Assembly (NCBI GenBank): GCA_029573365.1
Contig: JAKQGD010000627.1
Location: forward strand, 1-38,352
Length of the DNA: 38,352 bases
Direction: 5' to 3'
DNA from: Bacteroidota bacterium
Lineage (GTDB): Bacteria > Bacteroidota > Bacteroidia > Chitinophagales > Saprospiraceae
Shown here: positions 1 to 38,352 of the stretch, piece by piece
Layout: each line of letters opens with the position of its first letter
How positions within the stretch are numbered: position 1 is the first letter of the stretch
Translations under genes and position numbers: made by a program
Notes under the pieces: generated by a model
What the model saw: only the letters and a program-made list of their open reading frames with translations
Database searches by the model: none
Told to the model about the DNA's origin: nothing

Positions 1-122
1 AGGATGAATTCTATCCTTATGCCCGCCAGCTCGTGGCCACCGTGTCCGCCGGATGCAAACAACAATACAGGGATTAATGCCAGTATGGCAAAGATGCTTA
101 AAGATTTAATTAAAGTTTTCAT
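1..122 (-). CDS. N-terminal part of a secreted protein (partial, continues past window edge)
   Basis: Reverse strand from 122 reads MKTLIKSLSIFAILALIPVLLFASGGHGGHELAGIRIEFI..., a clear signal peptide; open to the window edge; not in the ORF track. Confidence 0.6.
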   Translation of the reverse strand, partial: MKTLIKSLSIFAILALIPVLLFASGGHGGHELAGIRIEFI

Positions 123-158
123 TATAACATGATAAATAAGGTTTAACAATATGTGTAA

Positions 159-1112
159 TTAATTGTGGGTTTGATGCCTTTTCCTGTGTTTAACAGAAAA
201 AAGGACACCTGCGATGAGAGAAAGGAAAATGACAGACAGAGACAGTCCTATACCTAAGTGGTAATGATTTTCCAGAACGAGTTTAACTCCAACATATACC
301 AGGATCACTGTAAGACTGTGCTTAAGGTAATGAAATGAGTCAAGCATATTTGCAATAAAAAAGTACATAGACCTGAGTCCTAAAATAGCAAAAATATTGG
401 AGGTGAACACTAGGAAAGGATCCTGAGTAATACCGAGGATGGCAGGGATGCTGTCAAGAGCAAACAGGATATCAGTAAATTCTATCAAAACAAGGGCAAG
501 AAACAAAGGTGTTGCTATCACGATACCCTTTTTTCGGATAAAAAAACTTTCTCCGTAAACCTGGCCTGAAACCGGCAGGATCTTCCTTATGGACCTGTAC
601 ACAAATGAATCCTTGGGTTCAAATTTTTCTTCATCATCCGAAAATGCCATTTTCAGTGCGGTCAGTATCAGAAAAGCTCCAAACACGTAGCTTGTCCACG
701 AAAAGTTACTGATTAAATAAACTCCGAAAACAATCATAAGCCCGCGGAATATGAGGGCTCCCAGTATTCCCCAGAATAATACCCGGTGCTGATATTTGCG
801 GGGAATACGGAAGGATTTAAAAATCAGAGCAATCACAAATATATTGTCCACGCTTAGGGTGAGCTCAATCACATATCCAGTAAGGTATTCCATGGTTGCT
901 ACCCAGGCAGATTTACCATAAGCTCCTGGACCAAGCCTGTAAGTGTATATCATCAGGATCACAAAACTAAATAACAAACCTAAGGTGGCCCAAACAATGG
1001 TCCATCGGGTTGCCTCCCGGTAAGAAATTTCATGAGAACCCTTATTGAATACTCCCAGATCAAGGGCCAGGAATATACCGATCAATATGATGAATAATAC
1101 CCAAATTAACAT
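159..1112 (-). CDS. TerC/Alx family integral membrane protein
   Basis: 317 aa, multi-TM, ELTLSVDNIFVIALIF and EFTDILFALDSIPAILGIT motifs typical of TerC. Confidence 0.92.
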   Translation of the reverse strand: MLIWVLFIILIGIFLALDLGVFNKGSHEISYREATRWTIVWATLGLLFSFVILMIYTYRLGPGAYGKSAWVATMEYLTGYVIELTLSVDNIFVIALIFKSFRIPRKYQHRVLFWGILGALIFRGLMIVFGVYLISNFSWTSYVFGAFLILTALKMAFSDDEEKFEPKDSFVYRSIRKILPVSGQVYGESFFIRKKGIVIATPLFLALVLIEFTDILFALDSIPAILGITQDPFLVFTSNIFAILGLRSMYFFIANMLDSFHYLKHSLTVILVYVGVKLVLENHYHLGIGLSLSVIFLSLIAGVLFSVKHRKRHQTHN

Positions 1113-1121
1113 GAACCAGTA

Positions 1122-1580
1122 TTATTTGATAACGCTTGAGTTGATTATGTTTTCCCAGTCAATAGCCTCCAGGAGGTCGCTGCCGGGATGAGGAAAACGA
1201 TTCATGTCATAAACCGGAACATTGACTTCCTTTTTGTCGCGGGTCAAAATACGAAGAACCACGCTCTTCAGCACATTAGTGTCCTGATTGTGTACTACTT
1301 CCTTGACATAGGATTTAGACACCGAACATTCGGCAATATTGGTGATGTCTAATGAACGAACGGTATCATTGTCTATAAAAACCAATTTACCGTTCCTTTT
1401 ATCAAGGCCTATGGCCCCACCCTGGAAGAGTCCTACTTTATCGGGGTTTATTCCATGATTTCCGGCAAGGGACTTAAAATCATTTTTTCTTGCTTTGTCT
1501 TTGCGATTGCCCAGGAAAAAATAGGCCATGGGTCCGATAACCGCCATTACTAATAATATGTTTAGAATAATTGAAGACAT
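1122..1580 (-). CDS. Hypothetical protein with one N-terminal TM helix
   Basis: 152 aa ORF; single hydrophobic N-terminus followed by a soluble domain; compactly packed upstream of terC. Confidence 0.7.
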   Translation of the reverse strand: MSSIILNILLVMAVIGPMAYFFLGNRKDKARKNDFKSLAGNHGINPDKVGLFQGGAIGLDKRNGKLVFIDNDTVRSLDITNIAECSVSKSYVKEVVHNQDTNVLKSVVLRILTRDKKEVNVPVYDMNRFPHPGSDLLEAIDWENIINSSVIK

Positions 1581-1700
1581 TCTGTTATTTTTTAATCTGG
1601 TTATAAATAAAATAAGTGCCAGGTACTGAACAAAAAGGTCAGTACTAAAACTTATGCGATTTGCATAGATCCTGTCCGGGTGTTACCGGCAGGAGTTTAT

Positions 1701-2099
1701 TTACCAGAAGATATGAAAAGGAAAAATAAGGTGCCGTAGCCGCTCCTTTTCGGAGGCGACCAGCTCAAAATAAAGTCTTCTAGCAGCGGAAACATGCTGA
1801 ATAGGTATGTCTAAGGACAAATCTAATTTTGCCGGCCGGGCATGATGATGGCATGGTTTGATTGCTGTACTGCAGTCAGAAGTAAAAGATGCAAAACCAA
1901 GACTCTTAACTGAAGCAAATGGGATCTGACATGATTGCTTAAATATTCCGGAATGAGCCGCACAGGCAAGGGCGGAGCAATCAGGAAAAGGCTGGGCTTT
2001 GATGGCAAATATAAATACAAGGGTCGCAAGAAGAATAGCAAGTTTGCTCTCTTTAGATTGGAGACCCTTGTCGTCAGGTGATATTTGGTTCTTTGCTAT
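1701..2099 (-). CDS. Possible secreted small protein lacking an ATG/GTG/TTG start (in frame after trkA stop)
   Basis: Stop-free frame directly after the trkA TAA: (T)IAKNQISPDDKGLQSKESKLAILLATLVFIFAIKAQPFPDCSALACAAHSGIFKQSCQIPFASVKSLGFASFTSDCSTAIKPCHHHARPAKLDLSLDIPIQHVSAARRLYFELVASEKERLRHLIFPFHIFW*. Signal-peptide-like segment; no canonical start codon before it. Confidence 0.35.
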   Translation of the reverse strand: MAKNQISPDDKGLQSKESKLAILLATLVFIFAIKAQPFPDCSALACAAHSGIFKQSCQIPFASVKSLGFASFTSDCSTAIKPCHHHARPAKLDLSLDIPIQHVSAARRLYFELVASEKERLRHLIFPFHIFW

Positions 2100-2102
2100 G
2101 GT

Positions 2103-2798
2103 TTATTGATTTTCTTCTATAAATTTGTCAATGTTACTCTTGGTACCAAATACCAGCAAAAGGTCATTTTCCTCAAACATGTAAACAGAATGAAGAATGC
2201 CGAAAACTATTTTTTCTACTGTAGAGCTGCCTAGATAATTTTTAACCTCATTTTGTTTGATGACCGTAACAATGTGGGCATTGTATTTCTTTTTTATGTC
2301 AATGTCTCCCAAAGTAAGGCCTATGATTTTAGATGGGATCTTTACCTCCACGATTTCATATTCGCCATGCAACTCCATGCTTTTGACGGCCCCTTGCACC
2401 ATGATCCTGTTGGAGAGTTCTATGGCGTATTCTGCTTCCGGCTCAATAATCTCATCTACTTGCATGGCTTCTAGCACAGTGGTATGAACAGGAGTCAGCG
2501 ATCTGGCTATTATTCGACCATGATAGTGTTTTTTAATCAAAGCAGTCGTCGTTATGGAAGCACCTACATCCTCTCCGATGGCTATTACTACCAGGTCACA
2601 GTCATCGAGAGGCATATAATTTATAGACGCTTCTTCTGATGAGTCCAGGCCGATGGCGTGGTTGATCTTACGTTGTATGAGTTCCACTTTGGCAGGGTTA
2701 ACATCTACGCCAAATACTTCATGTCCGTCTTCTGCAAGTTTGGCAGCCAGGTTACCACCAAAATTTCCCAAACCGATGACTATTATTTTCTTTTTCAT
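2103..2798 (-). CDS. trkA: TrkA/KtrA-type potassium uptake regulatory subunit (RCK domain)
   Basis: Rossmann GLGNFGGNLAAKLAEDGHEVFGVDVN start plus TrkA-C-like C-terminal part; adjacent to trkH. Confidence 0.92.
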   Translation of the reverse strand: MKKKIIVIGLGNFGGNLAAKLAEDGHEVFGVDVNPAKVELIQRKINHAIGLDSSEEASINYMPLDDCDLVVIAIGEDVGASITTTALIKKHYHGRIIARSLTPVHTTVLEAMQVDEIIEPEAEYAIELSNRIMVQGAVKSMELHGEYEIVEVKIPSKIIGLTLGDIDIKKKYNAHIVTVIKQNEVKNYLGSSTVEKIVFGILHSVYMFEENDLLLVFGTKSNIDKFIEENQ

Positions 2799-2816
2799 TG
2801 ATAAATCCTTTGAATA

Positions 2817-4595
2817 TTAATTGATGACCACATTTTCTTTAGGGTAGTAAGGCACAACCCCTGTTTTTTGTTCCATGATGCTGCTAAATATACCCATGAG
2901 GAAGGTAAGAAAACTTACTCTACCCAAAAACATGAGAAGAATCAGAACTACATTGCCCGCAGACGATAGCGAAGGAGTGATCCCAACACTAAGTCCTACC
3001 GTAGAATAGGCAGAAATACATTCAAAAAGAAGGTCTTTAAACAGGATCTCAGGATGGAGAAAAGCCAGAAGAAAGGTTCCAAAACTGATGGCAAATACAG
3101 ACAACATAATGACGGCATTTACCTGCAGTATGGTGTTGCCTGGGATTTCCTTGTACTTGATGACCATCTTTTCCTTACCCAGAATTACATTCCACAGACT
3201 GAGCAAAGCCAGAGAAAAAGTCGTGGTTTTGATACCGCCACCAGTAGACCCGGGTGAAGCTCCAATCCACATAAGAGCCATAATAAGCATAAAAGCAGGA
3301 ATGCCCAGCTGGCCCATGTTTATGTTGTTAAATCCTGCGGTCCTCGGAGTTACAGAATTAAAAAATGAAACAGCTACCTTGCCCCAGAACGAATGCTCCT
3401 GAAGAGAGCCGTTGTATTCTGCCAGAAAAAATAGTACAGTACCAGCCACAAGCAGGATGGAAGTAGTAATGATTATGAGCCAGTTGTTGGTGGTAAACTT
3501 TACTATTTCTTTCTGGTACTCAAACCCCAGGGATTTTATTGACGCAAGTCGACCCAGTAAATTGTTTTTAATGAGGACATAATGGTTTATCATAACAGAA
3601 TAACTGATACCTCCCGTGATAATTAGCCACGCTACGGTCAGATGCAACGGATAGTTAAAACGGGCCGAGGGCTCATAAAGAGAGTTGCTTAGAGTAGAAA
3701 ACCCGGCATTGCAAAAGGCGGAAATGGAATGGAATACAGCAAAAAAGGCGGGTTTGTCGGTGATGCCCTCACCGGTGACAAAGATGTAGATCAACAAAGC
3801 TCCAATGGCTTCGACCAGAAAAGTGATGAATACAATTTTAAAAAGCGAGCTGAAAGTGTTTTTACTGCTCAACTCTTTGATCATGTCGCTTACCATCATC
3901 CGGTTGCGAAAAGAAGTAGAAGAATTGAAAATCAGAGCAAAAACATTGGTAACAGTCAGGATGCCAAGACCGCCGAGCTGTATGAGAATCATTATTATGA
4001 CTTGCCCGAAAAGGGTAAAATCCTTGCCTGTATCCAGCACAGCCAGCCCTGTAACTGTAACTGCACTGGTAGAGGTGAACAATGCCTGTATAAATGTAAC
4101 GCCTTTATGAGAAGCAGCAGGTAGCATCAGACAGATGGCCCCAAAGAGTATGAGAAACATAAAACTCAACACAAACAACAAGGACGGATGGATGTTGGTA
4201 TTACCCAAGCTGGCTATCTTAAACGAAATGGCCAAGAAACCAATGAATGTGGCAAGGAAAAGTCTGAATCCTTCTACATCGACAAAGTTACTAAAAAAGC
4301 CCATGCACCATATGACTGACACTATAAGGTACGTCATTGAAATGCATAAGAACACCACCCGTGCTGACCGAACGTACACATTACGGGCAATCAGCAGCAA
4401 ATACAGGCTCATCAGCATACAAATAAGACTGAACAGCAGGTTTATAGACTTATAAATGTACGGGAATGCACCATATTTGCCCATATCAAACCCTGTTTCT
4501 GCTATTTGTCCCAGTATGATGAGCAACGCAAAGGCAAACACTATATTTACAATGTGTTTGAAGTACTTATCTCCAAACTCTATGAGGGCTTTCAT
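2817..4595 (-). CDS. trkH: TrkH/KtrB-type potassium transporter membrane subunit
   Basis: 592 aa; selectivity-filter-like segments TSTSAVTVTGLAV, SAFCNAGFS, TPRTAGFN, SAYSTVGLSVG. Confidence 0.93.
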   Translation of the reverse strand: MKALIEFGDKYFKHIVNIVFAFALLIILGQIAETGFDMGKYGAFPYIYKSINLLFSLICMLMSLYLLLIARNVYVRSARVVFLCISMTYLIVSVIWCMGFFSNFVDVEGFRLFLATFIGFLAISFKIASLGNTNIHPSLLFVLSFMFLILFGAICLMLPAASHKGVTFIQALFTSTSAVTVTGLAVLDTGKDFTLFGQVIIMILIQLGGLGILTVTNVFALIFNSSTSFRNRMMVSDMIKELSSKNTFSSLFKIVFITFLVEAIGALLIYIFVTGEGITDKPAFFAVFHSISAFCNAGFSTLSNSLYEPSARFNYPLHLTVAWLIITGGISYSVMINHYVLIKNNLLGRLASIKSLGFEYQKEIVKFTTNNWLIIITTSILLVAGTVLFFLAEYNGSLQEHSFWGKVAVSFFNSVTPRTAGFNNINMGQLGIPAFMLIMALMWIGASPGSTGGGIKTTTFSLALLSLWNVILGKEKMVIKYKEIPGNTILQVNAVIMLSVFAISFGTFLLAFLHPEILFKDLLFECISAYSTVGLSVGITPSLSSAGNVVLILLMFLGRVSFLTFLMGIFSSIMEQKTGVVPYYPKENVVIN

Positions 4596-4691
4596 TCTAT
4601 GGGAAAAATCTGGTTTTCATTTTGTGTTAAAAACACGCAAAGCTATGCTTTTTAGTCTATTGCTAAAAACTAATTTTTGAAACCACTGCGT

Positions 4692-5342
4692 TTATTTGAT
4701 TCTGTTCATTTTAATAATGAATGGCACGGTAGTCACGATAACTATACCCAAAACTATATAGCCGAGATACTGAGTGATATCCACGCCATATGTGGATATA
4801 AGATAACCATGCAGGTAATGGCCTGCCAGGATAAAGGTTGTAGCCCATGTGAGCGAACCTGCAATATTGTAAATCATAAAAGTGGAGTAGTCCATCCTCA
4901 CTATACCGGCCACTATAGGGGCAAAGGTGCGGACAAATGGAATAAATCTTGCCATGAATATGGTAATGGGTCCGTGCTTGTCAAAATAGTTTCTGGCATC
5001 TCTCAGGTACTTATGTTTGAAGAAGAAGGTATCCTTCTGGTCGTAAAGCTTTTTACCTCCCCGCAGACCGAAATAATACCCAAAAATATTGCCTAAAATG
5101 CCTGAAATACTGATCAAGGCAATAATGACAATGAGATTGAAAGCTGTGCTGTGACCCTCACTGATGTCTGACATTAGCTTAGTGCTGTACACACCGGTGA
5201 CAAAGAGAAGTGAATCTCCCGGAAGAAAAAAGCCGGCAAAAAGACCTGTTTCGGCAAAGACAATAAACATTATAAGGATAAGCCCTCCGTGGGTTACATA
5301 CCATTGCGGCTGCAATAAATCGGTTAAGTGGAGGAGGCTCAT
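4692..5342 (-). CDS. DedA family membrane protein
   Basis: FAETGLFAGFFLPGDSLLF and FMARFIPFVRTFAPIVAGI motifs; likely start MSLLHLTD at 5342 rather than 5387. Confidence 0.92.
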   Translation of the reverse strand: MSLLHLTDLLQPQWYVTHGGLILIMFIVFAETGLFAGFFLPGDSLLFVTGVYSTKLMSDISEGHSTAFNLIVIIALISISGILGNIFGYYFGLRGGKKLYDQKDTFFFKHKYLRDARNYFDKHGPITIFMARFIPFVRTFAPIVAGIVRMDYSTFMIYNIAGSLTWATTFILAGHYLHGYLISTYGVDITQYLGYIVLGIVIVTTVPFIIKMNRIK

Positions 5343-5415
5343 TCTTGTTTCTGATGATTGATTGATGCGTACGGGATATCCAGTCAAATAATCATGCCAA
5401 ATATCCCGTGTGAAA

Positions 5416-5453
5416 AAAACAGAACCCCGGAATCTGTCCGGAGGTTCTGTTTT
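5416..5453 (-). terminator. Rho-independent terminator of the M4 peptidase gene
   Basis: Minus strand AAAACAGAACCTCCGGACAGATTCCGGGGTTCTGTTTTTTT: long stem plus T tract directly after the stop at 5467. Confidence 0.75.
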
Positions 5454-5466
5454 AGCCGATTTTTCT

Positions 5467-8400
5467 TTATTGTTTTACAAAACGATTGGCTTGTACCTGA
5501 CCACCGCTCTGCAAAGTAATAAAATACAGGCCCGGAATCAGGGGGCCAACATTGATTGTATTTTCGCCGGGACTAAGACCTGCATGCTGTATCACTATTT
5601 TGCCTTGAGTGTCTGTTATCACCAGTGAATTATCCTTATTAAGTCGGTCAGTCATGACCAGGGTCAAAAATCCCTGAACAGGATTTTGCCTGATGGAAAA
5701 AAAGTCAGCAGATGATGAAGACGCAGGGTTGATGGTACCGGAAAGGACTCTGTCGCCATTGGAAAACCAAACACCCCACCTTTTACCTGAAATAAACAAA
5801 GCCGGACTGCCTGCTGCTTCTATCTTGTTGGTCTTTAGATTTACGACATTGGTGTTGTATCCGTTTGCTGCGAGGTTTTCGACATCAAAAATGATTTTAT
5901 TGTCGCTGCTGCTAAAATTGGGGTACCCCAGGGTATTGTTTTTATTGTATATAGCCGCTGCTGAGCCAGACTCAATGTTTGCTCCGATTATGCTTATAAA
6001 TTCGCTTTCGTCCACGTAATCAAAGGCTATGATATAGGGACTGTTTTTAGAAAACACAGGGTTGGCCACGCTCACTTTTTCTGGAAGTGAACTAAACAAC
6101 TTGCTTACTTTTCCCAGGGCAAAGCCACCTACGTCATCGTTCCACACATTGATAAAGCTTATGTCCCAGTATAGGATAGAGCCTGATGTGGCACTTTTGA
6201 TTTCGTTTTCTGCATCGTACATGATATTTTCGCCGGTGATGTCAAACTCCATGGCATCGGCATAGTTGACATCGCCGGTAACCACACCCTGCGAATAGGT
6301 AGGGTTGTACAGTTCAAATGTGTTTTGGACCACCTGTGAGCCACCAAAATAGAACACTTCGATCTCATTTACTTTTTCTTTGGTTACAGCCGCTATTTTT
6401 AGACCATCCTTGGAGATGATGGCGTTTCTCCATACCGGGGAGTTGCCAATAATCTGTTCCTGGGGGGTTACATTTGTTTGTGACCAGTCGATAAATATAT
6501 AATGAATCTTGTCATCCGTGCCTACAAATATGATCTCGCTGCCGTCGTCGGTGATGCTTGGCTTGGACTGTACTCCTGAGGAGGAAATTTGTCCGAGATT
6601 GTTTCCGTTTGTATCGTAAACAAACAAGCCGGTGTTGTTGCTTCCTGTGACCAGAATAAATTGTTGTCCGGGATTGTCGCCCAGATCGTTTTCGTAGTTG
6701 CCTCCCTGGCCTCCCAGAATGCCTACCTGGTCAAAAGCAGTTTTGGCTGCATTAACTTCAGCTGTGCCATAAAGGTCTGTGGCCGCCTTGATTACAGCGA
6801 TTCTGCAATCTACAAACTGGGATGACTTGGTCAGGTAGTTTGTCAGAGCTCTGTAATACACTTTTTCGGCTTTATCTTTTCCTACTGCTGTGGCAAACTT
6901 AAAGAAGGCCCAGTTAGGTATTCCGCTGTTGATATGTACTCCGCCGTTATCCTCGGTGCCCCGATATCTTTCGTCGTAGTGACGGGGTTGCCAGCCTCTG
7001 TTAAAGTCATTGGTGGCAGCACCGTTGTGAGGGTCCTGCATATCACGAAGGGCTCCGGAAGGAAAAGCAGAAGTTTTAACCACATCTTCGCCTATTTTCC
7101 AATCATCGCGGTCTATCATGGCCCCAAAGATGTCGGCAAAAGACTCGTTAAGGGCCCCCGACTCTCCTACATAGGTAAGGTTTGCTGTACTCTCTACCAC
7201 ACCGTGTGTCATCTCATGGCCAGCTACGTCCAGGCCTCTTGCCAAGGGTTGAAAAGCACCGTCGCCGTTTCCATAAAACATGGCTTGACCGTTCCAGAAG
7301 GCATTTCCCATGGAAGATCCATCGTCATCCGCTACATTAATAAGTGATACGATGTTTCCTCCGGCTCCGTTTATGGACTTCCTATTGTGGGTATTTCTAA
7401 AATATTCGTAGGCTGTACCTCCGTTAAAATGGGCAGAGACAGAAGTTTTATTTGCCCAGGTATTGTTTGAAGAGGTTACGTGGTCGTAGTTGAAGTTGTC
7501 CTTGGCTGGTGAGGTATTAAAGGCGTCGATGGTCCAGATGACACCTTCAGGATCATTTGGCAACTGATTAGGCAGTGAGGAAAACATATCCCTGGACCCA
7601 TCAATAAGATAAAATTTGGTACCCACCTGATATGTGTTGATTACACGGCTCACATTAAAGAGGTCAATCGCATTGGCTGTAGCCTTGCCATCAAGCAGGG
7701 TTTCTGATACATCAGAATCATGGAAATGGCCACAATCTTCCTCTGCATTATGGTTGTGAAACTTGCATATTGCCAGGTTTTTATGGATGATTTTTTTGGT
7801 TTTGGCATCTACAAAATATTCCCACCTTTCTTGCAGGTTTTTGTATGCTGTGACATGGTATGCCAGAATCATCTGACCACCGTGCGGATAAATGACCAGC
7901 TCATGGGAGTCAGTCATACCATCAAAGAGGCTGATGACACGGGGGTCGTACTGAGGAGCAGGTCCCAGATCAGATCTCACCAGATCATGACAGACCTGTG
8001 CCGTCACTGCAGGTGTGATATCGGTTTCTGCAGTCGGGTAGTAAATACCATTGAGAAAATTGAATGAATTGCCTCTTCCGTGCAACACGATCTCAGCCCC
8101 GTAAACAGGGACACCTTTAAAGACCTGTCTTGCCCTGATGTGAGTCATGCCGAGTTCGTCGTTTTCGGTAGAAAGAATGACTATCTCATTTTCGGGGTCG
8201 CTGATCTGCATAAGAGGTGCTGCTGCAGTTAAATAAGCCATGGCCATACCTTCGGTTGTCCTGTCTCCTGAGACGGTAAGCTGAGGCGTACCTTCTATAT
8301 ATGCCGGTACCTTCCTGTCTGTGATATAGCCTGCTTTCAGACCCCTGACCGAAGCCTGAAGTTGTCCGGCATCAAGAGGTCGAAAATAGACCGGTCGGTA

Positions 8401-8556
8401 TTCTTTTGGTGTTTTGACAACTTGATTGTGCTTATTTACCAAAACTTTGTCCACAGGCTTTACTCTGACGTTTTCGTCAAACCTTACTGACTTTAACTGT
8501 CCACTGGTTGCCATCTGACAGTAAAGGAAAACCAACAGCAGGAAATAATTTTTCAT
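5467..8556 (-). CDS. Secreted thermolysin-like (M4) metallopeptidase with FTP propeptide and T9SS type A sorting domain
   Basis: HEMTHGVVE and GALNESFADIFGAMID zinc-site motifs, HINSGIPN, C-terminal SVVITDTQGK-like / GLYFITLQSGGQVQANRFVKQ sorting domain; start probably MKNYFLLL at 8556. Confidence 0.93.
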   Translation of the reverse strand: MKNYFLLLVFLYCQMATSGQLKSVRFDENVRVKPVDKVLVNKHNQVVKTPKEYRPVYFRPLDAGQLQASVRGLKAGYITDRKVPAYIEGTPQLTVSGDRTTEGMAMAYLTAAAPLMQISDPENEIVILSTENDELGMTHIRARQVFKGVPVYGAEIVLHGRGNSFNFLNGIYYPTAETDITPAVTAQVCHDLVRSDLGPAPQYDPRVISLFDGMTDSHELVIYPHGGQMILAYHVTAYKNLQERWEYFVDAKTKKIIHKNLAICKFHNHNAEEDCGHFHDSDVSETLLDGKATANAIDLFNVSRVINTYQVGTKFYLIDGSRDMFSSLPNQLPNDPEGVIWTIDAFNTSPAKDNFNYDHVTSSNNTWANKTSVSAHFNGGTAYEYFRNTHNRKSINGAGGNIVSLINVADDDGSSMGNAFWNGQAMFYGNGDGAFQPLARGLDVAGHEMTHGVVESTANLTYVGESGALNESFADIFGAMIDRDDWKIGEDVVKTSAFPSGALRDMQDPHNGAATNDFNRGWQPRHYDERYRGTEDNGGVHINSGIPNWAFFKFATAVGKDKAEKVYYRALTNYLTKSSQFVDCRIAVIKAATDLYGTAEVNAAKTAFDQVGILGGQGGNYENDLGDNPGQQFILVTGSNNTGLFVYDTNGNNLGQISSSGVQSKPSITDDGSEIIFVGTDDKIHYIFIDWSQTNVTPQEQIIGNSPVWRNAIISKDGLKIAAVTKEKVNEIEVFYFGGSQVVQNTFELYNPTYSQGVVTGDVNYADAMEFDITGENIMYDAENEIKSATSGSILYWDISFINVWNDDVGGFALGKVSKLFSSLPEKVSVANPVFSKNSPYIIAFDYVDESEFISIIGANIESGSAAAIYNKNNTLGYPNFSSSDNKIIFDVENLAANGYNTNVVNLKTNKIEAAGSPALFISGKRWGVWFSNGDRVLSGTINPASSSSADFFSIRQNPVQGFLTLVMTDRLNKDNSLVITDTQGKIVIQHAGLSPGENTINVGPLIPGLYFITLQSGGQVQANRFVKQ

Positions 8557-8587
8557 TTTTGCTATTTTATTTTTGAACAATAAGAAA

Positions 8588-9019
8588 TTATTTTTTTACC
8601 TCTAAATCCTTGACAGAATTCATCAGGATATTGTACAAGGTTTCTACGTTTTTATCAGCCAGTGGTTCCTTGCCCCATTTGAGGGTCATGTCAGTATTTT
8701 TGATACGCTGGCCTAAAAAATAATATCTGTTTCCCGGCTCATTGAGAGACATCTTATCCAGACCGAGAGTGACAAAATTTTTAAAGAACTGGGAGCATAC
8801 GGATTTGCTTAGGGAGCCTACTTTTTCATTTCCGCCGGCTGCGGACACCCAGAGAGAGCCGTCCCTGAGAAGGTAGTACTTTTTTACCTGGCCGGAAAAA
8901 CCACCTCCATTGCCAAAACTAAGATAATCTTTTTTGCTCGACTGAGGGTCAAAAGCCTGTTTTGTACCGGAGCAGGAAAGAGCAAACATGGTCAGTGAGA
9001 GAAAAAGGGCCTTATACAT
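8588..9019 (-). CDS. Putative lipoprotein
   Basis: 143 aa; MYKALFLSLTMFALSCSG lipobox; no family recognised. Confidence 0.75.
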   Translation of the reverse strand: MYKALFLSLTMFALSCSGTKQAFDPQSSKKDYLSFGNGGGFSGQVKKYYLLRDGSLWVSAAGGNEKVGSLSKSVCSQFFKNFVTLGLDKMSLNEPGNRYYFLGQRIKNTDMTLKWGKEPLADKNVETLYNILMNSVKDLEVKK

Positions 9020-9101
9020 ATCGGTTAAAACAATTTAATGGTAAAAATGTAACCACAACTAAACACAAATATCCATGCAAAGATTTCACGAATCACAGTT
9101 T

Positions 9102-10082
9102 TCAGGTGTTTCTGAAAACGAGTTTATTTACGATATCTTCAAATTCGTTTTTGAAGGACTCCTGCATGGATGTGGCTCTGAGGTGCGAGATGGCCAGGTC
9201 ACGATATGCCTCTATAAGCTGACGGGAATACTCGATTACATTAACAGATCTGAATATAGAGGTGACGGCCTCAATTTTTTGGGTTTCAGTGGTGTTATCG
9301 TCACGGCCGTAGAACCCCAGCAGGGTTTCTTTCTGGCTTTTGGAAGCAAGCTCAAGTGATTTAAGATAAAGGTATGTTTTTTTATTGCGGAGTATGTCAC
9401 CGCCTATTTTTTTGCCAACCTCCTCAGGTGCCCCAAAAGTGTCCAGTACATCATCCTGCAACTGGAAGGCAATGCCGAAATTTTTTGCAAATTCGTAAAT
9501 GTGCACCACATCATGAAGGGATGCTCCGCCGATGAGGGCTCCCATCTGCATGGCTGCACCAAGGAGCACGGAGGTTTTAAGAGTAATCATCTCCAGATAT
9601 TCAGAAATAGCGACATCGTCCCTTTTTTCAAAATCCATGTCCAGCTGTTGCCCTTCGCAGACTTCAAACGCCATTTTATTGAATATATCCATCAAGGACT
9701 TAACTAATGAGGGGTCGCTGTAGTCCAGGATTTCCTGATATGCCATTATCATCATCACATCACCCGACAAAATGCCGGCATTGACGCCATATTTTCGGTT
9801 GACAGTGGCATGACCTCGTCGGAGGTCCGCTTCATCCATGATGTCATCGTGCAGCAAGGTAAAATTGTGGAAAAGTTCTACCGCCATAGCTGCAGGCAGG
9901 GCTTTTCCTGGATTTTCAGACCAGGCTCCACATCCCATCAGCACAAACACAGGTCTCAGCCTTTTGCCTCCCAGACTCAGGATATACTCTGTGGGTTCGT
10001 ACAACGAGGAGGGCTTTCGAGCCCTGTACCACGAGGCGAGATGAGTGTCAAACATTTGCCGGTAGCGGCTGATTATTTCCAT
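9102..10082 (-). CDS. Polyprenyl (geranylgeranyl-type) diphosphate synthase
   Basis: First Asp-rich motif LLHDDIMDEADLRRG and second FQLQDDVLDTFG. Confidence 0.94.
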   Translation of the reverse strand: MEIISRYRQMFDTHLASWYRARKPSSLYEPTEYILSLGGKRLRPVFVLMGCGAWSENPGKALPAAMAVELFHNFTLLHDDIMDEADLRRGHATVNRKYGVNAGILSGDVMMIMAYQEILDYSDPSLVKSLMDIFNKMAFEVCEGQQLDMDFEKRDDVAISEYLEMITLKTSVLLGAAMQMGALIGGASLHDVVHIYEFAKNFGIAFQLQDDVLDTFGAPEEVGKKIGGDILRNKKTYLYLKSLELASKSQKETLLGFYGRDDNTTETQKIEAVTSIFRSVNVIEYSRQLIEAYRDLAISHLRATSMQESFKNEFEDIVNKLVFRNT

Positions 10083-10127
10083 AAATCCGGAGGCGGTGAT
10101 GTCGCAAAAATAAGTCTTCTATACCGG

Positions 10128-10820
10128 TTAATTTATCAGAAACCTAATGTATTTTATTTTTCTGCCATCGGCGAGGTGTTCGCTTTCATATCGTGTCTTA
10201 TGACTGAGTTCGGGAAAAGCAAGCTCTGAGGCATAAATATCCGAGTTTTGGTACAGAATCCTGCATTGTAGGTCTTCAGCAAGGGTTTGGACAGTAAATT
10301 CAAAAAGTGTCGGGTCATCTGTTTTGAGATGCACTACACCACCTGGTGCCAGGATTTTGCGGTATAAACTAAGAAAACGTGCCGAGGTAAGCCTTTTGGA
10401 CGATTTGCTCACTCTAAGGAATGGATCGGGGAAGGTTATCCAGATTTCTGACACCTCTGCTGAGGCAAAAAACAGGTCGACCTGTTCTATCCTGGTCCGC
10501 AGGAAAGCAACATTTTTTATTTCTTTTTCCAGAGCCAGACTGGCACCTTTCCATATTCGGGCTCCTTTGACATCTACCCCTATGTAATTGACACCAGACT
10601 GGGCCTGTGCCAGTGCCACGGCATATTCGCCTCTGCCGCATGCAAGCTCCAGACATATGGGATTTTCATTTGCAAAATGACCTTTGGCCCAGTTTCCTTT
10701 CATGCTTACCGGAGCATTGTCAGGACCTGTGAGGCCGGGATTGCGTGGGTCGGCGTTTTCGTATACATTGGAGTACCTGTGCAGGTCTTCAAATTTTTTA
10801 AGCTTGTTCTTTTTGCCCAT
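10128..10820 (-). CDS. trmB: tRNA (guanine-N7-)-methyltransferase
   Basis: LELACGRGEYAVALAQ SAM motif and EIWITFPDPF...KRLTSARFLSLYRKIL typical of TrmB. Confidence 0.94.
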   Translation of the reverse strand: MGKKNKLKKFEDLHRYSNVYENADPRNPGLTGPDNAPVSMKGNWAKGHFANENPICLELACGRGEYAVALAQAQSGVNYIGVDVKGARIWKGASLALEKEIKNVAFLRTRIEQVDLFFASAEVSEIWITFPDPFLRVSKSSKRLTSARFLSLYRKILAPGGVVHLKTDDPTLFEFTVQTLAEDLQCRILYQNSDIYASELAFPELSHKTRYESEHLADGRKIKYIRFLIN

Positions 10821-10958
10821 GGAGCAATAAAATTTTAAGGATGCAAAGCTAATGTTTTCGGCTTAGCGACACTGTAGGACTACTTTTTTAACATTTATTT
10901 TTAAGCAGTTCAGCCAGCGAAAAAACAGGTGTGTGCGTTTAACGTAGGTATTATTCTT

Positions 10959-10966
10959 TACCTTTG
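10959..10966 (+). promoter_or_regulatory. Bacteroidota -7 promoter element (TACCTTTG)
   Basis: TAnnTTTG match 22 nt before the barrel-protein ATG. Confidence 0.5.
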
Positions 10967-10987
10967 TAATTTGAAACGGTCATATAT

Positions 10988-11857
10988 ATGTGTAAGATGA
11001 CAAGAAGTTTATTGGCCATCGCCGCCATCCTCATGTTGGTAATACAGGCAAAATCCCAGAGTTTTGGTATTAGAGCAGGATTGAACTACACTAAGTTTGG
11101 TGGCCCACTGGAGCAGGGAGTGAATGAAAAATTCACACTTGCCAATGGATTTCACTTTGGTGTAAACTATGCATACAAATTTGCAGACAAACTGGCCCTC
11201 AGGGGCGAGTTGCTGTATACCCAGGTGGGAACCAATTACTCATATTCCGGTCAATCGTTTTATAAGGTGCCGATAGGATCTGCCTTTGTGTACGAAAAGG
11301 GCCATGCTGACATTAGAATGAAAGTGTCAAATGCCTACATCAGTTTGCCCGTCACCTTGCAGTGGCAGGTCACCAGAAAACTGGAAGTCAGTGCAGGGGT
11401 CTATGCGTCAGTGCTCATCGGACCACGTGGCAACGGGACCATATATTTTGAAAAATACAATGACACCTTGTTGTTCTTCAAGCAATCACTGATTCATAAC
11501 TACAACAAGGACAAAGCCGGTGGAATAGCCACAGGTACCATAGGTTCTGCGATATATGTTGACGGCAAAGTCGTAAATCTGGCTCGGGATGCCGGAGCTT
11601 ACTATAATTATCTTGCCACCGAAAAAACTGGAAACCTATATAATGCATTTGATTTTGGCTTGTCGGGCACAGTATCATATTTTATCAACAAAGGATTTTA
11701 TGTCGGGGCCAGGTACAATTTCGGACTGATTGACATAACCAACAACGAAATGGACCCTCTACGCAAGACATATGACGAAGAAAACAACAGATTTAAACTC
11801 AGCAATGATTTTGACCGCAATGTAGGCCTAGAGTTTTCATTTGGATTTAAATTTTAA
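10988..11857 (+). CDS. PorT-like outer-membrane beta-barrel protein
   Basis: Signal peptide then FGIRAGLNYTKFGG..., alternating strands, terminal VGLEFSFGFKF. Confidence 0.85.
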   Translation: MCKMTRSLLAIAAILMLVIQAKSQSFGIRAGLNYTKFGGPLEQGVNEKFTLANGFHFGVNYAYKFADKLALRGELLYTQVGTNYSYSGQSFYKVPIGSAFVYEKGHADIRMKVSNAYISLPVTLQWQVTRKLEVSAGVYASVLIGPRGNGTIYFEKYNDTLLFFKQSLIHNYNKDKAGGIATGTIGSAIYVDGKVVNLARDAGAYYNYLATEKTGNLYNAFDFGLSGTVSYFINKGFYVGARYNFGLIDITNNEMDPLRKTYDEENNRFKLSNDFDRNVGLEFSFGFKF

Positions 11858-11868
11858 AGCAAGTAAAA

Positions 11869-12558
11869 ATGGTAAAACAGGCTACGTTGGATTTCTTGCG
11901 TGAACTCAGACAAAACAACAGCAAGGAATGGTTTGATAAAAACCGAAAAAGATACGATGCCGTAAAGGCTGATTACCTCGCTCTGGCCGGTTCTATCCTC
12001 GATGTCATGAAAAAAGTTGACCCCATGCTGGACATGACTACCGCCAAAGAATGTATTTTCAGGATAAACAGGGACATCAGATTTTCTGCTGACAAATCAC
12101 CCTATAAAACCAATCTGGGCATAGCTCTTCATGCCGGAGGTAAAAAGTTTAATCTGGCAGCCTATTATGTGCACATAGAGCCTGATGCCACATCGTTTGC
12201 AGGTGGCGGTATATGGATGCCGGAAGCTCCGCTGCTGAGTAAGATACGAAAGGAAATACACTATTTTTACCCAGAACTCAGAAAAGTGCTGGATGAGCCG
12301 TCTTTTAAAAAGACTTTTGGCGACCTTGATGTGGAGGAAGGACATAAATTGTCCAGACCGCCCAAGGGCTACGTTGAAGAAGACCCTGCCATTGAATACC
12401 TCAAACTCAAAAGTTTTACAGCCTCAACAGTCATCCCGGAAGACATCCTGACTACGGGTCAATTCCTTCCATTTGTGGTTAATTCACTGACAGTAATCAA
12501 GCCTCTAATCGGTTTTATAAACAGAGGTCTGCAAAGCGACGAGGACGGAGGCATATAA
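11869..12558 (+). CDS. DUF2461 domain protein
   Basis: TLDFLRELRQNNSKEWFDKNRKRYD...FRINRDIRFSADKSPYKTNLGI matches the DUF2461 pattern. Confidence 0.9.
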   Translation: MVKQATLDFLRELRQNNSKEWFDKNRKRYDAVKADYLALAGSILDVMKKVDPMLDMTTAKECIFRINRDIRFSADKSPYKTNLGIALHAGGKKFNLAAYYVHIEPDATSFAGGGIWMPEAPLLSKIRKEIHYFYPELRKVLDEPSFKKTFGDLDVEEGHKLSRPPKGYVEEDPAIEYLKLKSFTASTVIPEDILTTGQFLPFVVNSLTVIKPLIGFINRGLQSDEDGGI

Positions 12559-12568
12559 AAAACAAAGC

Positions 12569-13813
12569 ATGAAGGCGGCCATAATCACAGTAGGGGATGA
12601 AATTCTAATAGGACAAATCACTGACACAAACTCTGCATGGCTGGGACAAAAACTGACTGAGCTGGGTATCTCTGTTGTGTGTAAGTTGTCAGTTGGAGAT
12701 GTCCACAACGACATCACGGAAGGGTTGGCCCAATGCCTGGATAAAGCGGATCTCGTATTGATGACTGGTGGCCTGGGTCCCACAAAAGATGACATTACAA
12801 AAAAAGCCCTGGCAGATTTTCTGGGCACAGATCTTTATTTCCATCAGCCCACCTTTGACAGGATCAAGGCTATGTTTGAAAAACTGGGCCGCAAAATGTC
12901 TGACCATCACCACGACCAGTGTCTGATGCCCACAGGGGCAGAAATACTGCGAAACCCTATGGGTACTGCTCCCGGCATGCTGATGAAATACAATGGCAGG
13001 AGAATCATTTCCATGCCTGGTGTACCTTTTGAGATGAAATCGATCATGGAGCAGGAAGTGCTTCCTGTGCTTGCCCGGGAGTCTGAAACAGTAATCTTAC
13101 ACCGCACACTGCTTACATGTGGTGCGGGCGAGACCATGATAGAAAACAGCATTTCGGATATAGTGTCACATTTTCCGGACTATCTGAGTATCGCTTATCT
13201 TCCGGCGATAGGACAGGTGAGGCTCAGGCTTACCGCCAAAGGGACCGATGAAACAGAATTGAAAGCAGGACTGGATGAATATACCCGGAAAATAGCCGCA
13301 AGGATACCGGAACTGGTATACGGATATGATGAATCTTCGCTCGAACAGGAGCTCCAGAAAATATGTACAGAAAACAGACTCACTGTGGCTACGGCAGAGA
13401 GTTGCACTGGAGGAAATGTCGCCGCCTCCATAGTCTCAGTTCCGGGCTCTTCAGCCTATTTTAAAGGAGCAATCATCGCTTACGCCAATGAGGTTAAATC
13501 AAATATCCTGGGCGTCAGTGCCGATACATTGAGAGAACACGGAGCGGTGAGCGAACAGACGGTCACGGAGATGGTTATAGGAACCCTCAAGGCATTAGGA
13601 GCAGATGTGGCTGTCGCAGTGTCAGGAATCGCCGGCCCGGATGGAGGCAGCACAGAAAAGCCTGTAGGTACCGTGTGGATATGTGCCGGCAATAGGGATA
13701 AACAAATCACCTATTTGCTAAAGTCAGGCAAGGACAGAAAACTTAATATAGAGGCGGCCACGGTATACAGCCTTATTATGCTGAGGAGATTTATTCTTGA
13801 ACAGATAAGCTGA
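12569..13813 (+). CDS. cinA: CinA family protein (competence/damage-inducible; NMN deamidase C-terminal domain)
   Basis: AAIITVGDEILIGQITDTNSAWLGQKL N-terminal and TVATAESCTGGNVAASI...SGIAGPDGGSTEKPVGTVWI C-terminal motifs. Confidence 0.95.
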   Translation: MKAAIITVGDEILIGQITDTNSAWLGQKLTELGISVVCKLSVGDVHNDITEGLAQCLDKADLVLMTGGLGPTKDDITKKALADFLGTDLYFHQPTFDRIKAMFEKLGRKMSDHHHDQCLMPTGAEILRNPMGTAPGMLMKYNGRRIISMPGVPFEMKSIMEQEVLPVLARESETVILHRTLLTCGAGETMIENSISDIVSHFPDYLSIAYLPAIGQVRLRLTAKGTDETELKAGLDEYTRKIAARIPELVYGYDESSLEQELQKICTENRLTVATAESCTGGNVAASIVSVPGSSAYFKGAIIAYANEVKSNILGVSADTLREHGAVSEQTVTEMVIGTLKALGADVAVAVSGIAGPDGGSTEKPVGTVWICAGNRDKQITYLLKSGKDRKLNIEAATVYSLIMLRRFILEQIS

Positions 13814-13860
13814 CCGGTCCCACAGAGGTTGCGGAGATTGCACCAAGCCGCATTTTTTTG

Positions 13861-13868
13861 TAATTTTG
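13861..13868 (+). promoter_or_regulatory. Bacteroidota -7 promoter element (TAATTTTG)
   Basis: TAnnTTTG match 32 nt before the E2 start at 13901. Confidence 0.5.
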
Positions 13869-13900
13869 CCGTTAATATCCTAACCATAACATTTTTTAAA

Positions 13901-15244
13901 ATGGCCAAAGTCGAACTCTTGATGCCGAAAATGGGAGAATCCATCATTGAAGCCACCATACTAAAGTGGGTCAAAAAGGTGGGAGATACCGTATCGGTTG
14001 ACGACACCATTCTAGAGATTGCCACTGACAAGGTAGACTCAGAGATTCTTTCGCCGGCAGATGGCACTATTACAGAAATATTATATCCTGAAAACAGCGT
14101 CGTAGCTGTGGGAAAAGTGCTTGCCTACATATCCGCAAATGGAAGCCAGCCCACCACAGACGCACCGGTTAATCCTGTGACGGAGACTGTGTCCGCAACA
14201 GAGAGCAGTGCTACCACCATCCTGGAAAACGTATCAGAAATCAAGGAAAGTCTGCAAAGTGTGGTGCCTGCCGCAGAGGGCAACAAGGGGTCGAGGTTTT
14301 ATTCTCCTTTGGTAAAAAGCATCGCACGGGAAGAAAAAATAAGTGTCGAAGAACTGGAAAAAATTCCCGGAACAGGTGCCAATAGCAGAGTTACAAAACA
14401 AGATATTCTCTCCTACGTAGAGTCAAAAGCCGGTATTGCAAGCGGCGAGAAACCTTTGGCTGTAGCCAATGTAACTGCACCATTAGTATCTGCAGGAGAG
14501 ACTCCACCACCGGTATCAGCTGTATCTTTTTCCGGCAGTGCAGAAATCCTGGAAATGGACAGGATGAGAAGGCTTATAGCGGACCATATGGTCATGTCAA
14601 AACATACATCGCCACACGTAACCTCCTTTGTGGAAGCAGATGTCACCAATATGGTCAACTGGAGGGAACGTAACAAGAAAAAATTTCAGGAGAAATACGG
14701 AGAAAACATCACCTATACTCCGCTTTTTATCGAAGCGGTCATCAAATCGCTGAAAGAATATCCTATGGTCAACGTGTCGCTCGATGGCTATAGGATAATC
14801 CGGAAGAAGGACCTCAACATAGGTATGGCCGCAGCTTTGCCCAATGGCAATCTGATCGTACCCGTGATTAAAAACGCCGATATGCTCAGCCTGGTGGGTC
14901 TCACCAAAAATGTAAACGACCTGGCTAAGAGGGCAAGGGAAAACAAACTAAAGCCCGAAGACATCCAGGATGGCACCTTCACTATTACAAATGTGGGCAC
15001 TTTTGGCAATTTAATGGGGACGCCGATAATAAATCAGCCGCAGGTAGCGATACTTGCGACGGGAGCCATCGTCAAAAAACCGGCGGTCATGGAAACAGAG
15101 TTTGGAGATGTGATAGCCATCAGGCACATGATGTTTCTTTCGTTATCATATGACCACAGGATTGTAGACGGTGCCCTCGGAGGGAGCTTCCTCAAGAGGG
15201 TGTCGGATCATCTGGAGCGGTTTGACATAAATACAGAATTTTAA
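13901..15244 (+). CDS. Dihydrolipoamide acyltransferase (2-oxoacid dehydrogenase E2)
   Basis: Lipoyl domain (EIATDKVDSEI), E3-binding domain, catalytic SYDHRIVDGALGG. Start MAKVELLMPKMGESI at 13901; the longer 13829 start overlaps the promoter. Confidence 0.95.
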   Translation: MAKVELLMPKMGESIIEATILKWVKKVGDTVSVDDTILEIATDKVDSEILSPADGTITEILYPENSVVAVGKVLAYISANGSQPTTDAPVNPVTETVSATESSATTILENVSEIKESLQSVVPAAEGNKGSRFYSPLVKSIAREEKISVEELEKIPGTGANSRVTKQDILSYVESKAGIASGEKPLAVANVTAPLVSAGETPPPVSAVSFSGSAEILEMDRMRRLIADHMVMSKHTSPHVTSFVEADVTNMVNWRERNKKKFQEKYGENITYTPLFIEAVIKSLKEYPMVNVSLDGYRIIRKKDLNIGMAAALPNGNLIVPVIKNADMLSLVGLTKNVNDLAKRARENKLKPEDIQDGTFTITNVGTFGNLMGTPIINQPQVAILATGAIVKKPAVMETEFGDVIAIRHMMFLSLSYDHRIVDGALGGSFLKRVSDHLERFDINTEF

Positions 15245-15246
15245 TA

Positions 15247-17412
15247 ATGAGATTTTCGGCCTTATTTTCGATAATAGCACTTTTGTCACTCCCGTTATTT
15301 AGCTACAGCCAAAAAGTAGCTAAAAAGAACGGTGACATATACTTCGAAGCGGGCAAATACCACGAAGCCTTAAAGTCTTATCTGGAGTATAGCAAAACCG
15401 AAAAGGAAGCTTCCACTCTTGTAAAAAGAGGCAGATGTTATCTGTACACCAATCAGCCAGATGCCTGTATAGCCGACATGGCTGCTGCTTTCAAGCTCAA
15501 ATCCATAGACCAAAGCTTGTTTAAGTACTCAGCCGAAGCCTATTTTGCCAAAAAAGAATATGCCGATGCTGCCAGGTTTTACAAAAATTATCTGGCCACC
15601 GTAAACAAGGACTCAAAAGACTGGGACGAAGTAGTGGCAAAAATTAAAATATGCGGACATTCGCTTGACTACAAATACGTCACCCCTCTAGCCTTTGTAG
15701 AAAATCTGGGTTCCAAAGTAAATACCATCTATGACGAATTTGGGCCTGTACTCAGTCCCACCAAGCCCGACAGATATTATTTTTCTTCGTCCCGCGAAGG
15801 CACCACCGGGGGTCTGCGGGACAAAGACGGCGTGGCCGATGTGGTCAGAGGACACTATTCGTCAGATATGTTTTTAGTAGACCTGCGTGATGGCAACTGG
15901 TCAAATGTACTGCCTTTTGAACAATTGTTGAATACCCCCAAAAACGACATTCTTGAAGATTTTAGCCAGGATGGTTCTATTGTCTACTATGTCAAATCTC
16001 AAGACCTTAAAACCGGGATTTTGTATTCGGACACATTTAGTACCGATAGGGACCCGGCGAGGCTTCCTGTGCCGGCGGCCCTTCCCTTTAAAGCCGAGAG
16101 GGGAGACAAAGACCTTTTTATTTTCAGTGACAGTCTTATCATTTTTGCAAGCGACCAGCCCGGGGGCTACGGCGGATACGACATCTATTATGCAGCCAGG
16201 AAGGACAGTCTGTGGAGTGACCCTGTAAATATGGGCCAGGATATAAATACGGTGGCCAATGAAGTGGCTCCATACCTTATAAAAAACGGAAAAACGCTTT
16301 ACTTTTCGTCAGACAGACCCGAAACCATGGGAGGCTATGACATATTTACGGTGACACACAATCCAAAGGAAGGGTGGATAAACCTCCGAAATATGGGGCA
16401 CCCCATCAATTCGCCGGGCAATGATACTGACATAGAATTGTCTTATGATGGCATGTCTGCCGTATTTACCTCTGACAGAATCGAATCCGTAGGGGGCAAG
16501 GATCTCTATATGGCCTACTTAAAGGAACAAGTCATAGGGCAGCTGGAGTATGCTGAGATACCGTCTTTTCTGGATACTATGACCAGTATAAGGACGGCTG
16601 TTGACACCATGTCAGTCACAAAAACCAGAGAAGAGCCCAAAGTCACCGTACCCGCCAGAGAACTCATCAGCAAGCCTCTCTTTTTAACAAGGGACGAGGA
16701 TGTGCTCAGCATCAATAATGTCAACGAACTCAAAAAGGCAGCCGAGGTCATGGTCATTTTTCCAGAGCTGAAGGTACTGCTTTTATCACATTTTATCAGC
16801 GAAGGAAGGACAGAACTTGATTTGTATTTTTCAATGAAAAGAGCAGAAAAAGCAGCCGAACAACTGATAAAGTCAGGAATAAGCCCACACAGGATTCTGA
16901 TACAAGGTTGCGGGGCAGCATTTCCCCTGGCATCACCTTTTATCAATGGTATAACTTCTACCCTGGCTGAAAGGACAAACTGCCGCATCGATGTACAATA
17001 TCTTAATGCTGACAAAGGACGGCTCAATATCATGTACGATCAGCCTGTTGTGGCAGGTCAGTTCAGGGATACGTTGTGGGATGCCTTTGACCGTAAAAAC
17101 AAGGGGCTTACATTCCGCATAAGATTTGCAAAAACATCTCAGATGCTCAAGAGTGACGTGCTTAAATGGAGGCCGGATATCATCATTGAAAAACGAGCCA
17201 ACGAAGAATCTTTTTCATATACCATGGGCAATTTTGAAGCCTATGATTCAGCAAGATTGCTTAAGGAAGAGTTTCAGAAAAACGGATATTTTGATGCTGA
17301 GGTGGTGCCATATTTTGGGGGCGTGGAACTGGAGCGGTCCGGTATGCAGGAAAAGGCTTCAGCCTGGCCGGAATTAGAAATATACATCCGATCAGAAAAC
17401 AAGAGGGAATAA
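15247..17412 (+). CDS. TPR + PD40 (WD40-like) + OmpA-like envelope protein
   Basis: Signal peptide, N-terminal TPR-like repeats, YYFSSSREG / LYFSSDRPETMGGYDIF PD40 repeats, OmpA-like region (LSHFISEGRTELDLYFSMKRAEKAAEQLIKSGI), SPOR-like tail. Confidence 0.88.
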   Translation: MRFSALFSIIALLSLPLFSYSQKVAKKNGDIYFEAGKYHEALKSYLEYSKTEKEASTLVKRGRCYLYTNQPDACIADMAAAFKLKSIDQSLFKYSAEAYFAKKEYADAARFYKNYLATVNKDSKDWDEVVAKIKICGHSLDYKYVTPLAFVENLGSKVNTIYDEFGPVLSPTKPDRYYFSSSREGTTGGLRDKDGVADVVRGHYSSDMFLVDLRDGNWSNVLPFEQLLNTPKNDILEDFSQDGSIVYYVKSQDLKTGILYSDTFSTDRDPARLPVPAALPFKAERGDKDLFIFSDSLIIFASDQPGGYGGYDIYYAARKDSLWSDPVNMGQDINTVANEVAPYLIKNGKTLYFSSDRPETMGGYDIFTVTHNPKEGWINLRNMGHPINSPGNDTDIELSYDGMSAVFTSDRIESVGGKDLYMAYLKEQVIGQLEYAEIPSFLDTMTSIRTAVDTMSVTKTREEPKVTVPARELISKPLFLTRDEDVLSINNVNELKKAAEVMVIFPELKVLLLSHFISEGRTELDLYFSMKRAEKAAEQLIKSGISPHRILIQGCGAAFPLASPFINGITSTLAERTNCRIDVQYLNADKGRLNIMYDQPVVAGQFRDTLWDAFDRKNKGLTFRIRFAKTSQMLKSDVLKWRPDIIIEKRANEESFSYTMGNFEAYDSARLLKEEFQKNGYFDAEVVPYFGGVELERSGMQEKASAWPELEIYIRSENKRE

Positions 17413-17414
17413 TC

Positions 17415-18008
17415 TCAGGTCTCGAGAAGCATAAAGATCCTGTCCATCTCAGCAAAGGACTTAAACCCTGTCTTCTCCTCTTTGCCACCTCTCAGTATCA
17501 AGCCATAAACAGGCAGTTTTTCCAGTATTTCGGAGAGTTCGTCTGCCTGGAAAGGCAGATCCAGGAAAACTTTGTGCTGAAGTGCCAGAGATTGTATCCT
17601 TTTTATGGAGTCGTCATTAAGTGAGGAATAGGGAGTATCGGTGCGTATTACAGGGAATTCGGTGCCGGCGACAGCCTCCCCGGCGATGGTGTTTTCAAAA
17701 ATAAAATCTCTGAAAACAGGTACTCCAAAGCGGCCTGTGTAATCTGCGAGGATGCCAAAATGTACAGCCCCTCCGATGCCGGACTCCAGCAGTTCCCTGA
17801 CCTCAGACTCTTCCTGCCACCCCTCGAATTCAGGGACAATAACAGGCCCCTCTACCCAGGATGCAATTTCTTTGATGCGGGCCGGCGAACAAAAATATTC
17901 AGTACCGGTATTGCAACAAAACCCCAGATAGTCAGCCCCCATCGCGGCAAAATATCTTGCATCTGTCAGGTTTTCCACTTTGCTGACTTTTATCCTGGTT
18001 TTAAGCAT
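17415..18008 (-). CDS. TrpF-like (phosphoribosylanthranilate isomerase fold) protein, catalytic Cys absent
   Basis: MLKTRIKVSKVENLTDARYFAAMGADYLGFCCNTG... and GLILRGGKEEKTGFKSF resemble TrpF, but the usual K-x-C-G is KVSK. Confidence 0.7.
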   Translation of the reverse strand: MLKTRIKVSKVENLTDARYFAAMGADYLGFCCNTGTEYFCSPARIKEIASWVEGPVIVPEFEGWQEESEVRELLESGIGGAVHFGILADYTGRFGVPVFRDFIFENTIAGEAVAGTEFPVIRTDTPYSSLNDDSIKRIQSLALQHKVFLDLPFQADELSEILEKLPVYGLILRGGKEEKTGFKSFAEMDRIFMLLET

Positions 18009-18039
18009 TTGATTAAATTTACGCAAAATTAACATCTCC

Positions 18040-18396
18040 ATGCCTGCCAAAAAGCAAGAACACAAAAAAGATCATTATTTTTCTAGAGTTTATGATGTAA
18101 CCTGTATGGTGCCATATGGCAGAGTTACGACTTACGGGGCGATAGCAGACTATCTGGCACTGGGATCGGCAAGGATGGTAGGATGGGCATTAAACCACTG
18201 CCACTTTGCAGATACAGTCATACCGGCACACCGTGTGGTCAACAGGCTGGGTGAATTGTCAGGCAGGCTTCATTTTGCTACTCCTACACTGATGCAGGAA
18301 CGACTGGAAGCAGAAGGGGTAGAAGTGTCTGAGCATAAAGTCGTAAAAATGAACGAACTGTTCTGGCATCCCAGAGAACTCGACCAGTGGCTTTGA
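18040..18396 (+). CDS. Alkyltransferase-like (ATL) protein, MGMT DNA-binding domain without acceptor Cys
   Basis: VPYGRVTTYGAIADYLAL-GSARMVGWALNHC...IPAHRVVNRLGELSG: PCHR is PAHR. Confidence 0.92.
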   Translation: MPAKKQEHKKDHYFSRVYDVTCMVPYGRVTTYGAIADYLALGSARMVGWALNHCHFADTVIPAHRVVNRLGELSGRLHFATPTLMQERLEAEGVEVSEHKVVKMNELFWHPRELDQWL

Positions 18397-18498
18397 ATAC
18401 CAAATACTAAAAAACAAAAAAGGTACACTCAGAAAGATTTTAGATTTTTCCGAACGCAATTGACAGTTTTGTTGTTGTCAAAAATAAACAATATTTAC

Positions 18499-18921
18499 AT
18501 GGCAAGAATGATGTTTATGGCACTTTTGTGCTTTGTTATGGTTACTGGTTATGGTCAGAGTCCTTTAGGTGTGTGGAAAAACCTGGATGACACCGACGGC
18601 AAAGAGAAATCCCATATAGAAATCTATGAGCAAAACGGAAAGCTACGGGGCAAAGTCATAAAACTTTTGCCGGCAGCCACAATCACCAGATGTGATAAAT
18701 GCAGTGGTGCTTACAAAGGTAAAAGCCTTGTGGGTCTGGATATTCTGTGGGATATGGAAAAATCAGGCGGACAGTGGGACAATGGCCAAATCATTGACCC
18801 TAAAAATGGTAAAATATACAAGTGCAAAATCAGTCTGGATGGCAATGACAAACTGGATGTTAGAGGATACATGGGAATTTCAGTGTTCGGACGCACTCAG
18901 ACATGGTACAGGGTTAAGTGA
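18499..18921 (+). CDS. DUF2147 domain secreted protein
   Basis: MARMMFMALLCFVMVTGYGQSPLGVWKNLDDTDGKEKSHIEIYEQNGKLRGKVIKLLP...; start at 18499 rather than the TTG at 18460. Confidence 0.88.
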   Translation: MARMMFMALLCFVMVTGYGQSPLGVWKNLDDTDGKEKSHIEIYEQNGKLRGKVIKLLPAATITRCDKCSGAYKGKSLVGLDILWDMEKSGGQWDNGQIIDPKNGKIYKCKISLDGNDKLDVRGYMGISVFGRTQTWYRVK

Positions 18922-19017
18922 GAGCAGCCAGATAAAATATCGGCCTTGACACAATAAAGCAAGGTTCTATGCAGTTAAAGTAGCGTAAAATGTCTGATTA
19001 ACCCATAAATCCAATGC

Positions 19018-19239
19018 ATGACACACGCTTACACTGACACACAAATTATCAGGTTTATTTACAAAGAATGCGACCTCTTCGAAAAGTTCGAAATGGAGTT
19101 TGCCTTTGAGGATGACAGCACTTTGTTTGAACAATACAGAGAACTTAATAAAGGATACAAGACCCTTCCAAAAGTTACGTTTTCTCCTGCCCAAAAAACC
19201 ATAGACAGCATATTGTCTTATGCTGCTTGTCCAAAATAG
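19018..19239 (+). CDS. Small conserved-looking protein (73 aa)
   Basis: MTHAYTDTQIIRFIYKECDLFEKFEMEFAFEDDSTLFEQYRELNKGYKTLPKVTFSPAQKTIDSILSYAACPK; complete ORF with plausible amphipathic helices. Confidence 0.7.
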   Translation: MTHAYTDTQIIRFIYKECDLFEKFEMEFAFEDDSTLFEQYRELNKGYKTLPKVTFSPAQKTIDSILSYAACPK

Positions 19240-19242
19240 GAT

Positions 19243-20058
19243 TTACTGACCTTTGTGGAGAAAATAATCTATAGCTTTTCGTACAGATCCATGCTGTAAA
19301 AGTAGGCGGTTTGCCTCATCGTAGCCAAGGTTTGTTTTTTCCATCACCATTTTGACACCTCTGTCAATAAGTTTGGTATTTGTCAGCTGCATGTCTACCA
19401 TCTTGTTGTCACGTACCCTGCCTAGGCGTATCATGACACTTGTGGTTATCATGTTAAGCACCATTTTCTGGGCCGTACCTGACTTCATCCGGGTACTCCC
19501 TGTGACGTACTCAGGCCCCACAATCACGGTGACCGGATAATTTGATACCTTTGAAACCGGAGCATCAGGATTGCAGGTAATACTGCCTGTGACAATGCCA
19601 AGTTGCCCGGCGGTTTTGAGGCCGTTTATAACATAAGGAGTCGTACCGGATGCAGCTATGCCTATGAGTACATCTTTTTCAGAAATAGAGTACGGCTGAA
19701 GGTCCTTCCAGGCTTGTTCCGGGTCATCTTCGGCATTTTCTACAGAATTTCTGAGGGCTGTATCCCCACCGGCTATCAGACCTATGACCAGGGATTTGGG
19801 CACACCATAGGTCGGAGGACATTCGGACGCATCGAGGACTCCAAGTCTGCCCGAGGTACCTGCCCCTATATAAAACAAGCGTCCACCATTCTTTAATTTG
19901 TCAACTATAGCCTCAACCAGTGCTTCAATCTGAGGAATAGCCTCCTTTACGGCCACGGCTACTTTTTGGTCCTCGGAATTGATATCAGTAAGTATTTCTC
20001 TGATCGGCTTGAGTTCCAGATTTCTGTAAAGTGAAGGTTCCTCTGTTATTTTCCGCAT
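19243..20058 (-). CDS. murQ: N-acetylmuramic acid 6-phosphate etherase
   Basis: FYIGAGTSGRLGVLDASECPPTYG and GSTRMKSGTAQKMVLNMITT motifs. Confidence 0.96.
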   Translation of the reverse strand: MRKITEEPSLYRNLELKPIREILTDINSEDQKVAVAVKEAIPQIEALVEAIVDKLKNGGRLFYIGAGTSGRLGVLDASECPPTYGVPKSLVIGLIAGGDTALRNSVENAEDDPEQAWKDLQPYSISEKDVLIGIAASGTTPYVINGLKTAGQLGIVTGSITCNPDAPVSKVSNYPVTVIVGPEYVTGSTRMKSGTAQKMVLNMITTSVMIRLGRVRDNKMVDMQLTNTKLIDRGVKMVMEKTNLGYDEANRLLLQHGSVRKAIDYFLHKGQ

Positions 20059-21578
20059 TATATATCAGATTTTTTTGATATGGCCCAAAGCCCTGCAAAG
20101 GTAAGCATTCCATTGAGTATGAGGATTTCAATACCTAGCTTGAAGTTGCCAAAAATGATACCTGTGGTAGATGTCAACCAGGATGCTACAGGGTCAGTAA
20201 TGCCAAGTTTTCTGATAAACCAATCCGAATTATTTACCATATCCAGACACAGAATGAGTACCGGAGAAAGAAGACAAACCCAAATCGCAAGGTGGTCCCG
20301 TATTTTTCTGCGGGTAAATATACCGAAGGCAAACATGCCCAAAAGTGGCCCATAGGTGTAGCCCGCCAGCTTCAGGATGACATCGATTATGGACTTGTCG
20401 TCTATCCATTTAAAAATGAGAACCAGCACAAAAAATATCATCGCAAATGTCAGGTGCACCTTCAGGCGTTTTCGCTTTTTTACGTCATCAGAAGACAATG
20501 TATCCTTTTGAATACCCAGGATGTCTATGCAGAAGGAAGAGGTCATGGCAGTAAGAGCACCGTCTGCACTTGGGAAAAGAGCTGAAATCAGCCCGATGAT
20601 AAAAATTATGCCTATGGCACCGGATAAATGGTTGCCCAGGGCGATGCCGGGAAATATATCATCACCTTTTAACTCCAGACCGTTGTGGGCAGCAAACAGG
20701 TAGAGCAGTCCCCCCAACAGCAGGAAAAGAATATTGACCACCAGGAGGATAAAAGAGAGTGTGACTACGTTTTTCTGGCTTCCGCCAAGGGTACGGACGC
20801 TGATGTTTTTTTGCATCATTTCCTGGTCCAGTCCGGTCATGGTGATGGTGATAAACGCACCGCCAAGGATTTGCTTAAGAAAAAATCCGGATGAGTTGAT
20901 ATCTGTATTAAACATGCGGGTGTATCCTTCTTTGCCAAGGACAGAAAAGACCTGGGTCAGGTTTAGGTCCAGTTTGTCCATCAATGCCCACGTACATATA
21001 AGCATACCTCCCAGCATAAATGATGTCTGTAGTGTGTCCGTATAGACGATGGTTTTGACTCCACCTTCGAAGGTATAAAGCAGGATCAGCACCAGAATGA
21101 TAAAAGTGGTCAGGATGAACGGTATACCCATGGAATCCAGGATAAACACCTGAAGAATATTGATAACCAGATACATGCGGGCCGTCGCACCCAGCGATCG
21201 TGAGATGATAAAAAACAAAGCTCCGGTTCTGTAGGATACCGGCCCAAACCGCTCTTCCAAAAACCGGTAAATAGATGTAAGCTGCATCCTGTAATACAAG
21301 GGCAGAAGGATGAAGGCAATAGCAAAATAACCGATAAAATAACCGATAACCACCTGATAATACCCAAAACCACCTGAGCCCACTGTGCCGGGAACACTTA
21401 CAAAAGTCACTCCGCTCAGTGACGTGCCTACCATACCAAAAGCCACAAGTTTCCAGTTGCTGTTTCTATTGCCTATAAAAAAGGCATCATTAGACGAATT
21501 TCGGGAGGTATACCAGGCTACTGCCAATAACAGTAAAAAGTAACCAGAAACAAATAATAATAAAAGCTGGGGAGACAT
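20058..21578 (-). CDS. Sodium:solute symporter (SSS) family transporter
   Basis: GTSLSGVTFVSVPG, TGLDQEMMQKNISVRTLGGSQKN, SALFPSADGALTAMTSSF; start likely MSPQLLLLF at 21578; TAATG overlap with murQ. Confidence 0.92.
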   Translation of the reverse strand: MSPQLLLLFVSGYFLLLLAVAWYTSRNSSNDAFFIGNRNSNWKLVAFGMVGTSLSGVTFVSVPGTVGSGGFGYYQVVIGYFIGYFAIAFILLPLYYRMQLTSIYRFLEERFGPVSYRTGALFFIISRSLGATARMYLVINILQVFILDSMGIPFILTTFIILVLILLYTFEGGVKTIVYTDTLQTSFMLGGMLICTWALMDKLDLNLTQVFSVLGKEGYTRMFNTDINSSGFFLKQILGGAFITITMTGLDQEMMQKNISVRTLGGSQKNVVTLSFILLVVNILFLLLGGLLYLFAAHNGLELKGDDIFPGIALGNHLSGAIGIIFIIGLISALFPSADGALTAMTSSFCIDILGIQKDTLSSDDVKKRKRLKVHLTFAMIFFVLVLIFKWIDDKSIIDVILKLAGYTYGPLLGMFAFGIFTRRKIRDHLAIWVCLLSPVLILCLDMVNNSDWFIRKLGITDPVASWLTSTTGIIFGNFKLGIEILILNGMLTFAGLWAISKKSDI

Positions 21579-21801
21579 TTTCCGTAAGGCTGATTTACAA
21601 GTACCGCACAAGATATCGGTAAAAGACGAATGAGTGAAATTTATCATTTAAAAAAAATTGGAAGCATCCTCCCTGTACTTTAACCAAAATCACCCTTCCA
21701 TATGATGTCTATCACATGTGTTGCAAAACAATTCCGGCCGACTAAGAGGTAGATTTGTAATTTAAAATTGGTCGAAAGACCAAAATATTAAAATCAAAAT
21801 T

Positions 21802-23178
21802 ATGAACCACAAAAGATCCTGGGCAGAACCATATAAGATTAAAATGGTCGAACTGCTCAAAATGACCTCCGAAAAAGACAGAAAAAGAGCCATTAAGGAA
21901 GCGGGAAACAATACCTTCCTGTTAAAATCAGAAGATGTATACATAGATTTGCTGACCGACAGTGGCACCAATGCCATGAGTGATCGTCAGTGGAGTGCTT
22001 TTATGATGGGCGACGAAGCGTACGCTGGAAGTAAAAGTTTTTACAATATGGAAAAGGCCATTCAAAAGTATTATGGATACAAATATGTGGTTCCGACACA
22101 TCAGGGAAGGGGGGCAGAAAATATACTTTCAAAAATACTTATCAGGCAGGGAGACGTCGTCCCCGGCAACATGTATTTTACTACGACAAGGCTGCATCAG
22201 GAGTTGGCCGGTGGAACATTTAAGGACATCATCATCGACGAAGCCCATGATCCGCTAAGTGAACACCCCTTTAAGGGAAATGTGGACCTTGATAAGCTGG
22301 ATGCATTGGTTAAAACATACGGTGCGGACAAAATTCCTTATGTCAGTATTGCAACCAATGTCAATATGGCCGGCGGCCAGCCCATCAGCATGGAGAATCT
22401 CAGGAGTCTGAGAGAATATACGCAAAGACACGGCATACGCATCATCCACGATATGACAAGGGTCGCCGAAAACGCCTACTTCATCCAGCAAAGAGAAGAA
22501 GGATACAAACAAAAAACCATAGCGGAAATAGTCAGGGAAATATGCAGTTACACTGACGGTGCTACCATGTCTGCTAAAAAGGATGCACTGGTAAATATAG
22601 GTGGGTTTATGGCTACCAATGAGTGGGACGTTTATGAAGAGGCCCGCAACCTCGTCGTTGTCTACGAAGGGTTGCACACATACGGAGGTCTCGCAGGCCG
22701 GGACATGGAAGCCATAGCAGTAGGCATAGCCGAAAGCCTGGACGATAACCACCAGCACGCCAGGGTAGGGCAGGTGGAATATCTGGGACATAAGATGATG
22801 GAATACAACATACCCATTGTAAAGCCTGTAGGTGGCCATGGCATTTTTGTGGATGCCAAAACATTTTTGCCTCACCTTACACAGGACCAGTTTCCGGCAC
22901 AGAGCCTGGCAGCAGAAGTATACACAGATTCCGGGGTGAGAACCATGGAAAGAGGTATCGTATCTGCGGGCAGGAAGCCCGACGGGACCAATTACTACCC
23001 TAATCTCGAGCTTGTAAGATTTACCATACCCAGGCGGGTTTATACGCAGGCACACATGGATGTGATAGCAGAATCGGTGGCCAATGTGTATGATCGCCGC
23101 AAAAAGATCAGAGGCCTGAAAATGGTTTATGAGCCTAAATATCTAAGGTTTTTCCAGGCCCGATTTGAAAAATTGTAA
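21802..23178 (+). CDS. tpl: Tyrosine phenol-lyase-like PLP enzyme (tryptophanase/TPL family)
   Basis: TDSGTNAMSDRQW, PTHQGRGAENIL, TMSAKKDALVNIGGF; TPL-type GVRTMERGIVSAGR and LRFFQARF rather than tryptophanase GVRAVEIGS / LRHFTAK. Confidence 0.88.
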   Translation: MNHKRSWAEPYKIKMVELLKMTSEKDRKRAIKEAGNNTFLLKSEDVYIDLLTDSGTNAMSDRQWSAFMMGDEAYAGSKSFYNMEKAIQKYYGYKYVVPTHQGRGAENILSKILIRQGDVVPGNMYFTTTRLHQELAGGTFKDIIIDEAHDPLSEHPFKGNVDLDKLDALVKTYGADKIPYVSIATNVNMAGGQPISMENLRSLREYTQRHGIRIIHDMTRVAENAYFIQQREEGYKQKTIAEIVREICSYTDGATMSAKKDALVNIGGFMATNEWDVYEEARNLVVVYEGLHTYGGLAGRDMEAIAVGIAESLDDNHQHARVGQVEYLGHKMMEYNIPIVKPVGGHGIFVDAKTFLPHLTQDQFPAQSLAAEVYTDSGVRTMERGIVSAGRKPDGTNYYPNLELVRFTIPRRVYTQAHMDVIAESVANVYDRRKKIRGLKMVYEPKYLRFFQARFEKL

Positions 23179-23233
23179 ATTACCTAAAGAGCAAGGAAAT
23201 GAAGTTTTAGGGCTTAGCCTTTAATAATTTTGA

Positions 23234-23241
23234 TATCTTTG
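23234..23241 (+). promoter_or_regulatory. Bacteroidota -7 promoter element (TATCTTTG)
   Basis: TAnnTTTG match 16 nt before the Rrf2 ATG. Confidence 0.45.
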
Positions 23242-23257
23242 TGAGAAGCCTTAATGT

Positions 23258-23689
23258 ATGTTTTCCAAAACTTGTCAGTATGGTATCAGGGCAGCTATTT
23301 TTATTGCCTGTGAGTCCCTCCGCGGCAACAGAGTAAGTCTGGAAAAAGTATCCCTAAAAATCCTTTCACCGGAAGCATTTACGGCAAAGATTCTGCAGAA
23401 ACTTGTAAAAAATAAAATCATCAGATCTGTCAAAGGGCCCGGAGGTGGATTTGAGGCAGACTTGACCAGACTGCCTGCTATATCGCTGAGGCATATTGTT
23501 GAAGCACTGGATGGAGAGGGGCTTACAAAATGCAGTCTTGGCCTAAATGAATGCTCTGACACATATCCCTGCCCTTTTCATCATTCGTACAAGCCGGTAA
23601 AGGATAAACTGATACAGTTATTAAATAAAACTACTCTTGGCGATCTGGCAGGGACTTTTGATGGGGGCGAAACTTTTCTAAAACTGTAA
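23258..23689 (+). CDS. Rrf2 family transcriptional regulator with Fe-S ligand cysteines
   Basis: MFSKTCQYGIRAAIFIA...VKGPGGGF winged-helix and C-x6-C-x5-C (CSLGLNECSDTYPCPFH). Confidence 0.93.
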   Translation: MFSKTCQYGIRAAIFIACESLRGNRVSLEKVSLKILSPEAFTAKILQKLVKNKIIRSVKGPGGGFEADLTRLPAISLRHIVEALDGEGLTKCSLGLNECSDTYPCPFHHSYKPVKDKLIQLLNKTTLGDLAGTFDGGETFLKL

Positions 23690-23700
23690 TAACACAAATT

Positions 23701-23729
23701 AAAAAGGCCTCCCATCGGGAAGCCTTTTT
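23701..23729. terminator. Bidirectional terminator between convergent rrf2 and haloperoxidase genes
   Basis: AAAAAGGCcTCCCatcGGGAaGCCTTTTT hairpin with A/T tracts on both sides. Confidence 0.85.
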
Positions 23730-23745
23730 CTAAGCCAATGAAAAG

Positions 23746-25149
23746 TTATTTTTTCCAGGGGAGCCTGTTGACCGACCTCCCTATTTCGGTGCCGTATCGC
23801 ACTCCTTCTTCAGCATCCATCCTGTAATGTACTCCCAGAGGTACCCTTGACCAGGCGTTTTCGAGGGCCATTTCGTATAAGCTGCTGAATGTCCTGGGAT
23901 ATCCGCTAAACTCTGCTCTGTTTTTGTGACAGTTGTCAGTCATTCCGTAGGAGTATCCAAAAACGCTGGCCAGGGCCTCAGCGGCTGCAGCACCAAAGGT
24001 AGCATGGCCTGAAGGATAAGCCGGGAATGACGGAGAAATACCGCTATCACCGGTAAGCGGGTTGTCAAGGTTTGGTTCCCAGCTCGGATCTATAAGTCTT
24101 TTTATATAGGTTTCAGGCCTTTCGAGGTTATAGAAATATTTGGAGTTCCATGCACCGATGGCGGCATCGTGCAAAGCCATGCTTACCTTGGCATTTGCAA
24201 CAATGGCCTCTTCAAGGTTTGCATTTTCGTTGACATAAACCTGATCGGCAATAGCAAGCCATCTGCTGGGAGGGCTGAAGGTAAGCCCCAGCAGGTCGTC
24301 GCTCCAGAATTCGCCCACCCATTCTGTCTGGTATGACAGCGAAGGAGTGTTTTGAGCCATCACTTCCAAAGCCTGTACATATAAGCCTGAGCCAGGAGTT
24401 TCGCTGTATTCACCTACATAGTCCTTATAAGAGCGGCAGACTTTGAGATCATTTTTAATGGCAAGAGTTTTACCTTTACCCCAGTAGGGAAACATGCCTT
24501 CGCCGGGTCCTGGTACAGTAGGCACCCATGCTCCGGGCTCATTGATACGATCCCGCCATACATTTTCCTTGAATGGATCTTTGTATCCGTCAAACGTAGC
24601 GGCATCACTTTTCATCCATTCCCAGACAGCAGCGGCTACGGTTTCGCCATGGTTTTTGGAGAGGTAATATGTTTCCTGACTTGTTTCAGTTATAAAGACT
24701 TTTTCATTTTTTTCAAACAGGGCCTTGATTTTGTCATATTTTTCTGCAGGAACCTGGACAAATAATTTTGTCATAAGATAATATTGTGCACTGTTGACCA
24801 CGGCAGGCCAATAATACTCTTTACCGGATTGTGCCTGAGGAACTGTAAATCCTGGATATAAATGGGCCAAAGATTCATACCCGGGCATACCATTTATGCA
24901 GGCTTCATAGGAAGCCATTCCAAGGTAACCCAAGGCATTTGCCGTAGGGCAGGGTCTGTACCCTTCGGCGTATCTTTCTACTTCCAGAAAGAGGTCGTTC
25001 CATTCGTGGATGATGCGATAGTCAAATTTATCGACTGTTTTTGAGGTAATCTGGTCCGAGTCTCCAGCATCTTTTTTACAGGAGGGAACAGTAATCATTG
25101 TTGCCAGTACAAACAACATTAAAAATAAGGGGTAAAATCGTGTCTTCAT
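23746..25149 (-). CDS. Vanadium-dependent haloperoxidase / PAP2 superfamily lipoprotein
   Basis: K-x6-RP (KYFYNLERP), PSGH (YPSGHATFG), SR-x5-H-x3-D (SRVPLGVHYRMD); lipobox TVPSCKK; start MKTRFYPL at 25149. Confidence 0.88.
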   Translation of the reverse strand: MKTRFYPLFLMLFVLATMITVPSCKKDAGDSDQITSKTVDKFDYRIIHEWNDLFLEVERYAEGYRPCPTANALGYLGMASYEACINGMPGYESLAHLYPGFTVPQAQSGKEYYWPAVVNSAQYYLMTKLFVQVPAEKYDKIKALFEKNEKVFITETSQETYYLSKNHGETVAAAVWEWMKSDAATFDGYKDPFKENVWRDRINEPGAWVPTVPGPGEGMFPYWGKGKTLAIKNDLKVCRSYKDYVGEYSETPGSGLYVQALEVMAQNTPSLSYQTEWVGEFWSDDLLGLTFSPPSRWLAIADQVYVNENANLEEAIVANAKVSMALHDAAIGAWNSKYFYNLERPETYIKRLIDPSWEPNLDNPLTGDSGISPSFPAYPSGHATFGAAAAEALASVFGYSYGMTDNCHKNRAEFSGYPRTFSSLYEMALENAWSRVPLGVHYRMDAEEGVRYGTEIGRSVNRLPWKK

Positions 25150-25151
25150 TT

Positions 25152-25286
25152 TTTTATAAATTAAAATACCGGACAAAAATATCCGATTTTATAATACCGC
25201 ACAAATCTTTTTATAAATATTTCTTATAATTTTATAAATATTTATTATTAAAATGATAATTAATTAATTGTCAAGATTTTATAAAT
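25152..25286. repeat. Four copies of TTTTATAAAT in AT-rich divergent intergenic region
   Basis: At 25152, 25209, 25230 and 25277; the middle two extend to TTTTATAAATATTT with a 21-nt period. Confidence 0.6.
25254..25273. promoter_or_regulatory. 20-bp near-perfect palindrome (possible operator)
   Basis: TGATAATTAATTAATTGTCA; 9 of 10 arm positions complementary. Confidence 0.35.
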
Positions 25287-25431
25287 TTGATTATATAATG
25301 TTTGGCAAAGATACCTTCGTCTGTTTACACATTAAATGCCTGTAAGGAATGATAAACATCTTGACGAACAAGCATAATTTAATAAAAAAATTTGTTATTT
25401 TTGGCATTCAAACCACCTATAAGATAACCAT

Positions 25432-26025
25432 ATGCACATCGAAGTGGACCTGCTTATAGCCTGGGGAGCTGTGGCCAGAAAATACAGTAAAAGTGAATTT
25501 GTATTTTACGAAAATGATCCCTGCAAGTATTACTATCAGATTCTGGACGGTAGGGTAAAAATGTGTTGTTATAACGAAGACGGCAAAGTTTTTATCCAGG
25601 GTATGTTTGAATCCGGCGAAAGTTTTGGTGAGCCTCCTCTTTTTATTTCGTTACCATATCCGGCGTGTGCGGTGACGGAATCAGTAAGTGTCATTTACCG
25701 TTTGCCAAAAGAGACATTTGTCAGATTGCTTGAAGAATATCCGGCATTGAAAATGCAGTTTCTCACCGGTTTTGCCAGAAGAATTTATGATAAGTCAGCC
25801 AGAAACAAGGACATTGTCAATGCACACCCTGACCAGAAAATCAGGAGTTTCCTAGATAATTATAAGTTAAACCACAGCAGCAAACCGGGCAAGACTTTTA
25901 TTCCAATGACCCGTCAACAAATAGCAGATTCTCTGGGCCTTCGTGTAGAAACTGTGATTCGTACTTTGTTAAAAATGGAAGAAAAAGGAGTGGTTGAAAT
26001 TATAAAACATAAGCTTTATTACTGA
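25432..26025 (+). CDS. Crp/Fnr family transcriptional regulator
   Basis: Cyclic-nucleotide-binding fold (FESGESFGEPPLF), C-terminal HTH MTRQQIADSLGLRVETVIRTLLKMEEKGVVEI. Confidence 0.93.
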   Translation: MHIEVDLLIAWGAVARKYSKSEFVFYENDPCKYYYQILDGRVKMCCYNEDGKVFIQGMFESGESFGEPPLFISLPYPACAVTESVSVIYRLPKETFVRLLEEYPALKMQFLTGFARRIYDKSARNKDIVNAHPDQKIRSFLDNYKLNHSSKPGKTFIPMTRQQIADSLGLRVETVIRTLLKMEEKGVVEIIKHKLYY

Positions 26026-27248
26026 TGAAAAAGGATCTAACCGGACTAATGATCAGTATCGGACTAATCAACCTTTGTCTGGTGGCTCTCATAGGGGTTA
26101 TCATGAGGTACAAAATAGGATTTGAATTTCCGTATTTTAACCAGAAATACCTTCTTCATGCCCATTCACATTTTGCATTTGCCGGGTGGGTTTCCCATAT
26201 GTTGTTTACACTGATGGTACGGTTTCTGCTTGACCGGGGAGTTCAGACGTCAAGGTATTTTAGTCTTCTGGTGGTTAATCTAATTTGTGCTTTTGGCATG
26301 CTGTTTTCCTTTACTGTTCAGGGATACAGTGCTGTTTCAATAACTTTTTCCAGCATTTCAATACTCAATGGTTTTGTATTCGCTCTTTATTTTTTTGCAG
26401 ACCTTACCAGAAATTGTCCGGTGCACCCATCAACATCTTGGTTTAAAGCTGCTCTGGTCTTCAACATATTGTCTGCTGTAGGTACTATGTATCTGGCATA
26501 TATGATGGCATCTGGTAATATAGACCAAAAGCTTTATCTCGCTTCGATTTATTTTTATCTTCATTTTCAGTACAGTGGTTGGTTTTTCTTTGCTATTATG
26601 GGACTATTTATGGCAAGCCTGGCCAGTATCGATACCTTCAGAAAAGACGTTGTAATTTTTTCTGTATTTTTTATCGCATGTATACCGGCATATTTCCTGT
26701 CGATTCTATGGGCCAATCTTCCATGGTATATTTTTTTATTACCGTTGCTGGCAGTCATACTGCAGCTGGTAGGAATAACCCGATTCCTCATGTTGTTATT
26801 CAGACTTAAACCAGAAATTGTTAAGAATTGGGTATTGCCGGCCAGATGGGTGCTGTCACTGTCACTTTTGGCTCTGATTATTAAGCTTGTCCTTCAGACA
26901 GGAAGCATCTTACCTGAAGTAAGCAAACTGGCATTCGGTTTTAGATCTATTGTCATAGCATACCTTCATCTTGTTTTGCTGGGGTTTACCACGATGTTTA
27001 TTCTTGGTTATCTTTTGCTTGAAAGGCATATAAGCATAGGCAGAACCGCATTGTGGGCAGTGGGGGTCTTTTGTGCCGGAGTTGGTGCCAATGAACTGGT
27101 ACTTATGGTTCAGGGCATAGCATCATTTGGTTATGTGGTTATACCTTATTTAAATCAGATACTGTTTTTAATCAGCATGGTCATGATGCTGAGTGTAGTA
27201 GTTCTTGTCATTTCTCACGCCAAAGACAGAACCAAGGCCTCTTTATGA
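26025..27248 (+). CDS. Polytopic membrane protein with His-rich TM motifs (possibly heme-copper-oxidase-subunit-I-like)
   Basis: About 12 hydrophobic segments; HAHSHFAFAGW, HFQYSGW, HLVLLGF; start overlaps the Crp stop (TGATG). Confidence 0.75.
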   Translation: MKKDLTGLMISIGLINLCLVALIGVIMRYKIGFEFPYFNQKYLLHAHSHFAFAGWVSHMLFTLMVRFLLDRGVQTSRYFSLLVVNLICAFGMLFSFTVQGYSAVSITFSSISILNGFVFALYFFADLTRNCPVHPSTSWFKAALVFNILSAVGTMYLAYMMASGNIDQKLYLASIYFYLHFQYSGWFFFAIMGLFMASLASIDTFRKDVVIFSVFFIACIPAYFLSILWANLPWYIFLLPLLAVILQLVGITRFLMLLFRLKPEIVKNWVLPARWVLSLSLLALIIKLVLQTGSILPEVSKLAFGFRSIVIAYLHLVLLGFTTMFILGYLLLERHISIGRTALWAVGVFCAGVGANELVLMVQGIASFGYVVIPYLNQILFLISMVMMLSVVVLVISHAKDRTKASL

Positions 27249-27304
27249 TTACACTCATAAAGACCGGCTTTTAGCCTGATGTACCTTGTGCAAAAAAATA
27301 AAAC

Positions 27305-27874
27305 ATGATACGAATAACTCAGACTTTGATTGTTCTGGTCCTGATTGCAATTTGCTCATGCAAATCTTCGACCTCAGAGCAGGCCGCATCGACTGCATCT
27401 ACAGGTTCCAATGTCAGTGCAGCAACAGATGGTGTTGGCCAATCCAATGTAAAGGACGAAATCTCCAGTCCAAACATTGTCCAGGTGGCCATAGGCAGCA
27501 AGGACCATTCTACTCTCGTGGCAGCCGTTAAAGCCGGTGGGTTGGTAGATGCCCTAAGCAATGCGGGCCCATTTACCGTATTTGCTCCCACCAATGCTGC
27601 CTTTGAAAAATTGCCGGCCGGAACGGTAGAGGGGCTGCTAAAACCGGAAAAAAAGGCCGACCTCGTAAACATCCTCGAGTACCATACGTATGTAGGGGCC
27701 CTCAAACCGGAGTATTTTCAGAATGGCCAGTCATACGAGCAAGTCAACGCTAAAAAAGTGGACATCACAGTAAAAGACGGCAAAACGTATGTCAACGGAT
27801 CAGAGATTGTCGGTTCAGTACAGACTTCCAATGGCTGGATCCATGTAATCAATGACGTGTTATTACCTAAATGA
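27305..27874 (+). CDS. Fasciclin (FAS1) domain lipoprotein
   Basis: LIAICSCKSS lipobox; GPFTVFAPTNAAFEKLPAGTVEGLLKPE...LEYHTY, NGWIHVINDVLLP. Confidence 0.95.
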   Translation: MIRITQTLIVLVLIAICSCKSSTSEQAASTASTGSNVSAATDGVGQSNVKDEISSPNIVQVAIGSKDHSTLVAAVKAGGLVDALSNAGPFTVFAPTNAAFEKLPAGTVEGLLKPEKKADLVNILEYHTYVGALKPEYFQNGQSYEQVNAKKVDITVKDGKTYVNGSEIVGSVQTSNGWIHVINDVLLPK

Positions 27875-27900
27875 TTTTTACATCAGGTCAATGAGATGTA

Positions 27901-27941
27901 AGAAGTCTGTGAAATCAAATTTCACAGACTTCTTTTTTTAT
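27901..27941 (+). terminator. Rho-independent terminator after the fasciclin gene
   Basis: AGAAGTCTGTGAAA-TCAAA-TTTCACAGACTTCT followed by a T tract. Confidence 0.9.
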
Positions 27942-28005
27942 TATGTATTTTGGAAAATCGGCTCGGAATATTAGAAAGTTCCGCTCCTAATTTTGTGATT
28001 GTGAT

Positions 28006-28395
28006 TTATTTATTTCCGGAAACAGGATTCAAGCCCAAAATTTTAATTTGCATAATGAGAGCAATGCTGGCGGCCCTTTCCTTTAGAGTACTTGCATTTT
28101 TACCTATAAAAAGCTGGTCCGTGGTGGCTTGAAATAATTCGAGCCATTTGTCAAAATGCCGGGACTCCATTGGATTTAACTGATGAGCTGCCTGATGAAG
28201 GGCCATTGGGTTGCCGGAGTAGTTGCCTTTATAAAAAAGAACATTGTCCCAGAAGTCAACCATAAGAGGCAGATGTTTATCCCAGTTTACATGGGCAAAA
28301 AAAGGAGCAAGCAAAGCCTCTGAATTGACTTTTTTATAAAATGTATTGACCAGGATGAACAAATCATCTTTTCCGGTTATGTCACTGATTGCCAT
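28006..28395 (-). CDS. Group III truncated hemoglobin
   Basis: FYKKVNSEALLAPFFAHVNWDKHLPLMVDFWDNVLFYKGNYSGNPMALHQAAH pattern of trHb3. Confidence 0.92.
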   Translation of the reverse strand: MAISDITGKDDLFILVNTFYKKVNSEALLAPFFAHVNWDKHLPLMVDFWDNVLFYKGNYSGNPMALHQAAHQLNPMESRHFDKWLELFQATTDQLFIGKNASTLKERAASIALIMQIKILGLNPVSGNK

Positions 28396-28445
28396 GGAAA
28401 GGTTTTTAGGCGGTTATTAAAAAAATCCAAACATAAAGCACCCTG

Positions 28446-29213
28446 TCAAAGATCTTTCCTTTTAAAAATTTTCAAAGACAGGTAAAATGGAATCAGGATC
28501 CAAAGCATCATAAGAATTGCCGACACAGCCAGGCCGGTAGTAGTACCAAACATTTTCTGAAAAACAGCCCCTGTAAATCCTAAAAGTACGGTCATATCTA
28601 TCTGAAGCAGGACAAGTATGCGGGCCAGGTCTATGGGATTGAGTGCTGAAACCACGACCATAGGCTTTTCAATGGGATAATCAGCAAATTGGAACATTAA
28701 AAACAGAACGAGGCCATCATATATCAAGGTCATAAACAACCAGATAATGACTGACAGTCCTATGCCCCGGGCCTTGTCACGCATTAGTATAGAACAAAGC
28801 ATAGCCAGCGATGTAAAAACCAGGGTTACCATAATACCTGTAGCTACCAGGATTAGCCCTGTTTTGCCAGGAATAAATATCACTACAGGAATACCTATTC
28901 CGACCAGAAACGAAACAACAAGAGCCGATGACAAGCCGGCAAACAAGGCTGTCCAGATGGATGCCCTTTTTACGGGTTGGCTTACTAGCAATTCAATAAA
29001 TTCGCCACTGTTGTAAATGTATATATTTGAAAAAATGATAGCCACAAGTGGAACGGTCAGCAAAACCAGGTTTAGCAAGGATAGTACAGCCTTGGAAGTA
29101 CTGTCTTCGAGACTGAAAATGCTCCAGGAAAAAACAGCCAATACGAGTGTGTATACCAGGATTACCTTGTTTCTGAGTATATCGGATATTACAAATGAAG
29201 CTATTTTTTTCAC
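28446..29213 (-). CDS. nosY: ABC transporter permease NosY
   Basis: Six-TM ABC-2 type permease directly after nosF with a 4-nt overlap in the nos cluster. Confidence 0.88.
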   Translation of the reverse strand: MKKIASFVISDILRNKVILVYTLVLAVFSWSIFSLEDSTSKAVLSLLNLVLLTVPLVAIIFSNIYIYNSGEFIELLVSQPVKRASIWTALFAGLSSALVVSFLVGIGIPVVIFIPGKTGLILVATGIMVTLVFTSLAMLCSILMRDKARGIGLSVIIWLFMTLIYDGLVLFLMFQFADYPIEKPMVVVSALNPIDLARILVLLQIDMTVLLGFTGAVFQKMFGTTTGLAVSAILMMLWILIPFYLSLKIFKRKDL

Positions 29214-29917
29214 CTTACACCCGCTTTAAGTATTTTATGAATGGCCCGAGACACACGTTCTTCACCCGTCCGTTCGAATAGCTCACTGACTGTAAGATGA
29301 AATTTGATGTGTGCCTCTTCCATAAAGATAACATCTGTAAGCAGGTCATCCAGTTCGCTTAGCAGGTGTGAAGATATCAGTATCAGTTTGTCCTGCCTTA
29401 CCTTTATTATTTTTTCCCTGAGAATTTCTGATGCCATCGGATCAAGGCCGGCCGTGGGTTCATCCAGAACCAGCACCGTGGGATTAAACATAAATGCCAG
29501 TGTGGCACTCACTTTTTGGGTAGTACCTCCTGAAAGCGTTCTCATTTTTTTGTATGATACTGTATCAAGGCCAAAGGAGTGAAAAAGCTCCAGGTCCTCT
29601 TTTCCATCAAAATGTCTGATGCTGCGGATCATATCGATGACCTGAATAATTGACATATTTTCTGGGTATCGTCCTATCTGCGGCATATAGCCTATATGAT
29701 TTTTATAGCTCACATCTCCTGCTACAGATCTTCCGTTTACCAGAATTTGCCCCTTGTCGGGGAAAACCATGCCAAGGAAGTGTTTAATAAGAGTGGTCTT
29801 ACCACAGGCATTGGGACCTATTAAACCTACACATCTGCCCTTTTCGAGCCGCAAGTTTATTTCGGACAGTGCTTTGGTTTGTCCAAAGGACTTGGATATG
29901 TTGGTTAACTCAATCAC
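29210..29917 (-). CDS. nosF: ABC transporter ATPase NosF
   Basis: Walker A GPNACGKTTL, LSGGTTQKVSATLA, Walker B VLVLDEPTAGLDP; nos cluster position. Confidence 0.9.
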   Translation of the reverse strand: MIELTNISKSFGQTKALSEINLRLEKGRCVGLIGPNACGKTTLIKHFLGMVFPDKGQILVNGRSVAGDVSYKNHIGYMPQIGRYPENMSIIQVIDMIRSIRHFDGKEDLELFHSFGLDTVSYKKMRTLSGGTTQKVSATLAFMFNPTVLVLDEPTAGLDPMASEILREKIIKVRQDKLILISSHLLSELDDLLTDVIFMEEAHIKFHLTVSELFERTGEERVSRAIHKILKAGVR

Positions 29918-31161
29918 AGGTCCAGAGGTTTCATTTTTGGGTGGTCGTCTCGGAAAGATTCGGGAGTGATGCTTGGTATCAGTTTTTCTGTACGCTCAAG
30001 CAGAGAGATCATAAAACTTCTGAATAAAAGCATAGCCACAGGATTATTTTCGATAACTACAGCATAAAGACTCAGTGGCCGGTAAGGTACATCACCGCAG
30101 GCATCCTTGTTTAGGTCGTAACCCTCGTATTTGTCCCAGTAATTATTTTTAAATGTATTGAGCACCAGCGACCCATTGGTGCTTACATCAAATGTATTGG
30201 AGATAAAGTTGTTTTCCTGTACCACATTGTCCATACAATTGGCCTGTATCTTGAGTCCCCAACCGTTGTCACGGAAAGTGTTTTTACTGATGACCATGCG
30301 GTTTGCACCCTCGAGGTACAAGGCTGAGGTGTTATCGGTAAAGCTGTTTCCTATGATTTCAGCGTCCGAGATATCCTTTAGCAGGATGCCATAGGAGGCA
30401 TCGCCTCGGCTTTCGGCAAAAGTATTGTTATACATTAGTACGTTCTTTGTATACATAACGGCCACGCCGGCACCATTGGCCACAAATACATTATTGATGT
30501 AGTCATCATCATTGGAAAACATAAAATGAAGGCCGTACCTGAGATTATACTTGGAAATGTTTCTCCACACCAGAGAATGGGTAACAAACTCAAAATAAAT
30601 GCCATCTCTGTGTCCTGTAATCTTGTTTCCGATTATGGTCAAGCTGTCTGATTTCCAGCAATGGATGCCATTCCCTATCTTTTGTTCTTCTGAAGCATTG
30701 GCCATGATTTTATTGTTTCGTACAATGCATCCGGAAGAATACTGCAGATAAATGCCAAAAAAATTATCAACAAGTTCGTTGTCTTCCAGGATTACTTTTT
30801 TTACATTGTACACTCTGATACCTGCAGGATCGTCGAGCGTTCCACTTCCGGACCTTATTATTCTAAATCCTTTTACAATGACATCAGAAGACTTAATGGC
30901 CAGCACCTCTCCTTTCATACCGCCATCTATGATTGGTCTTTCTATGCCGATCATGATGATTTTTTTTCTGATGGTCAGTGTTCCTTCAGCATAGGTGCCT
31001 TCAAATACCATCACTGTATCTTTATCGGAAGCCTGTTTTAAGGCATCAGCTATGCGGATGAAATCCTTTCCAGAGCCTACTGTCAGGGTGCAGCCCCACA
31101 ATGGCAAGGACCAAATCAGTGTTATGGCCAAAAATCCCGGTCTTCTGCAGGTGATGATCAT
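29914..31161 (-). CDS. nosD: NosD periplasmic copper-processing beta-helix protein
   Basis: Parallel beta-helix repeats (NNKIM.., GNKITGHRDGIYFEF, MYNNTFAESRGDASYGILLKD); start likely MIITCRRPG at 31161. Confidence 0.92.
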   Translation of the reverse strand: MIITCRRPGFLAITLIWSLPLWGCTLTVGSGKDFIRIADALKQASDKDTVMVFEGTYAEGTLTIRKKIIMIGIERPIIDGGMKGEVLAIKSSDVIVKGFRIIRSGSGTLDDPAGIRVYNVKKVILEDNELVDNFFGIYLQYSSGCIVRNNKIMANASEEQKIGNGIHCWKSDSLTIIGNKITGHRDGIYFEFVTHSLVWRNISKYNLRYGLHFMFSNDDDYINNVFVANGAGVAVMYTKNVLMYNNTFAESRGDASYGILLKDISDAEIIGNSFTDNTSALYLEGANRMVISKNTFRDNGWGLKIQANCMDNVVQENNFISNTFDVSTNGSLVLNTFKNNYWDKYEGYDLNKDACGDVPYRPLSLYAVVIENNPVAMLLFRSFMISLLERTEKLIPSITPESFRDDHPKMKPLDL

Positions 31162-31168
31162 ATCCGGC

Positions 31169-32182
31169 TCATTTTGAGAGTATAATGCTCCATTCGGTTT
31201 TTTGGGCGTTGGTTTTCTGCAGCATGGACTCTGCCTCACTTGCAGTAGAAAAAGCAGCTACGTTTCCTGACATGGGACTGCTTATGGACCCTCCTTTAAT
31301 ATAAAAGGCTGTTTCAGCGGGTATAAGACTGTTAGTGCCGTTAAAATCATGGACATAGCATTTTTTTACAGGCTTGTCGGTATTCTGTCGGATAAATCCG
31401 GTCATACACGAAATATCGTCAAATTTGTAAATCCGACCTTTCATTGTAATCAATTCACATCCAAAATGTGGGTCCGCGATGCTCATTTTACAAAAACTAC
31501 ATGTATCCTTATTGATAATGATGGGATCCGGACCTGATGGCTGACATGATATAATAGATAAAAATAGCACAGGTATACTAAGAGCTCTGGCTTTCTGTCT
31601 ACTGAAAAGTTTACGGGTCAGCCTGGTTTCTACGGCCCAGGCCCAGGCAATCAGTAAACCACCTGCAAGCATCAACCATCCTCCGATATCAGGAATGGAG
31701 TATGCTCCAAAATTTAGCAACTGTTTAAACCCAATCAATGGAGGTTGATAGGCCATCCCCGGTATCTGTATGGCAGCTGTAGGGTCAAGATCGTGGCCAT
31801 AATCGTATTCCCATTTCCAGAAATCATACATTGCCAGAATACCAAATAACAAAAAGGCTATAAGAAGGACTGTAAGTATTTTCCTGCTTTTTAAAAAGGC
31901 GGCCAGGATACTCCATATGCCAAAAAACCCAATGATGAAAGGCAACACTTTAAACTCAACAAACTCCTCAGAATGTAATGTCTTCATGCCAATGTAGTGG
32001 TTGAGGCCGTTTATAATGTCGACATCACCTCCGAGTTTGCTTGCATAAATGTATAACCCGAGGCCTTCAGGATACTGAGGAGCGTCCAGCTCGATTCTCC
32101 ATATCGGTAAAAATATGGCGGAAATGATAAAAAGTCCGGCAGTAATCAGCATGACCACTGATATTTTTGAAAAAGGTTTCAT
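31169..32182 (-). CDS. nosL: Four-TM membrane domain fused to NosL copper chaperone
   Basis: N-terminal TM domain with PIWRIELDAPQYPEGL, then LSIISCQPSG...DTCSFCKMSIADPHFGCELIT (NosL C-x2-C-x-M). Confidence 0.88.
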   Translation of the reverse strand: MKPFSKISVVMLITAGLFIISAIFLPIWRIELDAPQYPEGLGLYIYASKLGGDVDIINGLNHYIGMKTLHSEEFVEFKVLPFIIGFFGIWSILAAFLKSRKILTVLLIAFLLFGILAMYDFWKWEYDYGHDLDPTAAIQIPGMAYQPPLIGFKQLLNFGAYSIPDIGGWLMLAGGLLIAWAWAVETRLTRKLFSRQKARALSIPVLFLSIISCQPSGPDPIIINKDTCSFCKMSIADPHFGCELITMKGRIYKFDDISCMTGFIRQNTDKPVKKCYVHDFNGTNSLIPAETAFYIKGGSISSPMSGNVAAFSTASEAESMLQKTNAQKTEWSIILSK

Positions 32183-32253
32183 AATGATTTAATTTTAGAA
32201 CTGTGACCCCTAAAATTTGTCAGTAGTATGATGGGGTTTGTGTTAAAATAAGA

Positions 32254-32282
32254 CAGGGCAAGATTTTGGGATTCCTGCCCTG
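32254..32282 (-). terminator. Stem-loop between nosZ and nosL (weak terminator / attenuator)
   Basis: Minus strand CAGGGCAGGAATCCCAAAATCTTGCCCTG then TCTTATTTT: 7-bp perfect stem extendable to 10. Confidence 0.5.
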
Positions 32283-32294
32283 CTTAATTTACTG

Positions 32295-34283
32295 TTATTG
32301 TACCTGATTTGTTCCAGGTGCCGATGCTCCGGTACCAAAGGTAAGAGGTACTTTGCTTCCTGCAGGGGACACCCTTACATAACCCTGCATTTCCTGATGC
32401 AAGGCACTACAGAAGTCTGTGCAATACATTGGAAATACTCCTACCCTGTCAGGCTTCCACTTTAATGTAGAGGTTTCTCCAGGCATAATGAGCAACTCCG
32501 CGTTGTCTGTACCTTTAATAGAAAAGCCATGTGGCACATCCCAGTCCTGTTCCAGGTTTGTAATGTGGAAATACACTTCATCTCCCATCCTGATTCCTTC
32601 TATGTTATCAGGACTGAAGTGTGACCTGACAGCGGTCATGTACACATGAACTTTGTTACCATCCCGCACTACTTTGGATTCTTTTTCACCTTTAGCAGCA
32701 TATGGATGGGCATTCTCTTCTATTTTGTAAATTTTATACTGCCCATTGTTTCTGATGAGGTCTGCAGGGGCCGCCTGTGCATAGTGTGGTTCGCCTATGG
32801 TGGGGAAATCCAGAATCATTTGCATTTTTTCGCCGGTAATGTCAAAAAGCTGGGCACTCTGAGTAAGTTCCGGACCAGTGGGCAGATATCTGTCCTTTGT
32901 GATTTTATTGTAAGCAATCATGTATTTTGGATACGGTTTTCTGGTGTTTCCTCCAGGTACACAAAGGTGGCCTACAGAATAGAAAGTAGGAACCCTATCC
33001 ACCACTGCCAGATCCTTGACATTCCACTTGACTACTTCTGAAGAGACAAAGAATGAAGTGTATGCAAATCCATTGCCATCAAACTCAGTGTGCAGAGGTC
33101 CCAGGCCAGGCTTCTTAACTTCTCCATATAGGGCTTCTTCATATTTGATTACCGGGATGCCGCCATAATCGCCATCATAGGCCTTATTTGTTATTGCAGT
33201 TTGTATCTTGTCAAAACTGAACACCGGAAGAACTGCAGCAAGTTTGCCGCTGCCTACGATATATTCGCCGGTAGGGTCCACATCACATCCATGAGGAGAC
33301 TTGGGACATGGTATCATATAGCAAATGTCTTTTAGCTCTGCAGCATCGAGGACAATCACTTCATTCTTGATGGTAGAAGTGGCAGTGTGTGTTTTTTCGT
33401 CATATACATTGTGGGCATAACGTACTTTTTGTTTGACACCCTTTCCTGCCTTCAGGTATTCCTCGGCCTTCTTCCAGTTTACGGCCATGATAAAGTCCTT
33501 GTCCTTTTGTGATGCATTTACTTCCAGCAGGGTATTAGCCTGTTCGGTATTGTAGCAGGAAAAGAAAAACCATCCATGGGACTTGGCCCTTCCGCACCTC
33601 GCAAGGTCAAAGTTTATACCCGGAGTTTTAATCTGGAAAGCAATGTCCATGGCTCCGGAACTCTTGTCAACGCTTACAAAACTAATGTGTCCCTTGAAGT
33701 TGTCCTTATAAGAAGAAATGGGCACGTCACCATTTGAATAATCAGGGGGTATACTAAAACGTGTTCCAGCCACGACGTATTCGGTGTTTTCGGTACCGAA
33801 AGGTGAGCTGTGGTTACCACCACTGTTGGGTAGTTCTATGATTTCGGATGTTCGGAATGTTTTGAGGTCAATCCTGGCAATACGCGGAGTATTGTTGGCA
33901 TTGCCAAAGATCCACTTGCCGTCAATTTCTCCATTTGTTTGTGAAAGCTCGGGGTGATGTAGGTCGTCCCAAGGTACAAATCCGTGTGAAGTATTAAGCA
34001 TGGGCTTGGTTTCTTCACTGTAACCCCACCCTTTTTCAGGGTCCACAGAAAATACCGGAATAACCCTGAATAGTCTACCACTTGGCAGGCCGTAAACTGA
34101 CATCTGGCCACTGAAACCGCCGCTTACAAAATTATAAAAGTCGTCGTACTGACCGGGAGCAACAAAAGATTTAACATCCGAACTACCTTTAACGGAAGTG
34201 CCGGCATTTTTGGGCTTACAGGCAGAATGTGTCAGGACCAATGTCCCGAAAACTGCCAGAATAATCAACAGCTTGGTTTTCAT
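32295..34283 (-). CDS. nosZ: Nitrous-oxide reductase, clade II (Sec-dependent, lipoprotein)
   Basis: Lipobox HSACKPK, no Tat RR; WDDLHHPELS, CPKSPHGCDVDP, GLGPLHTEFDG, CuA motif CTDFCSALHQEMQGYV. Confidence 0.97.
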   Translation of the reverse strand: MKTKLLIILAVFGTLVLTHSACKPKNAGTSVKGSSDVKSFVAPGQYDDFYNFVSGGFSGQMSVYGLPSGRLFRVIPVFSVDPEKGWGYSEETKPMLNTSHGFVPWDDLHHPELSQTNGEIDGKWIFGNANNTPRIARIDLKTFRTSEIIELPNSGGNHSSPFGTENTEYVVAGTRFSIPPDYSNGDVPISSYKDNFKGHISFVSVDKSSGAMDIAFQIKTPGINFDLARCGRAKSHGWFFFSCYNTEQANTLLEVNASQKDKDFIMAVNWKKAEEYLKAGKGVKQKVRYAHNVYDEKTHTATSTIKNEVIVLDAAELKDICYMIPCPKSPHGCDVDPTGEYIVGSGKLAAVLPVFSFDKIQTAITNKAYDGDYGGIPVIKYEEALYGEVKKPGLGPLHTEFDGNGFAYTSFFVSSEVVKWNVKDLAVVDRVPTFYSVGHLCVPGGNTRKPYPKYMIAYNKITKDRYLPTGPELTQSAQLFDITGEKMQMILDFPTIGEPHYAQAAPADLIRNNGQYKIYKIEENAHPYAAKGEKESKVVRDGNKVHVYMTAVRSHFSPDNIEGIRMGDEVYFHITNLEQDWDVPHGFSIKGTDNAELLIMPGETSTLKWKPDRVGVFPMYCTDFCSALHQEMQGYVRVSPAGSKVPLTFGTGASAPGTNQVQ

Positions 34284-34328
34284 TTCTTATGATTTTTAGT
34301 TTGAATAAATGATAAATGACTGGAGGCG

Positions 34329-34817
34329 TTATTTTACTCCGTCGTTCTTCCTCATAAATTCGAGGATGTTTCGTGCGTCTGTATCCGAAAGGCTTTGATT
34401 TGGCATTCTGACCAGACAGATTTCCAGTTGTGCCTGAAGTTCGGGGTCCTTATCAATCATTGGATCAGGATTTGTGATAAAATTCATAATCCAGTGTGCC
34501 GGTTGTCGCTGTGTCACCCCTTTCCATCCTGGTCCTACAAGACGTTCGTCAGATAATTTGTGACAGGAGGCACATTTGACACCCTGGATTTTATCACCCT
34601 CTGATGCCATTCCGGCATTTAGAGTGGCATCCAGGATTACGTTTTCGGCTGAAAACTTGCCCTCACCTCTCTTTGGGTCGTAAGTTTGGGATTCGGCAGG
34701 CTTGGAAGATTCTGAGTTAGGTGATGTGGTGGCTTCAGGTTTTTTCTTTTCCCCTCCGCAGGCCATCATAAACAAAAGCAGTATGGCCCCGATTAAAATT
34801 TTGGTATTGCTCATCAT
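34329..34817 (-). CDS. Monoheme cytochrome c lipoprotein of the nos operon
   Basis: MMSNTKILIGAILLLFMMACGG lipobox; VKCASCHKL heme site, distal Met; start at 34817 or 34814. Confidence 0.92.
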   Translation of the reverse strand: MMSNTKILIGAILLLFMMACGGEKKKPEATTSPNSESSKPAESQTYDPKRGEGKFSAENVILDATLNAGMASEGDKIQGVKCASCHKLSDERLVGPGWKGVTQRQPAHWIMNFITNPDPMIDKDPELQAQLEICLVRMPNQSLSDTDARNILEFMRKNDGVK

Positions 34818-34834
34818 TTTTAATTTATTTTTGG

Positions 34835-34842
34835 CAAAGGTA
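34835..34842 (-). promoter_or_regulatory. Bacteroidota -7 promoter element of the nos operon (TACCTTTG)
   Basis: Minus strand TACCTTTG; no obvious -33 TTTG upstream. Confidence 0.6.
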
Positions 34843-34863
34843 GGATGGGCATTACCGGATAAA

Positions 34864-34881
34864 TTATGACTACAGTCATAA
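34864..34881. promoter_or_regulatory. Perfect 18-bp palindrome TTATGAC-TACA-GTCATAA, probable Crp/Fnr-family operator
   Basis: 7-bp arms fully complementary; centre about 41 bp upstream of the predicted start site. Confidence 0.7.
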
Positions 34882-34987
34882 AGCAACTTACAACATTCAA
34901 AAGCAAAACCCACACACCAGGCAAATAGCCTAAAGAATGCTGTAAAACATATTTACACGCTGCTTAATGAAGAAAGGTATGGAGGTG

Positions 34988-36067
34988 TTACGACCTCAGT
35001 CGGATGTAGTTTTCGATGTTATGCCTGTCCAGGACGCCTATGATTACATCATCATTGGCTACAGCCACAATAGCGGCACCTTCATTTCTCATTTTCTCAA
35101 TAACACCTTTGAGAGGTTCGTCAGGCTTTATAAGAATCACTGCCGGAGACATGAGTTGCCCTGCTGTGAGGTCTTCCTTTTTTTCATTCAGGACGTCCTT
35201 TATAAACAATTCCGGAATAGAGCCGGAAACATTACCCATAGAATCAAACACTAAAAAATTATGTTCGCCGTCACGGGTGTATTTGTCAATAATTGTGGCA
35301 TAGGTATCTGACAGGTGCAGTCTTGTGAAATCAGTCCGCATGATATCTCCTGCTCTGAGGTTTTCCAGTAGGGCTGAGATGCGGGTTTGGGTATTTTCGG
35401 CCCCAGCCATCATAAATATAAATAAACCGATGAGAGAAAGTACCAACTGCTGGTTAAATATCCCGAAAACAACAAAACCGATGGCAAATGCACGTCCAAT
35501 TGTGGTAGCTATGCGGGTGGCTTTGACACGGCCCATTTTGAGAGTGAGAAGCGATCTGAGTATCCTGCCGCCATCCATAGGAAATGCCGGTATCAGGTTA
35601 AAGACAAACAGGGCGAGGTTCATAAACCAAATGTACCGCAAAAACTCTATGGGCTGGTCAAAAAGGAAGTCGTTCCATTCCGGCATGAGATGCCCTGTAC
35701 CCAGCAAAAGACCTAAGCCCAGTACCGCAGCAATTACAAGATTGACCAGCGGGCCAGCGATGGAAATGTGGAGTTCCTGCATAGGTTTTTCAGGCATACT
35801 TTCCAGTCTGGCAAGGCCCCCTATAGGCGAAAGAACGATATCACGGGTATTTACACCATATTTTTTAGCAGTGAGGGCATGACCAAATTCGTGCAGCACC
35901 ACGCAAAAGAACAAAACAAGGATATACACGATAAATCCTATACTCTGACTTGTTTTAAGCCCATTTGTAAAGGCCGTAAAGCCCACAAAAAGGAGCAAAA
36001 GACCGAAGGTCCAGTGTATACGTACAGGAATGCCTGCAAAGGTGCCCAAATGTAAGGCCATCCCCAT
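34988..36067 (-). CDS. Site-2 protease family (M50) metalloprotease with CBS domains
   Basis: VVLHEFGHALTAKKYGV (HExxH), NLIPAFPMDGGRILRSLL (NxxPxxxxDG), C-terminal CBS pair; start likely MGMALHLG. Confidence 0.93.
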   Translation of the reverse strand: MGMALHLGTFAGIPVRIHWTFGLLLLFVGFTAFTNGLKTSQSIGFIVYILVLFFCVVLHEFGHALTAKKYGVNTRDIVLSPIGGLARLESMPEKPMQELHISIAGPLVNLVIAAVLGLGLLLGTGHLMPEWNDFLFDQPIEFLRYIWFMNLALFVFNLIPAFPMDGGRILRSLLTLKMGRVKATRIATTIGRAFAIGFVVFGIFNQQLVLSLIGLFIFMMAGAENTQTRISALLENLRAGDIMRTDFTRLHLSDTYATIIDKYTRDGEHNFLVFDSMGNVSGSIPELFIKDVLNEKKEDLTAGQLMSPAVILIKPDEPLKGVIEKMRNEGAAIVAVANDDVIIGVLDRHNIENYIRLRS

Positions 36068-36084
36068 GTTTTGAGCGGCTTTGT

Positions 36085-37263
36085 TTATGCGTGTTCTTTT
36101 ATCCAAAGGGGTTCGTACAATTGTCCGTTAAGAATATTTCTGCTGATAACAACTTTTTGTATTTCGGAAGTTCCTTCGTAGATCTGGGTGATCTTGGCGT
36201 CACGCATGAGCCTTTCTACGTGGTACTCCTTTACATATCCGTATCCTCCATGTATCTGCACGGCTTCCACCGTATGTCTCATGGCCACATCAGAAGCAAA
36301 AAGTTTTGCCATGGCTGCTGCCGAAGTATAGTCCAGCCCCTGGTCTTTCATCCAGGCAGCTCTGTATACCAGCAATCTTGCGGCTTCAATTTCTGTGGCC
36401 ATGTCTGCGAGCTTAAATGCAATGGCCTGATGCTGACTGATAGGCTTGCCAAAGGCTTCACGCTCCTTGCTGTACTTTACTGCCAGTTCGTAGGCTCCTG
36501 AAGCTATACCCAGTGCCTGTGCTGCGATGCCTATACGGCCTCCTGAAAGCACTTTCATGGCAAATTTAAACCCAAAGCCATCCTCACCGATGCGGTTTTC
36601 CTTGGGCACCTTTACGTCACTGTACATGATGGTGTGAGTATCTGATGCTCTGATTCCCAATTTATCTTCCTTGGCACCTATGGTTACGCCCGGCCAGGAG
36701 GTTTCGACGAGGAGGGCATTGATGCCCTTGTGTCCCAGCTCAGGATGGGTCTGTGCAATCACTATATGAAGGGACGATTTTCCTCCGTTGGTTATCCAGT
36801 TTTTGGTGCCATTGACCAGATAATGGTCACCCATATCCACAGCAGTGGTCCTCTGGCTTGTGGCATCGCTACCTGCTTCCGGCTCAGAAAGGCAAAACGA
36901 ACCTATCCATTCCCCGGAGGTGAGCAGAGGCAGATATTTTGATTTTTGTTCTTCATTTCCATACTCCTCGATGCCCCAACACACCAGTGAGTTGTTGACT
37001 GACATGATAACAGAGCACGAACTGTCTACCTTGCTGATTTCTTCCATGGCAAGAACGTATGAAACCGTGTCCATGCCTCCACCGCCATACTCAGGAGAAA
37101 CCATCATGCCCAGAAATCCCATCTCACCCATTTTCCTCACCTGCTCTGTAGGGTGTTTCATATCCCTGTCACGTTCTATGACACCAGGCAAGAGTTCGGA
37201 CTGGGTAAAGTCACGGGCAGCTTCCTTGACAGAGAGTTGTTCTTCTGTTAATTCGAATTGCAT
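36085..37263 (-). CDS. Acyl-CoA dehydrogenase
   Basis: SFCLSEPEAGSDATSQRTTA, GYGYVKEYHVERLMRDAKITQIYEGTSEIQKVVISR; start MQFELTEEQ at 37263. Confidence 0.95.
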   Translation of the reverse strand: MQFELTEEQLSVKEAARDFTQSELLPGVIERDRDMKHPTEQVRKMGEMGFLGMMVSPEYGGGGMDTVSYVLAMEEISKVDSSCSVIMSVNNSLVCWGIEEYGNEEQKSKYLPLLTSGEWIGSFCLSEPEAGSDATSQRTTAVDMGDHYLVNGTKNWITNGGKSSLHIVIAQTHPELGHKGINALLVETSWPGVTIGAKEDKLGIRASDTHTIMYSDVKVPKENRIGEDGFGFKFAMKVLSGGRIGIAAQALGIASGAYELAVKYSKEREAFGKPISQHQAIAFKLADMATEIEAARLLVYRAAWMKDQGLDYTSAAAMAKLFASDVAMRHTVEAVQIHGGYGYVKEYHVERLMRDAKITQIYEGTSEIQKVVISRNILNGQLYEPLWIKEHA

Positions 37264-37290
37264 ATTTACATTTGATTTGATTAGGTAATG

Positions 37291-37298
37291 CAAAATTA
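37291..37298 (-). promoter_or_regulatory. Bacteroidota -7 promoter element (TAATTTTG) of the acyl-CoA dehydrogenase gene
   Basis: TAnnTTTG match on minus strand upstream of 37263. Confidence 0.5.
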
Positions 37299-37305
37299 CG
37301 AAATC

Positions 37306-37321
37306 CCCGCCATAAGGCGGG
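37306..37321 (-). terminator. Short GC hairpin after rnhB
   Basis: CCCGCC-TTAT-GGCGGG on the minus strand; only a weak T tract. Confidence 0.45.
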
Positions 37322-37337
37322 TTAAAATCAAAGCTAA

Positions 37338-37982
37338 TTAACCGGCTGCCTGCTTTCTTGTAATCAGATCAGCATTTGGAAAAAGCGAAAGTTGTTCTGG
37401 CAAGGGGTATAGCTGAAAACTTCTGCGGTGATATTTGGTGATGCCGTGGGCGACAATGGCCTCGCGGTGTTGCTCGGTGGCATATCCTTTGTTTGTATCC
37501 CAATGGTATTGGCCATGTTTTTTATGGAGTCTGACCATATATTCATCCCTGTATGTTTTAGCCAGAACGGAGGCAGCGGCTATAGAGGTGTAAAGAGTAT
37601 CCCCCTGTACGATGCAGTCAAAAGGTATTTTTTTGTATGGCATAAATTTGTTGCCATCGACTATGATATGCTGTGGAACCACTCCGAGGTTGTCTAGGGC
37701 TTTATGCATGGTGCGTATTGACGCCCATAAAATATTGTACTTGTCAATATCCGGAGCATCCATGCGGGCTACAGCAAAGGAAATCGCTTCCTGTTCTATA
37801 ATCAGCCTGAGCTCATCACGAAGCTTTTCGGACATTTGTTTGGAGTCGTTGAGTGAGGGGTGGCTAAAACCGGGTGGCAATATTACGGCGGCCGCAAAAA
37901 CCGGTCCTGCCAGGCATCCACGTCCCGCCTCGTCACATCCCGCCTCCGGGAAAAAGCCTGAATGATTGGATATCAATCCCAA
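37338..37982 (-). CDS. rnhB: Ribonuclease HII
   Basis: EAGCDEAGRGCLAGPVFAAAVILPP, DSKQMSEKLRDEL, VDGNKF motifs. Confidence 0.95.
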   Translation of the reverse strand: MGLISNHSGFFPEAGCDEAGRGCLAGPVFAAAVILPPGFSHPSLNDSKQMSEKLRDELRLIIEQEAISFAVARMDAPDIDKYNILWASIRTMHKALDNLGVVPQHIIVDGNKFMPYKKIPFDCIVQGDTLYTSIAAASVLAKTYRDEYMVRLHKKHGQYHWDTNKGYATEQHREAIVAHGITKYHRRSFQLYPLPEQLSLFPNADLITRKQAAG

Positions 37983-38028
37983 AAACTGTGATTTTTCACA
38001 AATATATAGAAATTTAATCCCCCAAAGC

Positions 38029-38352
38029 TTACTCGTACCTCAGAGCCTCAATAGGATCAAGGCGTGAGGCTTTAAGTGCCGGATACAAACCGGAAGCCAG
38101 GCCCACAATTACACATACTATAAATCCTAGGATGATCCAGTTCCATGGGATAAAAAACCGGCCATCTACTACGGTAGATACCCCAAAACCCATCAATATA
38201 CCTAACAGGACACCTACGATGCCACCCAGCAGGCAGATGACGACGGCCTCCACCAAAAACTGGGTCAGGACATTGCGGCGTGTAGCTCCGAGGGCCTTTC
38301 TTATACCTATTTCTTTGGTCCTTTCCGTCACCGATACCAGCATGATGTTCAT
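38029..38352 (-). CDS. MacB/FtsX-type ABC transporter permease, C-terminal part (partial)
   Basis: MNIMLVSVTERTKEIGIRKALGATRRNVLTQFLVEA...GLYPALKASRLDPIEALRYE; open to the window edge. Confidence 0.93.
   Translation of the reverse strand: MNIMLVSVTERTKEIGIRKALGATRRNVLTQFLVEAVVICLLGGIVGVLLGILMGFGVSTVVDGRFFIPWNWIILGFIVCVIVGLASGLYPALKASRLDPIEALRYE

Follow-up and report, generated by a model that had tools for sequence, protein, structure and literature searches.

Class II activation of nos genes by Crp/Fnr-type proteins is a known kind of control. In Pseudomonas, DNR is an NO-responsive activator of nir, nor and nos genes with the box CTTGATnnnnATCAAG (PMC1274295). It resembles the system described here in belonging to the Crp/Fnr family, in its nos, nor and nir type targets and in the TGA-N6-TCA core of its palindrome, but has the half-site TTGAT in place of TTATGAY, while the promoter considered here is of the Bacteroidota TAnnTTTG type. 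NnrR of alphaproteobacteria (operator ctTTGcgnnnncgCAAag; PMC1274295) is likewise a Crp/Fnr regulator of denitrification genes with a different half-site. HcpR and HcpR2, with the operators TTGACnnnnGTCAA and GTAACnnnnGTTAC respectively (PMC1274295), are Crp/Fnr proteins of nitrosative stress that are present in Bacteroidota and share the core TGAC-N4-GTCA with the site studied here, which, however, has A instead of T before TGA; their core targets also appear to differ, being hcp for HcpR as against nos and fasciclin genes for the candidate regulator described below. Clade II nos genes are under Crp/Fnr control in Wolinella succinogenes, through NssA, NssB and NssC (TTGA-N6-TCAA; PMC11539149), in another phylum and with another half-site. 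Finally, fold and site geometry are shared with CRP and FNR of E. coli acting at class II promoters.

In the literature searched we found no described Bacteroidota nos regulator, and no description of the motif TTATGAY-N4-RTCATAA, of its half-site or of the type of regulator reported here. Bacteroidota that carry clade II nosZ are found widely and could act as consumers of the greenhouse gas N2O. We analysed a 38,352-nt stretch of Saprospiraceae DNA (the window) that carries such a nosZ together with a candidate operator and a Crp/Fnr-type gene.

The nos operon and its promoter

The operon reads cytochrome c, nosZ, nosL, nosD, nosF, nosY, and its features and those of its promoter are as follows.

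34864–34881, no strand: putative nos operator TTATGACTACAGTCATAA, inverted repeat TTATGACT-AC-AGTCATAA
34835–34842, minus: -7 promoter element TACCTTTG, a perfect TAnnTTTG, 21 nt from the operator
34830–34831, minus: predicted transcription start, from the position of the -7 box
34329–34817, minus: nos lead gene, cytochrome c lipoprotein (Cytochrom_C)
32295–34283, minus: nosZ, Sec-dependent, clade II (TIGR04246, 916 bits against a cut-off of 625)
31169–32182, minus: nosL-containing gene (PF05573)
29914–31239, minus: nosD (TIGR04247)
29210–29917, minus: nosF-type ABC ATPase (PF00005; synteny)
28446–29213, minus: nosY-type permease (PF12679; synteny)

Homologues of the lead gene begin with a lipoprotein signal, which places its start at the ATG at 34817 or 34814 and not at the GTG at 34913. 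Read on the minus strand, the promoter region runs from TTATGACTGTAGTCATAA through 21 nt to TACCTTTG and then to the start of this gene. The original prediction described the palindrome as an 18-bp perfect inverted repeat; its position and its centre at 34872.5 hold, whereas the repeat is not perfect, consisting of two perfect 8-bp arms around a non-complementary 2-bp A/C centre (16 of 18 bases paired). The promoter-like element proposed at 34842–34835 on the minus strand proved to be a perfect TAnnTTTG, and we agree that a -33 element is missing from view: no TTTG or TTG was seen at that place in the nos promoter, which is occupied by the operator.

In F. psychrophilum the -7 box was mapped at -12 to -5 (PMC9723704), a register that predicts a start at about 34830 and an operator centre at -42.5; the register used originally gives -41.5. 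Either value follows from a -7 box lying 20–21 nt downstream of the site and corresponds to the class II position. With its operator centred near -41.5, in the place of the upstream element, the nos promoter is predicted to be a class II activator-dependent one.

A second site beside a fasciclin gene

Convergent with the nos operon, the window holds a regulator–membrane protein–fasciclin gene cluster with a second copy of the site.

25432–26025, plus: Crp/Fnr-type regulator (PF00027, PF13545, PF00325), helix GLRVETVIRTL, proposed ligand of both operators
26025–27248, plus: polytopic membrane protein between the regulator and fasciclin genes; no Pfam, NCBIfam or PDB match
27243–27260, no strand: putative second operator TTATGATTACACTCATAA, located before the fasciclin gene, with an overlap into the end of the 26025 gene
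27282–27289, plus: -7 element TACCTTGT of the TAnnTTGY type, 21 nt from the second operator
27305–27874, plus: fasciclin-domain lipoprotein gene (PF02469)

The spacing between second operator and -7 box is identical to that at nos. A membrane protein of about 407 aa like that at 26025 is conserved between regulator and fasciclin in most relatives; the label 'nnrS' was rejected for it, as neither Pfam, NCBIfam nor PDB supports it. Fasciclin promoters (window 27282–27289; L113–L192) carry TAnnTTGY at spacing 21 in 38 of 58 cases, which is the F. psychrophilum SM5 motif, and nos promoters carry TAnnTTTG in 41 of 43. This usage possibly reflects two sigma factors working with one activator.

Conservation of the site in relatives

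We surveyed 199 genomes of the window's family, found nosZ above the cut-off in 72, and fetched and mapped 60 nos loci. Some of these share the layout of the window, with the cytochrome c gene and nosZ, L, D, F and Y facing convergent fasciclin, membrane protein and regulator genes, and most of the loci so arranged have one palindrome in front of the cytochrome c gene and another in front of the fasciclin gene. A further 80 named loci, spanning Flavobacterium, Chitinophagaceae, Saprospiraceae, Pedobacter, Kapaibacterium and others, were fetched with the regulator protein rather than the motif.

A site was counted where TTATGA-N6-TCATAA occurred with at most 2 mismatches in 12. Pooling the 80 regulator-fetched loci, seven family loci and the window, which are not phylogenetically independent, we found such a site before 43 of 45 nos lead genes, 59 of 61 fasciclin genes and 48 of 86 regulator genes (the remaining 38 regulator promoters have none at this threshold), against 4 of 51 globin genes, 1 of 75 membrane protein genes and none of the 52 nosY genes. 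The -7 box lies 20–21 nt downstream of the site in 41 of 43 nos and 37 of 48 regulator promoters, and almost never at another distance. Relatives in Saprospiraceae, Flavobacterium, Chitinophagaceae and other groups do carry the palindrome upstream of nosZ, as the original prediction required, and they carry it at the class II distance; the constancy of this spacing also supports the proposed class II position. The palindrome is very probably the docking site of a shared, uncharacterised Crp/Fnr protein.

The candidate regulator

The protein encoded at 25432 belongs to the Crp/Fnr superfamily (PF00027 at 67 bits; PF13545 and PF00325 above cut-off), and its AlphaFold model (pLDDT 91) has CRP as its best PDB matches, at a TM-score of about 0.8. 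It is nevertheless unlike E. coli CRP and FNR in ligand-binding residues as well as half-sites. The cAMP phosphate-binding pair of CRP is absent, with R82 aligning to Tyr76 and S83 to Pro77, residues that are 96% and 95% conserved among 101 homologues, and the NCBIfam CRP equivalog scores 47 bits against a cut-off of 266. The N-terminal Cys cluster of FNR is also absent, there being no Cys before residue 31, and the NCBIfam FNR model scores 36 bits against a cut-off of 228; among the 101 homologues no Cys column and no His column reaches 85% conservation, which bears on the haem-dependent NO sensing of DNR and HcpR as well. The protein scores below the cut-off of every NCBIfam equivalog, so that NCBIfam places it in no characterised family. 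Similarly, the sites depart from the CRP operator TGTGA-N6-TCACA in having A, not G, before TGA, from the FNR/DNR operator TTGAT-N4-ATCAA in having A at position 3, and fit neither HcpR operator.

Four proteins of the window's genome have a cNMP-binding-like domain, namely the 25432 protein, a receiver–Crp fusion and two more, the last two with different recognition helices. Profile hits to the 25432 protein across the family split, with a gap between them, into 20 genomes with proteins of about 200 aa (E <= 3e-44) and a remainder at E above 5e-34 that is mostly of the fusion type (about 350 aa). The nos site, at up to one mismatch, is present in 8 of 11 loci with a 25432 orthologue and in 0 of 49 without (Fisher p = 6e-8, uncorrected for phylogeny). 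Two genomes (G174, G176) combine a perfect nos site with a regulator gene that lies far from nos. The sole same-genus nos locus (G047) has a weak site with 2 mismatches and an unlinked orthologue 39% identical to the 25432 protein, and two remote orthologues (G058, G151) go with no site at nos. No clear site precedes the 25432 gene itself in the window's genome; where relatives have an orthologue and lack nos, the palindrome is found at the promoter of the regulator gene itself, which often has a small gene and a globin gene in divergent orientation. The suggestion that the 25432 protein is the regulator thus gains support from synteny, from own-gene sites in relatives and from co-occurrence, unlinked cases included.

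We consider it likely that a class II Crp/Fnr activator, with 25432 the best candidate, uses the palindrome as its operator and would switch on nos. The main competing view, rather unlikely in our judgement, is that the operator is of this class while its main ligand is a different paralogue, for example the receiver–Crp fusion, whose helix AKETTIRTL resembles that of 25432 and also reads E-T-T-I-R; the ATATGACAATTGTCATAT sites at ccoNO in Flavobacterium likewise hint that DNA of this type may be read by two or more regulators. However, the fusion is common across the family, also in many nos genomes that lack a TTATGA site, and only the 25432 orthologue tracks this site; own-gene sites and synteny also favour 25432. 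In the window's genome a fusion of this kind (L111, G000:C193) adjoins a histidine kinase.

Predicted recognition of the operator

The half-site TTATGAC/GTCATAA was originally held to differ from those of FNR and CRP, and it does; its strict form, on the other hand, gives way to the consensus TTATGAY-N4-RTCATAA. Positions 2–6 of distinct nos sites are T, A, T, G and A at 96–100%, with A at position 3 in 100% of the 33 distinct nos sites, and the fasciclin and regulator sites agree; this base-by-base comparison drew on a set chosen for the site, so that its p values serve for description, the unselected comparison being the one between loci with and without an orthologue.

FNR has the recognition helix VETISR, and its Glu, Arg and Ser212 are among the contacts. 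The corresponding helix here, GLRVETVIR, is near-invariant among the 101 homologues and keeps the Glu and Arg while placing Ile176 where FNR has Ser212. This Ile may explain the A before TGA, and the pair would add an uncharted entry to the Crp/Fnr recognition code.

Nos promoters without an orthologue also carry repeats: 28 of 47 have TGA-N6-TCA at 20–21 nt from a -7 box, where 0.41 would be expected, and their outer bases vary. From this, control of nos by Crp/Fnr proteins at the class II position looks like a general feature of the window's family, and the TTA extension looks specific to the 25432 clade. Most nos loci without a 25432 orthologue (L050–L108) have an Rrf2-type regulator gene divergent from nosZ.

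Proposed mode of action

A dimer of the 25432 protein would sit at about -42, substituting for the -33 element, and recruit RNA polymerase to the TAnnTTTG -7 box, thereby switching on the operon from the cytochrome c gene through nosY. The twin site 21 nt before the fasciclin -7 box would be a target of the same regulator, as would, in many relatives, its own gene and genes that deal with NO; the signal is probably NO or some condition related to it. What the sequences show directly is the presence of the sites, the constant distance that separates them from the -7 box, their conservation and their co-occurrence with the regulator; we infer that the protein binds, that it activates and does not repress, where transcription starts and what the signal is.

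Slightly less probable than binding by another paralogue is that the 25432 protein binds the site but represses, or acts both ways depending on the signal. Negative Crp/Fnr control of a clade II nosZ was inferred from expression correlations in Nitrosophilus labii (PMC11539149). Against this, the fixed 20–21 nt spacing, the centre at -41.5 or -42.5 and the replacement of the -33 region by the operator are the arrangement of a class II activator, and a repressor could work from sites with a looser spacing.

The palindrome by itself was rejected as evidence, as repeats of its class (8-bp arms, 2-bp centre) are expected 0.67 times per window and one was found; for repeats with 7-bp arms and a 4-bp centre, 2.98 were expected and 2 found. 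Its significance comes from context. The window contains two copies of TTATGA-N6-TCATAA followed by TAnnTT at 19–22 nt, 100 shuffles yielded no copy, and the combined pattern at 21 nt without mismatch occurs in the whole genome at nos only. Without the -7 box, the 14-base palindrome with 2 mismatches shows no clear enrichment genome-wide (25 against 18 for the reversed control); a site with 2 mismatches on contig C193 lies between convergent genes and is probably due to chance. That the nos palindrome arose by chance, or serves as terminator or processing signal for the preceding gene, whose stop lies about 107 bp before it, is highly improbable. Barring alignment errors, such readings are refuted by its conservation before nos, fasciclin and regulator genes, whose upstream neighbours vary, and by the fixed -7 box distance. 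It would also make a poor terminator, the 8-bp stem having a loop of 2 nt and no run of T.

A possible wider regulon

We scanned 31 genomes reached through regulator loci and report the best or recurrent matches rather than a complete list. An operator with a -7 box precedes genes for a flavohaemoglobin (L290), for ScdA/RIC (L274), divergent from a NorC-like cytochrome c (L275), and for a NirK-like multicopper oxidase–cytochrome c (L284), targets which suggest an NO/denitrification regulon. The same combination precedes beta-eliminating lyase genes in a relative (L286, G209) and in the window's own genome (C454:7488–7533; L002, L236), the latter with 1 mismatch of 18 and a perfect -7 box before a tryptophanase-like lyase. 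A paralogue of this lyase is encoded at 21802 in the window.

More tentatively, and with slightly less than even expectation, an undescribed Bacteroidota Crp/Fnr clade defined by GLRVETVIR and TTATGAY-N4-RTCATAA may be the main NO/denitrification activator in Flavobacteriia, Chitinophagia and Saprospiria, serving TAnnTTTG promoters at nos and TAnnTTGY promoters at fasciclin genes from the same class II position. A named regulator, an operator and a fixed geometry make nos control testable in culturable Flavobacterium and allow regulon prediction from genomes.

Operators with a -7 box were also found far upstream of ccoNO (L272, L281, L282); these Flavobacterium sites are repeats that resemble ATATGACAATTGTCATAT, show class II spacing and lie some 240 nt ahead of the genes, and they are possibly read by a different Crp/Fnr paralogue. 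Finally, next to a 25432 orthologue in another genome (L203, G176:C10), a perfect operator precedes a CuA-domain and COX1-like gene pair, perhaps encoding an NO reductase or an oxidase.
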